64,000 nt of DNA from Catenulispora sp. MAP5-51 (GTDB lineage Bacteria; Actinomycetota; Actinomycetes; Streptomycetales; Catenulisporaceae): NCBI RefSeq assembly GCF_041261205.1, contig NZ_JBGCCH010000004.1, positions 310,001 through 374,000 on the forward strand, written 5' to 3'. The notes under the pieces were generated by a model. That model worked only from the letters and a program-made list of their open reading frames with translations, was not told the origin of the DNA and ran no database searches. Positions 1 to 64,000 of this stretch are shown here, piece by piece; within the stretch, counting starts at the first letter, position 1, and each line of letters starts with the position of its first letter. A program made the position numbers and the translations under genes.

Positions 1-1071
1 GACGTCCCACTCGGGCCGGTCGCGGTCTTCGCCGCGTCCAACTTCCCGTTCGCCTTCGGCGTCCCCGGCGGCGACACCGCCTCGGCGCTGGCCGCCGGCT
101 GCCCGGTGGTGGTGAAGGGGCACCCGGCGCAGCCGCGGCTGTCGCGGCGGATCGCGGAGATCCTGAGCGAGGCGGTCGCCGGAGCCGGCGCGCCGGAGGG
201 CACCTTCGGCTTCCTGGACGCCGAGTCGACCGACGGCGACCCCAACAAGCTCTCCATCGAGCTGGTGCAGCACCCTGCGATCAAGGCGGTGGGCTTCACC
301 GGATCCCTGGGCGGCGGCCGGGCCCTGATGGACGCCGCGGCCGCGCGTCCCGAGCCGATCCCGGTCTACGCCGAGATGGGGAGCGTGAACCCGGTGTTCG
401 TGCTGCCCGGGGCGATCGCCGACGAGGCCGGCCGCAAGAAGTGGGCCGAGACCCTGGCCGGGGCGGTGACCGGCTCCGGCGGACAGCTGTGCACCAAGCC
501 GGGCGTGGTGTTCGTGCCGGAGAACGCCGACGGCGAGGCGCTCGGCGCGCTGACCGGCGACCTCATCGCCGACAACGGCCCGATCCCGATGCTCACCGAC
601 GGGATGGCCGCGGCCCACCGGCGCTGGCAGGAGCAGATCACCGGCGCGGGTGCGGACGCGGAGCGGGCGGGGAAGCCGTTCGCGGCGCAGATCTCTGCGA
701 AGGACTTCGCCGGCGACTACCGCGAGGAGCACTTCGGCCCGGCGACGGTGATCGTGCGCGCGGACCCGGCGGAGTACGCGGCGCTCGCCGACTCGCTGGA
801 GGGCCAGCTGACGGCGACGATCATCGCCGACGACGACAGCGCCGCGGACCGCGAGGCGGCCCGCACACTGCTGCCCTCGCTGGTGGCCAGGGCGGGCCGC
901 GTGGTCTGGAACAGCGTGCCGACCGGCGTGGCGGTGGTCGAGGCCATGCAGCACGGCGGTCCGTGGCCGGCCACCTCGGCGTCCTGGAGCACGTCGGTGG
1001 GGACCGAGGCGATCCGGCGGTTCATCCGTCCTGTGGCGCTGCAGGGCGTGCCGGCCGATCTGGTCGGGTAA
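1..1071 (+). CDS. Aldehyde dehydrogenase (NADP+), ketoglutarate-semialdehyde dehydrogenase-like, 5' truncated
   Basis: The reading frame is open from the first base, so the gene starts before the window; 356 C-terminal residues are visible. The first residues (PLGPVAVFAASNFPFAFG) and the GGDTASALAAGCPVVVKG stretch are the cofactor-binding fold typical of the 2,5-dioxovalerate (alpha-ketoglutaric semialdehyde) and fatty-aldehyde dehydrogenase branch of the family. The catalytic cysteine lies in GGQLCTKPG. The C-terminal PTGVAVVEAMQHGGPWPAT and STSVG segments are also characteristic of this branch. It would oxidise an aldehyde to the acid with NAD(P)+; the substrate cannot be read from sequence, and sugar-acid or hydroxyproline breakdown is the usual context. 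A weak 9-bp inverted repeat at 1085-1129 may end the transcript. Confidence 0.9.
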   Translation, partial: DVPLGPVAVFAASNFPFAFGVPGGDTASALAAGCPVVVKGHPAQPRLSRRIAEILSEAVAGAGAPEGTFGFLDAESTDGDPNKLSIELVQHPAIKAVGFTGSLGGGRALMDAAAARPEPIPVYAEMGSVNPVFVLPGAIADEAGRKKWAETLAGAVTGSGGQLCTKPGVVFVPENADGEALGALTGDLIADNGPIPMLTDGMAAAHRRWQEQITGAGADAERAGKPFAAQISAKDFAGDYREEHFGPATVIVRADPAEYAALADSLEGQLTATIIADDDSAADREAARTLLPSLVARAGRVVWNSVPTGVAVVEAMQHGGPWPATSASWSTSVGTEAIRRFIRPVALQGVPADLVG

Positions 1072-1189
1072 CGGAAGCGGAAGCGCCGGCGGGCGGTTGC
1101 GGGTGTAGGCACCGCGGCCCCCCGCCGGCCCCTACGCGTGCAGATCGCCGGCATGATCGGGGACACCCGGCAGGAGTAAGGTCTCCGGC

Positions 1190-2608
1190 ATGACTTCTGC
1201 TTCGGACAAGGCCGTCCGTCCGTACGTCGCCGAGCATGCCGACGAGTTCTTCGCCGAGCTCAACGAGTGGCTGCGCATCCCGTCCATCTCCTCGGATCCG
1301 GCCAGCGCGCCGGAGGTGCGGCGGTCGGCGGAGTGGCTGGCGGCGAAGCTGCGGGAGATCGGGTTCCCCACCGTCGAGATCTGGGAGACCGCCGGCGGCG
1401 AGGGGCTGCCGACGGTGTTCGCCGAGTGGCCGTCCGGGGACGAGGGCGCGCCGACCGTGGCCGTCTACGGCCACCACGACGTGCAGCCGGTGACGCCGGT
1501 GGAGCTGTGGGACACGCCGCCTTTTGAGCCGACGGTCAAGGGTGACCGGCTGTACGCGCGCGGTGCCGCCGACGACAAGGGCCAACTGGCGTTCCACCTG
1601 CTGGGCCTGCGGGCGCACCTGGCCGTGACCGGGCGGACCGCGCCGGCCGTGAACCTGAAGATCATCGCCGAGGGCGAGGAGGAGTCCGGCTCGCCGAACT
1701 TCCGCCCTCTGCTGGAGGACAAGCGGGACCGGGTTAAGGCGGACGTCGTCGTGGTCTCCGACACCGGCATGTGGGACCGGGAGACGCCGTCCACCTGCAC
1801 CGGTATGCGCGGCATGATCACCGGCCAGATCGACCTGCGCGGCCCGGCCAACGACGTGCACTCCGGCTCCTTCGGCGGCGCGATCCCGAACCCGCTGACC
1901 GAGTTGGTGCGGCTCATGGGCCGGGTGCACGACGACGACAAGCGCGTCGTCGTCCCCGGCTTCTACGACGGCATCGTCGAGCTCACCGAGACCGACCGCG
2001 AGATGTTCGCCAAGCTGCCCTTCGACGAGCAGGCCTGGCTGGGCAACGCCAAGTCCTCCGCGACCGCCGGCGAGGCCGGCTTCACCACGCTGGAGCGGGT
2101 GTGGGCGCGGCCGACGTTCGAGCTGAACGGCTTCTGGGGCGGGCACACCGGCCCCGGCCACAAGACCATCGTCCCGGCCGAGGCGCACGCCAAGATCTCG
2201 ATGCGCCTGGTGGCCGGCCAGGCCCCGCTGGACGTGGCGAAGAAGTTCGAGGACTGGTTCCACGCCAACATCCCGGCCGGCCTGACCGGCGCGCTCCACT
2301 GGGAGTCCGACGGCGTGAAGCCCTGCATGACCCCGCTGGACCACCCGGCGGTGCAGGCGATCACCCGCTCCATGGGCAAGGCGTTCGGCGAGCCCGACGA
2401 GCCGCGCGAGGTGCTGTTCACCCGCGAGGGCGGCTCCGGTCCCGAGGCCGACCTGCAGGAGGTCATCGAGGCGCCGGTGGTGTTCCTCGGCGTGTCGCTG
2501 CCCTCGGACGGCTGGCACTCGCCGAACGAGAGCATGACGATCCCGCTGCTGCTCAAGGGTGCCGAGGCGGCCGCGTACCTGTGGTCGGACCTGGCTGAGA
2601 AGCGCTGA
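1190..2608 (+). CDS. M20 family metallodipeptidase
   Basis: A 472-residue di-zinc peptidase of the M20 carnosinase-like group, predicted cytosolic, hydrolysing dipeptides or small amides. The metal site is clear: HHD at about residues 95-97, the bridging Asp in GAADDKG (about 125-131), the catalytic Glu in EGEEES (about 161-166) and a late metal His in DGWHSPNE near the C-terminus. The lid domain carries HSGSFGGAIPNP and GGHTGPGHKT. ATG is preceded by AGGAG about 14 bases upstream. Length is normal for the family. It follows the aldehyde dehydrogenase by about 120 bp and precedes nudC by 66 bp, so it could share a transcript with nudC. The peptide substrate is unknown. Confidence 0.93.
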   Translation: MTSASDKAVRPYVAEHADEFFAELNEWLRIPSISSDPASAPEVRRSAEWLAAKLREIGFPTVEIWETAGGEGLPTVFAEWPSGDEGAPTVAVYGHHDVQPVTPVELWDTPPFEPTVKGDRLYARGAADDKGQLAFHLLGLRAHLAVTGRTAPAVNLKIIAEGEEESGSPNFRPLLEDKRDRVKADVVVVSDTGMWDRETPSTCTGMRGMITGQIDLRGPANDVHSGSFGGAIPNPLTELVRLMGRVHDDDKRVVVPGFYDGIVELTETDREMFAKLPFDEQAWLGNAKSSATAGEAGFTTLERVWARPTFELNGFWGGHTGPGHKTIVPAEAHAKISMRLVAGQAPLDVAKKFEDWFHANIPAGLTGALHWESDGVKPCMTPLDHPAVQAITRSMGKAFGEPDEPREVLFTREGGSGPEADLQEVIEAPVVFLGVSLPSDGWHSPNESMTIPLLLKGAEAAAYLWSDLAEKR

Positions 2609-2674
2609 CAAGCACTCGAGCACACGAGCACTGAAGCCCTCAGGGCAGCCGGAACTATTCGGGGAGGTCCATCG

Positions 2675-3700
2675 ATGACCGAGCAAGCGCGCTACTTCGA
2701 GGGCGAACTCGGCCGCATGCTGCTGGCGCGGTCGGTCGTCGACCGCGCCGCCGAGCGGCGCACCGACGAGGACTGGCTGGCGGCGGCGTGGGCCGACCCG
2801 GGTACCCGGGTGTTCGCGGTCGACGACAGCCGGGCCGAGGCGGTGCTGGACCCGGGCCCCGGGCTGGTGTTCCACCCCGGCGCGGTGTTCGACGCGCGGT
2901 ACCCCGCCGCTCAGCGCTACTTCCTCGGCGTGGACGACGAGGACGTGGCGTACTTCGCGGTCAGCGTCGGTACACCCGGCCCGGACGGCAAGCCGACGGC
3001 CTCGACCGCCGGCTCCGCCTCCACCCCCGGCGCGGCGCTGACCTCGCCGCAGCCGCCGGCCGCCGAAGACGTGCCGGCGCTCGGCGAACTACGGCACGTG
3101 CGCGAGGTCGCCTCGACCCTGCCGGACCGCGACGGCGGCCTGCTGGCGCACGCGATCGGCCTGGACAACTGGCACCGCACGCACGGCTTCTGCGGGGTGT
3201 GCGGCCACGCGACCCGCGTGACCTACGCCGGCTCGGTCCGCAAGTGCGACCACTGCGGTACCGAGCACTATCCGCGGACCGACCCGGCCGTGATCATGGC
3301 CATCACCGACCCGGACGACCGGCTGCTGCTGGCCCGCAACGCGGCCTGGCCGCCGAACCGGGCCTCGGTGCTGGCCGGCTTCGTCGAGCCCGGCGAGACG
3401 CTGGAGGCGGCGGTGGCGCGCGAGTGCGCGGAGGAGGCCGGCCTGCGGATCACCTCCGTGCGCTACCTCGGCAGCCAGCCGTGGCCGCTGCCCCGCTCGC
3501 TGATGCTCGGCTTCACCGCGACCGTGGACGACCCGGCCCTGAAGCTGGACGGTGCCGAGCTCGACTGGGCGAAGTGGTACTCGCGGGCCGAGCTGAAGGA
3601 GGCCGTCAACTCCGGCGAACTCCTGATGCTGCCCTCGGAGATCTCGATCTCGCGCCGTCTGGTCAACCACTGGTACGGCGGCGACCCGGTGGCGCACTGA
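2675..3700 (+). CDS. nudC: NAD(+)/NADH pyrophosphatase (Nudix hydrolase)
   Basis: This 341-residue protein cleaves NADH/NAD+ to NMN(H) and AMP, and in characterised family members also removes NAD caps from RNA. It has the complete NudC layout: an N-terminal domain, a zinc ribbon with Cys at about 173, 176, 191 and 194, then the Nudix box starting GFVEPGETLEAAV with REC AEEAG (about 235-256). The SQPWPLPRS motif just after the box is the NudC signature that distinguishes it from other Nudix enzymes. A low-complexity Ser/Thr/Ala/Pro stretch at about 100-130 links the N-terminal domain to the zinc ribbon. ATG 2675 has a strong GGGGAGG site. In mycobacteria nudC also lies next to mrx1 and uvrD2, as here. 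Confidence 0.95.
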   Translation: MTEQARYFEGELGRMLLARSVVDRAAERRTDEDWLAAAWADPGTRVFAVDDSRAEAVLDPGPGLVFHPGAVFDARYPAAQRYFLGVDDEDVAYFAVSVGTPGPDGKPTASTAGSASTPGAALTSPQPPAAEDVPALGELRHVREVASTLPDRDGGLLAHAIGLDNWHRTHGFCGVCGHATRVTYAGSVRKCDHCGTEHYPRTDPAVIMAITDPDDRLLLARNAAWPPNRASVLAGFVEPGETLEAAVARECAEEAGLRITSVRYLGSQPWPLPRSLMLGFTATVDDPALKLDGAELDWAKWYSRAELKEAVNSGELLMLPSEISISRRLVNHWYGGDPVAH

Positions 3701-3792
3701 CGCCCTTCCCTCATCGATCCAGCCGCGACTCAGGCTTCTTTTAGAGAACCATTGGTAGTGTCGTGGGCGTTGAAGGGAGGGGAGGCGACGCC

Positions 3793-4893
3793 ATGCTGAT
3801 ACGCCCACGCCGGGGCCTGAGGATCAAGAGCCGAGCGGTTACGGCGCTCGTCGCGGTGACGGCCGTGGTGTCGCTGGCGGGTGCCTGCTCCAGCTCCGGC
3901 GTCATCGGACAGCAGTCCTCGGGCGGCGAGTTCGGCAAGGACTTCGTCGGCGCGGTGCTCAGCCCGAACACCCCCTCCGCGGCCGGCGGTGCCCATCAGG
4001 GCAAGGACGGCGGCCTGACGGGGCAGCAGTCGCTGCCCTCCTTCGACAACGCGCCCCTGCCCCAGCCGGTCGACGCGCGCAAGGTGCCGGGCCCGTACAC
4101 CAACCACACCGGCGCGGTCACCGGCAAGCTGTTCTTCTACCGCCAGGGCGACGCCGACTCCGGCAACTACTACGTGTGCTCCGGCACCGTGATCAAGAGC
4201 CAGAACGCCAGCCTGGTGTGGACCGCGGGGCACTGCGTCCACGACGGCAAGGGCGGCACCTGGCACATGGACATGGTCTTCGTCCCCGCCTTCGACAACC
4301 CCGACGGCGACCCGAACGTGGACCCGAGCGACCTGTCGGCGTACGCGCCGCTCGGCACGTTCCCGGCGGTCCACGTCTGGACCTCGCCGGAGTGGGTCAA
4401 GACCGGCGACGAGCACGGCGGCGACCTGGCGCACGACTACGCGGTGATCGAGGTCGGCCGCAACTCCCGGGGCCAGACCCTGGACTCCGCGGTGCAGTCG
4501 ACCGGGGCGAAGCCGGTGCCGATGTGGTTCAACGCTCCCACCGAGCAGGCCAAGACGCCGCAGATGTCGATCCGCGGCTACCCCGCCGCGCAGCCGTTCA
4601 ACGGGATGTCGCAGTACGGCTGCACGGCCGACTCGGTCCAGCTGCTGAACGTCACCGAGCTCGGACCGGACGCGAAGGAGTACCGGGCCGGCTGCGACCT
4701 CACCGGCGGGGCCTCGGGCGGCGGATGGTTCGCGCGGGCCCCCGGGCAGTCCGCGGGGGACGTGTCACTGGTGACCAACACCTCGGTGGGCAGCGCGCAC
4801 AACGCGCACGGCGGGAACTGGCTCGCGGGACCGTATCTGGACGCGAGCGCCAAGCAGCTCTACACCACCGCGAACGCCTCGCCGGCGCCCTGA
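3793..4893 (+). CDS. Secreted trypsin-like serine protease, lipoprotein
   Basis: A 366-residue exported protein. The N-terminus has a basic stretch, a hydrophobic segment (about 14-29) and a lipobox LAGAC with the acylated Cys at about residue 32, so it should be anchored outside the cytoplasmic membrane. A Ser/Gly-rich linker follows. The chymotrypsin-fold triad can be placed: His in WTAGHC, Asp in HDYAVIEV, and Ser in GGASGGG. Several Cys could form disulfides. I chose ATG 3793 because GGAGG ends seven bases before it; a GTG 30 bases upstream in frame would add a non-signal-like extension. Substrate is unknown; V8-like or trypsin-like specificity cannot be decided from sequence. Confidence 0.88.
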   Translation: MLIRPRRGLRIKSRAVTALVAVTAVVSLAGACSSSGVIGQQSSGGEFGKDFVGAVLSPNTPSAAGGAHQGKDGGLTGQQSLPSFDNAPLPQPVDARKVPGPYTNHTGAVTGKLFFYRQGDADSGNYYVCSGTVIKSQNASLVWTAGHCVHDGKGGTWHMDMVFVPAFDNPDGDPNVDPSDLSAYAPLGTFPAVHVWTSPEWVKTGDEHGGDLAHDYAVIEVGRNSRGQTLDSAVQSTGAKPVPMWFNAPTEQAKTPQMSIRGYPAAQPFNGMSQYGCTADSVQLLNVTELGPDAKEYRAGCDLTGGASGGGWFARAPGQSAGDVSLVTNTSVGSAHNAHGGNWLAGPYLDASAKQLYTTANASPAP

Positions 4894-4904
4894 GAGCCGG
4901 CTGC

Positions 4905-5063
4905 CTAACGGCTTGCAGCCGAGGCCGTATGGCCTGTCGACGCAGCGGTGGAGGTCGCCGGACATACCGGCCCCGTGGCATGAGTTTTCGCGGTATGCCC
5001 GCCGGTGGTCACCGTGATGCCCACGACGAGGAGGGCGAGGAAGACGCCTGTTGTCTTGGTCAT
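4905..5063 (-). CDS. Possible small secreted peptide (52 aa)
   Basis: From ATG 5063 this minus-strand frame encodes 52 residues beginning MTKTTGVFLALLVVGITVTT, a good signal-peptide or membrane-anchor pattern (basic start, about 14 hydrophobic residues). A Thr/Ala-rich tail with a single Cys follows. No clear ribosome-binding site precedes it, and longer in-frame starts exist back to 5165. It is convergent with the secreted protease. It could be a chance ORF. Confidence 0.3.
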   Translation of the reverse strand: MTKTTGVFLALLVVGITVTTGGHTAKTHATGPVCPATSTAASTGHTASAASR

Positions 5064-5253
5064 GGCACCAGGTGTAGTCGCACCGTGATCGTGGCGTAAC
5101 CCAGAGTGTTCCGATGCCACCCGAACGTGGCCGGGCTTTCCACCCGCGTTCCACCCCGGAGTCAACCCCAGGGTTGAGGCCCGTGCCTGGTGGCAGGCGG
5201 TACCTTCGCTGACGAGCCCGAGAACGGGAAGCCGCTCGACCTAGGGGACCCCG

Positions 5254-5307
5254 ATGGTTTTCGTCATACGCCGCCTGATCCGCCTGCTGAAGCAGCGCCG
5301 GCGCTAG
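5254..5307 (+). CDS. Possible 17-residue basic peptide ORF
   Basis: ATG 5254 is preceded by AGGGGA at a suitable distance, and the frame encodes MVFVIRRLIRLLKQRRR then TAG. The product would be a short, strongly basic peptide with alternating hydrophobic residues. It is too short for statistical support and may be coincidental; it lies upstream of, and divergent from, mrx1. Confidence 0.2.
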   Translation: MVFVIRRLIRLLKQRRR

Positions 5308-5385
5308 CTTGCGCGTCGCAGGGCACGAAAAAAGCGGTGCCGCAGAGGGCGAGCCGCTTCCCGAGGAGCCCGCCGAAGCCGAAGA

Positions 5386-5409
5386 GCCTCCGGCCGGACA
5401 GCCGGAGGC
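5386..5409 (-). terminator. Hairpin terminator downstream of mrx1
   Basis: A perfect 9-bp stem (GCCTCCGGC/GCCGGAGGC) with a 6-base loop lies about 30 bases beyond the mrx1 stop codon on the minus strand. No T tract follows, which is common for actinobacterial terminators. Confidence 0.55.
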
Positions 5410-5439
5410 CTGACGTCCTGTGTCAGCCGAAGCGCGGGC

Positions 5440-5694
5440 TCAGATGCCCGCGGCCTGCTTCACCTGCGCCAGCGAGGGGTTGGTCATCGCGACCTTCTCG
5501 CCGCCCGGCGCCACCACGACCACCGTCGGGACCGTCTGGTTCCCGCCGTTGACGCTCATCACGTAGTCGGCGGCGTCCGGCACCTGCTCGATGTCGACCT
5601 CCGCGAATCCGATGCCCTCGCGCTCGAGCTGGCTCTTCAGCCGGCGGCAGTAGCCGCACCAGGTCGTCGAGTACATCGTGATCTGGTCGTTCAT
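5440..5694 (-). CDS. mrx1: Mycoredoxin (glutaredoxin-like, CGYC)
   Basis: An 84-residue thioredoxin-fold protein with the active site WCGYC near the N-terminus and a TVPTV cis-proline segment, matching mycoredoxin-1, the mycothiol-dependent counterpart of glutaredoxin. In actinobacteria it reduces mycothiol-protein mixed disulfides. Start: ATG 5694 gives the typical N-terminus (MNDQITMYSTTWC) and has GAGGAAG upstream; a start 15 bases earlier would add MRKWK. It is transcribed divergently from uvrD2 with about 113 bp between the genes, and lies beside nudC and uvrD2 as Rv3198A does in M. tuberculosis. Confidence 0.92.
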   Translation of the reverse strand: MNDQITMYSTTWCGYCRRLKSQLEREGIGFAEVDIEQVPDAADYVMSVNGGNQTVPTVVVVAPGGEKVAMTNPSLAQVKQAAGI

Positions 5695-5807
5695 CTTCCA
5701 CTTCCTCATCGGCTGTCGGGACCATCCGGTCTGTGCAACCCGGCCGGGGCTGTGATTCTTCCGCATGCCCCGGGAAGGGTGTCGGCGGTTGATGCGAACA
5801 TGGTCGG

Positions 5808-8072
5808 ATGCCGCAGACTCATCCCGGCTCCGGCCCGGTCCCCGCCGCCGCGCTGCTGGACGCGCTCGACCCGGAGCAGCGGGCCGTCGCCGAGGCGCTG
5901 CACGGGCCGGTGTGCGTGCTGGCCGGGGCCGGGACCGGCAAGACGCGGGCCATCACCTATCGCATCGCGTACGGGGTGGGGACCGGCGAGTACATCCCGA
6001 GCCAGGTGCTGGCCGTCACCTTCACCCAGCGGGCGGCCGGGGAGATGCGGGGCCGGCTGCGGCAGCTCGGGGCCGGCGGGGTGCAGGCGCGGACCTTCCA
6101 CGCCGCGGCGCTGCGGCAGCTCCAGTACTTCTGGCCCAAGGCCGTCGGCGGGCCGACCCCGCAGCTCATCGACTCCAAGATCCCGCTGGTCGCCGAGGCG
6201 GTGCGCCGCCTGCGGCTGAACGCCGAGCGCGCCGAGCTGCGCGACCTGGCCGGGGAGATCGAGTGGGCGAAGTCCACGCAGGTGGTGGCCGACGACTACG
6301 CGGGGGCCGCGGCCAAGGCGCTGCGCACGCCGCCGCGCGACGCCGCCGAGGTGGCGAAGGTCTACGCCGAGTACGAGAGCGCCAAGCGCGACCGCAACGC
6401 CATCGACTTCGAGGACGTGCTGCTGCTCACCATCGGCATCATGGAGGAGCGCCCGGACATCGCCGCGACGGTGCGCAACCAGTACCGCTTCTTCACCGTC
6501 GACGAGTACCAGGACGTCAACCCCCTGCAACAGCGTCTGCTGGACTGCTGGCTCGGCGAGCGGGCCGACGTGTGCGTGGTCGGTGACGCCAGCCAGACCA
6601 TCTACTCCTTCACCGGCGCCGACCCCCGCTACCTGCTGGACTTCGCCGACCGCTTCGAGGACCCGACGATGGTCAAGCTGGTCCGCGACTACCGCTCCAC
6701 GCCCCAGGTCGTGGCCCTGGCCAACGCTCTGCTGGACCGCGCCGAGGGCCGCGCGGCCAAGGCCCGGGTGCAGCTGATCGCGCAGCGCGCCGACGGTCCG
6801 CGCCCGAAGTTCGCCGAGCACCCGGACGCCGAGACCGAGGCCCGCGAGGTGGCGCGCGAGATCAAGAAGCTGGTGGACGCCGGGGTCCGGCTCTCCGAGG
6901 TCGCGGTCCTGTATCGCATCAACGCGCAGTCCGAGGAGTACGAGCAGGCCCTGAGCGACGCCGGCGTGCCCTACATACTGCGCGGCGTCGAGCGCTTCTT
7001 CGAGCGTCCCGAGGTCCGCGAGGCGATCCAGGTCTGGCTGCGCGGCGCCGCCAAGGCCCGTTCCGACCACGCCGCCGACACGCTGCCCGGCCTCGGCGCC
7101 GGCGGCCCCGGCGAGGACGGGGAGGGCGAGACCCTGGCCTCGGAGGTCCGCGCGATCTTCTCCAGCCACGGTTGGACCCCGCTGGCCCCCAAGGGAGCCG
7201 GCCGCCTGCGCGACCGCTGGGAGTCGCTGGCCGCGCTGGTCTCGCTGGCCGAGGAGTACGGCCGCACGCACCCGGACGCGGGCTTGGACCGCTTCAGCGC
7301 CGAGCTGCGCGAGCGCGCCGACGCCCAGCACGCCCCGACCGTCGAGGGCGTCACGCTGTCCACCTTCCACGCCGCCAAGGGCCTGGAGTGGGACGCGGTC
7401 TTCCTGGTCGGCATGACCGAGGGCATGATGCCGATCACCTACGCCGAGACCCCCGAGCAGATCGAGGAGGAGCGGCGCCTGCTCTACGTCGGGGTGACCC
7501 GTGCGCGCGAGCGGCTGTTCCTGTCGTGGTCCCTGGCGCGCTCCCCGGGCGGCCGGGCCTCCCGCTCCCCGTCGCGCTTCCTGGACGGCCTGCGCGGCGG
7601 CGTGGGCCGCGACACCCGCGAGGGCGCGGCGGGCGGCGTCATAAGAGGCGGCGGCTCCGGACGGCGCCGCCCCTCCGGCTCGTCGGCGGACAGCGAGGAG
7701 CGCCCGCGCCGGACAGTGGAACCGATCACCTGCCGGGTCTGCCACCGGTCCCTGATCGACGCGGCCGAGCGCAAGATCGGCCGCTGCGAGACCTGTCCCA
7801 GCACCCTGGACCCCGAGCTGTACGAGGAACTGCGCGAGTGGCGCGCGGGGCAGGCCAAGAAGCAGAAGCTGCCTGCTTACTGCGTCTTCACCGACGCCAC
7901 CCTGACCGCGATCGGCGAGTCCCTGCCGGCCACGCCCGCCGCCCTGACGAAGATCGCCGGGGTCGGCAAGGCGAAGGCGGACCGCTACGGGGACGAGGTG
8001 CTGGGGCTCATCTCCGCGCACACGTCGGACTACAAGGCCGGTCAGATGTCGGGGCAGACCGACGCGAGCTGA
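5808..8072 (+). CDS. uvrD2: ATP-dependent DNA helicase UvrD2
   Basis: A 754-residue superfamily 1 helicase. Walker A AGAGTGKT lies at about residues 39-46; motif II is VDEYQDVN, motif III GDASQTIYSF, and the late motifs (TLSTFHAAKGLEWD, YVGVTRAR) are present. The C-terminus contains a tetracysteine module (two CxxC pairs in CRVCHRS and CETCPS) followed by an HRDC domain, the combination that defines actinobacterial UvrD2. In mycobacteria it is an essential Ku-independent 3'-5' helicase involved in DNA repair. The stop overlaps the 3' end of the next, convergent gene by 31 bp. Confidence 0.95.
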   Translation: MPQTHPGSGPVPAAALLDALDPEQRAVAEALHGPVCVLAGAGTGKTRAITYRIAYGVGTGEYIPSQVLAVTFTQRAAGEMRGRLRQLGAGGVQARTFHAAALRQLQYFWPKAVGGPTPQLIDSKIPLVAEAVRRLRLNAERAELRDLAGEIEWAKSTQVVADDYAGAAAKALRTPPRDAAEVAKVYAEYESAKRDRNAIDFEDVLLLTIGIMEERPDIAATVRNQYRFFTVDEYQDVNPLQQRLLDCWLGERADVCVVGDASQTIYSFTGADPRYLLDFADRFEDPTMVKLVRDYRSTPQVVALANALLDRAEGRAAKARVQLIAQRADGPRPKFAEHPDAETEAREVAREIKKLVDAGVRLSEVAVLYRINAQSEEYEQALSDAGVPYILRGVERFFERPEVREAIQVWLRGAAKARSDHAADTLPGLGAGGPGEDGEGETLASEVRAIFSSHGWTPLAPKGAGRLRDRWESLAALVSLAEEYGRTHPDAGLDRFSAELRERADAQHAPTVEGVTLSTFHAAKGLEWDAVFLVGMTEGMMPITYAETPEQIEEERRLLYVGVTRARERLFLSWSLARSPGGRASRSPSRFLDGLRGGVGRDTREGAAGGVIRGGGSGRRRPSGSSADSEERPRRTVEPITCRVCHRSLIDAAERKIGRCETCPSTLDPELYEELREWRAGQAKKQKLPAYCVFTDATLTAIGESLPATPAALTKIAGVGKAKADRYGDEVLGLISAHTSDYKAGQMSGQTDAS

Positions 8073-9310
8073 GCCAGCAGCGCCGACTGCAGGTCCGCGG
8101 TCCCGGGCGTGATCCCGACGAATACCGGCTGGGCCGCCGCGGCCAGCTGGGTCGGGGTGGTCCGGAACCGGGGATCGACCGGTTGCAGCCCGATCGGCGT
8201 CGCCGCGTTCAGCGCGGCCGCGGCCACCGAGGCTCCGCCGCGCACCGCCAGGTAGTCGCCGAGCGCGGAGCAGTCGGTGATCCGGTCGGTCACGTTCACG
8301 TCCAAGCCCTCGGAGCCGATCTGCTCCGGTGCGGAAAGGTCGGTCTGCGCGCTCACTCCGGGGACGGTCGACGGCTTCGGCAGGGGCACCGCCATCCGCG
8401 GCGCGTCGGAGTCGGCGTCGATGTGCAGCGAGTAGCTCACCACCGGGTTCTGCGGGCTCGGCGTGCCGGTCACCGCGGTGGCGCTGACCCGGGACGGCAC
8501 GCTGGCCAGCACGTCGCCGCACAGCCGGTAGAAGCTGCTGGTGACGTAGGACTGGAACTGGAGGGCGTCGAGCGAGCCGAGGAACTCGGGGTTCGCGGCC
8601 GCCTCCTCGGCGCCGGACGCCGGCAGCGCCGGATGCCCCGGGTCGAAGGCCAGCGGCACGGTGGCCGGCGAGCCGGCCGCCGTGTCCTTGGCGGCGGGTG
8701 TGCGCACCGTCGCCGTCACCCCGGAGGGGTACTCCGGCAGGGCGGCGGCATCGCAGCTCACGCCGATCTTGGTGGTGAGGGCCTCGGTGTCGCCGGGGCC
8801 GAGGGTCATGGCCGGCGCCGGATCGAGCACGGCGACCCCGGGCACGGCGATCCGGAGCCCGGTGACCTCCAGGGGCTTCGCGCCGTCGTTGCGGAGGGCG
8901 ACGGTGAAGTAGGCCGGCAGCGAGTCCTGGCCGGAGGTCCCGCCGAAGACCGAACCGTCGGAGCTTCCGGATCCGGATCCGGATCCGTTGAGGTTGCCGA
9001 AGCTCAGCGTGGCGCTGCCCCCGAGCACGTGCAGCAGCATCCGGTCCTGGGCGTGCGCCCGGGCGTGGCCGACGTCGCGGCTGTGCACGGCCACCCCGGT
9101 GGCCCCGGCTCCGGCCGCCAGGGCCAGGGCCAGCAGGCTGGCCAGGCTCCGGCGCCGCCGCCGCTCCGGGTCGATCTCGCGGCCGGCGGCCAGCGGGGTG
9201 CGGTCGCGGAGCCGGTGCAGGGCCGCCGCCAGGCGGTGCGGCGGTGCGGCGGCAGCCGGGCCGGGCTGCGGGTCGAGCAGTTCGTCCTCGGACTCGATCA
9301 GGTCGGTCAT
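8042..9310 (-). CDS. Membrane-anchored protein of unknown function (second of a coupled pair)
   Basis: 422 residues, no family recognised. An acidic cytoplasmic start (LIESEDELLD) and a basic stretch (RRRRR) precede one transmembrane helix at about 65-85 (LASLLALALAAGAGATGVAV). The rest, about 330 residues, should be outside and reads as beta-rich repeats with proline-rich turns; a Gly-Ser run (GSGSGSGS) follows the membrane segment. The start ATG overlaps the stop of the upstream gene as ATGA, so the two are translationally coupled. Architecture (short cytoplasmic tail, one helix, large exported domain) and size match the partner, suggesting they act together at the cell surface. Confidence 0.8.
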   Translation of the reverse strand: MTDLIESEDELLDPQPGPAAAAPPHRLAAALHRLRDRTPLAAGREIDPERRRRRSLASLLALALAAGAGATGVAVHSRDVGHARAHAQDRMLLHVLGGSATLSFGNLNGSGSGSGSSDGSVFGGTSGQDSLPAYFTVALRNDGAKPLEVTGLRIAVPGVAVLDPAPAMTLGPGDTEALTTKIGVSCDAAALPEYPSGVTATVRTPAAKDTAAGSPATVPLAFDPGHPALPASGAEEAAANPEFLGSLDALQFQSYVTSSFYRLCGDVLASVPSRVSATAVTGTPSPQNPVVSYSLHIDADSDAPRMAVPLPKPSTVPGVSAQTDLSAPEQIGSEGLDVNVTDRITDCSALGDYLAVRGGASVAAAALNAATPIGLQPVDPRFRTTPTQLAAAAQPVFVGITPGTADLQSALLAQLASVCPDI

Positions 9311-10569
9311 GAGCACGCCGCCTTCTCCTGCTCGACCACTTCGCCGGTCATCCGCAGCGAGCCGGTCAGCGCCTGCTCGATGAACACCGGCTGCGGGGTG
9401 TCGCCGCTCCCGTCGTCCACCTGCATCATGGTCTCCCCGAGCACCGGGGCGTCGGTCAGGATGCTGGTGCAGTCGTGGATGTTCACGGTCAGCTGTCCCG
9501 GCCGGCTCTGGCCCGGATCGAGGTGGATGACCGCGGGGGACCACTCGGTGCGCAGCTGGGGGTCGTCGATGTAGGTCGTGTCGCCGCGCGAGGTCAGGGT
9601 CACGCCGTGGTTGGACGTGTTCTTCACGGTGAAGCCCAGGACGAAGCTGCCCTTGGAGGAGGACAGCACGTTGTCGTAGGCGAACATGACGTCGCTGGGG
9701 AACCGGGCCGCGCCGGCGCCCGCGCTGAGGCGCTGCACGGTGCGGTCCGTCGTGTACTGGGTGCAGGGTCCGGCGTCGGCGGAGATGATGCCCGGGACGG
9801 CCGCGCCACCGGGGCTGCGGAACGCCGACTGCCCCGCCGCCAGTTGGTCGGAGGTGGCGACCCGGGTCGCCAGGACCAGGTCGTGCAGGTCGCCGTCGGA
9901 GTCGCGGGCCTGGACGTGCACGGCCGGGAAGGCCAGCGACGTCCCGCCGCCGGTGCCCGGGGCGTCGGCGAACATCCCGGTCTGCTGGCTCAGGATGACC
10001 AGCGGGCAGGACAGCCGGACGGTGAGCGCCACCTTGGCGGTGCCGCCGGCCGGGATCCGCGGCGAGCCGCCGGCCGGCTTCCAGGCGCTGCTGGTCATCA
10101 GGGTGCCGGCGTCGACCTGCACGGAGGCCAGGGTCACCGCGTCCGGGCTGTTGTTGGCGATCTCGACGACGTACTGGCCGACCGCGGTGGTGTTCGCGGC
10201 GTTGTAGGAGGAGGCCGCCGGGTCGCCGTCCACGACCGCGTCGACCGCGAGCGCGACCACGTCGGCGCGGTCGGCCGCTCCGGCGACGGTGTCGAACCAG
10301 GCGGTGCACGCGCCGCCGATCGCGCAGGCCAGGACGACCGCCGCGGCCACGGCCGCGATCTCGCGGCGCGAGCGGCGCAGGCGCCGGCCGCCGGAGCGGA
10401 TGGCGGTCGCGCGCTCCCGGAGGGTGCGGGCCGGAGGTTTGGCCGGACGCTCGCCCGGCTCGTCCGCGCCGTCCTGGTCGTCGATCCACTCGAAGACCTC
10501 TTCGCCGTCCTCGACCGGGCCGAAGACGTCGTCGTCCGGTGGGTCGCCGGCGCCCTGGTTGGTGTCCAT
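9307..10569 (-). CDS. Membrane-anchored protein of unknown function (first of a coupled pair)
   Basis: 420 residues from ATG 10569, which has AGGGGCGGG just upstream; the open frame continues further upstream but without coding character. The N-terminus is acidic (DDDVFGPVEDGEEVFEWIDD), then basic (RRLRRSRR), then one transmembrane helix (about 68-90). The exported part of about 330 residues contains immunoglobulin-like beta segments such as YVVEIANNSPDAVTL and FTVKNTSNHGVTLTS, and a few Cys. It is not a family I recognise. It is followed by its paired gene through an ATGA overlap and is divergent from the whiB7 leader region. Confidence 0.82.
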   Translation of the reverse strand: MDTNQGAGDPPDDDVFGPVEDGEEVFEWIDDQDGADEPGERPAKPPARTLRERATAIRSGGRRLRRSRREIAAVAAAVVLACAIGGACTAWFDTVAGAADRADVVALAVDAVVDGDPAASSYNAANTTAVGQYVVEIANNSPDAVTLASVQVDAGTLMTSSAWKPAGGSPRIPAGGTAKVALTVRLSCPLVILSQQTGMFADAPGTGGGTSLAFPAVHVQARDSDGDLHDLVLATRVATSDQLAAGQSAFRSPGGAAVPGIISADAGPCTQYTTDRTVQRLSAGAGAARFPSDVMFAYDNVLSSSKGSFVLGFTVKNTSNHGVTLTSRGDTTYIDDPQLRTEWSPAVIHLDPGQSRPGQLTVNIHDCTSILTDAPVLGETMMQVDDGSGDTPQPVFIEQALTGSLRMTGEVVEQEKAACS

Positions 10570-10958
10570 CCCGCCCCTGTATCCCTCGCGCTGTCCGCTG
10601 TGGTGCTCCCCGCGGCCACCCATCCTGGCCCATCCTCCCGCGAAGTTTTCCAGAAAGTTCGTGTGAAAGGGGTGACAGGCCGGTGCGGTTCTGACAGCAT
10701 GGTCCGCGTCGAGGTTGGGGGCAACTATGTCGACCATGGTGGGGGCCATCGGAGCCGAATTCTCTGGCTCAAGGGCGAAACCGCAGGTCAAAAATAGTTT
10801 GCGGCCCATAACGGGGATCACCTAACCTTCCGATGCGGGCGAGGAATCGCCCGAAGCACCACTGTGTGCCTCAACTGAAGAATCCATCTGTAAGACGTGT
10901 GGTGCCGACTGCCAGCGGCTCCGTCCACACCAAGGCGAAGTGAAGGAGGCGAATTTCG
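10570..10958. other. Divergent intergenic region with promoter(s)
   Basis: About 389 bp lie between two divergent genes. It must hold the promoter of the membrane-protein pair (minus strand) and a plus-strand promoter; the best plus-strand candidate is listed at 10791-10828. No gene with coding character was found in it. Confidence 0.6.
10791..10828 (+). promoter_or_regulatory. WhiB7-type promoter candidate
   Basis: An A/T-rich block (AAAATA) sits just before a -35 TTGCGG (10799-10804); after an 18-bp spacer comes TAACCT (10823-10828) as the -10. WhiB7 proteins are known to bind an AT-rich patch immediately upstream of the -35 through their AT-hook, and to activate their own promoter. This is the only such patch upstream of whiB7, about 770 bp from its start, with one ORF between. 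Confidence 0.45.
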
Positions 10959-11414
10959 ATGAGGAACATGACCGGCATTGCTGCCGTCCGCGTGCAGGAG
11001 ACGACCCCTGCGCAGGTTTTCCGTGCGTCCGAGGACTTCGCCGCCGCCTGCCGCCTGGTGTCCGGGCAGGAGTGCTTCGGCTCGGCGGCCGCCGTCTGGC
11101 AGGTGGAGTCGGTCTCCGGCGCCGGCCTGGCCGGCGCCGCCGCGACCCTGGGCCTGATCGCCCTCGGCGCGGGTCTGCTGGAGCGGCACGGCTATGTCCG
11201 TCAGCTGGGACAAGAGGCTCTGGTCCCCGCAACGGGTCTGGGTCTGGACCGGAACTTGGGTCTGGACCGGAACTCGGGCCTGGGTCTGGGCGACGGGCGA
11301 CCGCAGAACGACGGCAGTGGCATCTCCGAGCGCGACTACGACAGCAGCAAGGGCGACAACGGCAGCAAGCCGATGACCCTGTGGGACTTCCGCACCTCCA
11401 GTCCACCTGGATGA
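10959..11414 (+). CDS. Hypothetical protein upstream of whiB7 (151 aa)
   Basis: No family recognised. ATG 10959 has a near-ideal site, GAAGGAGG, nine bases upstream. The N-terminal half holds a Cys pair in ACRLVSGQECFG and a hydrophobic stretch (about 63-85, AGLAGAAATLGLIALGAGLL) that could be one transmembrane helix. The C-terminal half is hydrophilic and low in complexity, with a short tandem (LGLDRN twice, then GLGLGD) encoded by repeated CTGGGTCTGGACCGGAAC-like DNA. It ends 27 bp before a strong hairpin and 181 bp before whiB7, and may be carried on the whiB7 leader transcript. Confidence 0.7.
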   Translation: MRNMTGIAAVRVQETTPAQVFRASEDFAAACRLVSGQECFGSAAAVWQVESVSGAGLAGAAATLGLIALGAGLLERHGYVRQLGQEALVPATGLGLDRNLGLDRNSGLGLGDGRPQNDGSGISERDYDSSKGDNGSKPMTLWDFRTSSPPG

Positions 11415-11440
11415 AGAACTTCTTCAACCGGCAGGACTTG

Positions 11441-11474
11441 AGGCCGCGGAATCCCGATAAGGGATCCGCGGCCT
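11441..11474 (+). terminator. Strong hairpin between the small ORF and whiB7 (terminator or attenuator)
   Basis: A 14-bp stem (AGGCCGCGGATCCC type) with one bulged A and a short loop is followed by TTCGTGTTTCT. It could simply end transcription of the upstream ORF, or act as the conditional terminator in the whiB7 leader that is described in other actinobacteria. Position favours a role for whiB7: no other promoter-like sequence is evident between it and whiB7. Confidence 0.65.
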
Positions 11475-11511
11475 TCGTGTTTCTCGACGCACGACAGTAC
11501 GGCCCGCGACG

Positions 11512-11580
11512 GTGACCCCGTGGCGGGAGCGGTACCGCAAGACCCGGTCTGAAGAACTCAAGCCGGGAGAAGACAACTGA
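11512..11580 (+). CDS. Possible 22-codon upstream ORF before whiB7
   Basis: GTG 11512 opens a frame starting MTPWRERYRKTRSEELK and ending in TGA 11578-11580, 14 bases before the whiB7 start and overlapping nothing else. It lacks a clear ribosome-binding site. It is listed because translated upstream ORFs regulate whiB7 in other actinobacteria; it may be chance. Confidence 0.2.
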   Translation: MTPWRERYRKTRSEELKPGEDN

Positions 11581-11594
11581 CGAGGTGACTCACA

Positions 11595-11936
11595 GTGCAG
11601 AACATGTTCGACACGGTCGTCGAGCAGATCGACACCACCCTGCCGTGCCGCGCTTACGACCCGGAGGTGTTCTTCGCCGAGACCCCGGCCGACGTCGAGT
11701 TCGCCAAGGCGATCTGCGTCGAGTGCCCGGTGAAGGCCGCCTGCCTGGCCGGCGCCCTCGAGCGCCGCGAGCCGTGGGGTGTCTGGGGCGGTGAGCTCTT
11801 CGTCCAGGGGGCGATCGTGGCCCGCAAGCGGCCGCGCGGCCGTCCGCGCAAGGACGCCGCCCTGGTCGAGGCCCAGATCGCCGCCGAGGCCGCCGCCGCG
11901 GTCGAGGCCGCCAAGAAGGTTGCGATCCCGGCATGA
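11595..11936 (+). CDS. whiB7: WhiB7-type transcriptional regulator (Wbl protein)
   Basis: A 113-residue Fe-S regulator. The four cluster-binding Cys are at residues 18, 41, 44 and 50, followed by the Wbl GVWGG turn (62-66). The feature that makes it WhiB7 (WblC) and not another Wbl is the AT-hook RPRGRPRK at about 79-86. WhiB7 binds the primary sigma factor and activates genes for intrinsic antibiotic resistance and redox balance. I place the start at GTG 11595, which has GAGGTG upstream; ATG 11604 is the alternative. A 27-residue Ala-rich tail follows the hook. Neighbours uvrD2 and mrx1 match the mycobacterial arrangement. Confidence 0.93.
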   Translation: MQNMFDTVVEQIDTTLPCRAYDPEVFFAETPADVEFAKAICVECPVKAACLAGALERREPWGVWGGELFVQGAIVARKRPRGRPRKDAALVEAQIAAEAAAAVEAAKKVAIPA

Positions 11937-12088
11937 GCGTCCACGGTCTCCCGCGCCAGCGCATGCTGCAGGGCCCCGGCCACCGCGCCGGCAAATCGCA
12001 GCAGGCACAGCAGGACACGCAGTTCAAGCAGTACCCGACACAGATTTCAGCGACCGCCGAGACCGGCGATCCCACAAGGAGTTTCCAG

Positions 12089-12241
12089 ATGCTATTCCAG
12101 TACGAAGAAGCCGCACGCTACCGATCACAGGAGCTGCGCGACCAGGCCGAGCGGCAGCGCCTGCTGCGCGAGGCGAGCCGTCTGCGCAAGGAGAGCGGAC
12201 GGCGTGCGCGCCGGACGTTCGCGGGGTTGTTCCTGAACTAG
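12089..12241 (+). CDS. Small basic coiled-coil-like protein (50 aa)
   Basis: From ATG 12089, preceded by AAGGAG at the right distance, the frame encodes a 50-residue peptide rich in Arg, Glu, Gln and Ala with heptad-like spacing (QELRDQAERQRLLREASRLR) and a hydrophobic end (FAGLFLN). It is probably one amphipathic helix. Function unknown. An alternative start at 11933 overlaps the whiB7 stop as ATGA and would add 52 residues of poor coding character, so I prefer the short form. It probably shares the whiB7 transcript, which ends at the hairpin at 12298-12331. Confidence 0.55.
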   Translation: MLFQYEEAARYRSQELRDQAERQRLLREASRLRKESGRRARRTFAGLFLN

Positions 12242-12297
12242 GAGCGTCCCGCCGCGGGGGGTGCCGGCGGCGATCGGCAGTGATCGACAGTGAATCC

Positions 12298-12331
12298 AGG
12301 GCCGGTTCCGGAGTCTTCCGGGACCGGCCCT
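12298..12331 (+). terminator. Hairpin terminator after the whiB7 unit
   Basis: A 15-bp stem with one G-U pair (AGGGCCGGTTCCGGA) and a 4-base loop lies 57 bp beyond the small ORF stop. No T tract. Confidence 0.6.
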
Positions 12332-12376
12332 CACCGTTCCCCGAGGTGAGGGGCGGCCGCGGGTGAATCAATGCTC

Positions 12377-12405
12377 TTGAATCAAAACTCTGACTCTTGT
12401 AGCGT
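12377..12405 (+). promoter_or_regulatory. Promoter candidate for the WXG100/EspC-like gene
   Basis: TTGAAT (12377-12382), a 17-bp spacer and TAGCGT (12400-12405) match the primary sigma consensus reasonably. The region is unusually AT-rich for this genome, and the start codon lies 38 bp downstream. Confidence 0.5.
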
Positions 12406-12443
12406 TCTCGCGAATCGGGGGACATCTGTACGGGGTTACACGG

Positions 12444-12758
12444 ATGGCAGATCAGTTGAACGTGGACGTCGACGCGCTGGAGTTGTTCGCCGGCCAGCTC
12501 GACGTGACGCGGTCGCAGTTCGACGCGACGGCCAAGAGCATTTCGGCGCCCGGCGGTGGGCTGGGCGGTCCGCGCTTGGCGGCGGCTCTGGCGGACTTCA
12601 GCCAGCGGTGGGGGGTCCATCGCGAGGTCCTGGACTCCTATTTCAGCGCCTTGTCGCGGATGGTGGGCGATTCCGCGAAGACGCTGCGCCAGCAGGACGT
12701 GGCGCTCGCGCAGGCCCAGGAATCAGCGGTCCAGCACCGGCAAGCGAGCCTGTCGTAA
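12444..12758 (+). CDS. WXG100/EspC-like small protein
   Basis: A 104-residue, largely helical protein of the size and pattern of type VII secretion-associated EsxA/EspC-like proteins: MADQLNVDVDALELFAGQLD at the start, an RWG turn in the middle (about residues 53-55) and a second amphipathic helix. The turn is WG and not the strict WxG, so it may be nearer the EspC/DUF2580 group. No secretion machinery genes or a partner of similar size are nearby, so it is an orphan here. The product would be expected to dimerise and possibly be exported. Confidence 0.65.
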   Translation: MADQLNVDVDALELFAGQLDVTRSQFDATAKSISAPGGGLGGPRLAAALADFSQRWGVHREVLDSYFSALSRMVGDSAKTLRQQDVALAQAQESAVQHRQASLS

Positions 12759-12810
12759 CCGAATCCGACCGTCCGCGACACCATGATCGGAGAACGTGCT
12801 GATGCGCGTT

Positions 12811-13704
12811 TCAGATGACGGCGGATCCTCGGCTCGGCCCGCCAACTGGTGGATTCTCGGGCTTTCCGCTGATCCGACACCCGGCGATCCTTTCGCCGCC
12901 ACGCTGTTGTCCAGCCAGATGTCCGGCGTCGCCGCGGATCGTCCAGCTCGTGCAGGCGTCGGCGAGGGCCTGCTCGTCGATCGGGTGGCCTGATGCCTCG
13001 GCATAGGCGGCCTCGGCTTCGGCCAGCAGTTCAGGCGGTTGTCCGGTCGAGCACCAGCAGGTCGGGAAGCCGATGCGGAGGTACGCCAGCTCGACCATGC
13101 CGTCGCCGAGGGATGCCTGCTCGAAGTCGATGAAGCGCACTCCGTCCGCCGTGTGCAGGTCGTTGGCCGGACAGGGGCCGCCGTGCAGCAGGTCCGCGCG
13201 GGCGGAGCGGGTCGCGAGACGGGTCAGGAGGGCTTCGAGTTCGGCGCCGGTCTGGTCCGTGGCCGGTACGCCGAGCCATGCGGCCAGCCTCAGGAACGCC
13301 TCGATGTCCGCGCTCGTCGGCCCGGACCAGCGAGGCAGGTCGACGCCTTCGGTGGGTGCCCTGTGCAGCCGGCCCAAGGCCGCCGCGTAGGGGACGATCC
13401 AGTCTGCGGCGGGCGGGCGCTCCTCGACGTACTCGGTGACCAGCGTGCGCTGCGCCGGATCCGCGCCGAGCAGGCGCGGGACGACCGGGGGCCGCACAGC
13501 CGACGCGGCTTCCAGCGCCGCGACCTCCCGTGCGAAGCGGTCATCCGCGCCGTCGCCGGCGACCAGGTGCTTGATCACCGCCCGGGTGCCGCCGAAGGTG
13601 GCGCGCCAGACGTCCGAGCGGGGGCTGCTGGCCAGGCTCCGCACCCGCTTCGGGGTGCCGAGCCGGGCTTCGAGGCCGTCGCCGAGCGGGGGTCTGGACC
13701 GCAT
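12811..13704 (-). CDS. Aminoglycoside phosphotransferase-like protein with altered catalytic motif
   Basis: A 297-residue APH/choline-kinase-fold protein. Residues suggesting the fold: the nucleotide-binding Lys in AVIKHL (about 45), the Brenner-type loop LHGGPCPANDL and the metal-binding Asp in RFIDFEQAS. In active members the loop reads HGDxxxxN; here the codon is GGC, so the catalytic Asp is replaced by Gly (HGG), although the Asn position is kept. It may be inactive, may use another residue, or may bind a ligand only. Start at ATG 13704 is tentative. The gene is convergent with the WXG-like gene and downstream of a 16-bp tandem repeat. Confidence 0.75.
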   Translation of the reverse strand: MRSRPPLGDGLEARLGTPKRVRSLASSPRSDVWRATFGGTRAVIKHLVAGDGADDRFAREVAALEAASAVRPPVVPRLLGADPAQRTLVTEYVEERPPAADWIVPYAAALGRLHRAPTEGVDLPRWSGPTSADIEAFLRLAAWLGVPATDQTGAELEALLTRLATRSARADLLHGGPCPANDLHTADGVRFIDFEQASLGDGMVELAYLRIGFPTCWCSTGQPPELLAEAEAAYAEASGHPIDEQALADACTSWTIRGDAGHLAGQQRGGERIAGCRISGKPENPPVGGPSRGSAVI

Positions 13705-13720
13705 GCCTCATCGTGGCATG

Positions 13721-13792
13721 CGGTCGGGCTGCCAGGCTGCCATGAGATCAGGCTGCCACGCGGTCAGGCTGCCACGCGGTCAGGCTGTCAGG
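13721..13792. repeat. Degenerate 16-bp tandem repeat
   Basis: Units of consensus CGGTCAGGCTGCCACG occur at 13721-13736, 13745-13760, 13761-13776 and 13777-13792, with decayed copies continuing to about 13822. It occupies the gap between the phosphotransferase-like gene start and the end of mrp. It could be a short variable repeat or a regulatory array for the minus-strand gene. Confidence 0.7.
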
Positions 13793-13830
13793 CGATCAAG
13801 CGGGTCAATCGGTCAGGCGGTCCCGCAGGA

Positions 13831-14985
13831 CTACTTCCGCACCGGCGAGACGCCCAGCGACATGCCGACCAGGCCGCGGCTGCGCGTGGCGATCTTGTCG
13901 GCGATGCCGATCAGCACCTGGGCGGCGGGGGAGTCGGGGTCGGAGGCGGTCAGCGGCTGGCCGTTGTCGCCGCCCTCGCGCAGCCGGACGTCGATCGGGA
14001 TCTGGCCCAGGACCGGCACCTTGGTGCCGGTGGCGCGGGTCAGGGCCTCGGCCACGGTCTGGCCGCCGCCGCTGCCGAAGACGTCGACCTGCTCGCCGCA
14101 GTGCGGGCAGGGCATCCAGGACATGTTCTCGATGACGCCGGTGATGCGCTGGCGGGTCTGCACGGCGATGGTGCCGGCCCGCTCGGCCACCTCGGCGGCG
14201 GCCTGCTGCGGGGTGGTGACCACCAGGATCTCGGCGTTCGGGACCAGCTGGGCCACCGAGATCGCGATGTCGCCGGTGCCCGGGGGCAGGTCCAGGAGCA
14301 GGATGTCCAGGTCGCCCCAGTAGACGTCGCCCAGGAACTGCTGGATCGCGCGGTGCAGCATCGGGCCGCGCCAGACCACCGGAGAGTTGCCCGGGGTGAA
14401 CATGCCGATGGAGATGACCTTCACGCCCGAGGGCGCGGTGGGCGCCAGGATCATGTCGTCGATCGGGGTCGGGGGCTCGGTCACGCCGAGCATGCGCGGG
14501 ATCGAGTGGCCGTAGATGTCGGCGTCCACGACGCCCACCTTCAGGCCCTTCGCGGCCAGCGCCGCGGCCAGGTTCACGGTCACCGAGGACTTGCCGACGC
14601 CGCCCTTGCCCGAGGCGATCGCGTACACCCGGGTCAGGCTGCCGGCCTGGGCGAACGGGATCTCGCGCTCGACCTGGCCGCCGCGCAGCTTGGTCTTGAG
14701 CGCCTCGCGCTGCTCGGAGTTCATCACGTCCAGCTCGACCTCGACCGCGGTGACGCCGGCGATGGTGCCGACCTCGCGCTTGATGTCGTTGGTCAGCCGG
14801 TCCTTCATCGGGCAGCCGGCCACGGTGAGGAAGATGGCGACCTGCACGGCGCCGTCGGCGGCGACGTGGACCTCTTTCACCATGTCCAGCTCGGTGATCG
14901 ACCGGTGGATCTCAGGGTCCTGGACACGGGAGAGCGCCTTGTGGATGGCGTCCTCCGTGATCCCATGCTCGACGGCGATACTCAT
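13831..14985 (-). CDS. mrp: Mrp/NBP35-family Fe-S carrier P-loop ATPase
   Basis: 384 residues in two parts: an N-terminal MIP18/DUF59-type domain (about 5-90) and a MinD-like ATPase with deviant Walker A SGKGGVGKS. A CxxC pair, CPHC in MSWMPCPHCGE, is the Fe-S ligand of this family (ApbC). The protein is thought to hold and transfer Fe-S clusters to apoproteins. ATG 14985 is chosen; a GTG two codons upstream (14991) is in frame. It is divergent from serA, sharing a 277-bp promoter region. Confidence 0.93.
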   Translation of the reverse strand: MSIAVEHGITEDAIHKALSRVQDPEIHRSITELDMVKEVHVAADGAVQVAIFLTVAGCPMKDRLTNDIKREVGTIAGVTAVEVELDVMNSEQREALKTKLRGGQVEREIPFAQAGSLTRVYAIASGKGGVGKSSVTVNLAAALAAKGLKVGVVDADIYGHSIPRMLGVTEPPTPIDDMILAPTAPSGVKVISIGMFTPGNSPVVWRGPMLHRAIQQFLGDVYWGDLDILLLDLPPGTGDIAISVAQLVPNAEILVVTTPQQAAAEVAERAGTIAVQTRQRITGVIENMSWMPCPHCGEQVDVFGSGGGQTVAEALTRATGTKVPVLGQIPIDVRLREGGDNGQPLTASDPDSPAAQVLIGIADKIATRSRGLVGMSLGVSPVRK

Positions 14986-15133
14986 GCACACGATGCTACG
15001 TCTTCCCGGCGCCGCCTCGGAGGCCGCCTTGTATGCGCTGCGTCACGCGAGATGGCGGCCTGTATGCCCGGCCGGGCCGCCCGCACGCTCCGGTGGCGCG
15101 CCCGTGGCACTCCAGTTTGTATAGGCGACATGC

Positions 15134-15164
15134 CGTCTCATTACGCGGCGACGAACGTGAGACG
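15134..15164. promoter_or_regulatory. Inverted repeat in the serA/mrp promoter region (possible operator)
   Basis: CGTCTCA (15134-15140) and TGAGACG (15158-15164) form a perfect 7-bp inverted repeat with a 17-bp centre, about 15 bp upstream of TACACT (15179-15184), a plausible serA -10. This is where an operator would be expected. The regulator is not known. Confidence 0.35.
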
Positions 15165-15262
15165 ACCCGTCCAAGGTCTACACTGAGGCCCGTACAGCCC
15201 ACATCACAGCGTCGTGGAATCCGGGCGAATTCACTCCTGACCTGCGTGAAGGAAGAGCTGTC

Positions 15263-16870
15263 GTGACCAAGCCTGTGGTGTCCGCCAAACCCGTCGTCCT
15301 GATCGCCGAGGAGCTCTCGCCGGCGACGGTCGACGCCCTCGGTCCTGACTTCGAGATCCGCAACTGCAACGGCGCCGACCGCGCCGCGCTGCTGGCCGCG
15401 CTGCCCGAGGCCGACGCCCTGCTGGTCCGCTCCGCGACCCAGGTGAACGCCGAGGCGCTGGCCGTGGCCGGCAAGCTGAAGGTCGTCGCCCGCGCCGGGG
15501 TCGGCCTGGACAACGTCGACGTCGGCGCGGCCACCAAGGCCGGCGTGATGGTCGTCAACGCCCCCACCTCGAACATCACCTCCGCCGCGGAGCTGGCCAT
15601 CGCGCTGCTGCTGGCCACCGCGCGCCACATCCCCAGGGCCAACGCCTCGCTGAAGTCCGGCAAGTGGGAGCGCAGCAAGTTCACCGGCGTGGAGCTGGAC
15701 GACAAGGTCGTCGGCATCGTCGGCTTCGGCCGGATCGGGCAGCTGGTCGCGCAGCGGCTGGCGCCCTTCGGCGTGCGGCTGCTGGCCTACGACCCCTACG
15801 TGCAGCCGGCCCGGGCCGGGCAGCTCGGCGCGAAGGTCGTGAGCCTGGACGAGCTGCTGGCCGAGTCCGACTTCATCACCGTGCACCTGCCGAAGACCCC
15901 GGAGACCATCGGGCTCATCGGCGAGGAGGCGCTGACCAAGGTGAAGCCGGGCGTCCGGATCATCAACGCGGCGCGCGGCGGCATCGTGGACGAGGCCGCG
16001 CTGGCCATCGCGATCAAGGAGGGCCGGGTCGGCGGCGCCGGCGTGGACGTGTTCGTCACCGAGCCGTGCACCGAGTCCCCGCTGTTCGACCTGGACCAGG
16101 TGGTCGTGACCCCGCACCTGGGCGCCTCCACCGACGAGGCCCAGGAGAAGGCCGGCGTGGCCGTGGCCAAGTCGGTGCGCCTGGCACTGGCCGGCGAGCT
16201 GGTCCCGGACGCGGTGAACGTCCAGGGCGGCACCATCGCCGAGGACGTGCGCCCCGGCCTGCCGCTGGCCGAGCGCCTGGGCCGGGTGTTCACCGCCCTG
16301 GCCGGCGCCGCGCCCACGCAGCTGGACGTGATCGTCCGCGGCGAGATCACCCAGCACGACGTGAAGGTCCTGGAGCTGGCCGCCCTCAAGGGCGTGTTCG
16401 CCGACGTGGTCGAGCACTCGGTGTCCTACGTGAACGCCCCGCTGCTGGCCACCGAGCGCGGCATGGAGGTCCGGCTGACCACCAGCTCGGACAGCCCGGA
16501 CTACCGCAACATGACCACGGTCCGCGGCGTCCTGGCCGACGGCACGGTGGTCTCGGTCTCCGGCACCGTCACCGGCCCCCGCCTGATCGAGAAGATCGTC
16601 GAGGTCGACGGCTTCCAGCTCGACGTCACCATCGCCGAGCACCTGCTCTTCCTGCGCTACACCGACCGCCCCGGCGTCGTCGGCCAGCTCGGCGGCGTCC
16701 TGGGCGCCGCGGGCATCAACATCGGCGGCATGCAGGTCGCCCGCGCCGCCAAGGGCGGCGAGGCCCTGGTCGCGCTGACGGTGGACTCCGTCGTGCCGGC
16801 CGGCCTGCTGGAGGAGATCAAGGCCGCCATCGGCGCGACCGCGGTGCACAGCATCTCGCTGGAGAACTGA
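15263..16870 (+). CDS. serA: D-3-phosphoglycerate dehydrogenase
   Basis: 535 residues: first enzyme of serine biosynthesis, oxidising 3-phosphoglycerate with NAD+. The order is a 2-hydroxyacid dehydrogenase catalytic domain, a Rossmann domain with GIVGFGRIGQ, an intervening (ASB) domain of about 120 residues and a C-terminal ACT domain (LLFLRYTDRPGVVGQLG). This long form with ACT is the type inhibited by serine in mycobacteria. GTG 15263 has AAGGAAG upstream. A hairpin at 16923-16957 ends the unit. In mycobacteria serA is also near leuB and ilvBNC. Confidence 0.96.
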   Translation: MTKPVVSAKPVVLIAEELSPATVDALGPDFEIRNCNGADRAALLAALPEADALLVRSATQVNAEALAVAGKLKVVARAGVGLDNVDVGAATKAGVMVVNAPTSNITSAAELAIALLLATARHIPRANASLKSGKWERSKFTGVELDDKVVGIVGFGRIGQLVAQRLAPFGVRLLAYDPYVQPARAGQLGAKVVSLDELLAESDFITVHLPKTPETIGLIGEEALTKVKPGVRIINAARGGIVDEAALAIAIKEGRVGGAGVDVFVTEPCTESPLFDLDQVVVTPHLGASTDEAQEKAGVAVAKSVRLALAGELVPDAVNVQGGTIAEDVRPGLPLAERLGRVFTALAGAAPTQLDVIVRGEITQHDVKVLELAALKGVFADVVEHSVSYVNAPLLATERGMEVRLTTSSDSPDYRNMTTVRGVLADGTVVSVSGTVTGPRLIEKIVEVDGFQLDVTIAEHLLFLRYTDRPGVVGQLGGVLGAAGINIGGMQVARAAKGGEALVALTVDSVVPAGLLEEIKAAIGATAVHSISLEN

Positions 16871-17195
16871 GCGCTGAACGCAGCCGGCGTGAGCCGGTGA
16901 GGCAGAACGTTGGAGAACGTTGCGACGGGCGGTCCCGGGTTCCGGGGCCGCCCGTCGGCGTGCGGGAGCGGAATGCGTTCGCGCCGAGAGCGGCCGAGCG
17001 GGCAGTATCAGAGGCATGCGGCGACTGAGCGGGCGGTTCACCTGCACCGACCATTGGGCGCCGTTGACCGCCTGCTGGTGACCCGCACGCACCGAGCCGG
17101 CGGCCCCGGCTGCCTCGACGGCGTCGACGATCTCGTCGAGCCCGACGCCCGTCCCCGTCACGGTGCGCACTGGCTCTTCTTCTGACGGGTGCCGC
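16871..17195. other. Intergenic region, no convincing gene
   Basis: After the serA terminator hairpin, both strands have short stretches with coding-like third positions (plus strand about 17027-17185 ending HWLFF; minus strand from GTG 17170), but neither has a clear start with a ribosome-binding site or a recognisable product. It may contain a remnant gene. Confidence 0.4.
16923..16957 (+). terminator. serA terminator hairpin
   Basis: A 14-bp stem with one G-U pair (CGACGGGCGGTCCC) and a 7-base loop begins 53 bp after the serA stop. No T tract. Confidence 0.65.
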
Positions 17196-18026
17196 CTACT
17201 CCGGCCGCCTCCCCCAAGCCGTGATGTGTGTCAGCGACAGATCCACCACCGCAGGGTCCTGCAACAGTCGCCGCGCCTCCTTGTACGCCGCCTCGTCCAG
17301 TTCCATCCGCGGCCACAGCTGGTCCCAGGTGCGCAGCCAGAACTCGTTCGCGGGGCTGCCGGCGCGCAGGGGTGGGGTCGCGGCGTCGACGCCGATGTCC
17401 GTCAGGCCCAGGTCGCGGAGGCGGCCGGGGTAGTCGCGGGCGAAGTGGAAGTCGGTGCCGATGGTGGTGTTCAGCATGCGGCGCATCGCGGCGAAGGTCT
17501 GGCGCAGGGCCGCGTGCGGGGAGGAGGGGGTGGTGAAGTCCACGTCGTCGCCGACCAGCAGCCAGCCGCCGGGGCGGAGCCAGGTGGCCAGGCGGGCCAG
17601 CAGGTCTGTGCGGCGGCGGGTGTGCATCAGCATGATGCGGCAGAGCACGAGGTCGTAGGTGCCGGGCTCGGCTTCCAGGGCGTCGGCTTCGAGGGGGTCG
17701 AGGTTGGTGGGGTTCGCGTATGTCTCCAGCATCCGGGTGCTGCGGTCCATCGCGGTCACCGTGCCCTCGGGCGCCACCATGACGGCCAGCCAGCGGGCCA
17801 GGTGGCCGGGGCCCGCGCCGACGTCCAGGCACCGCCATCCGGGCGATATGCCCAGGGCCCTCAGGCAGCGCTGGGTGTGGTCGTCGTACATGGCCGCGAG
17901 GGCGGACAGGCGGGGGAGTTCCGTCGCGGTGCGCTCGGGGCGGAAGAGGCGGTCGCCGTAGCGTTCGCGGCGGTGTTCGCGCTGGTGCGCGCCGGTGGCG
18001 GGGGTGTGCGCGGGGGCCTGGCTCAT
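17196..18026 (-). CDS. SAM-dependent methyltransferase
   Basis: A 276-residue class I methyltransferase. Motif I is LDVGAGPGHLA; the acidic residue after the second strand is in AMDRS, and LLVGDDVDF follows later, as in small-molecule methyltransferases. The N-terminal region RLFRPERTATELPRLSALAAMYDDHT is a common lead-in in actinobacterial members. ATG 18026 has GGAG two bases upstream, tighter than usual. Substrate unknown. It lies between serA and leuB but on the other strand, so it is probably not part of amino acid synthesis. Confidence 0.85.
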   Translation of the reverse strand: MSQAPAHTPATGAHQREHRRERYGDRLFRPERTATELPRLSALAAMYDDHTQRCLRALGISPGWRCLDVGAGPGHLARWLAVMVAPEGTVTAMDRSTRMLETYANPTNLDPLEADALEAEPGTYDLVLCRIMLMHTRRRTDLLARLATWLRPGGWLLVGDDVDFTTPSSPHAALRQTFAAMRRMLNTTIGTDFHFARDYPGRLRDLGLTDIGVDAATPPLRAGSPANEFWLRTWDQLWPRMELDEAAYKEARRLLQDPAVVDLSLTHITAWGRRPE

Positions 18027-18289
18027 AGCTCCTGATTCTTCGCCGCCGGGGCCGAAGCGGCACGTGGGCGGCGAACGGGGACGGAAGGGGACGCTTCGCG
18101 GCGGTCTCACATCGTAAGAACATCGGCTCGCGACGCAGACAAGATTTAGTCGGATGTCCTAGTGTTTTCATTGCGCCGCAGGCCACCCTTACCGCGGTAG
18201 TCCTTTTCCAGCTGTACTCCGGCACCCCTTCGGAGTCGTCCTCCCCTTACGACGACAATCCGCGATCAAGACCTTGTCTGGAGTCCGCC

Positions 18290-18394
18290 ATGACCCGCAC
18301 CCGCCGTCCCCGCAACACGTCCGCCTCCGCCGCCGAGGCCGCCGCCGCTGCCCGCGAGGCGCTGCAGCAGGCGCTGGACCGGCGCAGCCGCTGA
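18290..18394 (+). CDS. Possible small basic protein (34 aa)
   Basis: ATG 18290 with GGAG six bases upstream opens a 34-residue frame: an Arg/Thr-rich start ([13 protein letters not shown]) and an Ala-rich helix ([18 protein letters not shown]). It lies 64 bp upstream of leuB and in the same direction, so it could be co-transcribed. Its codons lack the Ile/Leu/Val cluster of an attenuator peptide apart from two Leu. Function unknown. Confidence 0.4.
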
Positions 18395-18458
18395 GGCGCG
18401 ACGTCCACATAGCGAACACTCGCAGCTTGCCCATCGAGACACGGTTTACCGTAGGACC

Positions 18459-19535
18459 ATGACAGCACCCTCCTCCATCCGGCTGGCCGTGATCCCCGGC
18501 GACGGCATCGGCGTCGAGGTCACCGCCGAGGCCCTGAAGGTCCTGCAGGCCGCGCTGCCGCAGGACGTGAAGGTGGAGGGCACCGAGTACGACCTCGGGG
18601 CCCGCCGCTACCACGCCACCGGCGAGACGCTTCCGGACGAGGTGCTCGAGGAGCTCCGGGGCTACGACGCGATCCTGCTCGGCGCCATCGGCGACCCGAG
18701 CGTGCCCTCCGGGGTGCTGGAGCGCGGGCTGCTGCTCAAGCTGCGCTTCGCCTTCGACCACCACGTCAACCTGCGGCCCTCGCGCCTGTTCCCGGGCGTA
18801 CCCGGTCCGCTCAAGGAGCCCGGCGAGGTCGACTTCGTCGTGGTCCGCGAGGGCACCGAGGGCCCGTACACCGGCAACGGCGGGACCATCCGCAAGGGCA
18901 CCGTGCACGAGGTGGCCACCGAGGTCAGCCTCAACACCGCCTACGGTGTCGAGCGCGTGGTCCGCGACGCCTTCGCCCGGGCCCAGTCCCGGCCGCGCAA
19001 GAAGCTGACGCTGGTCCACAAGACCAACGTGCTGGTCTTCGCCGGCTCCCTGTGGAGCCGGGTGTTCACCGAGGTCGCCGCCGAGTTCCCGGAGGTGGCC
19101 ACCGACTACCTGCACGTCGACGCCGCGACCATCTTCCTGGCCACCCAGCCGGAGCGGTTTGACGTGATCGTCACCGACAACCTGTTCGGCGACATCATCA
19201 CCGACCTCGCCGCCGCGGTGACCGGCGGCATCGGGCTGGCGGCGTCCGGGAACCTGGACGTCACCGGCACCTTCCCGTCGATGTTCGAGCCCGTACACGG
19301 CTCGGCGCCCGACATCGCCGGGCAGGGCAAGGCGGACCCGACCGCCGCGGTCCTGTCCGCGGCCCTGCTCCTGGACCACCTCGGACGGACCAAGGACTCC
19401 TCGGTCCTGACCGAGTCCGCGCGCAAGATCGAGGCGGCTGTCGAAGCCGACCTCGCCGAGCGCGCCACGAACACCACGCCGCGGACGACCTCCGAGATCG
19501 GCGACGCGCTGGCGGTCAAGGCCGCCGGGTTGTAA
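18459..19535 (+). CDS. leuB: 3-isopropylmalate dehydrogenase
   Basis: 358 residues. It oxidatively decarboxylates 3-isopropylmalate with NAD+, the third step from 2-ketoisovalerate to leucine. The family is clear from [11 protein letters not shown] at the N-terminus, the substrate-binding Arg region ([21 protein letters not shown]), the KTNVL lysine segment, the Mg-binding Asp region ([14 protein letters not shown]) and the [14 protein letters not shown] cofactor loop. It is preceded by about 260 bp of promoter region that includes the small ORF, and followed by a hairpin. leuA and leuCD are not in the window. Confidence 0.96.
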
Positions 19536-19563
19536 CCCGCCGCTGTACAACATCCACACCCGG

Positions 19564-19598
19564 AACCGGCCTGGCGGCACGAAGACGCCAGGCCGGTT
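19564..19598 (+). terminator. leuB terminator hairpin
   Basis: A perfect 13-bp stem (AACCGGCCTGGCG) with a 9-base loop begins 29 bp after the leuB stop, so ilvE should have its own promoter. Confidence 0.65.
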
Positions 19599-19764
19599 CG
19601 CGTCGCGCCGCGATGCGCGCACGAGGCGAGGTATGCCTCGCCCCGCTCCTGGGGTAACGTCTCAGATAATGGGATTTTCCCTGGGAGGGGCGCTGCGAGC
19701 TGCGCACCTCGGCTGCACACCGGGCCAGAGCTGGCCGTCTAGGCCGTCAAGGAGGACGCGCGAG

Positions 19765-20862
19765 ATGTCACTGACCATCGATCTCAAGCCGAGCAGCACC
19801 CCCAAGTCCGCCGAGGAGCGCGAGGCGCTGAAGGCGGTCGGCGGGTTCGGTCAGATCTTCACCGACCACATGGTCACGATCCGCTACACCGAGGGCCGGG
19901 GCTGGCACGACGCCGTCCTGGAGCCCTACGGCCCGGTGAGCCTGGACCCGGCGGCCTCGGTGCTGCACTACGGCCAGGAGATCTTCGAGGGTCTGAAGGC
20001 CTTCCGGACCGCCGACGGCCAGATCGTCTCCTTCCGCCCCGACGCCAACGCCGCGCGCTTCAACCGCAGCGCCGCCCGGATGGCGATGCCGGAGCTGCCC
20101 GAGGACCTGTTCCTGGCTTCGATCGACGCGCTGGTCAGCGTCGACCGCGAGTGGGTGCCCGAGGGTGAGGGGCGCAGCCTGTACCTGCGGCCCTTCATGT
20201 TCGCCACGCAGGTCGGCCTCGGCGTGAACTCGCCGAGCAAGGAGTACCTGTTCATGCTCATCGCCGGTCCCGCCGGCTCGTACTTCGCCGGCGGCGTCAA
20301 GCCGGTGACGGTGTGGCTGTCCGAGGACTACGTGCGGGCCGTTCCGGGCGGCACCGGCGAGGCCAAGTGCGGCGGCAACTACGCGGCCAGCTTCCTGGCC
20401 CAGGCCCAGGCCGTGGAGCAGGGCTGCGACCAGGTGGTGTGGCTGGACGGCTTCGACCACAAGACGGTCGAGGAGATGGGCAGCAACAACCTGTACTTCG
20501 TCTACGGCCAGGGCGCCGACGCCCGGCTGATGACCCCGGCGCTGACCGGCTCGCTGCTGCCCGGCATCACCCGCGACTCGCTGCTCACGGTGGCCGCCGA
20601 CCTCGGCATCCCGGCCGAGGAGGGGACGATCACGGTCGAGCAGTGGCGCGACGGCGTGGCGTCGGGGGAGATCACCGAGGTGTTCGGCTGCGGCACCGCG
20701 GCCGTGGTGACCCCGCTGGGCCGGGTCAAGGGCAAGGACGGCGAGTTCGCCATCGGCGCCGGCGAGCCGGGCCCGGTGACCCTGCGGATCCGCGAGGCGC
20801 TGCTGGACATCCAGACCGGCAAGGCCCCCGACCTGCACCACTGGCTGCGCAAGATCGCTTAG
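19765..20862 (+). CDS. ilvE: Branched-chain amino acid aminotransferase
   Basis: A 365-residue class IV PLP aminotransferase: last step of Ile, Leu and Val synthesis and first step of their breakdown. The PLP lysine is in GEAKCGGNYAAS; LHYGQEIFEGLKAF, LYLRPFMFAT and the late EVFGCGTAAVV segment are typical. I start at ATG 19765 because AAGGAGGA precedes it; the open frame reaches 44 codons further up, but that part contains the likely promoter (GATAAT at about 19668). It follows leuB by 230 bp, across a terminator. Confidence 0.96.
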   Translation: MSLTIDLKPSSTPKSAEEREALKAVGGFGQIFTDHMVTIRYTEGRGWHDAVLEPYGPVSLDPAASVLHYGQEIFEGLKAFRTADGQIVSFRPDANAARFNRSAARMAMPELPEDLFLASIDALVSVDREWVPEGEGRSLYLRPFMFATQVGLGVNSPSKEYLFMLIAGPAGSYFAGGVKPVTVWLSEDYVRAVPGGTGEAKCGGNYAASFLAQAQAVEQGCDQVVWLDGFDHKTVEEMGSNNLYFVYGQGADARLMTPALTGSLLPGITRDSLLTVAADLGIPAEEGTITVEQWRDGVASGEITEVFGCGTAAVVTPLGRVKGKDGEFAIGAGEPGPVTLRIREALLDIQTGKAPDLHHWLRKIA

Positions 20863-20949
20863 TCGGGCCGGGTAATCCGGACCGGCGCCGTCCGGGCGAT
20901 TTGTTATTAAGTAGTTGAAAGTCGGCGGGGCGCGAGGCAAGGTCGGGGA

Positions 20950-22212
20950 GTGACAGACATCCTGACCGGCTCCGCGCCCCGCCGCTCGTTGTGGCGGCAC
21001 CGCGATTTCCTGCTCCTGTGGGGCGGGCAGTCGGTCAGCGAGATCGGCAGCGCGATCACCCTGCTGGCGCTGCCGCTGGCCGCCGTGGTGCTGCTGGACG
21101 TGAGCACCTTCCAGGTCGGCCTGCTCACCGCGATGAGCACGCTGCCGTTCCTGCTCGTCGCGCTGCCGGCCGGCGCGATCGTGGACCGGGTGGCCAAGCA
21201 CCGGCTGATGATGTGGTGCGACCTCGGCCGGCTGCTGCTGATGGCCTCGGTGCCGCTGGCCACGCTGCCCGGCCTGCACCTGACCTACCTTCACCTGCTG
21301 ATCGTCGCGCTGCTGGCCGGCGTGCTGACCGTGTTCTTCGACGTCGCCTACCAGAGCTACCTACCGGTGCTGCTGGAGCGGGGCGAGCTGGTCGACGGCA
21401 ACGGAAAGCTCGGGGTCACGCAGTCCTTCGCGCAGTTCGCCGGGCCCTCGCTCGGCGGCGTGCTGGTCGGCGCGCTCGGCGCGGCGCGGGCGCTGGTCGC
21501 CGACGCCGCGAGCTACGGCCTGTCCGCGCTGTCGCTGCTGCTGATCCGGACGCCCGAGCCGCCGCCGCATCCCAGCCACCGGGAACGACGGATCCGGGAC
21601 GACGTCAGGGAAGGCCTGCACTTCGTCGTCAAGCACCCGATCCTGCGCAAGGTCGTCGCCTGCACCGGCACCAGCAACCTGTTCAACTCCATGCTGCTGG
21701 CCGTGGAGATCCCCTTCATGGTCCGCACGCTGCACCTCAAGCCCAGCGGGGTCGGCCTGGTGCTCACGTTGGCCGCGGTCGGCGGGATGGTCGGCGGCCT
21801 GGTCGCCAAGCCGCTGGCCGACCGGTTCGGCAGCGCGCGGATCATCTGGCTGGCCCCGCTGGTGCTGGGGATCCCGGCGTTCCTGGCGCCGCTGGCGACC
21901 CCCGGCTGGGGTGCGCTGTTCTACCCGGCCGGCCTGGCCTTCTTCGGGATGATGGCGGTGGTCTACAACGTCGCCCAGGTCTCCTACCGGCAGACGATCA
22001 CCCCGCACGAGCTGCTCGGCCGGATGAACGCCAGCGTCCGCTTCATCGTCTGGGGGACCATGCCGCTGGGGGCGCTGCTCGGCGGCATCGTGGGTACCTG
22101 GGTCGGGCTGCGGCCCACGCTGTGGATCGCGGTGGTCGGCAGCTATTCGGCGGTGGCCTGGGTGTTCTTCTCGCCGCTGCGCCACATGCGTGATGTGACC
22201 GATCCCGCATGA
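20950..22212 (+). CDS. MFS transporter
   Basis: A 420-residue major facilitator with about 12 hydrophobic segments, related to the enterobactin exporter/DHA3 branch of efflux proteins (N-terminal RDFLLLWGGQSVSEIGSAIT). Motif A-like residues occur in the loop after helix 2 (GAIVDRVAKHR). GTG 20950 follows an AGGCAAGG region. It may export a drug or metabolite; the position between ilvE and cimA does not by itself show amino acid export. The cimA promoter probably lies in its last codons. Confidence 0.85.
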   Translation: MTDILTGSAPRRSLWRHRDFLLLWGGQSVSEIGSAITLLALPLAAVVLLDVSTFQVGLLTAMSTLPFLLVALPAGAIVDRVAKHRLMMWCDLGRLLLMASVPLATLPGLHLTYLHLLIVALLAGVLTVFFDVAYQSYLPVLLERGELVDGNGKLGVTQSFAQFAGPSLGGVLVGALGAARALVADAASYGLSALSLLLIRTPEPPPHPSHRERRIRDDVREGLHFVVKHPILRKVVACTGTSNLFNSMLLAVEIPFMVRTLHLKPSGVGLVLTLAAVGGMVGGLVAKPLADRFGSARIIWLAPLVLGIPAFLAPLATPGWGALFYPAGLAFFGMMAVVYNVAQVSYRQTITPHELLGRMNASVRFIVWGTMPLGALLGGIVGTWVGLRPTLWIAVVGSYSAVAWVFFSPLRHMRDVTDPA

Positions 22213-22259
22213 CGAGACACACTGTCCCAAGGGCTTTCCGGTGTGGCAGTGTTGTAGCC

Positions 22260-22316
22260 ATGCAGCATCAGCCGCAGATTATTACGGCGTGCGCGCCGGC
22301 ACCGGAGCAGCGATAA
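22260..22316 (+). CDS. Putative cimA leader peptide (18 aa, Ile-Ile)
   Basis: ATG 22260 opens MQHQPQIITACAPAPEQR, then TAA. The two adjacent Ile codons (ATT ATT) are rare-type codons here, where Ile is nearly always ATC. The frame sits between a possible promoter (GTGACC 22195-22200, CACACT 22218-22223, 17-bp spacer) and two hairpins, with the T-rich terminator before cimA. This is the arrangement of amino-acid-responsive attenuation. No good ribosome-binding site is seen. Confidence 0.55.
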   Translation: MQHQPQIITACAPAPEQR

Positions 22317-22340
22317 CCCACTGCCCACCGCCAGCGCGCA
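22290..22340 (+). promoter_or_regulatory. Leader hairpin 1 of the cimA attenuator
   Basis: TGCGCGCCGGC (22290-22300) pairs with GCCAGCGCGCA (22330-22340), 10 of 11 positions. Its left arm lies inside the leader-peptide frame just after the Ile codons, as expected for a stem disrupted by a stalled or moving ribosome. Confidence 0.55.
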
Positions 22341-22342
22341 GA

Positions 22343-22378
22343 CCTCTCGTGGATTCCCACGAGGGGCCTTTTTGTTTT
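22343..22378 (+). terminator. cimA attenuator terminator
   Basis: A 10-bp stem (CCTCTCGTGG/CCACGAGGGG, one G-U) with a 4-base loop is followed by CCTTTTTGTTTT. A T tract this long is exceptional in this GC-rich window; the only similar one precedes ilvB. The stem lies upstream of cimA, 54 bp before its start, so it must regulate that gene. Confidence 0.8.
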
Positions 22379-22431
22379 CGCCCATGTTCGCAGCGTTTTT
22401 TTGAAGCCTGCACAGCCGAGGAGTCCCGGGC

Positions 22432-24030
22432 ATGTCCGCAAAAGACGACTACGAGTCTTTTCACGTTTACGACACCACCCTGCGCGACGGCAGCCAGCAG
22501 GAGGGCCTGTCCCTCGCCGTCGCCGACAAGCTCGCGATCGCCCGGCACCTGGACGCCCTGGGCGTCGGCTTCATCGAGGGGGGATGGCCCGGCGCCGTCC
22601 CGAAGGACACAGAGTTCTTCCGGCGGGCTCAAACAGAGCTCGACCTGAAGCACGCGCAGCTCGCCGCGTTCGGCAAAACCCGCCGGACGGGCGTGAAGGC
22701 CGCCGACGACCCGCTGGTGGCCGCGCTGCGGGAGTCCGGAGCGCCGATCGTCACGCTGGTGGCCAAAAGCCATGTCCGGCATGTCGAACTGGCGCTCCGG
22801 ACCACCTTGGAGGAGAACCTGGCGATGATCCGGGACACCGTCGAGCACCTGCGTGCCGAGGGGAAGCGGGTGTTCCTGGACGCCGAGCACTTCTTCGACG
22901 GCTACCTGGCCGACCCCGCCTACGCCCTGGAGTGCCTGCGCACCGCCGCCGAGGCCGGCGCGGACGTGTCCGTGCTCTGCGACACCAACGGCGGCATGCT
23001 GCCGGCGCAGCTGGCCGACATCGTGCACGAGGTGCGCCAGGCCTCCGGCACCCGGATCGGCATCCACACCCACGACGACGCCGCCTGCGCGGTGGCCAAC
23101 GCGCTGGCCGCGGTCGACGCCGGCGCCACCCACGTGCAGGGCACGGCCAACGGCTACGGCGAGCGCTCGGGCAACGCGAACCTGTTCAGCGTGGTCGCCA
23201 ACCTGCAGCTCAAGCTGGGCCGGGAGGTGATCCCGGCGGCCGGGCTGGCCGAGATGACCCGGATCGCGCACGCGGTGGCCGAGGTGACCAACCTGGCGCC
23301 GAACCCGCAGGCCCCCTACGTCGGGGTCTCGGCCTTCGCGCACAAGGCCGGGCTGCACGCCTCGGCGGTCCGCGTCGACCCGGACCTGTACCAGCACATC
23401 GACCCGCAGCTGGTCGGCAACGACATGCGGATGCTGGTCTCGGAGATGGCCGGCCGGGCCTCGATCGAGCTCAAGGGCCGCGAGCTGGGCTTCGACCTGT
23501 CCGCCGACCCCGACACGCTGAGCCGGGTGACCAACCGGGTCAAGGAGCTGGAGGCGTGCGGCTACTCCTTCGAGGCCGCCGACGCCAGCTTCGAGCTGCT
23601 GCTGCGCGGGGAGCTGTCCGGCACGCCGGTGCGCTTCTTCGAGGTGCTGTCCTGGCGGACCTTCGCCGACCGGCTCGCCGACGGCGCCGTGGTCAACCAG
23701 GCGACGGTGAAGCTGCGGGTCAAGGACGAGGAGGTGCTGGCCGCCGGCGAGGGCAACGGTCCGGTCAACGCCCTGGACAACGCGCTGCGGGCGGCCCTGG
23801 CCACCGCTTACCCGGCGCTGGCCGGCCTGGAGCTGATGGACTACAAGGTGCGGATCCTCACCGGCGACCACGGCACGGCTTCCCGGACCAGGGTGCTGAT
23901 CACGACGTCCGACGGCGTCGCGGAGTGGTCGACGGTCGGGGTGGACGAGAACGTCATCACCGCCTCCTGGCAGGCACTGGTCGACGCGGTGACCTTCGGT
24001 CTGCTCGCCAAGGGTGAGACAGTGCTCTGA
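22432..24030 (+). CDS. cimA: (R)-citramalate synthase
   Basis: 532 residues of the CimA type, joining pyruvate and acetyl-CoA to citramalate, the threonine-independent route to 2-ketobutyrate and isoleucine. The TIM-barrel start VYDTTLRDGSQQEG, the metal-binding HTHDDAACAVANALAAVDAG and the NGYGERSGNANL segments are typical; a LeuA_dimer regulatory domain occupies about 390-525. The GWPGAVPKD motif and overall length fit CimA and not 2-isopropylmalate synthase (LeuA), but the two are close relatives. It is preceded by an Ile-type attenuator, which agrees with an isoleucine role. Confidence 0.93.
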   Translation: MSAKDDYESFHVYDTTLRDGSQQEGLSLAVADKLAIARHLDALGVGFIEGGWPGAVPKDTEFFRRAQTELDLKHAQLAAFGKTRRTGVKAADDPLVAALRESGAPIVTLVAKSHVRHVELALRTTLEENLAMIRDTVEHLRAEGKRVFLDAEHFFDGYLADPAYALECLRTAAEAGADVSVLCDTNGGMLPAQLADIVHEVRQASGTRIGIHTHDDAACAVANALAAVDAGATHVQGTANGYGERSGNANLFSVVANLQLKLGREVIPAAGLAEMTRIAHAVAEVTNLAPNPQAPYVGVSAFAHKAGLHASAVRVDPDLYQHIDPQLVGNDMRMLVSEMAGRASIELKGRELGFDLSADPDTLSRVTNRVKELEACGYSFEAADASFELLLRGELSGTPVRFFEVLSWRTFADRLADGAVVNQATVKLRVKDEEVLAAGEGNGPVNALDNALRAALATAYPALAGLELMDYKVRILTGDHGTASRTRVLITTSDGVAEWSTVGVDENVITASWQALVDAVTFGLLAKGETVL

Positions 24031-24193
24031 AAGAGGTCCTGAAGAGTCCTCTGAAAGGCAGGCTATTGACCCGATCGGTGATGATTCCCGCCCTCGTCTC
24101 GGTTATCTCCCGCTAATATGACGGTGCGTAAGGGGTCAGTGCCCTAGAGTCAGCCTTCCGTCGGAAGTCAGCGAGGGTTGGTGACGCACTGCC

Positions 24194-25966
24194 ATGGGAC
24201 TGGACAGCCGAGGGCCGATGCGGGCCCTTGACACCCGGCGGCTGCCCGGGGCGCGCCTGCCCGGCGTGCCGCCGGGCTATAAGGCCGCCGCCGTGCTGAT
24301 CGCCGCGCACGCGTCCGTGGCCCTGGCCGGCCCGTCGGGCGCGGTCCCGGCTCTGATGGGCGACGCGGGTCTGGCCGCCGCCGCGGGACTCGCGGCGGCG
24401 GCGTGCATCCATCGCACGGTCGTGATGGTCCGCCACTACCGCATGGCCTGCTTCCGCTGCTACTCCTGGCTGCTGGCCGGGATGTCCTGCCTGGCCGCCG
24501 CGATCGGGAACGCGGTGTGGGCCTGGTACGAACTGGTCCTGGACGTCACCCCGCCGAGCCCGTCGGCGGCGGACTGGTCCTTCCTGTTCTTCGGCCCGCT
24601 GGCCCTGGCCGCCTTCGTCACCGCGCACGGCGAGCAGGTCAGCCTGACGGTGCGGGTCCGGCTGCTGCTGGACACCACGCTGGTGGCCGGCTCGCTGTTC
24701 GTGGTGGCCTGGGTGCTGGCGCTGGCGCTGGCCATCGAGCGGGTGGACTCCCCGGTGCGCACCTTCCTGGTCCTCGGCTATCCGGCCTTCGACCTGGTGC
24801 TGGTCAGCCTGCTGCTGGCGCTGCGGGCCCGCACGCCGGGGGAGCGCGGCGGGATCGGCACCGGGGTGCGGGTCGGCTATCTGATGATCGTGGTCTGCGA
24901 CTCGATCTTCACCATGCCCGCGGTCCGGGACGGCTACCGCTCCGGCGGCATCCTGGACACCGGCTGGTTCGCCGGCTATCTGGTGATCGCGGTGGCGGCC
25001 TGGTACGGCGACGGCTGGCGGCCCGAGCGCGCCGGCAAGACGGCCGCCGCCGGGCACGCCTCCGCGTGCGGCGCCGGCTGCTCGATCGGGCTGCACGACT
25101 GCGACGCCGCCACCGGCCGCGAGGTCGCGCTCACGCTCGCCGCGCCGGACGTGCCGGCCCCCGGGACCCGGTTCATCGACTCGCCCTCCCGCTGGGCCGC
25201 GCTGCTGCGGACGGTGCGGGGGATACTGCCGTACCTGGCCGGGGCCTTCAGCCTGGGCGGCGTGCTGGCCGACGGCCTGGACACCGGGCGCCGGATGGAC
25301 CCGGTGGTGCTGATCGCCGGGGCCGCGGTGCTGGTCGCGCTGGTGGCCCGGCAGGCGCTGACGCTGTTCGAGAACCAGCGCCTGACCGAGGACCTGCGCC
25401 GCGCCGCCGCCACGTTGCAGCACCACGCCTACCACGACACGCTCACCGGCCTGGCCAACCGCGCGCTGCTCACCGACCGGCTGGAGCACGCGCTGACCCA
25501 GCGGCAGGCGGAGTGGGAGCCGGTCGCGGTGATCTTCCTGGACCTGGACGGCTTCAAGGGCGTCAACGACTCCGTCGGCCACGAGACCGGCGACCGGGTG
25601 CTGGTCGAGGCCGCCATCCGGATCTCCGGCTCGCTGCGGGTCGGGGACACCGTGGCCCGGTTCGGCGGGGACGAGTTCGTGATCGTCCTGGAGGTCGGCA
25701 CGACGGTCGGCGGCGCGCTGGTGGTGGCCGAGCGGATCCGCGGCCGGCTGTGTGAGGAGTACCGCATCGAGGGTCTGGAGCACCATCTCGGCGCCTCGGT
25801 CGGCGTCGCGTTCTCCGAGCCGGGGGGCTCGGCGTCGAACCTGCTCAGGAGGGCGGACGCGGCGATGTACCGGGCCAAGACCGGAGGCCGGAACCGGGTC
25901 GTCGCCGAACCGCTCGCGGCCACCTGGGCGGTTTCGCATGGCGAGACCGCACCGATCAATGCTTGA
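24194..25966 (+). CDS. Membrane-bound diguanylate cyclase (GGDEF)
   Basis: 590 residues. The N-terminal 400 or so contain roughly eight to ten hydrophobic segments, interrupted by a hydrophilic part rich in His/Cys/Asp (about 275-325, with HDCDAATG). The cytoplasmic GGDEF domain is C-terminal (about 410-580): DTLTGLANRALL, DLDGFKGVND, and the active site GGDEF at 491-495. RVGD lies exactly five residues before it, so the inhibitory c-di-GMP site (RxxD) is present. No EAL or PAS domain is seen. It should make c-di-GMP in response to a membrane-sensed signal. It ends 33 bp before the ilvB leader peptide. Confidence 0.9.
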   Translation: MGLDSRGPMRALDTRRLPGARLPGVPPGYKAAAVLIAAHASVALAGPSGAVPALMGDAGLAAAAGLAAAACIHRTVVMVRHYRMACFRCYSWLLAGMSCLAAAIGNAVWAWYELVLDVTPPSPSAADWSFLFFGPLALAAFVTAHGEQVSLTVRVRLLLDTTLVAGSLFVVAWVLALALAIERVDSPVRTFLVLGYPAFDLVLVSLLLALRARTPGERGGIGTGVRVGYLMIVVCDSIFTMPAVRDGYRSGGILDTGWFAGYLVIAVAAWYGDGWRPERAGKTAAAGHASACGAGCSIGLHDCDAATGREVALTLAAPDVPAPGTRFIDSPSRWAALLRTVRGILPYLAGAFSLGGVLADGLDTGRRMDPVVLIAGAAVLVALVARQALTLFENQRLTEDLRRAAATLQHHAYHDTLTGLANRALLTDRLEHALTQRQAEWEPVAVIFLDLDGFKGVNDSVGHETGDRVLVEAAIRISGSLRVGDTVARFGGDEFVIVLEVGTTVGGALVVAERIRGRLCEEYRIEGLEHHLGASVGVAFSEPGGSASNLLRRADAAMYRAKTGGRNRVVAEPLAATWAVSHGETAPINA

Positions 25967-25999
25967 CACAGCCGCGGGCCGAGGAGGAGGGTTACGACC

Positions 26000-26047
26000 A
26001 TGACGACACGACAGTCGATTCTCGTACTTGCCAGGCGCGTGGGCTGA
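26000..26047 (+). CDS. ilvB leader peptide (15 aa)
   Basis: ATG 26000, with AGGAGG upstream, encodes MTTRQSILVLARRVG and stops at TGA 26045. The run Ile-Leu-Val-Leu followed by another Val supplies one codon or more of each branched-chain amino acid, the hallmark of the actinobacterial ilvB attenuator leader. The 3' end of the frame forms one arm of the first hairpin. Confidence 0.88.
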   Translation: MTTRQSILVLARRVG

Positions 26048-26070
26048 GTTTCACAACCAGCCACGCGCCT
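26033..26070 (+). promoter_or_regulatory. Leader hairpin 1 of the ilvB attenuator
   Basis: AGGCGCGTGG (26033-26042) pairs perfectly with CCACGCGCCT (26061-26070). The left arm overlaps the last leader codons, so ribosome position decides whether it forms. Confidence 0.8.
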
Positions 26071-26072
26071 CC

Positions 26073-26105
26073 CCTCGTTGAGCCTTTCGGCTCCGAGGGT
26101 TTTTT
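26073..26105 (+). terminator. ilvB attenuator terminator
   Basis: CCTCG and GAGCC pair with GGCTC and CGAGG around a TTTC loop, with a 2-base TT bulge, and TTTTTT follows. It lies 39 bp before the ilvB start. Confidence 0.85.
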
Positions 26106-26143
26106 GTTGGCCAAGTACGGCAATCTCAAGAAGAGAGACAGTC

Positions 26144-27904
26144 ATGACAGACCGCAGCGATCAGCAGGCGATCTCCGGCGCCGCCTCGTTGATCCGGTCG
26201 CTTGAGGAGAGCGGGGTCGACACCGTCTTCGGGATCCCCGGCGGCGCGATCCTCCCGGCCTACGACCCGCTGTTGGACTCCACGCGGCTGCGCCACATCC
26301 TCGTCCGCCACGAGCAGGGCGCGGGCCACGCGGCCACCGGCTACGCACAGGCCACCGGCAAGGTCGGGGTCTGCATGGCGACCTCCGGCCCCGGCGCGAC
26401 CAACCTGGTCACGCCGATCGCCGACGCGCACATGGACTCGGTCCCGATGGTCGCGATCACCGGCCAGGTGGCGAGCACACACATCGGCACCGACGCCTTC
26501 CAGGAGGCGGACATCGTCGGCATCACGCTGCCGATCACCAAGCACAGCTTCCTGGTCTCCCGGGCCGACGAGATCGCGCGCACCGTCGCCGAGGCCTTCC
26601 ACATCGCCTCGACCGGCCGCCCCGGCCCGGTGCTGATCGACGTCACCAAGGACGCGCTGCAGGCGGCCACCGACTTCTCCTGGCCGGTCGAGATGGACCT
26701 GCCCGGCTACCGGCCGGTCTCCAAGCCGCACGCCAAGCAGGTGCGCGAGGCCGCCCGGATGCTCACCGAGGCCAAGCGGCCGGTGCTGTACATCGGCGGC
26801 GGCGTGCTCAAGGCCCGGGCCACCACCGAGCTGCGGGTGCTGGCCGAGCTGACCGAGGCCCCGGTCGTGACCACCCTGATGGCCCGCGGCGCCTTCCCGG
26901 ACAGCCACCCGCTGCACCTGGGCATGCCCGGCATGCACGGCACGGTCGCGGCGGTCACCGCGCTGCAGAAGGCCGACCTGATCGTCGCCCTGGGTACGCG
27001 CTTCGACGACCGGGTGACCGGCAAGCTGTCCAGCTTCGCGCCGAACGCCAAGATCGTGCACGCCGACATCGACCCGGCGGAGATCTCCAAGAACCGCACC
27101 GCCGACGTCCCGATCGTCGGAGACTGCCGCGAGGTGATCGCCGACCTGGTGGTCGCGGTGCAGTCCGAGCACGCGGCCGGCCGGCGCGGCGACTACGCCG
27201 GCTGGTGGGAGCAGCTCAACGGCTGGCGCAAGACCTACCCGCTGGGCTACGAGCTGCCCGACGACGGCTCGCTGGCGCCGCAGCAGGTGATCGAGCGGCT
27301 GGGCCGGATCGCCGGACCCGACGCGATCTTCGCCGCGGGCGTGGGCCAGCACCAGATGTGGGCCTCGCAGTTCATCTCCTATGAGAACCCCTACACCTGG
27401 CTGAACTCCGGCGGCGCCGGGACCATGGGCTACGCGGTCCCGGCCGCGATGGGCGCCAAGGTCGGCATGCCGGACTCCACGGTCTGGGCGATCGACGGCG
27501 ACGGCTGCTTCCAGATGACCAACCAGGAGCTGGCCACCTGCGCGATCAACGACATCCCGATCAAGGTGGCCGTGATAAACAACGGCAGCCTGGGCATGGT
27601 GCGGCAGTGGCAGACGCTGTTCTACGGCAAGCGCTACTCCAACACCGACCTGCACTCCCGCCGGATCCCGGACTTCGTGAAGCTGGCCGAGGCCTACGGC
27701 TGCGTGGGCCTGCGCTGCGAGTCGCCGGAGGACCTGGACCGGACGATCGAGAAGGCGATGGAGATCAACGACGCGCCGGTGGTCGTGGACTTCGTGGTGC
27801 ACCGCGACGCGATGGTGTGGCCGATGGTCCCCTCCGGGGTGTCGAATGATGAAATCCTGGCCGCACAGGACGTCCGGCCCGACTTCGGAGACGGCGAAGA
27901 ATGA
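26144..27904 (+). CDS. ilvB: Acetolactate synthase large subunit
   Basis: 586 residues. ThDP- and FAD-dependent condensation of two pyruvates (valine/leucine) or pyruvate plus 2-ketobutyrate (isoleucine). Visible features are the N-terminal ThDP Glu region ([17 protein letters not shown]), a central FAD domain and the C-terminal ThDP motif beginning [15 protein letters not shown] and ending [13 protein letters not shown] start at ATG 26144, preceded by AAGAGAGA. ATG at 26078 in the same frame lies inside the terminator stem and is not used. It forms an operon with ilvH and ilvC under the attenuator. Confidence 0.97.
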
Positions 27905-27962
27905 GACATCGAGAAGTTCTCGCTTTTATTCAGCACAGCGGTGACGGAGAGGAATAAGGACG

Positions 27963-29574
<1,612 letters not shown>

Positions 29575-29612
29575 GCCGCTGCCGGGGGTATCTGCATCCC
29601 CGGTGTGAAATT

Positions 29613-29654
29613 CGAAGGACCGGCGCCGCACATCCGTGCGGCGCCGGTCCTTCG
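29613..29654 (+). terminator. ilvBHC terminator
   Basis: A perfect 19-bp stem starting CGAAGGACCGGCGCC, with a 4-base ATCC loop, is followed by CGTTTCT. It is one of the strongest hairpins in the window. Confidence 0.85.
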
Positions 29655-29791
29655 CGTTTCTACTTCCGCTTGATCACCACTCGTCACTCTTTTGGCAGTT
29701 TCACGCTGAACCTCCTGTTATGTCGGGAATAGAGTGGCGAATGCGCTCCAAGCAGCGCGTTCGCATCGTGTGTCCCGACAGGAGGAGAGAG

Positions 29792-31588
29792 ATGGGCGTC
29801 AACAGGAGGACACTCGCGCTGCAGACCGGAGCTATCGCGGCGGCTGTGGTGCTGGCCGCCACCGCCTGTGGCAGCAGTAAGAGCGGCGGTGGAAGCACCA
29901 GCTCAGGCAACGGCACCGTCCAGGGTTCCAGCACCGCCGGCCGGAACACGGTGAACTCCGCGACGGTCAAGCAGGGCGGCAAGGTGACCTGGACCATCGA
30001 GAAGACCGTCGAGGCCTGGAACCCGCTGACATCCAGTGGCAACACGTTCGACTACGCCCAGACCACCAACGGGATCTACCCGGACGTCTACGTCCCGCAG
30101 CCGGACTACTCGCTGGTGCTGAACACCGACCTGATCGCGGGCGACCCGGTGGTCACCAACGCCACCGCGACCACCCCGCAGAAGATCGTCTACCAGATCC
30201 AGCCGAACGCGAAGTGGTCGGACGGCACCCCGGTCAGCGCCGACGACTTCATCTATCTGTGGCAGGCACAGAACGGCACCAACCCGAACGTCGACGTGGC
30301 CAGCACCACCGGCTACAGCGCGATCGAGTCGGTGGTCGGCAGCAACAACGGCAAGACGGTGACCGTCACCTTCAAGCAGAACCAGCCCTTCTCGGACTGG
30401 AAGAGCCTGTTCACCTCGCTCCTGCCCTCGCACATCGCCAAGCAGCACGGCGATGTCGCGGCCTCCTTCACCTGGCTGGACGCCAACCCGCCGACGGTCT
30501 CGGCCGGTCCGTTCGTGATCCCCTCCGGCGGCGTGTCGGCGGACAAGAGCCTGATCAAGGAGAACCGCAACACGGCGTACTACGGCAAGCCCTCGCCCCT
30601 GGACGAGATCGACTTCCGCGCCATCACGGACTCCGCGCAGGAGCCGACCGCGCTGGCCAACGGCGAGGTGGACGGGATCTACCCGCAGCCGCAGCTGGAC
30701 CTGGTGAACCGGGTCTCCAGCATCAACGGCGTGAGCTACCACATCAACCAGGGCCTGGTCTGGGAGCACATCGACCTGAACCTGCGCAACAGCGCCTTGG
30801 GAGGTCCGCAGAACGTTGACCAGACGCAACCGGCCAAGGTCGCGCTGCGGCAGGCGATGTTCACCGCCTTCGACCGGCTGGGCCTGCTCAACCGAACGGT
30901 CAAGCAGTTCGACAGCCAGGCGGCCGTGCTGAACAACCGCATGGTCGTGCCCGGTCAGCCCGGCTACCAGGACAACGTCTCGGCCATGTACCCCGAATCC
31001 GGGGACCTCGCCAAGGCCAAGCAGATCCTCACCTCGGCCGGCTACACCGGCGTGGGCTCCGCGCTGGCGCTCAACGGTAAGGCGGTGCCGGCGTTCAACA
31101 TGCGCTACACCGTCGGCAACGCCATCCGCCAGGACACCTGCAACCTGTTCGCCCAGACGATGAAGCAGCTCGGGATCACCGTCAACGTCAGCTCCACCGA
31201 CAACCTGGGCAAGACCCTGACCCAGTCCGACGCCCAGCACACGTACGACATCATCGTCTTCGCCTGGGTGGACACGCCGTTCCCGAACTCGGCCAACCAG
31301 CCCATCTACACCACGGCCGTGCAGGGCACCCCGATGAGCAACTACGGGTACTACAGCAACGCGAACGTGGACAAGTGGCTGGCCGACGCGACCGTCAACC
31401 CCAACGAGACGGCGCGTGAGAGCGACCTGAACCAGGCCGACGCGCAGGTCACCAAGGACGCGTACACGCTCCCGCTGTACCAGAAGCCGACCATGATCGC
31501 GTACAAGAACACCCTGGGCAACGTGCGCGACAACCCGACCCAGATCGGCCCGACGTACAACGTCGGCGAGTGGGGCCTGAAGTCCTAG
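29792..31588 (+). CDS. ABC transporter substrate-binding lipoprotein, family 5 (DppA/OppA-like)
   Basis: 598 residues. After a short basic start (MGVNRRTL) comes a hydrophobic signal segment with lipobox LAATAC, so the protein is a surface lipoprotein; a Ser/Gly-rich linker follows. The SBP_bac_5 pattern is visible in WSDGTPVSADDFIYLWQ and the long two-lobe fold. It would bind di- or oligopeptides, or possibly nickel or an unrelated solute, and deliver them to the permeases encoded next. ATG 29792 has AGGAGGAGAGA upstream; the open frame extends 52 codons further through what is probably promoter sequence. First gene of a five-gene operon. Confidence 0.92.
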   Translation: MGVNRRTLALQTGAIAAAVVLAATACGSSKSGGGSTSSGNGTVQGSSTAGRNTVNSATVKQGGKVTWTIEKTVEAWNPLTSSGNTFDYAQTTNGIYPDVYVPQPDYSLVLNTDLIAGDPVVTNATATTPQKIVYQIQPNAKWSDGTPVSADDFIYLWQAQNGTNPNVDVASTTGYSAIESVVGSNNGKTVTVTFKQNQPFSDWKSLFTSLLPSHIAKQHGDVAASFTWLDANPPTVSAGPFVIPSGGVSADKSLIKENRNTAYYGKPSPLDEIDFRAITDSAQEPTALANGEVDGIYPQPQLDLVNRVSSINGVSYHINQGLVWEHIDLNLRNSALGGPQNVDQTQPAKVALRQAMFTAFDRLGLLNRTVKQFDSQAAVLNNRMVVPGQPGYQDNVSAMYPESGDLAKAKQILTSAGYTGVGSALALNGKAVPAFNMRYTVGNAIRQDTCNLFAQTMKQLGITVNVSSTDNLGKTLTQSDAQHTYDIIVFAWVDTPFPNSANQPIYTTAVQGTPMSNYGYYSNANVDKWLADATVNPNETARESDLNQADAQVTKDAYTLPLYQKPTMIAYKNTLGNVRDNPTQIGPTYNVGEWGLKS

Positions 31589-31683
31589 CGGTCGCTCCGG
31601 CCGGACCCGCTCGCCCGCGGATCCGGCCGGTACCAGGTGAGAAGGCCCGGTCCCGTCCGCCCGACACGTAAGCAGGCCCGAAG

Positions 31684-32652
31684 ATGCTCGCCTTCACGAT
31701 CCGCCGCATCCTGGTGTCGATCCCGATCCTGATCCTGTCCACCTTCCTGGTCTTCCTGCTGGTCGCCTGGGGCGCCGACCCCCTGGCCGACTTCAAGGCC
31801 AAGAACCCGCCGCCCTCCGCCCAGGAGGTCGCGGCGCGCGAGGCGGCGCTCGGACTGAACCACGGGCTGCTGGTCCAGTACTGGAACTGGATCCGGAACC
31901 TGGTGGTCCACCAGGACTTCGGCCCCTCGGTGCAGGGGGCGGCCTTCAACATCAACTCCGAGCTGGGCCGCCGGACCTGGGTCACCTTCCGGCTGGTGAT
32001 CTGCGCGATCATCATCGCGCTGGTCCTGGCGGTGATCGTCGGCGTCATCTCGGCGACGAGGCAGTACAGCGTCACCGACTACGTCGCGACCCTGATCGGC
32101 TTCTTCTTCCTGTCGCTGCCGGTGTTCTGGTTCGCGATCCTGCTCAAGATCTGGGCCACCGACATCAACAACGCGACCGGCACCAACATCAAGACGCTGG
32201 GGCCGCCCGGCGGGGAGTGGGGAGGGATCGGGAACTGGGCCGGCTACCTGGTGCTGCCGACCATCACCCTGGCGCTGGTCTCCTACGCCACCTGGGCCCG
32301 GTTCCAGCGGGCCTCGATGCTCGACGTGCTCAACAGCGACTACATGCGGCTGGCCCGGGCCAAGGGGCTGTCCCCGCGCCGGGTCATGGTCCGCCACGGC
32401 CTGCGCACCGCGCTGATCCCGATGACCACGCAGGTGACGCTGGACGTCGCGGCGATCATGGGCGGCACGGTGATCACCGAGCAGATCTTCCAGTGGCAGG
32501 GGCTGGGCACGATGTTCCTCAACGGCATCCGGACCCAGGACACCAACGCGGTGCTGGCGTGGCTGCTGATCGCGGCGACCCTGGTGATCGTCTTCAACCT
32601 GGTCGCGGACATCCTCTACGCGGTCCTCGACCCCCGCATCCGGCTGGCATAG
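31684..32652 (+). CDS. Oligopeptide ABC transporter permease (DppB/OppB-like)
   Basis: 322 residues with about six transmembrane helices. N-terminal MLAFTIRRILVSIPILILS is the usual start of this family, and the EAA-type loop that contacts the ATPases is at LNSDYMRLARAKGLSPRRVMVRHGLR. A hydrophilic stretch after helix 1 (about 35-90) lies outside. It follows the binding protein by 95 bp and precedes the second permease by 11 bp. Confidence 0.94.
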   Translation: MLAFTIRRILVSIPILILSTFLVFLLVAWGADPLADFKAKNPPPSAQEVAAREAALGLNHGLLVQYWNWIRNLVVHQDFGPSVQGAAFNINSELGRRTWVTFRLVICAIIIALVLAVIVGVISATRQYSVTDYVATLIGFFFLSLPVFWFAILLKIWATDINNATGTNIKTLGPPGGEWGGIGNWAGYLVLPTITLALVSYATWARFQRASMLDVLNSDYMRLARAKGLSPRRVMVRHGLRTALIPMTTQVTLDVAAIMGGTVITEQIFQWQGLGTMFLNGIRTQDTNAVLAWLLIAATLVIVFNLVADILYAVLDPRIRLA

Positions 32653-32663
32653 GAGGGAAGGCC

Positions 32664-33713
32664 ATGAACGAGAACCTCCCGCCCCGGGACGCCAACGACG
32701 AGCCGGGCGAACCGGATCTGGGACCCACCCCGGGCGGCCGGGGCGCCGAGTTCCTCGGCGAGCAGGGCCAGCAGCCCGGGCTGATGATAGACGCCGTCAC
32801 CACCGGCGGCGAGGACATCGTCTCGGCGCGCGAGCCGGTCGACTCCGAGTTCGGGGTGCAGCAGCGCAGCCAGTGGCAGCTGGTGCTGCGCCGGTTCCGG
32901 CAGCACAAGCTGGCGCTGGCCTCCCTGGTGGTGTTGTTCCTGGTCTTCCTGTTCGCCTTCCTCGGGCCGGTGATCTGGCACTACGGACCGAACGACTTCA
33001 CCAACGACTTCTCGGTGGCGCCCTCCCTGAAGCACCCGTTCGGCACCGACTCCAACGGCGCCGACCACATGGCGCAGGTGATGGCCGGCACCCAGCTGTC
33101 GATGAAGATCGCCTTCGTGGTGGCGGTCGGGGCCTCGGTCGTCGGCTCGATCTACGGCGCGGTCTCCGGCTTCTACCGGGGCGTCACCGACAGTCTGATG
33201 ATGCGCCTGGTCGACCTGTTCCTGACCATCCCGGCCCTGGCCGTCGGCGCCCTGCTGGGCAAGAAGTTCGGCAACAACTGGGTGCTGCTGGCCCTGGTCC
33301 TGGCCGGCCTGCTGTGGACCGGCTCGGCGCGTGTGGTGCGCAGCCAGGTGCTCTCCATCCGCGAGAAGGAGTTCGTCGAGGCGGCGCGGGCGCTGGGCGC
33401 CACCGACAAGCGGATCATCTTCCGGCACATCATCCCGAACGTGGCCGGCCCGATCATCGTGCTGTTCACGCTGCTGGTGGCCACCGCGGTGCTGACCGAG
33501 ACGGCGCTGAGCTACCTGGGCTTCGGCGTCCAGTTCCCCGACATCTCGCTGGGCTCGCTGATCACCGCCGGGGAGACGGCGGCCACCGGCGGGCGCGGCT
33601 GGCTGTTCTACTTCCCGGGCCTGTTCATCATCCTGATCGCGCTGACCGTGAACTTCATCGGCGACGGCCTGCGCGACGCCCTCGACCCGACCCAGACGAA
33701 GGTCCGCGCATGA
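32664..33713 (+). CDS. Oligopeptide ABC transporter permease (DppC/OppC-like)
   Basis: 349 residues. A long, acidic, glycine-rich cytoplasmic N-terminus (about 70 residues) precedes the first helix ([19 protein letters not shown]); this is longer than in E. coli OppC. The EAA loop is at [27 protein letters not shown] 32664 has GGAGGG upstream. The stop overlaps the next start as ATGA. Confidence 0.94.
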
Positions 33714-35041
33714 GTTCTGAGTTCCCGGCGCCGACCCCGGGCGTCCCCGCCTCCGAGCAGGAGACGGTCCTGGCCATCGAGGACCTGACCGTCACCTTCC
33801 CCAGCGACGCCGGTCCCGTGAAGGCGGTCCGCGGCGTGTCCTACGACCTGCACTCCGGCGAGGTGCTGGGCATCGTCGGGGAGTCCGGCTCCGGCAAGTC
33901 GGTGTCCTCGATGGCGGTCATGGGCCTGCTGCCCAAGACCGCGAAGATCACCGGTTCGGTGCGCTTCAAGGGCCGGGAGCTGCTGGGCCTGTCCGAGAAG
34001 GAGATGACCGCGGTCCGGGGCAAGAAGATCGCGATGATCTTCCAGGACCCGATGACCTCGCTGAACCCGGTCTACAAGATCGGCTGGCAGCTGGCCGAGG
34101 CGGTCCTGGCGCACAACGACGTCTCCAAGGAAGTGGCGCGCAAGCGTGCGCTGGAGCTGCTGGAGATCGTCGGCATCCCCTCGCCGGACAAGCGGATCGA
34201 CCAGTACCCGCACGAGTTCTCCGGCGGCATGCGCCAGCGCGTGGTGATCGCCATCGCGATGGCCAACGACCCGGACGTGATCATCGCCGACGAGCCGACG
34301 ACCGCGCTGGACGTGACGGTGCAGGCCCAGGTCCTGGAGGCGCTGCGCGCGGCGCAGAAGGAGACCGGCGCCGCCATGGTGCTGATCACCCACGACCTCG
34401 GCGTGGTCGCCGGCCAGGCCGACCGGGTCCTGGTGATGTACGCCGGCAAGCCGGTGGAGATCGGCCCCATCGACGGGATCTACCACCACCCGCGCATGCC
34501 GTACACCGTGGGCCTGCTGGGCTCCCTGCCGCGCCTGGACCAGCGCACCCAGGAGAAGCTGACCCCGATCCCGGGCACCCCGCCCTCGGTGGTGAACCTG
34601 CCGCCGGGCTGCCCCTTCGCCCCGCGCTGCCCGCTGCGGACCGACATCTGCCTGGAGACCGAGCCGGCCCTGCTCCCGGCCCTGGGCGCCGACCACGAGG
34701 CCGCGTGCCACCACTCGGATCTGCTGGCGGTCGAGGGTGCGATGGACATCTTCAGCACCGACCCGAACGCGGTGCCGGGGGAGGGCCCCGACGGAGGCGC
34801 CAATGGGGGCGCGAACGGGAGCGCGAACGGAGGTCCGGGTGTGAGTCCGGACGCGGGCCGGAGCACCAGCCCGAACACCACGCCGAACACCGGCTCGGAC
34901 ACCACCCCGACCACCGGTTCGGACACCGGCCCGACCACCGGTTCGGACACCGGCCCGACCCCGGGTTCGGACACCGGCCCGGACACCGGCCCGGAAGCAG
35001 GCCCGACAGGCCCGCAGAACGAGAACGGAGCCGCGCAGTGA
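33710..35041 (+). CDS. Oligopeptide ABC transporter ATP-binding protein (DppD/OppD-like) with repetitive C-terminal tail
   Basis: 443 residues. ATPase motifs: Walker A GESGSGKS, signature FSGGMRQR, Walker B VIIADEP and switch His in ITHDLG. The oligopeptide-family C-terminal Cys cluster (CPFAPRCPLRTDIC, then CHHS) is present. After about residue 345 there is an extra tail of about 95 residues, made of GANGGANG-like and TTGSDTGP octapeptide repeats, absent from typical family members. ATG overlaps the permease stop; the stop overlaps the next GTG. Confidence 0.93.
   Translation: MSSEFPAPTPGVPASEQETVLAIEDLTVTFPSDAGPVKAVRGVSYDLHSGEVLGIVGESGSGKSVSSMAVMGLLPKTAKITGSVRFKGRELLGLSEKEMTAVRGKKIAMIFQDPMTSLNPVYKIGWQLAEAVLAHNDVSKEVARKRALELLEIVGIPSPDKRIDQYPHEFSGGMRQRVVIAIAMANDPDVIIADEPTTALDVTVQAQVLEALRAAQKETGAAMVLITHDLGVVAGQADRVLVMYAGKPVEIGPIDGIYHHPRMPYTVGLLGSLPRLDQRTQEKLTPIPGTPPSVVNLPPGCPFAPRCPLRTDICLETEPALLPALGADHEAACHHSDLLAVEGAMDIFSTDPNAVPGEGPDGGANGGANGSANGGPGVSPDAGRSTSPNTTPNTGSDTTPTTGSDTGPTTGSDTGPTPGSDTGPDTGPEAGPTGPQNENGAAQ
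34886..35005 (+). repeat. 24-bp tandem repeat inside the DppD-like gene
   Basis: Five units of 24 bp, close to ACCACCGGTTCGGACACCGG followed by CCCG, encode NTGSDTTP, TTGSDTGP twice, TPGSDTGP and DTGPEAGP. Two units are identical, so the array is recent and may vary in copy number. Confidence 0.85.
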
Positions 35042-36129
35042 GCACGTCCTCCACGTCCCCGGCGGCCGCCAGGGCCTCCGCGACCGCCGCCGCGCCGCTG
35101 CTGACGGTGCAGAACCTGGTCAAGGAGTTCCCGATCCGCTCCTCCGGGCTGATCCGCAAGCAGGTCGGCGTGGTGCAGGCGGTCTCGGACATCTCCTTCG
35201 AGATCGGCGCCGGGGAGACCCTGGGCCTGGTCGGCGAGTCCGGCTGCGGCAAGTCCACGACCTCCCGCGCGGTCCTGCACCTGCAGCCGGCCACCAGCGG
35301 CAAGGTGGTGTTCGACGGCGTGGACCTGACCACCGCCGGCAAGAACGAGCTGCGCCGCCTGCGCCGCGACATGCAGCTGGTCTTCCAGGACCCGTTCGCC
35401 TCGCTGGACCCGCGCATCACGGTCAACGAGATCATCGCCGAACCGCTGCGCATCCACGGCCTGTACGGCGACAAGGCCGCGGGCCGCAAGAAGGTCAACG
35501 ACCTGATGGCGACCGTGGGGCTCAAGCCCGAGCACGGCAACCGCTACCCGCACGAGTTCTCCGGCGGCCAGCGCCAGCGCATCGGCATCGCCCGGGCCCT
35601 GGCGCTGCGGCCCAAGCTGCTGGTGCTCGACGAGCCGGTGTCGGCGCTGGACGTCTCCATCCAGGCCGGTGTGATCAACCTGCTGGAGGAGCTGCAGGAC
35701 GAGCTGCACCTGGCCTACCTGTTCGTGGCCCACGACCTGTCGGTGGTCCGCCACATCGCCGACCGGGTGGCCGTGATGTACCTGGGCAAGATCGTCGAGC
35801 TCGGCCCCCGCGACCAGCTCTTCGAACACCCGCAGCACCCGTACACGCAGGCGCTGATCTCGGCGATCCCGATCCCCGACCCGCGCCGCGAGCGGACCCG
35901 GCAGCGCATCCTGCTGCAGGGCGACGTCCCGTCACCGGCGAACCCGCCGTCCGGCTGCCGCTTCCGGACCCGGTGCCCGAAGTTCCTGACGCTGACCCCG
36001 GAACAGCAGCGCAAGTGCATCGACGAGGAGCCGCTGCTGGTCGGCCGCGGCCCCGGCGGGATGGCGACCAGCGAGGACGCGGTGCACAAGGCGGCCTGCC
36101 ATTACGCGGAGTCCGTGCAGTTGCTCTGA
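35038..36129 (+). CDS. Oligopeptide ABC transporter ATP-binding protein (DppF/OppF-like)
   Basis: 363 residues. Walker A GESGCGKS, signature FSGGQRQR, Walker B LLVLDEP and switch His in VAHDLS are all present, with the family's C-terminal CRFRTRCPKF cluster. The N-terminus is Ala/Ser/Thr-rich (about 25 residues). GTG 35038 overlaps the stop of the preceding ATPase as GTGA, so production of the two ATPases is coupled. This is the last gene of the operon; a perfect 18-bp hairpin follows. Confidence 0.94.
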   Translation: MSTSSTSPAAARASATAAAPLLTVQNLVKEFPIRSSGLIRKQVGVVQAVSDISFEIGAGETLGLVGESGCGKSTTSRAVLHLQPATSGKVVFDGVDLTTAGKNELRRLRRDMQLVFQDPFASLDPRITVNEIIAEPLRIHGLYGDKAAGRKKVNDLMATVGLKPEHGNRYPHEFSGGQRQRIGIARALALRPKLLVLDEPVSALDVSIQAGVINLLEELQDELHLAYLFVAHDLSVVRHIADRVAVMYLGKIVELGPRDQLFEHPQHPYTQALISAIPIPDPRRERTRQRILLQGDVPSPANPPSGCRFRTRCPKFLTLTPEQQRKCIDEEPLLVGRGPGGMATSEDAVHKAACHYAESVQLL

Positions 36130-36143
36130 GCGGCCAGACGCAC

Positions 36144-36185
36144 AAGAGGCCCGGTCCGGCGAGCGCACGCCGGACCGGGCCTCTT
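36144..36185 (+). terminator. Terminator of the peptide ABC transporter operon
   Basis: A perfect 18-bp stem beginning AAGAGGCCCGGTCC, with a 6-base loop, lies 14 bp after the last stop. The convergent minus-strand gene ends 28 bp further, so it may work in both directions. Confidence 0.85.
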
Positions 36186-36213
36186 GCCTCTTGCCTATCG
36201 GGGGACCTGCTGC

Positions 36214-36600
36214 CTACTGAATGATCTTCGTCGGCCGCACGCCGATCTTGACCCGGTACTGTGCGTCGTCCGGGGTGACCGCGGCCCCGTCGTACCACTC
36301 CGACAGGATCTGGAACATCGTGGCCTCGGGGTCGTCCTCGATCGTCTCCACCACGCCGCGGACTTCCAGGTAGCCGTACTTGTCGTCGGGGTCGATCATC
36401 GAGATCGCGACCCGCGGCTCGTGCGCGATGTTCTTGAACTTCTGGCGCCGGTTGGTGTGGGTGAACCAGATCAGCTCACCGTCCCACTTGAACCACATCG
36501 GGTTCACCTGCGGCGCCCCGTCGGGGCGGACCGTGGCCAGGTTGACCAGGACCGGCTTCTCCAGGAGCGCGAGGGCATCGGCGGGGATCTCAATCGTCAT
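36214..36600 (-). CDS. PPOX-class F420-dependent oxidoreductase
   Basis: A 128-residue split-barrel flavin/F420-binding protein. The order LVNLATVRPDGAPQVNPMWFKWDGELIWFTHTN, then RVAISMIDPDDKYGYLEVRG, is that of small actinobacterial Rv1155-like enzymes, which use F420 or bind heme/biliverdin breakdown products. It probably acts as a dimer in the cytosol. ATG 36600 is chosen; a TTG four codons upstream exists. Substrate unknown. It lies 40 bp downstream of the deaminase gene on the same strand, probably one transcript. Confidence 0.88.
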   Translation of the reverse strand: MTIEIPADALALLEKPVLVNLATVRPDGAPQVNPMWFKWDGELIWFTHTNRRQKFKNIAHEPRVAISMIDPDDKYGYLEVRGVVETIEDDPEATMFQILSEWYDGAAVTPDDAQYRVKIGVRPTKIIQ

Positions 36601-36640
36601 GCGTTGTCCCAACTAGTCGTACGGGTGTTGCCATTCCCGA

Positions 36641-37654
36641 TCATCGCGCCTGGGCGGCGTACGCGTCGATCTCGGCGGCCAGCGCGCGCTTGCCCCCGGC
36701 GTCCAGGAACGAGGACTGGACGGCGTTCTTGGCCAGCTCGGCGACGCCGCGCTCGTCCAGGTCCAGCAGCTTGGCGGCGACCTCGTACTCGCGGTTGAGC
36801 TCGGTCCCGAACATCGGCGGGTCGTCGCTGTTGACCGTGACCACCAGGCCGGCGTCGACCATCTGCCGGATCGGGTGCTGGTCCAGGTCCTTCACCACGC
36901 CGGTGGCGATGTTGGAGGTCGGGCAGACCTCGATCGGGATCCGGTGCTCGCCGAGGTGGTCGACCAGTTCCGGGTCCTGGACCAGCGAGGTGCCGTGCCC
37001 GATCCGCTCGGCCTTCAGGTGCCGCAGCGCGTCCCAGACCGTCTCGGGCCCGGTGGACTCCCCGGCGTGCGGCACGCTGTGCAGGCCCAGCGCCAGCGCC
37101 CGCTCGAAGTACGGCGCGAACTGCGGCCGCGGCACCCCGATCTCCGGCCCGCCGAGCCCGAACCCGACCAGCGACTCCGGCTGCCGGGCCTCGATCAGCG
37201 CCACTGTGGCCTCGGCGGCCTCGAGCCCGGACTCGCCGGGGATGTCGAAGACCCACTTGAGGGTCAGCCCGAAGTCGCGCTGTGCCAGGACCCGCGCGTC
37301 CTCGATCGCCTCCAGGTACGCCATCCCGTCGATCCCGCGGCGCATGTGCGAGCTCGGCGTGCAGGTCAGCTCCGCGTACCGGATGTTCTGGGCGGCCATG
37401 TCCCGCGCCACCCCGTAGGTCAGGTCCCTGATGTCCTCGGGGGTCCGGATCAGGTCCACCACGTTCAGGTACAGATCGACGAAGTGCCGGAAGTCGGTGA
37501 AGGTGAAGTATTCGGCCAGCCGCTCCGGATCGGCCGGGACGTCGGTCGCGCCCTCGTAGCGGGCCGCGAGGTCGGCGACGACGCGCGGCGAGGCCGATCC
37601 GACGTGGTGGACATGGAGCTCGGCCTTGGGCAGGCCCTGGATGAAGTCGCGCAT
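36641..37654 (-). CDS. Adenosine deaminase family protein (possibly aminodeoxyfutalosine deaminase)
   Basis: 337 residues of the metal-dependent adenosine/AMP deaminase family. The metal His pair is in ELHVHHVGSAS, where classical adenosine deaminase has HLHLDGA or similar; later ligands are in VPHAGEST (catalytic Glu in HAGE), RIGHGTS and VNSDDPPMF. The HVHHVGS variant resembles actinobacterial proteins that deaminate 6-aminodeoxyfutalosine in menaquinone synthesis. No other futalosine-pathway gene is in the window, so either substrate remains possible. Confidence 0.9.
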   Translation of the reverse strand: MRDFIQGLPKAELHVHHVGSASPRVVADLAARYEGATDVPADPERLAEYFTFTDFRHFVDLYLNVVDLIRTPEDIRDLTYGVARDMAAQNIRYAELTCTPSSHMRRGIDGMAYLEAIEDARVLAQRDFGLTLKWVFDIPGESGLEAAEATVALIEARQPESLVGFGLGGPEIGVPRPQFAPYFERALALGLHSVPHAGESTGPETVWDALRHLKAERIGHGTSLVQDPELVDHLGEHRIPIEVCPTSNIATGVVKDLDQHPIRQMVDAGLVVTVNSDDPPMFGTELNREYEVAAKLLDLDERGVAELAKNAVQSSFLDAGGKRALAAEIDAYAAQAR

Positions 37655-37768
37655 GGCCGCGATTCTGCCCCACGCCGCGGGCGTTGGCCCGCTCCGCAGG
37701 TCAGGGGGTCGGCTGGTGGCTTCAGTGCTCGCGCAGTGTTCCGCCCGGTGCTTGCCTCAGCGCTCCGC

Positions 37769-38809
37769 TCAATGCTCGCTCATCCGCAGGATGGGGTTGT
37801 CCCGGCCCGCTCCGGCGACCGAGAGCACCAGGCCGATCGCGGCGTAGGCGACGAACACCCAGATCGCCGTCCCCAGCCCCTGCGAGTGGAAGTAGGCGAC
37901 CCCGCGCACCGCGTTGGTCCCCTGGAAGTTCGGCAGCCACGGCCCGATCACCCGCCAGAACGCCGGGAGCATGTTCCGGGGCCAGGGCCCGGCGCCGGAC
38001 GGGTTGCCGAGGATCACGAACAGGCCGATCACGATGCCGGTGCCGACCAGCCCGAGGAAGGTCTGCAGACCGTTGGCGAAGACCGACACGCAGAAGACGA
38101 CGAGCATGCCGATCAGCGCCTGGGTCCACCACGCGCCGCCGAGGAAGCCCATGATCGTGTGCACGATCAGCGTCCCGCCGATGCCGCCGAGCACGCTGTA
38201 GGCGGCCAGCATCCCGATGCGCTCCAGGGCCAGCCGGGGCGTCGCGCTCTGCATCCCGCCCATCAGGCCGACCAGCGTCGAGGCCAGGTAGCCGCCGACG
38301 GTCCAGGCGATGACCAGGTAGAACGGGACCAGCCCTTCGTCGTCGCCGCGGTGCGGCGGCAGGACGTCCTTCACCTGGAGCGTGTGCTGCTGCGACTGCG
38401 CGGCCCGGGTGAACGCGAGGGTCAGCGCCTGCGGCGCCGCCGGGCCGATGGCCGTGGTCACCAGCAGCTGGTCGGTGGTGCCGACGGCCGCCGGGAGGTA
38501 GGCGCCGAGCACGCTGCGGTGGTGGATCGCGTTCGCCGCGGTCTCCGGGCTGGCCTGCGGCTTGAAGGTGAACAGCGGACCGGACTCGTCAGCCATCTTC
38601 TGCAGCTGTTGGACCACCTGCGGCGGCGCCACGACGCCGACGGGCATGCGGTGCGGAGGCTGCGGGGCGTGCAGCGCGCCGGTGTAGGAGACGACGAACG
38701 CCAGCTGCATGAGCAGGGCCATGAAGACGAAGAAGCCGATCCGCAGCTTGCGCCCGCGCTCGCGTTGGTCGAGGTCGGCGTTGGCGGCTGCGAGGGCGGC
38801 ACGGTTCAT
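37769..38809 (-). CDS. Membrane protein, DUF3533/YhgE-like
   Basis: 346 residues. One transmembrane helix near the N-terminus (about 22-44), a large outer domain of about 130 residues (VGVVAPPQVVQQLQKMADE...), then about five helices from residue 165 on. This layout (helix, exocytoplasmic domain, five or six helices) is that of the DUF3533/Pip/YhgE-type ABC-2 permease-like proteins. No ATPase partner is adjacent. Function unknown; such proteins are often linked to export or membrane stress. ATG 38809. Confidence 0.75.
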   Translation of the reverse strand: MNRAALAAANADLDQRERGRKLRIGFFVFMALLMQLAFVVSYTGALHAPQPPHRMPVGVVAPPQVVQQLQKMADESGPLFTFKPQASPETAANAIHHRSVLGAYLPAAVGTTDQLLVTTAIGPAAPQALTLAFTRAAQSQQHTLQVKDVLPPHRGDDEGLVPFYLVIAWTVGGYLASTLVGLMGGMQSATPRLALERIGMLAAYSVLGGIGGTLIVHTIMGFLGGAWWTQALIGMLVVFCVSVFANGLQTFLGLVGTGIVIGLFVILGNPSGAGPWPRNMLPAFWRVIGPWLPNFQGTNAVRGVAYFHSQGLGTAIWVFVAYAAIGLVLSVAGAGRDNPILRMSEH

Positions 38810-38904
38810 GCCCGGTCCGGTACCCGGCGGTTCGCGCGCGGATGCCGGGATTCTGCCGAACGGGTGGTCGAGGCCGGTCGGCGGGGGCTACCGCCGGCCG
38901 CCCG

Positions 38905-39510
38905 TCACTTCTTCTTGGTGGCCTTGGCCTTCTCCTGCTTGGCCTTCTCCTGCTCGCGCGGCAGCCCGCCGATCATCTTCGGCATCCGGCCGAGCGTGGT
39001 GGCCGGCGTCGGCAGCGGACGCGCCGCCCCCGATCCGCCGTCAGGCGCCACGGCACCGCCCAGCGGCCGCATCCGCAGGATCGCCGACTCCGCGGCCCAC
39101 CGCTGCTGGTACTGGTCGCCCTCGGAGAGGTTCAGGCGCTCGGCGTGCAGCGCCTCGGCGGCCGCGCCCCACTCGGGCGTGCCCGGCACCACCAGCTCGA
39201 CCTGGCTCAGGAAGCTGATCAGCCGCCCGCCCTGGTCCTTGCTCCGCATGGCGATCTCCACCACGCGCCCCGGCACCGCCCACAGCGGCAGCGGCTGCTC
39301 GGCCCCGCCGGCGACGACGGTGACCGCACCGTCGTGCCACACATGCCAGACCGCCTGCGGCCCGCCCGGCCGCCCGGCGCCGGCCTTCGCGGACAGGCCC
39401 GCCGGACTCAGCCACACCAGCCCGGACTTCTTGGCGGCCTCCTCGATCAGGGCGGCGTCGAAGTCGGGCTCGGGCACCCAGGGGGTCTGGTCGGTGGTCT
39501 TCTCCGGCAT
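38905..39510 (-). CDS. Conserved-looking hypothetical protein with Lys-rich tail
   Basis: 201 residues, predicted cytosolic. The first 120 residues read as a small beta-rich domain (AVWHVWHDGAVTVVAGGAEQ, RVVEIAMRSKDQGGRLISFLSQVELV), possibly split-barrel-like. The C-terminus is highly basic (REQEKAKQEKAKATKKK), suggesting nucleic acid or acidic-surface contact. I cannot name a family. It is followed by the membrane-protein gene on the same strand and divergent from the EamA transporter. Confidence 0.72.
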   Translation of the reverse strand: MPEKTTDQTPWVPEPDFDAALIEEAAKKSGLVWLSPAGLSAKAGAGRPGGPQAVWHVWHDGAVTVVAGGAEQPLPLWAVPGRVVEIAMRSKDQGGRLISFLSQVELVVPGTPEWGAAAEALHAERLNLSEGDQYQQRWAAESAILRMRPLGGAVAPDGGSGAARPLPTPATTLGRMPKMIGGLPREQEKAKQEKAKATKKK

Positions 39511-39752
39511 GGCCGTAGCGTCTCACACCTTGCACGGCGCGATGGGGCTCTGAACGCGCTTCGGGAGCGCGCATCGCGCCCGCCCGCCGGCCGTTGCCCG
39601 TACCAGTCGCGCGACCGCCGCCGTCCGTCCTCCGTGCCTCGCATGCCCGCATTCTGAGCATCGCCCGGACCCCCTTGCGCCCCCGGATACCCTGATTCCG
39701 CCGATAGGAGCACCATCCGCGATAGGGGCTTACACGTGACCGGGATCCGCAG

Positions 39753-40706
39753 GTGACCGCCGACAGCGCCGCAACCGTGCCGGCGGCGGTGCCGCCCGTC
39801 CCGCTGCGTGTCTCGGCCGTCCACCGGCCGCCGAAAGCCGATGTGGCCGTGCTCGGGGTCGCTGTCACCGCGGTGGGGACCTCCGGGCCGCTGATCGCCG
39901 CCACCGCGGCTCCCGCCATGGCCATCGCCTTCTGGCGCAACGCGATAGCCGCCGCGGTCTTCGCGCCCTATGTGCTGCTGCGGGCGAATCTGCGGGCTGA
40001 GCTGCGGGGTCTCGGGCGCCGGACCACCATGCTCGCCATCGCCTCCGGCCTCATTCTCGGGGCGCACTTCGCGACCTGGACGCCGTCGGCGAAGCTGTCT
40101 TCGGTGGCGTCGGCGACGGCCTTCGCCGCGACGCAGCCGATCTTCGCCGCGATCGTCGCCCGCATCCTGGGGCACCATGTGCCCAGGCGCGCGTTTGCCG
40201 GGATCGGGGTGGCGTTCGCCGGGGTGATCGTGCTGTCGGGGGTGGACTTCCACGCCTCGTTCCGGGCGTTCGAGGGCGATCTGCTCGCGTTGACCGCTGC
40301 CGCGTTCGCCGCGGTCTACATGACCATCGGCGGGGAGGTGCGGAAGACCGCCTCGCTGCCGACCTACGCCTTTCTTTGTTATGGCGCGGCGTCGGTTTTC
40401 CTGATCGGTGCCGCCGGGGTGACCGGGTCCGGGCTCGTCGGGTTCAGCGGCAACGCGTGGGTGAAGATCCTGGCGCTCACCCTTCTGGCGCAGTTCCTCG
40501 GGCACACGCTTTTCAACCGGGTCGTGAAGACCACCAGCGCGACCGTCATCTCGACGTCGATCCTGCTGGAAGTCCCCATGGCGGCGGTGATCGCCGCCAT
40601 ATTCCTGCACCAGATCCCCTCTGTGTGGGCGATCCCCGGGGCGGTGCTGATTCTGGGCGGGCTGCTGCTCGTGGTGACGGCGAACCGGGGGCAGGACACG
40701 CACTGA
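39753..40706 (+). CDS. EamA/DMT family transporter
   Basis: 317 residues with about ten hydrophobic helices in two repeats, the EamA arrangement. The first half includes AAPAMAIAFWRNAIAAAVF and GAHFATWTPSAKLSSVASATAF; the second half includes LAQFLGHTLFNRVVKTTSATVIS and a final PGAVLILGGLLLVV. GTG 39753 is used because the coding pattern begins there. Members of this family export amino acids, drugs or metabolites; no substrate can be read. No clear terminator follows. Confidence 0.88.
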   Translation: MTADSAATVPAAVPPVPLRVSAVHRPPKADVAVLGVAVTAVGTSGPLIAATAAPAMAIAFWRNAIAAAVFAPYVLLRANLRAELRGLGRRTTMLAIASGLILGAHFATWTPSAKLSSVASATAFAATQPIFAAIVARILGHHVPRRAFAGIGVAFAGVIVLSGVDFHASFRAFEGDLLALTAAAFAAVYMTIGGEVRKTASLPTYAFLCYGAASVFLIGAAGVTGSGLVGFSGNAWVKILALTLLAQFLGHTLFNRVVKTTSATVISTSILLEVPMAAVIAAIFLHQIPSVWAIPGAVLILGGLLLVVTANRGQDTH

Positions 40707-40822
40707 CCGCTATAAAGCGGCCCCGGGAAGTGGCGCGCGTCATGATGACGCCCTAGGTGACCCGCCAGTAACGTGACGGCTGTATCAAGCGGTCCGTACC
40801 CACCCCGGGAGGGAACCCACCC

Positions 40823-41788
40823 ATGTCCGAGTCCGCTCGCCCGCAGCGCCCGCGCCGTTCGTGTCTGGCCGTCCCCGGCTCCAACCCGCGCTTCCTGGAG
40901 AAGGCGCAGGGGCTGCCGGCCGACCAGGTGTTCCTGGACTTGGAGGACGCCTGCGCCCCGCTGGCCAAGCCGGAGGCCCGGCACACGATCGTGAAGTTCC
41001 TCAATGAGGGGGACTGGACCGGCAAGGCGCGGGTCGTGCGCGTCAACGACTGGACCACCGAGTGGACCTATCGCGACGTGGTCACCGTGGTCGAGGGCGC
41101 CGGCCCGAACCTGGACGCCATCATGCTGCCCAAGGTGCAGAACGCGGCCCAGGTACAGGCGCTGGACCTGCTGCTCACGCAGATCGAGAAGACGATGGGC
41201 TTCGAGGTCGGCAAGATCGGCATCGAGGCGCAGATCGAGAACGCCGCCGGCCTGGTGAACGTCGACGAGATCGCGGCGGCCAGCCCGCGCCTGGAGACCA
41301 TCATCTTCGGCCCGGCCGACTTCATGGCCAGCATCAACATGAAGTCGCTGGTCGTCGGCGCGCTGATCCCCGGCTATCCGGCCGACCCGTACCACTACAT
41401 CCTCATGCGCATCCTGATGGCCGCGCGCATGCACAACCTGCAGGCGATCGACGGCCCCTTCCTGCAGATCCGCGACGTGGACGCCTTCCGCGAGGTCGCC
41501 AACCGCTCGGCCGCGCTCGGCTTCGACGGCAAGTGGGTCCTGCACCCCGGCCAGGTCGAGGCGGCCAACGAGATCTACTCGCCGTCGCAGGAGGACTACG
41601 ACCACGCCGAGCTGATCCTGGACGCCTACGACTACTGCACGTCCGAGGCCGGCGGGAAGAAGGGCTCGGCGATGCTGGGCGACGAGATGATCGACGAGGC
41701 CTCGCGCAAGATGGCCCTGGTCATCGCCGGCAAGGGCCGCGCCGCCGGGATGAGCCGCACCACTTCCTTTGAGATCCCGGAGGCCTGA
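40823..41788 (+). CDS. CoA-ester lyase, HpcH/HpaI (CitE/malyl-CoA lyase) family
   Basis: 321 residues with a TIM-barrel fold. RRSCLAVPGSNPRFLEKA at the start, the metal-binding VFLDLEDAC, IGIEAQIENAAGLVN and the GFDGKWVLHPGQVEAAN segment are those of malyl-CoA/citramalyl-CoA lyases. Its tight link (2 bp) to an acyl-CoA dehydrogenase is the pairing found in Streptomyces ethylmalonyl-CoA operons, where the lyase splits beta-methylmalyl-CoA to glyoxylate and propionyl-CoA. ATG 40823 is preceded by GGGAGGGA. Confidence 0.9.
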   Translation: MSESARPQRPRRSCLAVPGSNPRFLEKAQGLPADQVFLDLEDACAPLAKPEARHTIVKFLNEGDWTGKARVVRVNDWTTEWTYRDVVTVVEGAGPNLDAIMLPKVQNAAQVQALDLLLTQIEKTMGFEVGKIGIEAQIENAAGLVNVDEIAAASPRLETIIFGPADFMASINMKSLVVGALIPGYPADPYHYILMRILMAARMHNLQAIDGPFLQIRDVDAFREVANRSAALGFDGKWVLHPGQVEAANEIYSPSQEDYDHAELILDAYDYCTSEAGGKKGSAMLGDEMIDEASRKMALVIAGKGRAAGMSRTTSFEIPEA

Positions 41789-41790
41789 CG

Positions 41791-42984
<1,194 letters not shown>

Positions 42985-43027
42985 GGCCAACTAGGGATCT
43001 GCTTCGGCAGAGCTCTCGTTTTCCCCG

Positions 43028-43058
43028 GCGCCCGGCTTCCTCCAGGAAGGCCGGGCGC
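43028..43058 (+). terminator. Hairpin terminator after the acyl-CoA dehydrogenase
   Basis: GCGCCCGGC-TTCC pairs with GGAA-GGCCGGGCGC, one bulge, TCCA loop, followed by TTCGGTGTTTCG. It lies 44 bp after the stop. Confidence 0.65.
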
Positions 43059-43107
43059 TTCGGTGTTTCGGCCGGTTTGCGTGGGATCATGGCCGGATGG
43101 AGGCGCG

Positions 43108-43974
43108 GTGAGGTTCGTCGATGATCGCGGCACGCTGCTGCACGTCGTCCGGGACGGCGAGAACGGGCCCGTGGTGCTGTTCGTCCAGGGCCTGGCCGGC
43201 GCCTGGTTCGAGTGGGACCCGGTGGTGCCGATGCTGGCCGGGGACCACCGGCTGGTGCGCTTCGACCGGCCGGGACTGGGATGGTCGCAGCAGGAGTACG
43301 GCGATGACGGCCGGCCGGCGCCGCAGACCCTGGTCGGCGAGGCCGAGCGGCTGGGCCGGGTCCTGGACGCGGTCGGCGTCGGGCCCGGGGAGAAGGTCTT
43401 CGTGGTCGCGCACTCCTACGGGGCCTTCCACGCCGAGGCCTTCGCACGCCTGCATCCCGAGCGGATCGCCGGGGTGGTCTTCGTCGACGCCAGCTCCGAG
43501 CCGGACGTCACCCCGGCACCCGAAGGTCCCGGGCGTGTCCTCGGCCAGGCCCTCGTACGCGGGACCCGGATGCTCGGGCTGAACCAGGTGCTCGGCCCGG
43601 CGGTGCGGCGGCTGGTGTACCAGGCCGCGAGCACGACGCACCGGGATCCGGACCGGGAACTCGGGCGCGCGGTCTACCGGTCCAGCCGGGTCGCGGCGGC
43701 GGTCGTGAACGAGCTGTCGTCGTACCGGCCGAGTGCGGTGGAGTTGCTTGAGCTGCGCTGCGAGCGGCCCTTCCCGGAGGTCCTGGTCCAGGTGCTGGTG
43801 GGGGCGGCGGGGGCGTCAGGGGACGGACACGCGCAGCGCTGGGTCGAACGCCAGCGCGATTTCGCGGGGTTGTTTCCGGGGGCCGAAGTCGTAGAGTTAC
43901 CCGATGCCAAACACCTGATCGCCGCGGACCGGCCGGACGCCGTCGCCACCGCCGTGCGCTCGCTGGGTTTTTGA
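43108..43974 (+). CDS. Alpha/beta hydrolase
   Basis: 288 residues. The nucleophile elbow is VAHSYGAFH (Ser of HSYGA), preceded by the oxyanion loop in VQGLAGAWFEWDPVV and RFDRPGLGWS; the catalytic His is in DAKHLIAADRP near the end. Such proteins are esterases, epoxide hydrolases or haloperoxidase-like enzymes; the substrate is not predictable. I start at GTG 43108, which has GGAGG five bases upstream; the open frame begins 15 codons earlier. Confidence 0.88.
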   Translation: MRFVDDRGTLLHVVRDGENGPVVLFVQGLAGAWFEWDPVVPMLAGDHRLVRFDRPGLGWSQQEYGDDGRPAPQTLVGEAERLGRVLDAVGVGPGEKVFVVAHSYGAFHAEAFARLHPERIAGVVFVDASSEPDVTPAPEGPGRVLGQALVRGTRMLGLNQVLGPAVRRLVYQAASTTHRDPDRELGRAVYRSSRVAAAVVNELSSYRPSAVELLELRCERPFPEVLVQVLVGAAGASGDGHAQRWVERQRDFAGLFPGAEVVELPDAKHLIAADRPDAVATAVRSLGF

Positions 43975-44063
43975 GTGGTCGCTCCCGCTGCGGGGCCGGG
44001 TTACGGCAGGATGGTGCCTTGAGGCGGTTGAAGAGCGCGAACGTATAGGGCGGGAAGTAAACA

Positions 44064-44915
44064 GTGGCGACTTACTACGTCATAGCGAGGATGGACGGGA
44101 CACGCTTCGTGGGGCCGGACCACCACAAGGTCGACCTCTGCGACGCCCTCGAGCGGGGCGTCACCACGTTCATCCCCTCGACGTGGCAGGACCACGACCC
44201 GTTGTCCGTCGACGACGACGAGGCCTCGCCGAAGTCCGAGGTCCCGGTCGGCCTGCTGGTCTACCCCGACCCGGCGCAGGCGGGCCTGGGCATCGCCGAC
44301 GACATGACGCTCTCGCTGGGCATCGACGGCGGCTTCCGCCTGTTCCAGCTCCAGGCGGTCCCGGCGCCCGAGCACTACACGCCCTCCAGCGCGATCGGCG
44401 CCAAGGCCATCGTCACCCGCGAGTTCCTGGTCGTGGCCGAGGTCCCGGGCTGGTGGGCCTACGGCCCGCACGGCCGCCACGTCAACGGCCTGATCACCGC
44501 GGTCTCCAACCTGGAGCGCCAGCAGGTGGACCAGATAGGGGTCGGCCTGGAGCGCCCGGACGTGATCTTCGAGGTGGACCGCCGCGAGGTCCTGGACGCC
44601 GCAGACCTGGAGCTCCTCCGCCACGACCGCGTCGGCGCCGCCCGCGTGGCCCGCGGCTACGCCCGCGCCGCGACCTACCGCGCCTGGGACCGCGACGCCG
44701 GCCTGTCCCGCGCCGCCTCGCTGATCGGCGACCTGGCGCACGCCACGGTGGTCGGCGACGTGCTGAGCGAGGAGCACCTCGCGCTGCTGCTGAAGAAGCT
44801 CACGCCGCACATCTCCGAGGTGATGCCGGCCGGGGAGATCGAGGCCTACGGGTCGGTGGCCGACGAGGCCGACGAGGCCGGGTATGTCGACGGCGACGGC
44901 GACGTAGAGGACTGA
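44064..44915 (+). CDS. Hypothetical protein (283 aa)
   Basis: No family recognised. GTG 44064 is preceded by a purine-rich GGGCGGGAAG stretch. The protein is acidic and soluble, with no signal peptide or membrane helix. MATYYVIARMDGTRFV reads as a small beta-strand start; the middle contains EVPGWWAYGPHGRHVNGL and the second half is helical (RHDRVGAARVARGYARAATYRAWDRDAG). The end is strongly acidic (ADEADEAGYVDGDGDVED). Codon usage is normal for the window. Its neighbours give no functional link. Confidence 0.72.
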   Translation: MATYYVIARMDGTRFVGPDHHKVDLCDALERGVTTFIPSTWQDHDPLSVDDDEASPKSEVPVGLLVYPDPAQAGLGIADDMTLSLGIDGGFRLFQLQAVPAPEHYTPSSAIGAKAIVTREFLVVAEVPGWWAYGPHGRHVNGLITAVSNLERQQVDQIGVGLERPDVIFEVDRREVLDAADLELLRHDRVGAARVARGYARAATYRAWDRDAGLSRAASLIGDLAHATVVGDVLSEEHLALLLKKLTPHISEVMPAGEIEAYGSVADEADEAGYVDGDGDVED

Positions 44916-45229
44916 GGCTGGGGGCTGAGGCCGAGGGCTTGGGCCGGTTGCGCGGTCTCGGCGCGGCGGGTTGAGCCAGTCGCCGGGCTTCTGCGCCTCA
45001 GCCACATCGGCGGTCTGGGTCTCGGCGGTCTGGTCTCGGCTGCCGGCGGACAGCCGAACGGCGATGGTGAGCACGGGCATCCCATCAGGCCGGGTGGCCG
45101 CGTCGAGAACGTGGCGGACCTCACCGCCCGGCGTACTACTGGCGAGTAGCCCTCTGCGCGAAGATGACGGGGACAGCGGCAGCGCCGACCGGCGGGGACC
45201 GGCGGCGACCAGGCGGAAGGGATCCCTGC
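44916..45229. other. Intergenic region, no gene seen
   Basis: About 314 bp. A pair of imperfect direct repeats (GGCGGTCTGGGTCTC, GGCGGTCTGGTCTC) lies near 45010-45040, and frames on either strand are short or lack starts. It presumably holds the MaoC-gene promoter. Confidence 0.5.
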
Positions 45230-45733
45230 ATGCAGTTCGGCCGGTATTTCGAGGAGTTCGAGGTCGGCGCGGTGTACAAGCACTGGCCGGGCAAGACGGT
45301 CACCGAGTACGACGACCACCTGTTCTGCCTGATCACCATGAACCACCACCCGCTCCACATGGACGCGAACTACGCCGAGGAGACGACCGACTTCAAGCGC
45401 AACGTCGTCGTCGGCAACTACATCTACTCGCTGCTGCTGGGCATGTCCGTGGCCGACGTGTCGGGCAAGGCGATCGCGAACCTGGAAGTGGAGTCGCTGC
45501 GGCACATCGCGCCGACCTTCCACGGCGACACCATCTACGGCGAGACCGAGGTCCTGGACAAGACCGAGTCCAAGTCCAAGGACGACCGCGGCATCGTGTA
45601 CGTCCAGACCAAGGGCTACAAGCAGGACGGCACCGTGGTCTGCGTCTTCCGTCGCAAGGTGATGGTTCCCAAGCGCTCGTACGGCGAGGCCAGGGGCGGC
45701 GAGCAGCCCGGCCGCCCGACTCCGGCGGCGTAG
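45230..45733 (+). CDS. MaoC-family enoyl-CoA hydratase (mesaconyl-CoA hydratase-like)
   Basis: 167 residues with a hot-dog fold. The catalytic region is TVTEYDDHLFCLITMNHHPLHMD, where the Asp and His of the hydratase motif (about residues 26-45) are expected. ATG 45230 has CGGAAGGG upstream; 22 further in-frame codons upstream lack such a site. Streptomyces homologues sit beside the CoA-ester lyase and acyl-CoA dehydrogenase of the ethylmalonyl-CoA pathway. Here it lies 2.2 kb downstream of them, with two unrelated genes between. It would hydrate mesaconyl-CoA to beta-methylmalyl-CoA. Confidence 0.9.
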   Translation: MQFGRYFEEFEVGAVYKHWPGKTVTEYDDHLFCLITMNHHPLHMDANYAEETTDFKRNVVVGNYIYSLLLGMSVADVSGKAIANLEVESLRHIAPTFHGDTIYGETEVLDKTESKSKDDRGIVYVQTKGYKQDGTVVCVFRRKVMVPKRSYGEARGGEQPGRPTPAA

Positions 45734-45860
45734 CCGGAGCCGCCGACGGGTAGGTGAGGGGCGCGCGCCCGAAACCGCGCCCCATCACCGGCCCGCCCCG
45801 CCCGCCATCCGGGTGACGGGGCTTGACGGACCGGCGCAGACGAGAGGACCGTCAGTCTCT

Positions 45861-46493
45861 ATGAAGGCCGAGCCCAGCTGCCCACGCTGTGGGAGCCGGG
45901 TGCGCGCCCCCGGGCTGCTGTCCACGGCCTGGCAGTGCGACCTGCACGGCGCGATCCACCCGCTCCAGCCGGTGCAGCCCCCCACCGTGAAGGAACTGGC
46001 CGAGACGGCCGCCAACAGCCAGGTCCCGGTGTGGATGCCCTGGCCGCTGCCGACCGGCTGGGAGTTCACCGGCGTCGCCTACGCCGGCGACGAGGCCGGA
46101 GCCCGCGCGACCGCGGTGGCCTGCGCCGGTCCCAACCCGTTCGGCGGTACCGGGGAACTGGTGCTGATCGCCGAGGAGATGGGCGTCGGCCTCGGCGCCT
46201 GCTTCGCCGGCCTGGACGGCTTCGACCCGGGCCGCACCTTCGAGCAGACGGCCGCGCACGCCAAGCTCTACGCCGCGGGCCGTTCCACCTCCATGTGGTG
46301 CGTCCCGGACACCGGCGACCGCGCGGTGTTCCTCGGCGAGGCCGGCGGCCTGTGGCTGTGGGCCGTCCTGTGGCCGCACGACGCGGCCCACCTCATGTAC
46401 GACGACCTGGTGCTCACCGACCTGCGCGACGCCGGCACCGAGATCGACTGGATACCGGTCGGCGGCCTGTCGGCGCGCCTGATGGAGATGTAG
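45861..46493 (+). CDS. DUF6758-like conserved actinobacterial protein
   Basis: 210 residues. It opens with a zinc-ribbon-like Cys pattern (CPRCGSRVRAPGLL, then WQCDLHG at about 7-29) and continues as a compact domain: VPVWMPWPLPTGWEFTGVAYAGDE, NPFGGTGELVLIAEEMGVGLGACFAG, AVFLGEAGGLWLWAVLWP. This pattern matches actinobacterial proteins placed in DUF6758; the function is unknown. ATG 45861 is chosen over an in-frame GTG 16 codons earlier, as the Cys motif begins directly after it. Confidence 0.8.
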   Translation: MKAEPSCPRCGSRVRAPGLLSTAWQCDLHGAIHPLQPVQPPTVKELAETAANSQVPVWMPWPLPTGWEFTGVAYAGDEAGARATAVACAGPNPFGGTGELVLIAEEMGVGLGACFAGLDGFDPGRTFEQTAAHAKLYAAGRSTSMWCVPDTGDRAVFLGEAGGLWLWAVLWPHDAAHLMYDDLVLTDLRDAGTEIDWIPVGGLSARLMEM

Positions 46494-46615
46494 CGGCCCT
46501 GATGTGCGCGGGAGCCGCGGCCTGTCCGCGGTTCCTCCCTGAAAGAGCACATCGGTGTGAACCTCGTGTGACCGTCGGCCCGGACCTGCCCGCCGCCGAC
46601 GAGGGGTAAGCCAGA

Positions 46616-47833
46616 ATGGCCGACGTGACCCACACCGTGCGCGACATCATCCTTCTCGGCTCGACCGGCTCCATCGGCACCCAGACCCTGGATCTGGTCG
46701 CCCGCAATCCCGACCGGTTCCGCGTCGTCGGTCTGGCGGCCGGCGGCGGGAACCCGGAGCTGCTCGCCGAGCAGGCGCTGGCCACCGGCGCGCGCACAGT
46801 GGCGGTGGCCAAGGCCAGTGCCGCGCAGGACCTGAACCTCGCCTTCTACGCCGCGGCCCAGAAGCGCGGCTACTCCGCCGGCGAGTTCCAGATCCCTGAG
46901 ATCCTCGCCGGTCCCGACGCCGCGACCGAACTGGCCGCCCGCGAGTGCGACATCGTCCTGAACGCCATCGACGGCGCCGCCGGTCTGAAGGCCACTCTGG
47001 CCGCCCTGGAGTCCGGGCGGACTCTCGCGCTGGCGAACAAGGAGTCGCTGATCATCGGCGGCGACCTGGTGGCCCGGCTGGCCAAGCCCGGCCAGATCGT
47101 CCCGGTCGACTCCGAGCACTCGGCGCTGGCGCAGGCGCTGCGCGGCGGCCGGCCCGAGGAGGTCGACAAGCTCATCGTCACCGCCTCCGGCGGCCCGTTC
47201 CGCGGCCGGACCCGGGCCGAGATGGCCGACGTGTCGCCGGAGGCGGCGATGAAGCACCCGACCTGGAACATGGGCCCGCTGGTCACCTGCAACTCCGCGA
47301 CCCTGGTGAACAAGGGCCTGGAGGTGATCGAGGCGCACCTGTTGTTCGACATCCCCTTCGAGCGGATCGAGGTCGTGGTGCACCCGCAGTCCATCGTGCA
47401 CTCGATGGTGCAGTTCGTGGACGGCTCGACCCTGGCCCAGGCCTCCCCGCCGGACATGCGCCTGCCGATCGCCCTGGCGCTGGGCTGGCCGGACCGGATC
47501 CCCGACGCCGCCCCGGCCTTGGACTGGACGAAGGCTTCCACCTGGGAGTTCTTCCCTCTGGACAACGAGGCTTTCCCCTCGGTCGGGCTGGCCAAGCAGG
47601 TCGGCGCAACCGGCGGGACCGCCCCGGCCGTCTTCAACGGTGCCAATGAGGAGTGTGTGGCGGCATTCCTCGCCGGCCGCCTCCGCTTTCCGGCGATCGT
47701 CGATACCATCGAACGGGTGGTCGCCGAACACTCCGGTTCAGGGCGCTCTCAGGGTGGGGACCTTACTCTGGAGGCGGTTCTCGAGGCGGATTCCTGGGCG
47801 CGTGCGCGGGCACGCGAACTGACGGCCGGCTGA
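46616..47833 (+). CDS. dxr: 1-deoxy-D-xylulose 5-phosphate reductoisomerase
   Basis: 405 residues. It converts DXP to MEP with NADPH, the committed step of the MEP isoprenoid pathway. The NADPH-binding start [22 protein letters not shown] ([11 protein letters not shown]), the metal site in DSEHSA and the flexible-loop region HPTWNMG-like ([18 protein letters not shown]) are all present. ATG 46616. It is followed 51 bp later by a site-2 protease gene and then ispG, the same order as Rv2870c-Rv2869c-Rv2868c in M. tuberculosis. Confidence 0.96.
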
Positions 47834-47884
47834 GGAGACGACACGCGCCGACCGGCACCCGTGCCGACAACGTTAGGTGGATAA

Positions 47885-49117
47885 GTGGGCCCGCTAGGCA
47901 TCATCCTGTTCGCCCTCGCGCTCATCGCATCGATCATGCTGCACGAGACCGGGCACATGGTGTGCGCGCGCAAGGCCGGCGGCAAGGTGACCGAGTTCTT
48001 CGTCGGATTCGGGCCGCGGCTCTGGTCGTTCCGCAAGGGCGAGACCGAGTACGGCGTCAAGGCGATCCCGGCCGGCGGCTACGTCAAGATCATCGGGATG
48101 ACGGACCTGGAGCCGATCGACCCGCAGGACGAGCCGCGGGCCTTCTACCGCAAGCCGCTGGGCTGGCGGCTGCTGACGCTGTCGGCCGGCTCGCTCGTGC
48201 ACTTCATGATCGCCCTGGTGCTGCTCCTGATCGTCCCGCTGACCTGGGGCGTGGCCACCCGGGACCTGTCCGGGAACGTCGGGACCGTCACCCGGTGCCT
48301 GAAGACGACGGCCGGGGACTGCGCCGCCGGCGACGCCAAGAGCCCGGCCCTGGCCGCCGGTCTGCAGAGCGGCGACAAGATCGTCGCGGTGAACAACGTG
48401 CCGACCCACAGCTGGACCGACGTCACCGACCAGCTGCACAAGGGCGAGCCCTCGCTGGGCAGCGACAACAAGCCGACCAGCGCCCCGGTGCCGGTGAACG
48501 TCACCTACGTGCGCGACGGCCAGCAGCACACGACCACGATCACCCCGCAGGTCGGCAACGTCTCGGCCGACCCCAAGCAGGTCCAGCTCGGCCTGATGAT
48601 CGGGATCCAGGCCCCGCCGGAGATCACCAGGCACCCCGGCCCGGTCGACGCGGTGGGCAACGGCTTCAGCGCCTTCGGCTCCTACGCCAAGGGCTCGGTC
48701 ACCGGCCTGGTCGACATCCCGGCCTCGATCCCCAAGCTGTTCCAGGCGGCCACGAACACCAACCAGCCGCGCTCGGCGGACGCCCCGGTCGGCGTGGTCG
48801 GCATGGCCAGCCTGACCGGCAGCGTGATCAAGGACGGCGGCTATGCCAGCTTCCTGCAGTACATCGCGAGCATCAACCTGTTCATCGGCATCTTCAACCT
48901 GCTGCCGCTGCTGCCCCTGGACGGCGGGCACATCGCGATCGCGCTGTACGAGGCCGGCCGCCGCAAGGTCGCCAAGCTGGTCGGCCGGCCGGACCCGGGC
49001 CGCGTGGACCTGAACAAGCTGATGCCGGCCGCGTTCACCTTCCTGGTGCTGTTCGTCGGCCTGTCGCTGCTGCTGATGGCCGCCGACATCACCAACCCGC
49101 TGCGCTTCCCGAGCTGA
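47885..49117 (+). CDS. Site-2 intramembrane metalloprotease (RseP/Rip1 family)
   Basis: 410 residues. The zinc motif HETGH is at about 20-24 in the first transmembrane helix (preceded by IILFALALIASIML), and the third ligand is in NLLPLLPLDGGH near residue 345. A PDZ-type domain (about 130-250) lies between, facing outside. Such proteases cut anti-sigma factors within the membrane; Rip1 is the mycobacterial counterpart and also follows dxr. GTG 47885 is the start, 51 bp after dxr. A hairpin follows. Confidence 0.94.
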   Translation: MGPLGIILFALALIASIMLHETGHMVCARKAGGKVTEFFVGFGPRLWSFRKGETEYGVKAIPAGGYVKIIGMTDLEPIDPQDEPRAFYRKPLGWRLLTLSAGSLVHFMIALVLLLIVPLTWGVATRDLSGNVGTVTRCLKTTAGDCAAGDAKSPALAAGLQSGDKIVAVNNVPTHSWTDVTDQLHKGEPSLGSDNKPTSAPVPVNVTYVRDGQQHTTTITPQVGNVSADPKQVQLGLMIGIQAPPEITRHPGPVDAVGNGFSAFGSYAKGSVTGLVDIPASIPKLFQAATNTNQPRSADAPVGVVGMASLTGSVIKDGGYASFLQYIASINLFIGIFNLLPLLPLDGGHIAIALYEAGRRKVAKLVGRPDPGRVDLNKLMPAAFTFLVLFVGLSLLLMAADITNPLRFPS

Positions 49118-49129
49118 TCCGACCTTCCC

Positions 49130-49164
49130 GAGCCGCCCGGTGCCAATTCGGCGCCGGGCGGCTC
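49130..49164 (+). terminator. Hairpin after the site-2 protease gene
   Basis: An 11-bp stem (GAGCCGCCCGG/CCGGGCGGCTC) with a 13-base loop begins 13 bp after the stop; parts of the loop can pair further. Confidence 0.55.
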
Positions 49165-49231
49165 TGCGTTGGTCGTTGGGCGGCCGGCGTTCGGACGAGT
49201 CGGTGTCGGTTCGCTCGGTTAGCCTCACCGC

Positions 49232-49798
49232 ATGCCACTCACCGTTGCCGAGATCGACGGGTATGCGGACCGCGATCTGGACGCCGACCTGGCGCGCTGG
49301 TTCCCCGACCAGCCGCGGGTCAGCCTTCCCGCGGACATACGCTCGGCCGAGCCGTTCCTGGCCCGGCTCCCGTCCTCCGCCGCCGCCTCGCTGGCCGCCT
49401 TCGACCGCCGGGTCCGGTCCGGGACCATGCCGCAGCTCCTCGACGTCTACGACTGGTCGTACGGCTTCGACTTCCAGGCCAACGACTGCCGGATCCTGGA
49501 CTCGGACTACGAGACCGAGCTGTCCGACGACGACGTGTGGTCGATCGGCGCCGACGGCGGGGGCAACTACCACGTCGTGCTCGCCGACGGCCGGGTCGCG
49601 CTGTGGTTCCACGAGGAGGAGGTCGTGGAGGGCGGCACGCGGTACGACAACCTCGACGTCTTCCTGTGGTCGCAGGTCCGCTTCCACGCCGTGCGCCGCG
49701 GCGTCCTGGACCTGGCGGCGGTCGAGGCCGACTTCCGCGCCCTGGGGCAGCCCGGGGTGCTGGCACCGGGAATCGGGCTCCTGGCCTCCTTGTCCTGA
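49232..49798 (+). CDS. SMI1/KNR4 (SUKH)-like protein
   Basis: 188 residues, soluble. The pattern VWSIGADGGGNYHVVLADGRVALWFHEEE followed by DNLDVFLWSQVRFH is that of SUKH/SMI1 domains, where a glycine-rich turn precedes two strands and an acidic segment. SUKH proteins are often immunity proteins or regulatory adaptors. No toxin gene is adjacent, so an immunity role is not supported here. It sits between the site-2 protease and ispG, which are neighbours in M. tuberculosis. Confidence 0.65.
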   Translation: MPLTVAEIDGYADRDLDADLARWFPDQPRVSLPADIRSAEPFLARLPSSAAASLAAFDRRVRSGTMPQLLDVYDWSYGFDFQANDCRILDSDYETELSDDDVWSIGADGGGNYHVVLADGRVALWFHEEEVVEGGTRYDNLDVFLWSQVRFHAVRRGVLDLAAVEADFRALGQPGVLAPGIGLLASLS

Positions 49799-50002
49799 TA
49801 CAGCCCTTGACCTCCCTCGTCGGCGGCCGGAGATGCCGGGGATCAAGCGCCGGGCATTATGGGGCATCTCCGGCCGAGGCTGTGACGTGCGCCACTGCCC
49901 CGCCGGTGAAGGCCAGGTGAAAATCTCGCGGGCGTGTACGGGGCCCTTCGAACGTGCCGTAGCGTTGAGGCGAGTAGAAACCATTCACGGAACGGTGAGA
50001 AC

Positions 50003-51172
50003 TTGACCGCCATCGCGCTGGGCATGCCCGCACTACCGACCAAGCCGCTTGCCATCCGCCGCAAGTCCCGCCAGATCATGGTGGGTTCCGTCCCCGTCGG
50101 CGGGGACGCCCCGGTCTCCGTGCAGTCGATGACCACCACTCTCACCGCGGACGTGAACGCCACGCTCCAGCAGATCGCGCAGCTGACGGCCGCCGGTTGC
50201 CAGATCGTGCGGGTCGCGGTGCCCTCCCAGGACGACGCCGACGCGCTGCCGATGATCGCGAAGAAGTCGCAGATCCCGGTCATCGCCGACATCCACTTCC
50301 AGCCGAAGTACGTCTTCGCCGCCATCGACGCCGGCTGTGCCGCGGTGCGGGTGAACCCGGGCAACATCAAGACCTTCGACGACAAGGTCGGCGAGATCGC
50401 CAAGGCGGCCAAGGCCGCCGGCGTCCCGATCCGCATCGGCGTGAACGCCGGCTCCCTGGACAAGCGCCTGTACGAGAAGTACGGCAAGGCCACCGCCGAG
50501 GCGCTGGTGGAGTCCGCGCTGTGGGAGTGCTCGCTGTTCGAGGAGCACGACTTCCGCGACATCAAGATCTCGGTCAAGCACAACGACCCGGTCGTGATGA
50601 TCAACGCCTACCGGCAGCTGGCCGAGGCCTGCGACTACCCGCTGCACCTGGGCGTCACCGAGGCCGGCCCGGCGTTCCAGGGCACCATCAAGTCCTCCGT
50701 CGCCTTCGGCGCGCTGCTGGCCGAGGGCATCGGTGACACCATCCGGGTCTCCCTGTCCGCGCCTCCGGTCGAGGAGGTGAAGGTCGGGCAGCAGATCCTG
50801 GAGTCGCTGGGCCTGCGCAAGCGGGGCCTGGAGATCGTCTCCTGCCCCTCCTGCGGCCGGGCCCAGGTCGACGTCTACAAGCTCGCCGACCAGGTCAGCG
50901 CCGCCCTCGACGGGCTGAAGGTGCCGCTGCGGGTCGCGGTCATGGGCTGCGTGGTGAACGGTCCGGGCGAGGCGCGCGAAGCCGACCTCGGCGTGGCCTC
51001 GGGCAACGGCAAGGGCCAGATCTTCGTGCGCGGCGAGGTCATCAAGACCGTGCCGGAGGCGCAGATCGTGGAGACGCTGATCGAGGAGGCGTTCAAGATC
51101 GCCGCGGAGATGGGGCTGGAGATCGACGCCGGGACTGGCGAAATCGTGGAGTCTGTGAACGCCGCGCTTTAA
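50003..51172 (+). CDS. ispG: 4-hydroxy-3-methylbut-2-enyl diphosphate synthase (flavodoxin type)
   Basis: 389 residues. A [4Fe-4S] enzyme that converts MEcPP to HMBPP in the MEP pathway. The cluster Cys are in [12 protein letters not shown] and GCVVNGPGE, and the TIM-barrel part includes [19 protein letters not shown] and [12 protein letters not shown] place the start at TTG 50003 because the resulting [14 protein letters not shown] matches the N-terminus of Streptomyces IspG; no ATG or GTG lies nearby in frame with a better site. The upstream ribosome-binding site is weak (GGTGAGA). Confidence 0.93.
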
Positions 51173-51258
51173 GGCCCGGCTTCCAGTACCGTCCTATATG
51201 GGGCCCTGGGGAGCGTCTCCAGAGAGTTCTCCGAGCCCCTGTAGAGCGTTTTCCGGTC

Positions 51259-51300
51259 ACGGCTGCGCACCGAATAGCCGCATGGTCGGTGCGCAGCCGT
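51259..51300 (+). terminator. ispG terminator
   Basis: A perfect 15-bp stem (ACGGCTGCGCACCGA/TCGGTGCGCAGCCGT) with a 12-base loop is followed by TTTCCG. It begins 86 bp after the stop. Confidence 0.7.
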
Positions 51301-51333
51301 TTCCGCGACGTACAGTGAACTGGTGATCGGGCG

Positions 51334-52194
51334 ATGAGCGTGTTGTCGAGGGTCCGCGGGACCAGCACCAGGCTGTTGGGCGTGGCCGATCTGGCCGACG
51401 TCCGCGCCCTGCTGGCCCGCGATCCGGTCGCGAACGTGTTCGTGGCCTCCCGGGTCGAGGCCTCCGGGCTGGACGCCTGGCGCCTGGGTGGCGAGGTCTG
51501 GGGCCACGTGGTGAACGGCAAGCTCGACGCGCTGTGCTACTCCGGGGCGAACCTGGTCCCCGTCGAGGCCGGCTCGGAGGCCGTGCGCGCCTTCGCCGAG
51601 CGCGCCCGCCGCCAGGGCCGCCGCTGCTCCTCGATCGTCGGTCCGGCCGAGGCCGCGATGGCGCTGTGGGAACAGGTCCGGCCGACCTGGGGCCCGGCCC
51701 GCGAGGTGCGTTCCAGCCAGCCGCTCATGGAGATCCGCGGCTCCTCCCCGACGGTCGAGCCGGACTTCCGGGTGAAGCCGGTGACGCCGAACCAGATAGA
51801 CACGCTGCTGCCGGCCTGCATAGCGATGTTCACCGAAGAGGTCGGGGTCTCGCCGGTGGGCGACGACAACGGCAACTCCTACCGCGCGCGCGTCTCCGAA
51901 CTCGTCCACGCCGGCCGGGCCTTCGCCTGGATCGAGGACGGGCACGTGGTGTTCAAGGCGGAGATCGGCGCGGTGACCGACCAGGCGTGCCAGATCCAGG
52001 GGGTGTGGACGCATCCGGCGCTGCGCGGCAAGGGCATCGCGGCGGCCGGGATGGCGGCGGTCGTGGAGTACGCGCTCCGCGATTTCGCGTCAGTCGTGAG
52101 CTTGTACGTGAACGACTACAACGCTCCGGCCCGCGCCGTCTATCGCAAAGTCGGCTTCGAGGAGGTCGGCGCTTTCGCGTCGATCCTGTTCTGA
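51334..52194 (+). CDS. GNAT acetyltransferase with N-terminal DUF4081-like domain
   Basis: 286 residues. The N-terminal half (VRALLARDPVANVFVASRVEA, VNGKLDALCYSGANLVPV) is the DUF4081 pattern; the C-terminal half is a GNAT fold with the acetyl-CoA loop HPALRGKGIAAAGMAA and a final strand LYVNDYNAPARAVYRKVGF. A homologue follows ispG in mycobacteria (Rv2867c). The substrate is unknown. ATG 51334 lies 34 bp after the ispG terminator stem. Confidence 0.88.
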   Translation: MSVLSRVRGTSTRLLGVADLADVRALLARDPVANVFVASRVEASGLDAWRLGGEVWGHVVNGKLDALCYSGANLVPVEAGSEAVRAFAERARRQGRRCSSIVGPAEAAMALWEQVRPTWGPAREVRSSQPLMEIRGSSPTVEPDFRVKPVTPNQIDTLLPACIAMFTEEVGVSPVGDDNGNSYRARVSELVHAGRAFAWIEDGHVVFKAEIGAVTDQACQIQGVWTHPALRGKGIAAAGMAAVVEYALRDFASVVSLYVNDYNAPARAVYRKVGFEEVGAFASILF

Positions 52195-52272
52195 CATTGT
52201 TCTGACTTGTTCCACTCGCTACCGGTTTGGGAATGCTCTGATGGGCGATTCCCGACACCGAAGGGGGTGGTC

Positions 52273-53574
52273 ATGCCCAAGGAGATCCGCCAAGAGTTCC
52301 CGAGCCCGGAGAACGGCTTCGCTCCGGCGCGACGCGACGAGGACCGGGAGGGGGAGCGCGACCGGGACCGGGAGCGCGACCCCGCCGACGCCCCGCAGGG
52401 GCAGCCGGGCTGGGTGCGGCGGCTGCGGCAGCGGCGGATGAGCGCGCTGGTGGCCTGGTCGTCGTCGGTGATGCTGGCGACGGTGGCGATCGCGCTCACC
52501 ATGGCGTGGGTGCATCCGGACAAGGGACAGTGGAAGGAATTCTTCCGCGGGGTCACCGGCGACGTGGCGGGAGCGTTGCTTGTGGCGTTCTTCCTGTCTC
52601 CGGTGTTCCTGGCGATCCGCGCTTTCGCGAACGAGAAGTTCGGCAGCATCGCGGAATACGCGCCGATGACCGGCTACGAGCGCTTCCCCTATCTGAAGTT
52701 CATCGAGCGGCTGGAACGCTGCGACGACCTGGTGCGGATCATGGACACGTCCAGCAACGTCCTGGACGACACCACCGCGGAGGGCGACGAGGCGGACGAG
52801 CGGCTCCGCTGCGTCGCCGCCCTGCGGCACGTGCTGGCCGCGGACAACGAGGTGCGGGTCGAGATCCTGCTGCTGGACCCGACCGCCGACGCGGCCCGGC
52901 AGCGCAGCGCGGACCTGAGGGGCATCGACGTCTCCGCCGGGGTCGCACGGAACCTGGCATTGCTGAACCGGATCCGGAACGACCTGCCGGAAGGGGCGCG
53001 AAACAAGCTGTTGGTGAAGCTCTATAACGCGACCCCTGCCTGTGCCTACTACAGGGTGGATGACAGGGCGGCCATAGCGTTCTATTCGCTAAGGACGGCC
53101 TCCGAACAGAGCGCACACGTGGACGTGGCTCTGAAGGAGAAGCTGGGGAAGATCGTGAACGATCACTTCCGGGACATCCGGGAGGACGCGGACACGGTCG
53201 AGATGGTCGATTACCTCTACGGGACGCTCTCCGTGGGCCGACGGACAGAACACGTCGCGTGGGTCGAGTACGGCGGCGCGTTGTTCCTCGGCCTGGCTTC
53301 GCCTCGGGAGAACCCGGTCGCGTGGACCGTCGCGCCGAGGGTCGGCGGCGGGGAGCCATTGCAGTTGGCGGCATATAAGCACGAACCCGCGGAGTTTCGC
53401 GCTATGCGTTTGCTCCCGTGGGCGGAGTGCGGACCGATCGGACACAGCATCGAGGAGAAGTACGGGATCGGTTTCCAAGTGCTGTTCGAGGTGGCACCGG
53501 TCGGTGAGATGCCACCCGGCTTCCTCCCGAACCAGGCCACGCAGATGAGCGACCGACCGGCTGCCGAGCTCTGA
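52273..53574 (+). CDS. Two-helix membrane protein with PLD-like domain lacking HKD
   Basis: 433 residues. A highly charged N-terminus with Arg/Asp/Glu repeats (about 22-36, EREGERDRDRERD-like), two transmembrane helices (about 63-80 and 95-115), then a cytoplasmic domain of about 310 residues. That domain has the order found in phospholipase-D-fold signalling domains: a sensor-like start RLERCDDLVRIMDTSSN, a central strand VEILLLDPTADAARQRSADLRG, and VKLYNATPACAYYRVDDRAAIAFYSL. The catalytic HxKxxxxD motif is not seen, so an enzymatic role is doubtful. Start ATG 52273 has AAGGGGGTGG. Function unknown. Confidence 0.75.
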   Translation: MPKEIRQEFPSPENGFAPARRDEDREGERDRDRERDPADAPQGQPGWVRRLRQRRMSALVAWSSSVMLATVAIALTMAWVHPDKGQWKEFFRGVTGDVAGALLVAFFLSPVFLAIRAFANEKFGSIAEYAPMTGYERFPYLKFIERLERCDDLVRIMDTSSNVLDDTTAEGDEADERLRCVAALRHVLAADNEVRVEILLLDPTADAARQRSADLRGIDVSAGVARNLALLNRIRNDLPEGARNKLLVKLYNATPACAYYRVDDRAAIAFYSLRTASEQSAHVDVALKEKLGKIVNDHFRDIREDADTVEMVDYLYGTLSVGRRTEHVAWVEYGGALFLGLASPRENPVAWTVAPRVGGGEPLQLAAYKHEPAEFRAMRLLPWAECGPIGHSIEEKYGIGFQVLFEVAPVGEMPPGFLPNQATQMSDRPAAEL

Positions 53575-53619
53575 GCTCTGAGCTCTCTTTGAACCCGGAG
53601 CTCTCTCCGAACCCTGAGC

Positions 53620-54120
53620 TCAGACCCCCGCGTGCTGCTTCTCGTGCGCCAGCAGCGTGGCCTTGCACTCCAGGCCGTACAGGAAGTTCTTGCTGGAGCC
53701 GTCGCTGCGGACGATCCGGTGGCAGGGCACGAACAGCGCGATCGCGTTGGACGCGCACGCCGACCCGGCCGCCCGGACCGCCGCGGGGTTCCCCGCCGTG
53801 GCCGCGAGTTCGGTGTAGCTGATGGTGTCGCCGGCCTTGACCGCGCGCATCGCGTCCCAGGCCGCGGTCCGGAACGGCCCGGTGGGCCGGTAGGCGACGG
53901 CCACGTCGTCGAGCGCGGCCAGGTCCCCGGCGAAGTACGCCGCCACGCGCTCGGCCACACGGTCGTGCGGGCCCTTCTCCGGCAGCGGCGCGCTCAGCAT
54001 GCCGGCCAGGAACGCCGGGTCGGCGGTGAAGCCGGCGGCGTACACGGTGTCGTCGGTGTCGGCGAGCACGGTGAACGGGCCCGCCGGTGTCGGGATGGTG
54101 GTGTAGGTCAGGGTGCTCAC
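53620..54120 (-). CDS. ogt: Methylated-DNA--protein-cysteine methyltransferase
   Basis: 166 residues. The suicide-enzyme active site PCHRIV is present, with FRTAAWDAMRAVKAGDTISYTELA upstream and SDGSSKNFLYGLECKATLL downstream. It removes methyl groups from O6-methylguanine. GTG 54120 overlaps the stop of the AdaA-AlkA gene as GTGA, so both repair proteins are made together. It is convergent with the membrane-protein gene. Confidence 0.94.
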   Translation of the reverse strand: MSTLTYTTIPTPAGPFTVLADTDDTVYAAGFTADPAFLAGMLSAPLPEKGPHDRVAERVAAYFAGDLAALDDVAVAYRPTGPFRTAAWDAMRAVKAGDTISYTELAATAGNPAAVRAAGSACASNAIALFVPCHRIVRSDGSSKNFLYGLECKATLLAHEKQHAGV

Positions 54121-55784
54121 TGTTCTGTTCCTTCGTTTCCTTCAGCTTGTCCGGTGACGGGGTCGCTCGCGCCGGCCCACAGATGCAATGCGGCGTACGC
54201 CCGCCAGGGGCGCCAGCGTTCGGCGTGGGCCAGCAGGGCCTTTTCGGCGCCGGGCAGGCCGAGGCGCTCGGCCTGGCGGCGGACGATCAGGTCGCCGACC
54301 GGGAAGGCATCGGGGTCGCCGAACACGCGCAGGGCGACGTAGTCGGCGGTCCAGGGGCCGATGCCCGGGACGGCCAGCAGTTTGGCGCGCGCCTCGGCGC
54401 GGTCCACGCCCCGGTCCAGGGCGAGCCCGCCCCCGGCGACGGCGGCGGCCAGGGCGCGCAGGGTCGAGACGGTGCGCCGGGTGAGGCCGAGGCCCTCGTA
54501 GTCGCCCTCGGTCAGGGTCTCGGGGCGCGGGAAGGGTGTGAGGTCCGCCTTCTTATCGACAAAGTGACTTACCGGGGCGGCCGCGTCCGGAATCAGCGCC
54601 GACTCCGGGACCAGCGCGCCCCCCGGAATCAGCGCGCCCCCCGGAACCAATGCCGCGTCCGGGACCAGCGCCGCCTCGGCGGCCAGCTCGACCGCGCTGA
54701 AACGCTGGACCAGTCGGGCGGTCATGGTGCGGGCCGCGGCCACGCTGATCTGCTGGCCGAGCACCGCGCGCACCGCGATCTCGAAGCCGTCGACCGCGCC
54801 GGGGACCCGCAGCCCGGGCCGCGCGGCGACCAGCGGTGCCAGCGCCGGGTCGCCGGCCAGGACCGCGTCCACCTGGGCCGGGTCGGCGTCCAGGTCCAGC
54901 AGGTCCCGGCAGCGGCGGACGGCGACCGCGACGTCCCGCAGGTCGTCCACCACCAGCCGCGCGTGCACCACGCCCTGGTCGTCGCGCAGTTCCACCTGTC
55001 CGGTGCCGTGCGGCAGGCGCAGCGCCCGGCGGTAGACCGCCTCGGCGCCCGAGCCCACCACCTCGTCGACGCCCGGCACCGCGCGGTTCCCGAACCAGCC
55101 GAGCAGCGCGCCGAAGTCGAACGGCGTCCGGTAGGTCAGCCGCAGCGTCAGCGCCCCGTCCCCGTCCACCGCGCTCCCGGCCAGCTCGGCCGCCGCCGCG
55201 CCGCTGCCGAAGCGGACGCGGATCTCGCTCGGGGTGGCGCCGAACGCCTCCCGGACCGAGTCGTTGAACTGGCGGATCGAGCCGTAGCCGGCGGCGAACG
55301 CGACGTCGGAGACCGGCAGCGCCGTCGACTCCAGCAGCAGGCGCGCGGTCTGCGCGCGGCGGGAGCGGGCCAGGGTCAGCGGCCCGACGCCGAGCTCGGC
55401 GACCAGCACCCGGTGCAGGTGCCGCTCGCTCACCGCCAGCGTGTGGGCCAGCGCCGCCACCCCGTCCTGCTGGTCGGCGGCGCCGTCGGCGATCAGCCGC
55501 AGCGCCCGGCCGGCCAGGTCGGCGCGCACGTTCCAGTCCGGCGAGCCCGGCACCTTGTCGGGCCGGCAGCGGCGGCAGGTCCGGAAGCCGGCGGCCTCGG
55601 CGGCCGCGGCCACCCGGAAGAACCGCACGTTCTCCGGCTTCGGGGTGCGGGCCGGGCAGATCGGCCGGCAGTAGATGCCGGTGGTGGTCACGCCGGTGAA
55701 GAAGCGGCCGTCGAACCGCGTGTCGCGGCTGGCCACGGCCCGGTAGTAGGTGTCGAAGTCGTCCTGGAGAGCGGATTCAGGCAT
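54117..55784 (-). CDS. AdaA-AlkA fusion: methylphosphotriester sensor, AraC regulator and 3-methyladenine DNA glycosylase
   Basis: 555 residues. The Ada metal-binding domain has Cys at 39, 43, 70 and 73, matching the methyl-accepting site of E. coli Ada; an AraC-type helix-turn-helix pair follows (about 100-185), then the AlkA N-terminal domain and an HhH-GPD glycosylase (LLAVPGIGPWTADY, with the catalytic Asp in FPVGDL). This one protein senses methylated DNA and removes alkylated bases. ATG 55784 is chosen. The AlkA part has an unusual insertion of hexapeptide repeats (see repeat), which makes the protein longer than usual. Confidence 0.93.
   Translation of the reverse strand: MPESALQDDFDTYYRAVASRDTRFDGRFFTGVTTTGIYCRPICPARTPKPENVRFFRVAAAAEAAGFRTCRRCRPDKVPGSPDWNVRADLAGRALRLIADGAADQQDGVAALAHTLAVSERHLHRVLVAELGVGPLTLARSRRAQTARLLLESTALPVSDVAFAAGYGSIRQFNDSVREAFGATPSEIRVRFGSGAAAAELAGSAVDGDGALTLRLTYRTPFDFGALLGWFGNRAVPGVDEVVGSGAEAVYRRALRLPHGTGQVELRDDQGVVHARLVVDDLRDVAVAVRRCRDLLDLDADPAQVDAVLAGDPALAPLVAARPGLRVPGAVDGFEIAVRAVLGQQISVAAARTMTARLVQRFSAVELAAEAALVPDAALVPGGALIPGGALVPESALIPDAAAPVSHFVDKKADLTPFPRPETLTEGDYEGLGLTRRTVSTLRALAAAVAGGGLALDRGVDRAEARAKLLAVPGIGPWTADYVALRVFGDPDAFPVGDLIVRRQAERLGLPGAEKALLAHAERWRPWRAYAALHLWAGASDPVTGQAEGNEGTEQ
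54590..54679 (-). repeat. 18-bp tandem repeat inside the AlkA domain
   Basis: Five 18-bp units (consensus GGACCAGCGCGCCCCCCG on the plus strand) encode on the minus strand a hexapeptide array: ALVPDA, ALVPGG, ALIPGG, ALVPES, ALIPDA. The array lies between two conserved AlkA segments (QRFSAVELA and LTPFPRPETL). Confidence 0.85.
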
Positions 55785-55839
55785 GCTTCGAGTCTCGCGC
55801 AGGGGAGCGCCTGCTACTAGCGGGATTCGGACCAGACCG

Positions 55840-56829
55840 TCAGCGGCGTGGGGAATCCGCGTGGAACGCCTGGTCACGCCAGTACAGGAACGTGGCCGCC
55901 GGGTCCCCGGTGTAGGACCATGGCACGCGCATCGCGTGCGAGCCGATCGCGTCGTACAGGGCCCGGGTCTCGTCGGTGTCGACCAGGCCCGAGTAGACCA
56001 TCGCGTGCAGCAGGTAGTTCCGGTCCAGGTCGGCCTGGGCGTGCGGCTCTATCGCCGAGCCCAGCCAGCTGCGCAGGACGCGGTCCACATCAGCGGTCAC
56101 CAGGTCCCGCGACCAGTGGGCGTGCGGCGCTTGGCGCTGCCTGGGGACTCCCACGTTCGCGGTCCTGAAGACCTCTGCGTGCGCGACCAAGGGGAGCGCC
56201 GCCAGGGGGGATCCCGGCGGTGCTTCTCCGGCCAGCCAATAGGCGAAGTCGTACATCTCCTGGTGCGAGCCGCACCACGCGTCGAACAGGTAGATCAGCG
56301 CCTCGTGGTGGCCGTCACGGTTCAACGCGTCCAGCGCGCGCATCTGCTGCCAGTGCTGCCAGAACTCCTCGCGCCCGCTCTTGCGCCCGCGGTCCGCGGC
56401 GCGCGCCAGGGTCAGCATGATCACCCACGGCGTCGGGTCCTCGGGGGCCATCTCGGCGGCGTGCGTGCACAGATCCAGGGCCTCGGCCGCGGTCTCGGGC
56501 ACCCCGGCGCCGCCGGTCAGTGCCGCCCGCAGCGTGCGGACCGTCTCCACCTGCGCCCGGAGCAGTGCGGCGTCCGGATTCACCGGCTCCAGCACCTGCC
56601 AGCGCTCCACCCAGGAGGAGTTCGCCACCGCTTCGGCCAGCACGCGGACCCGATGGCTGCGCCGGTCCCACTGCGGTCCGTCGACCGCGCTGCGCGTCTC
56701 GGCCAGGACGTCGCGCGCCGGTCCCCATTCCCCGGACGCCAGCGCGTCCCGTGCCTCGGCCAGCGCCAGATCGCCAAGCGCCGGGTCCATATTCACCCGG
56801 AGGACGTCGTTCCGGGTCTTCGCAGCCAT
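55840..56829 (-). CDS. Conserved hypothetical protein (329 aa), TPR-like
   Basis: No family named. The protein is soluble, rich in Ala, Trp and charged residues, and reads as helical throughout: EARDALASGEWGPARDVLAETR at the start looks like tetratricopeptide-type helices, and EDPTPWVIMLTLARAADRGRKSGREEFWQHW has similar spacing. Starts at ATG 56829 and is divergent from proS. Coding character is strong. Function cannot be inferred from its neighbours. Confidence 0.75.
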   Translation of the reverse strand: MAAKTRNDVLRVNMDPALGDLALAEARDALASGEWGPARDVLAETRSAVDGPQWDRRSHRVRVLAEAVANSSWVERWQVLEPVNPDAALLRAQVETVRTLRAALTGGAGVPETAAEALDLCTHAAEMAPEDPTPWVIMLTLARAADRGRKSGREEFWQHWQQMRALDALNRDGHHEALIYLFDAWCGSHQEMYDFAYWLAGEAPPGSPLAALPLVAHAEVFRTANVGVPRQRQAPHAHWSRDLVTADVDRVLRSWLGSAIEPHAQADLDRNYLLHAMVYSGLVDTDETRALYDAIGSHAMRVPWSYTGDPAATFLYWRDQAFHADSPRR

Positions 56830-57013
56830 ATCCGCACGGTAACCCGCCTAACGTGAATACGGGAGAGTCTTTACGCGCTGTTGAAGGCGTGTGCGAAGAG
56901 CCAAACGGCAAGCGATCACGCTCGAGCCGGATATCCTCGCAGGACAGAAGTGTCCGCCGGCGCGGCTTTCGTTGGGCGCGTCACTTTTCCCGATCGAACA
57001 CAAGGAGCACTCC

Positions 57014-58762
57014 GTGATCTGGCGTATGTCGTCGTTGTTCCTGCGAACCCTGCGCGAGGACCCGGCGGACGCCGAGGTCCCGAGCCACAAGCTCTTGGTC
57101 CGGGGTGGATACGTCCGCCGCGTCGCGCCCGGCATCTACTCCTGGCTGCCCCTGGGCAAGCAGGTGCTGGAGAATGTCACGCGCGTCGTGCGCGAGGAGA
57201 TGGACCGCATGGGCGGGCAGGAGGTCCAGTTCCCCGCACTTCTGCCCCGGGAGTACTACGAGACGACCGGCCGCTGGACCGAGTACGGCGACAACCTGTT
57301 CCGCCTCCAGGACCGCCGCGGCAACGACTATCTCCTCGGCCCCACGCACGAGGAGATGTTCACCGACATGGTGAAGAGCGAGGTGTCGTCCTACAAGGAC
57401 CTGCCGGTCACGCTCTACCAGATCCAGACCAAGTACCGGGACGAGGCGCGTCCGCGCGCCGGCATCCTGCGCGGCCGGGAGTTCCTGATGAAGGACTCCT
57501 ACTCCTTCGACCTGGACGACGAGGGCCTGAAGCACTCCTACGCGCAGCACCGCGACACCTACATCCGGATCTTCGAGCGCCTCGGCATCAAGTACAAGAT
57601 CGTCTCGGCGGTGTCCGGCGCGATGGGCGGCTCGGCCTCCGAGGAGTTCCTCGCCACCGCGCCCACCGGCGAGGACACGTACGTGGCGTGCCACAACTGC
57701 GGCTACGCGGCCAACGTCGAGGCCGTCGAGACCGCCGTCCCCGCGCCGCAGGACGCCTCCGCGCAGCCCGCGCTCCAGGTGCTGGACACCCCCGACACCG
57801 CGACCATCGAGTCGCTGGTCACCGTGGTGAACGGGCTGGGCATCGAGATCGCGGCCAAGGACACGCTGAAGAACGTCGTGGTCAAGGTCCGCTACCCCGG
57901 CGTGAAGGAGCCGAAGGTCCTGATCGTCGGCCTGCCCGGCGACCGCGAGGTGGACCTCAAGCGCCTGGAGGCCGCGGTGGCCCCCGGCGAGGTCGAGATG
58001 TTCGAGGCCGAGGACTTCGGCAAGCACCCGAAGCTGGTGCGCGGCTACATCGGCCCGGTCGGGCTGAAGGAGGCCGGGTACGAGTACCTGGTCGACCCGC
58101 GGGTCGCCGTCGGCAGCGCCTGGGTGACCGGCGCCAACGAGGCCGGCAAGCACGTCGCCTACGCGGTGGCCGGCCGCGACTTCGACATCGAGGGCACCGT
58201 CGAGGCCGCCGAGGTGCGGGCCGGCGACCTGTGCCCGCGCTGCGGCCACGAGCTGTCCATCGACCGCGGCATCGAGATCGGCCACATCTTCCAGCTCGGC
58301 CGCAAGTACGCCGACGCCGCCAAGCTCGACGTGCTCGGCAAGGACGGCAAGCCGGTCCGCGTCACCATGGGCAGCTACGGCGTCGGCGTCTCGCGCGCCG
58401 TCGCGGTCCTGGCCGAGCAGCTGCACGACGAGCTCGGGCTGGTCTGGCCCCGCGAGGTGGCCCCGGCCGACGTGCACATCGTGGCCGCCGGCAAGGACCA
58501 GGCGATCTACGAGACCGCGAACCGCTACGCCGAGGAGCTCGGCGCGCGCGGCGTCCGGGTCCTGTACGACGACCGCATGGGCAGCGTCTCGCCCGGCGTG
58601 AAGTTCAAGGACGCCGAGCTGATCGGCATCCCGACCATCGTCGTGGTCGGCAGGAACCTCGCCGACGGCGTCGTGGAGGTCCGCGACCGCCAGAGCGGGG
58701 AGAAGACCGAGGTCGCGGTGCCGGACCTGGTCGAGCACGTGCACGCGCTGGTGCGCGGCTGA
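57014..58762 (+). CDS. proS: Prolyl-tRNA synthetase
   Basis: 582 residues, bacterial type. Class II motifs are visible: motif 2 region with [25 protein letters not shown], and motif 3 in [18 protein letters not shown]. Between them lies the long editing (INS) domain, and the C-terminal anticodon-binding domain ends [14 protein letters not shown] 57014 is the start: AAGGAG lies seven bases upstream and [15 protein letters not shown] is the usual N-terminus. A hairpin follows. In mycobacteria proS is near nusA and rimP, as here. Confidence 0.97.
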
Positions 58763-58810
58763 GCGTACGCCGCGCTCAGGGCAGTCGTCGGGCAAGCGTC
58801 GGGCAAGCGT

Positions 58811-58853
58811 GAGGCACGCCGCCGCCGGGATCTTTCCGGCGGCGGCGTGCCTC
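58811..58853 (+). terminator. proS terminator
   Basis: A perfect 18-bp stem starting GAGGCACGCCGCC, with a 7-base loop, begins 48 bp after the stop; no T tract. Confidence 0.75.
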
Positions 58854-58927
58854 GTCTGCTCAGCACACGATTGGATCACTGCCGGTAGGGCGTCGTCCGG
58901 TAAGGGTGACGCGCAATAATCACCTCC

Positions 58928-60535
58928 ATGGATGCACCGACCCCCGGCACCGTCATAGCCGAGCGTTACCGCCTGACCCGACCCCTGGGGTCGGGCAGCA
59001 GTGCGGTCGTCTGGGAGGCGCAGGACTCGAGCCTGGACCGGCTGGTCGCGGTCAAGCTGCTGCACGGCGGCGCGGCCGCGAACCCGGCAGGCCGTGAGCA
59101 GCTGCGGCGCGAGGCGCTGGCGCTGGCGCGGCTGGCGCATCCGCGGGTGACCACCGTCTTCGACTACATCGAGTGGCAGGACGGGGCCGGCGACTTCCAG
59201 CCGGTGCTGGTCACCGAGCTGCTGGCCGGGCTGAACCTGGAGGACCGGCTGGAGCAGGGCCCGCTGATCGAGAACGACGCCCGGCTGGCCTGCGCGCAGC
59301 TGGCCAGCGCGCTGGAGGCGGTGCACCAGGTCGGCATCATCCACCGCGACCTGAAGCCCGGCAACGTCATGCTGATGTCCGACGGGGTCAAGCTCCTGGA
59401 CTTCGGCATCGCGCAGGCCTCCTCCGACACCGACGCGCGCACCGGCCTGGTGGTCGGCACGCCCTCGTGCATGGCGCCGGAGCAGCTGACCGGACGCGGG
59501 GCGCTGCCCGCCTCCGACGTGTACGCGCTCGGCTGCATCCTCTACTGGTGCGTCACCGGCCGCGCGCCGTTCGAGGGCGCGACGGTCGACGACGTGGTCA
59601 AGGCCCACCTGCACAAGCTCCCGCCGCCGCTGCCGACGGCGGGCCTGCCCCCGCAGATAGCCGCGATCTACCGGCAGTGCATGGCCAAGGACCCCATGGA
59701 GCGGCCGGCCGCGGCGACCGTGGCCGCCGTCCTGGAACTGCGCGGCGCTCCGGCCGACATCCCCGGCATGGCGCGGCCGCCGGCGAACCGGACGATGGTG
59801 ATGCGGCAGCCCTACCAGGCCGCCCAGCCGCCGTCCTACCTGGCCGCCCAGGAGCAGCCCGCGTACATGGGGCCGCGTGTCCCGGCGCAGAGCAGCGTCC
59901 CGCACGACGACGATGACGGCGGCTCCTACCCGGCGCAGCCGACCTTCCCCGGACCGCCGCCCCCGCGCCGCTGGAACTGGATCTGGATGGTCCTCGGTGC
60001 GCTGGTCATCGCCTTCATCGCGGCGGCCGGCACCGCGGTCTTCATGAAGGGCTCGCAGGCGGAGAAGCGGAGCACCTCGGCCCCGCCGCCGGGCATCACC
60101 GCGAGCACCCCGAGCGGATCCGCTACGGCGCCGTCCGGCACGGCCACGTCGCCGTCGGGCGCGCCGACCACCTCCTCCAGCGGGCCGGCCTCCACCAACG
60201 CGCCGACCATGAACCCGAAGACGGACCCGGTCGGCTATCTGGAAGCCATGCGGGCCCAGATCGACGGCTACATCGCGCAGGGCGCGGCGACCATGGACCC
60301 CAACACGGGGCGCGATCTGCAGAACGCGCTGGCCGACGCGGAGAACACGGCGCAGCAGGCCAAGCAGCACCACATGAAGGGCAGCACCCTGCACGATCTG
60401 CAGAGCAAGCTCGACGATCTGGGGTCGAAGGTCAACGACGACCAGTCCGGAGGGATGCTGTCCGAAGCGGTGGACTCGACCCTGTCCGGGGAGCTGCAGA
60501 ACTTCTCCGACGCGATCGGCGGCGGGCAGGACTGA
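58928..60535 (+). CDS. Membrane Ser/Thr protein kinase (PknB-like)
   Basis: 535 residues. Hanks-type kinase domain at about 10-270: glycine loop LGSGSSAVVWEA, Lys in VAVKLL, catalytic loop HRDLKPGN, DFG, and APEQLTG. A proline/alanine-rich linker leads to one transmembrane helix (about 350-372), after which the outer part has a Thr/Ser/Pro-rich stretch and a short helical domain (about 420-535) with no PASTA repeat. It would phosphorylate cytosolic targets in response to something outside. Neighbours do not show its substrate. Confidence 0.92.
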   Translation: MDAPTPGTVIAERYRLTRPLGSGSSAVVWEAQDSSLDRLVAVKLLHGGAAANPAGREQLRREALALARLAHPRVTTVFDYIEWQDGAGDFQPVLVTELLAGLNLEDRLEQGPLIENDARLACAQLASALEAVHQVGIIHRDLKPGNVMLMSDGVKLLDFGIAQASSDTDARTGLVVGTPSCMAPEQLTGRGALPASDVYALGCILYWCVTGRAPFEGATVDDVVKAHLHKLPPPLPTAGLPPQIAAIYRQCMAKDPMERPAAATVAAVLELRGAPADIPGMARPPANRTMVMRQPYQAAQPPSYLAAQEQPAYMGPRVPAQSSVPHDDDDGGSYPAQPTFPGPPPPRRWNWIWMVLGALVIAFIAAAGTAVFMKGSQAEKRSTSAPPPGITASTPSGSATAPSGTATSPSGAPTTSSSGPASTNAPTMNPKTDPVGYLEAMRAQIDGYIAQGAATMDPNTGRDLQNALADAENTAQQAKQHHMKGSTLHDLQSKLDDLGSKVNDDQSGGMLSEAVDSTLSGELQNFSDAIGGGQD

Positions 60536-60543
60536 TCTGAGCG

Positions 60544-60580
60544 GTTCCCGGGTCAGTCCCGTTCGGGCAGTCCCGGGAAC
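60544..60580. terminator. Possible bidirectional hairpin between convergent genes
   Basis: GTTCCCGGG (60544-60552) and CCCGGGAAC (60572-60580) form a perfect 9-bp inverted repeat that overlaps the end of the ferritin-like gene. Its position between convergent stops suggests termination in both directions. Confidence 0.4.
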
Positions 60581-60960
60581 GCTACAGAGCTTCCGCGCCA
60601 GCGCACCGCGCGGACTGCGGAGTCCGTCAGCCACTCCAGTCCGGTGCGCCGGGTGTCTCCATTTGAGGACTGGACGACGTCCGCATAGGAGGCGCCGAGC
60701 CCTTCCTCCAACTGTGTCGCCAACCGCGTGGCGTCTGCTGCGGTGTTCACCGGGAACGGGATCGCATAAGCGGGCGCCGCGGCGACGGGCTTATCGCCCT
60801 GTGCCTCGATCAGCCCGATGAGGATGTCTCGGCGCGCCCTATGAGTGTCGTAGGCGTTCTGTGCGGCGGTTCGCTGGGCGCCGACGAGGTGGACCGCCAG
60901 GACTCCGTATCCGTACACCGCGGCGTGTTCGTTCCCCAAAGCGGTCTGAAGCGCGCTCAT
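60553..60960 (-). CDS. DUF4439 ferritin-like protein
   Basis: 135 residues, mostly helical: LQTALGNEHAAVYGYGVLAVHL, RTAAQNAYDTHRARRDILIGLI, and a last helix EEGLGASYADVVQ. The EHAAVYGY segment with a later H (THRARRD) fits the iron-binding helices of ferritin-like folds of the DUF4439 type. Mycobacterial Rv2844-type proteins lie in the same place, between proS and rimP-nusA. ATG overlaps the stop of the upstream lipoprotein gene as ATGA. No signal peptide. Confidence 0.8.
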   Translation of the reverse strand: MSALQTALGNEHAAVYGYGVLAVHLVGAQRTAAQNAYDTHRARRDILIGLIEAQGDKPVAAAPAYAIPFPVNTAADATRLATQLEEGLGASYADVVQSSNGDTRRTGLEWLTDSAVRAVRWRGSSVAFPGLPERD

Positions 60961-61505
60961 GCGGAGGCTCCCAGGAGCAGGGCCGCGTGGCCGGACTCGG
61001 CGGCGGCGATGGATGCCAGGAGCATCGCGGTCGTGCCGTCGGCGGCCAGGATGTCCGCCGTCCGGTCGCTCGCAGCGTGCTGCTCCGCTCCGGCCAGCGC
61101 CGTCACGGCGGTCTTCGTGTCCGTCGTGGCGGGAGGGGACCAGGTGGTGGCGCCCGGAGAGGACGGAGCGGGGGAGGACACCGGAGCCGAGGGCGGCGTA
61201 TAGCCCTGCTTTATGGCGGCCGCGTGCGCGGCGTGCTCCGCGCGGATCGCTGTCAGCTTCGCGCTGAGGGCGTGGTCGGCGGTCACGGAAGGGAGCGCCA
61301 AGGCGGCGTCGTAACGGCTCAGCAGATCGGCCTCGGCGGCCAGGGCACGGTCTCGCACCGGGTCCGCGTGTTCGGCCGGCTCCGGTTCACCCGAAGAGCT
61401 CCCGGGCCTGCTGGTTTCGGCAGGGGAGGAACACGCGCCTAACAGTGCCACACCCGTAACAGTGAGCATCGTGCGTCTCGTCAGCTCCACGGGCACCCAG
61501 GTCAC
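60957..61505 (-). CDS. Lipoprotein with ferritin-like helices
   Basis: 182 residues from GTG 61505. A hydrophobic segment ends in lipobox LLGAC (Cys at about 28), so the protein should be anchored outside the membrane. A Ser/Pro-rich linker leads to helices with ferritin-like spacing, RAEHAAHAAAIKQG and AAAESGHAALL, and a Pro/Ser stretch between. It is coupled to the DUF4439 gene through ATGA. No ribosome-binding site precedes GTG, and a -10 lies 7 bases before it, suggesting a leaderless message. Confidence 0.72.
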   Translation of the reverse strand: MTWVPVELTRRTMLTVTGVALLGACSSPAETSRPGSSSGEPEPAEHADPVRDRALAAEADLLSRYDAALALPSVTADHALSAKLTAIRAEHAAHAAAIKQGYTPPSAPVSSPAPSSPGATTWSPPATTDTKTAVTALAGAEQHAASDRTADILAADGTTAMLLASIAAAESGHAALLLGASA

Positions 61506-61511
61506 CGGCAA

Positions 61512-61517
61512 AGTGTA
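61512..61517 (-). promoter_or_regulatory. -10 element for a leaderless lipoprotein transcript
   Basis: On the minus strand TACACT ends 6 bases before GTG 61505, the position expected when transcription begins at the start codon. The -35 is not obvious. Confidence 0.4.
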
Positions 61518-61633
61518 GCGATTCCCGACGCCGTGCCGACGTGAGCGCGCCCCGGTGCGGAACGGATACTGTGTTGGCAACGAAGCGACGGCACGACGGC
61601 CGACAACTGCACGACAACTGCACAAGGAGAACG

Positions 61634-62230
61634 ATGAGCACCCCCCGATCCGGATCCCCGGCGGACCGGTTGCAAGCGCTGCTGGAGCCGGTCGTCACCG
61701 CCGCCGGCTACGACCTGGAGGCGGTCCGCGTCTCGCAGGTGGCCCGGCGGCGCCGCGTCGAGGTCGTCGTCGACAGCGACGACGGTGTCTCCCTGGACGC
61801 GGTCTCCGACATCACCCGGGTGGTCTCCGACGTGCTCGACAGCCCGGAAGGCGTCGCGGTCATGGGCGAGGAGCCCTACGTGCTGGAGGTCGGCTCCCCG
61901 GGTACCGACCGGCCGCTGACCCAGCCCAAGCACTGGCTCCGGGCCAAGGGCCGGCTGGTGCGCGCGGTCCTGCGCGACGGCGGCGAGCTCACCGGCCGGA
62001 TCCTGGACGTCGACGAGGACGGCGTGCTGCTGGAGGTCGAGGTGCCCGGCAAGAAGAAGGGGCAGCCGTCGACCACCCAGGAGCGGCGGCTGGCCTTCGC
62101 CGAGGTCGCCAAGGCGCGCGTGGAGATCGAGTTCAACCGCAAGGACGACGACGAGGCCGACGAGGCCGACGAGGACTACGAGGACGACGCCGCCGCCATC
62201 GAGGACGTCGACGAGGACGAGGAGGGCTGA
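61634..62230 (+). CDS. rimP: Ribosome maturation factor RimP
   Basis: 198 residues: the N-terminal RimP domain ([44 protein letters not shown]), the [16 protein letters not shown] segment and a C-terminal SH3-like part. It assists maturation of the 30S subunit. The last 35 residues or so are an acidic Asp/Glu run, common in actinobacterial RimP. ATG 61634 follows AAGGAGA. nusA starts 5 bp later. Confidence 0.94.
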
Positions 62231-62235
62231 CGACC

Positions 62236-63210
62236 ATGGACATCCCCACGAGTGCATTGCGCGACCTGGAGAAGGACCGCGGGATCCCCTTCGAGAAGCT
62301 GGTCGAGGACATCGAGGCGGCGCTGCTGATCGCCTACAAGCGCACCGACGGCGCCAAGGCCCGGGCCCGGGTCCAGGTCGACCGGGGCAGCGGCCACGTC
62401 ACCGTGTGGGCCGTGGAGGACATCGAGGACGGCACCACCCGGGAGTACGACGACACCCCGAACGAGTTCGGCCGCATCGCCTCCACCACCGCCAAGCAGG
62501 TGATCCTGCAGCGGCTGCGGGACCACGAGGACGAGCAGACCTTCGGGGAGTTCTCCGGCCGCAAGGGCGACCTGATCACCGGCGTGGTGCAGCAGGGCCG
62601 CGACCCGCGCGCGGTGCTGGTGAACATCGGCAAGATCGAGGGCACCCTCCCGGCCGCCGAGCAGGTCCCCGGCGAGGAGTACCGGCACGGCGAGCGCCTG
62701 AAGTGCTACGTGGTGGACGTCCGCCGCGGCCAGCGCGGCCCCCAGGTGACCCTCTCGCGCACGCACCCGGACCTGGTGAAGAAGCTGTTCGCGCTGGAGG
62801 TCCCGGAGATCGCCGAGGGCGCGGTGGAGATCACCGCGATCGCCCGCGAGGCCGGCCACCGCACCAAGATCGCGGTCCGCTCGCACCGCGCCGGGGTGAA
62901 CGCCAAGGGCGCCTGCATCGGCCCGATGGGCGCGCGGGTGCGCAACGTGATGGCCGAGCTGCACGGCGAGAAGATCGACATCGTGGACTGGTCCGAGGAC
63001 CCGGCCGAGATGGTCGGCAACGCGCTGTCCCCGGCCCGGGTGTCCAAGGTCCAGGTCGTCGACCTGGACCAGCGCAGCGCCCGGGTGATCGTGCCGGACT
63101 TCCAGCTCTCGCTGGCCATCGGCAAGGAGGGCCAGAACGCGCGGCTGGCGGCGCGGCTGACCGGCTGGCGGATCGACATCCGCTCGGACGCGGAGCCGGT
63201 GACGGAGTAG
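62236..63210 (+). CDS. nusA: Transcription termination/antitermination factor NusA
   Basis: 324 residues. N-terminal RNA-polymerase-binding domain ([26 protein letters not shown]), S1 domain, and two KH domains ([42 protein letters not shown]). It lacks the C-terminal acidic repeats of enterobacterial NusA, normal for actinobacteria. GGAGGG, which lies inside the rimP stop region, serves as the ribosome-binding site. Normally ylxR and infB follow; here a strong hairpin and a sigma factor gene do. Confidence 0.96.
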
Positions 63211-63217
63211 CGAGCAC

Positions 63218-63257
63218 TGCCAATAAGGGCCCTCCTTCAGGAGGGCCCTTATTGGCA
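63218..63257 (+). terminator. Hairpin after nusA
   Basis: A perfect 19-bp stem starting TGCCAATAAGGGCCC, with a 2-base loop, begins 7 bp after the nusA stop. No T tract follows, so it could end rimP-nusA transcription, or act as an RNA-processing or stabilising stem. Confidence 0.65.
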
Positions 63258-63323
63258 TGCAACGGTCTGTCGGCATCCTGCTGTCTTGGGTGTCATGACT
63301 AACCGACCAAGGCGGTGGGGGCA

Positions 63324-63890
63324 GTGAGACATGCCGAGGGGTTGGACGGGGAGGGGACGGCGGGCTCTGGGGCGGCGAGCCGTGAGGCACCGGGCACCGA
63401 GGCGGAGTTCCGCGAGTTCGCGATCGGCCGCTGGCCGGCGCTGGTCCGGTTCGCCTACGGCCTCACCGGCGACACCGGCCACGCCGAGGACCTGGCCCAG
63501 ATCACGCTGTCGAAGGCGTACGCGTCCTGGGGCCGGGTCCGGCGCGCCGACGATCCTGACGCCTACGTCCGCCGCATCTTGATCAACGCGCACCACACCC
63601 GGTTCCGCAAGCGCCGGGTCCGGGAGATGACCGGGCCGCACCTGCCCGAACCGGTGACCGCCGACGGCACCGACGCCCTGGACCAGCGCAGCGACCTGAT
63701 AGCGGCGCTCATGGAGCTGCCCCCGAAACAGCGCGCGGTGGTGATGCTGCGCTACTGGGACGGACTGACCGAGACCCAGGCCGCGGCGGTGCTCGGCTGC
63801 TCGGTCGGCAACGTCAAGAGCCAGGCCTCGCGCGCTCTGGCCAAGCTCCGCACCAGCCCTCAGCTCCAGGACGGGAGCCTGCCATGCTGA
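63324..63890 (+). CDS. SigE-family RNA polymerase sigma factor (ECF)
   Basis: 188 residues. Sigma region 2 (FREFAIGRWPALVRFAYGLTGDTGHAEDLAQITLSKAYASWGRV) and region 4 (LPPKQRAVVMLRYWDGLTETQAAAVLGCSVGNVKSQASRALAKLR) match the actinobacterial SigE family of ECF factors. GTG 63324 has GGTGGGG upstream; GTG 63315 is also in frame. Its last codons overlap the next start (ATGCTGA), a common link to a cognate membrane or anti-sigma-like protein. Confidence 0.88.
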   Translation: MRHAEGLDGEGTAGSGAASREAPGTEAEFREFAIGRWPALVRFAYGLTGDTGHAEDLAQITLSKAYASWGRVRRADDPDAYVRRILINAHHTRFRKRRVREMTGPHLPEPVTADGTDALDQRSDLIAALMELPPKQRAVVMLRYWDGLTETQAAAVLGCSVGNVKSQASRALAKLRTSPQLQDGSLPC

Positions 63891-64000
63891 ACGACGAACT
63901 GCTCGAAGAGCGCCTGCACTGGGACCTGGACCGGGTCCGGCCGGGCGTCGTGCCGCTGGACGCGCTGGTCGGTCACGGCCGGGTGATCAAGGCCAGGCGG
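63884..64000 (+). CDS. Partial gene coupled to the sigma factor (runs off the window)
   Basis: ATG 63884 overlaps the sigma factor stop. The 39 visible residues (MLNDELLEERLHWDLDRV...) are soluble and acidic at first, as in the cytoplasmic start of membrane partners coded after SigE-family sigmas. Whether it is an anti-sigma factor cannot be told from this fragment. Confidence 0.7.
   Translation, partial: MLNDELLEERLHWDLDRVRPGVVPLDALVGHGRVIKARR

Follow-up and report, generated by a model that had tools for sequence, protein, structure and literature searches.

A candidate ribosome-mediated attenuator with adjacent isoleucine codons upstream of citramalate synthase genes in actinomycetes

Citramalate synthase, encoded by cimA, is the entry enzyme of the threonine-independent isoleucine route. 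A preliminary description of a locus from Catenulispora sp. MAP5-51 proposed that an isoleucine leader controls this gene, which raises the question whether the short region in front of cimA is an attenuator and, if so, of which type. We studied the region in a stretch of 64,000 nt (the window), which is part of a 10.9 Mb genome, and compared it with cimA loci of other actinomycetes. All window features given below lie on the + strand.

The leader region in the window

The gene order in the window is leuB, ilvE, an MFS gene and cimA. The latter (22432–24030) matches the citramalate synthase family TIGR00977 with 634.8 bits (cut-off 450) and is the putatively regulated gene; on the same strand, the MFS gene stops at 22212. 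Between the two we found an ORF encoding a putative leader peptide of 18 residues, MQHQPQIITACAPAPEQR (22260–22316; all peptides are written up to their stop codon), in which two adjacent isoleucine codons, ATT ATT, occupy positions 22278–22283 as candidate regulatory codons. A first hairpin, subsequently named stem A, begins within the ORF: its 5′ arm TGCGCGCCGGC (22290–22300) starts 6 nt past the Ile codons, with the GCGCG core 7 nt past them, and its 3′ arm GCCAGCGCGCA (22330–22340) lies 2 nt 5′ of the stem of an intrinsic terminator. This second hairpin, CCTCTCGTGG-ATTC-CCACGAGGGG, comprises 10 pairs (22343–22366) and is followed by the T-rich tract CCTTTTTGTTTT (22367–22378). The predicted fold of the 219-nt leader region is better than that of 200/200 shuffled sequences (z −4.32). 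ORF, Ile codons and first hairpin had been placed correctly in the preliminary description; the stem and T tract before cimA were likewise recovered, but the T tract is separated from the cimA ATG (22432) by 53 nt and not by 54 nt as claimed.

Further upstream, at 22211–22228, a GAGAC-N4-TGTC-like sequence precedes the leader, and by eye it recurs at most of the loci that we read in the family of the window. Streptomyces-like loci carry CATCCTGAGAC 5′ of the leader instead (also by eye). Both sequences are possible promoter or regulator sites.

Conservation, codon bias and pairing

In order to follow the leader beyond the window, cimA loci were sampled from its genus, family, order and class and from a set of named genomes; the order sample consisted mostly of one genus (g4), which we judged from its leaders and its gene order to be Streptomyces. 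Of 114 cimA loci, 82 contain a terminator preceded by an ORF with two or more (2–3) adjacent Ile codons, a count that omits the distant outgroups (L143 and above) and one locus at a contig edge (L014). These 82 leaders were collapsed to 69 distinct ones before counting. Among the named carriers are Nonomuraea, Planotetraspora, Kribbella, Kutzneria, Amycolatopsis, Lentzea, Pseudonocardia, Cellulomonas, Cellulosimicrobium, Demequina and Motilibacter. Missing conservation in relatives had been named beforehand as grounds for giving up the proposal; the element passed this check, with Ile codons, stem A and terminator found repeatedly in front of cimA across the class.

A covariance model of the cimA leader (R1) yielded a single significant match in its own 10.9 Mb genome, directed to the site before cimA, and the runner-up was the leuS leader with 16.1 bits (E 1.44). 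R1 matched 216 of 394 class genomes, while cimA itself was detected at E ≤1e-120 in 310 of the 394. In the best 30 of these class matches cimA lies directly 3′ of the leader in 30/30. Of 80 named loci R1 matched 35 at E ≤0.1; for 33 of these the E value was under 1e-13 and the match stood directly before cimA. Comparing the lists by eye, we noted six R1-positive genomes without cimA at E ≤1e-120, and at five of these six, where the loci were read, the match precedes ilvB, leuA or leuS.

At the remaining 32 of the 114 loci the search returned no Ile-run ORF with terminator. By eye, the leaders of six of these contain a single Ile codon, as do two further cimA leaders (L253 and L256), and at seven others ilvE seems to run directly into cimA. 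Two misses contain Ile-Ile, the terminator having been mis-picked, and one is a second cimA paralogue of its genome in which no leader was seen; the first paralogue has one. In two families (f20 and f27), according to the lists inspected by eye, many genomes contain cimA without an R1 match at E ≤0.01, possibly through loss or divergence of the leader. Among the Acidimicrobiaceae, locus L163 shows a looser cimA leader, MHAPTSIGIT, and in locus L150 (~840–950) a leader MKNFTPHSAVVVAIG and a terminator stand before an apparent leuB (by eye).

The claim that ATT is rare in this context was borne out: at the 69 loci ATT accounts for 96 of 152 Ile codons in the leader runs, whereas the cimA genes there use it for 15 of their 1119 Ile codons (Fisher p ~5e-87, a statistic that ignores relatedness). 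At least one ATT codon is present in 67 of the 69 leaders. Downstream of the Ile codons the reading frame is less constrained than the RNA. In Streptomyces-like leaders the stem A sequence GCGCGCCGG translates to ..RRAG.., in the genus of the window to ..CAPA.., and since it is kept although the frame differs, RNA rather than peptide is selected 3′ of the Ile codons.

Both helices show covariation. In alignment A1, which holds 50 of 70 distinct stretches (a second alignment, A2, holds 30 of 33), 13 of 21 pairs have changed on both sides, 6 of 10 in stem A and 7 of 11 in the terminator, a number reached by 0/500 shuffles. The covariation score is 0.315; shuffled alignments give 0.159, and sliding the partners gives no more than 0.087. 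Of note, 96.3% of the helix cells are paired, with 95 double-change cells against 24.9 in shuffled alignments. We regard a chance origin as excluded because the element is conserved, as seen from the covariation score and the single significant R1 match in 10.9 Mb. The spacing is tight. Stem A adjoins the terminator within 0–2 nt in all 69 distinct leaders (0 nt in 59, 1 nt in 4 and 2 nt in 6 of the MFE folds), and the last Ile codon is separated from the stem A core by 5 nt in 40/69, 6 nt in 5/69, 7 nt in 11/69 and 8 nt in 13/69, while the span of stem A itself ranges between 23 and 71 nt. The terminator 5′ arm GACCTCTCG largely keeps its primary sequence (A1 columns 98–107 and 122), and one U-G pair of the terminator is kept in 38 of the 50 leaders of A1. 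As judged from the alignment, pairing alone is not enough to explain the near-fixed GACCTCTCG and the retained U-G pair.

The start of the leader is marked by a recurrent motif. In the window the −10-like hexamer CAGTGT (22247–22252), with GTGG before it, is located 7 nt 5′ of the leader start and would predict a leaderless leader mRNA. A [CT]A...T hexamer ending 6–10 nt before an in-frame leader start occurs in 62 of the 69 distinct leaders; when the nearest start only is considered, it is present in 74 of 82 leaders and in 11.5% of shuffles. Of the 69 distinct leaders, 3 contain an SD-like 4-mer. The position of the hexamer and the scarcity of SD-like sequences suggest leaderless translation and a transcript start 5′ of the terminator, and the hexamer in 62/69 leaders argues against a transcript that would begin 3′ of the terminator, the other observation named in advance as damaging. 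Leaderless translation has been reported for other Streptomyces leader peptides in the available portion of PMC8079986.

Related leaders before ilvB, leuS and leuA

A similar order had been described before ilvB in the same window, and we found it there: an ORF encoding MTTRQSILVLARRVG at 26000–26047, followed by stem A and terminator, which the MFE fold separates by 1 nt (26033–26099). The cimA model matches this leader weakly (18.0 bits). The sequence GAGGAGGAGGG is located 5′ of it and suggests a Shine-Dalgarno site, unlike in the cimA leader. We then built a second model, R2, from stem A and terminator without the codon run, using 16 cimA and 14 ilvB, leuS or leuA leaders (covariation 0.363). 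In 12 genomes R2 gave 28 matches at E ≤0.02, namely 11 before cimA, 9 before ilvB, 7 before leuS and 1 before leuA; 6 of the 28 are seeds of R2, and R2 was partly trained on ilvB, leuS and leuA leaders. At the same threshold the genome of the window contains three matches, before cimA, ilvB (window positions 26000–26107) and leuS (E 0.018), and this third copy (L276, G000:C5:213678-213757) encodes MRAVTLLLSSPR.

The codon runs in these leaders follow the gene. Six readable leuS leaders of seven contain 2–4 consecutive Leu codons, the nine ilvB leaders show runs of Ile, Leu and Val codons, and two leuA leaders (L209 and L214, from two genomes of one genus, f13, g16) encode MTNLLLT and MKHLLLIESARH in the same attenuator design. 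As the codon runs vary with the gene while the RNA frame stays, sensing of amino acids by the ribosome is supported. With stem A abutting the terminator and the codon run directly 5′ of it, the cimA leader shares the ilvB/leuS design.

The elements described in the available text of PMC1262725 comprise trp, cys, ilvB, leuS, leuA and ileS, and the terms 'cima' and 'citramalate' are absent from that text; a list of eight leader peptides of S. lividans in the accessible part of PMC8079986 includes none for cimA. We found no description of a cimA leader in the open-access literature, although a survey from 2010 could contain one. The ilvB leaders, represented by Streptomyces ilvL (MRTRILVLGKRVG), mycobacterial ilvB1 and Corynebacterium ilvB-II, have in common with it a leader ORF whose regulatory codons stand directly 5′ of a stem, the overlap of this stem with the ORF end, and an abutting intrinsic terminator. 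We draw this likeness from R2 matching both cimA and ilvB leaders, with Mycobacterium and Corynebacterium set beside them by description. The cimA leaders differ in their gene and in Ile codons with strong ATT bias; moreover, published ilvB models, as far as given in the portions available, invoke mutually exclusive or loop-to-terminator antiterminators, of which we saw no sign in the cimA leaders. The Streptomyces leuS leader (leuL2, MRAVRLLLSEPR, in the available part of PMC8079986) has the same order and abutting helices, but contains Leu codons, precedes a tRNA synthetase gene and starts its stem with GCCGCGC, whereas the cimA stem has GCGCG. Like the cimA leader, the LEU element before leuA includes a leader peptide, and the gene behind it encodes a paralogous enzyme, isopropylmalate synthase; unlike it, that element is described in the available text of PMC1262725 as a pseudoknot in which the leuA Shine-Dalgarno box takes part. 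Streptomyces trpL has ribosome-mediated logic, leader peptide and intrinsic terminator in common with the cimA leader.

Mutations in sister elements point in two directions. Replacement of LVVI by alanine codons in the mycobacterial ilvB1 leader led to low, inhibitor-independent reporter expression and abolished induction, according to the excerpted PMC13236596, which by analogy is supporting evidence for the mechanism. In the S. coelicolor ilvB leader altering the candidate codons had no effect, as stated in the available text of PMC1262725, and by the same kind of analogy this speaks against it.

Ribosome position and termination

We consider the element to be a ribosome-mediated transcription attenuator in which the supply of charged tRNA-Ile sets the transcription of cimA, at a probability of roughly 0.85. 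The putatively translated ORF with its Ile run and the terminator between this ORF and cimA are consistent with this assignment. Transcription would most likely start at the leader start codon, so that the leader peptide would be made from a leaderless mRNA. With ample isoleucine the ribosome would reach the stop codon and block stem A, the terminator would form and cimA would be off. When isoleucine is short, the ribosome would halt at the first ATT codon and leave stem A free to form; stem A, 0–2 nt 5′ of the terminator, would then most likely prevent full closure of the terminator in the RNA polymerase exit channel, and with the terminator incompletely closed transcription would continue into cimA. 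The most economical reading with the right sign would be that stem A, once formed and lacking a linker, could not be pulled into the exit channel.

We modeled the ribosome with an assumed footprint of 28 nt. On the first Ile codon it covers no more than 30% of the stem A 5′ arm in 69/69 leaders, whereas on the stop codon 70% or more of the arm is covered in 62/69; stalled and terminating ribosomes are thus predicted to free different RNA segments, as in a ribosome-mediated attenuator. The 7 leaders that fail at the stop codon are those of the genus of the window, the window included, because the stop codon is farther downstream there. In that genus a ribosome at the stop would presumably fill the 29-nt loop of stem A instead.

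How stem A could act was examined together with two pairing alternatives. In a classical trp-type attenuator an antiterminator takes in the terminator 5′ arm, so that the two hairpins are mutually exclusive. Leader ORF, codons and terminator would agree with this; in the window a GG:CC extension of stem A permits contact with the terminator, as the GG 5′ of stem A can pair with the CC at the terminator base; and the Streptomyces leuS leader has been classed as a classical attenuator that has both an antiterminator and a terminator hairpin (available text of PMC1262725). We therefore computed pairing of the terminator 5′ arm with the RNA cut directly past this arm and the ribosome placed on a given codon. 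The positive control consisted of 11 Streptomyces leaders with a Trp run, restricted to loci with TGGTGGTGGAC and a terminator arm that were drawn from sites matching a Trp-leader pattern with 0 or 1 mismatch; a check for a trpE motif 3′ of these leaders found none, and the genes 3′ of 4 of the 11 have anthranilate synthase component I as their best family match, below the cut-off. In the Trp-run leaders the arm is on average 0.78 paired at the first Trp codon and 0.38 at the stop, as expected for an antiterminator that sequesters it. In the cimA leaders the mean is 0.14 at the first Ile codon, with 0/69 above 0.5, so no capture by an antiterminator was seen; values of 0.42 at the last Ile codon (above 0.5 in 17/69) and 0.48 at the stop codon (n = 69) were obtained. 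A trp-type mechanism is accordingly quite improbable here. Folding of whole leaders at equilibrium did not discriminate: in 35 leaders the inner terminator pairs were at ~1.0 in nearly all ribosome states, and the 11 Trp controls gave the same in 4 cases, a shift at the base of the terminator in one (L233), mis-picked terminators in 4 and no terminator in 2. Pairing between the stem A loop and the terminator's 3′ shoulder, the model put forward for Corynebacterium ilvB-II, we hold to be unlikely as an antiterminator. The two-helix layout is that of ilvB-II, with P1 spanning the uORF and P2 as terminator (PMC10272879, in the part available), and several loops are C-rich by eye. However, the duplex of loop and terminator 3′ arm has a mean energy of −7.48 kcal/mol, equal to that of shuffled loops (−7.56 kcal/mol; median p 0.5, n 68), and a stem A span as low as 23 nt leaves little room in some loops, so that the pairing of the P1 loop known from ilvB-II was not recovered in the cimA leaders. 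Two short motifs had also been tried as general antiterminators, GGTCTGC (the complement of GCAGACC) in the Streptosporangium-like ORF and CTCTCG in the Streptomyces-like ORF, and were dropped because other families lack them (by eye).

With the arm free at the first Ile codon and loop pairing no better than in shuffles, stem A is left as the conserved alternative to termination, and as no pairing antiterminator was found, antitermination would have to come from a steric effect. The computed pairing also counts against this explanation: base pairing taken by itself leaves the terminator 5′ arm most open when the ribosome is stalled at Ile. That result would suit the opposite sign, in which stem A is a pause hairpin or an aid that stacks on the terminator and the timing of the ribosome regulates. 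Abutting helices could indeed stack, and the near-fixed terminator 5′ arm exceeds what pairing alone explains. However, stem A is in opposite states with the ribosome at the first Ile codon and at the stop codon, and if it aided termination cimA would be off during isoleucine starvation; for this reason we give this alternative a small chance. It is hardly credible that the hairpin is a mere 3′ terminator of the MFS gene, which ends at 22212 on the same strand, with a fortuitous ORF behind it, as ORF, codons and stem A are conserved and the element stands before cimA at named loci from many genera, where the sequence further upstream is, by eye, not the same. Direct sensing of isoleucine or its tRNA by a T-box or small-molecule riboswitch is very improbable as well. 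T-boxes are known from some actinobacterial ileS genes (available text of PMC1262725), but 0 Rfam families reach their gathering score in the window, and the conserved core consists of an ORF and two simple hairpins. In 12 further loci searched at E ≤1 the sole overlap with a leader was Atu_C8 in L170 (25.2 bits, gathering score 50, E 0.61), which is most likely a chance match.

The cimA element, which is widely conserved, most likely works like an attenuator and belongs with the actinomycete ilvB and leuS leaders; the overlapping antiterminator of the trp type is lacking. Control of cimA by an isoleucine leader, as originally proposed, is supported by conservation and by codon runs that vary with the gene, in an arrangement that differs from trp. 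We suggest, tentatively and with some doubt, that the branched-chain genes cimA, ilvB, leuS and sometimes leuA of actinomycetes share a codon-programmed attenuator in which antiterminator and terminator do not compete for bases, and stem A, freed by the stalled ribosome, blocks closure of the terminator by purely spatial means. The cimA leader is predicted to be a direct control point for the isoleucine supply of actinomycetes, and cimA, ilvB and leuS are placed under one RNA design with exchanged codons. This raises the physical question whether two abutting hairpins can act as antiterminator and terminator without having bases in common. If true, the spatial block would be a switching principle unlike that of trp-type attenuators, and it might be relevant to the unclear results for Streptomyces ilvB.
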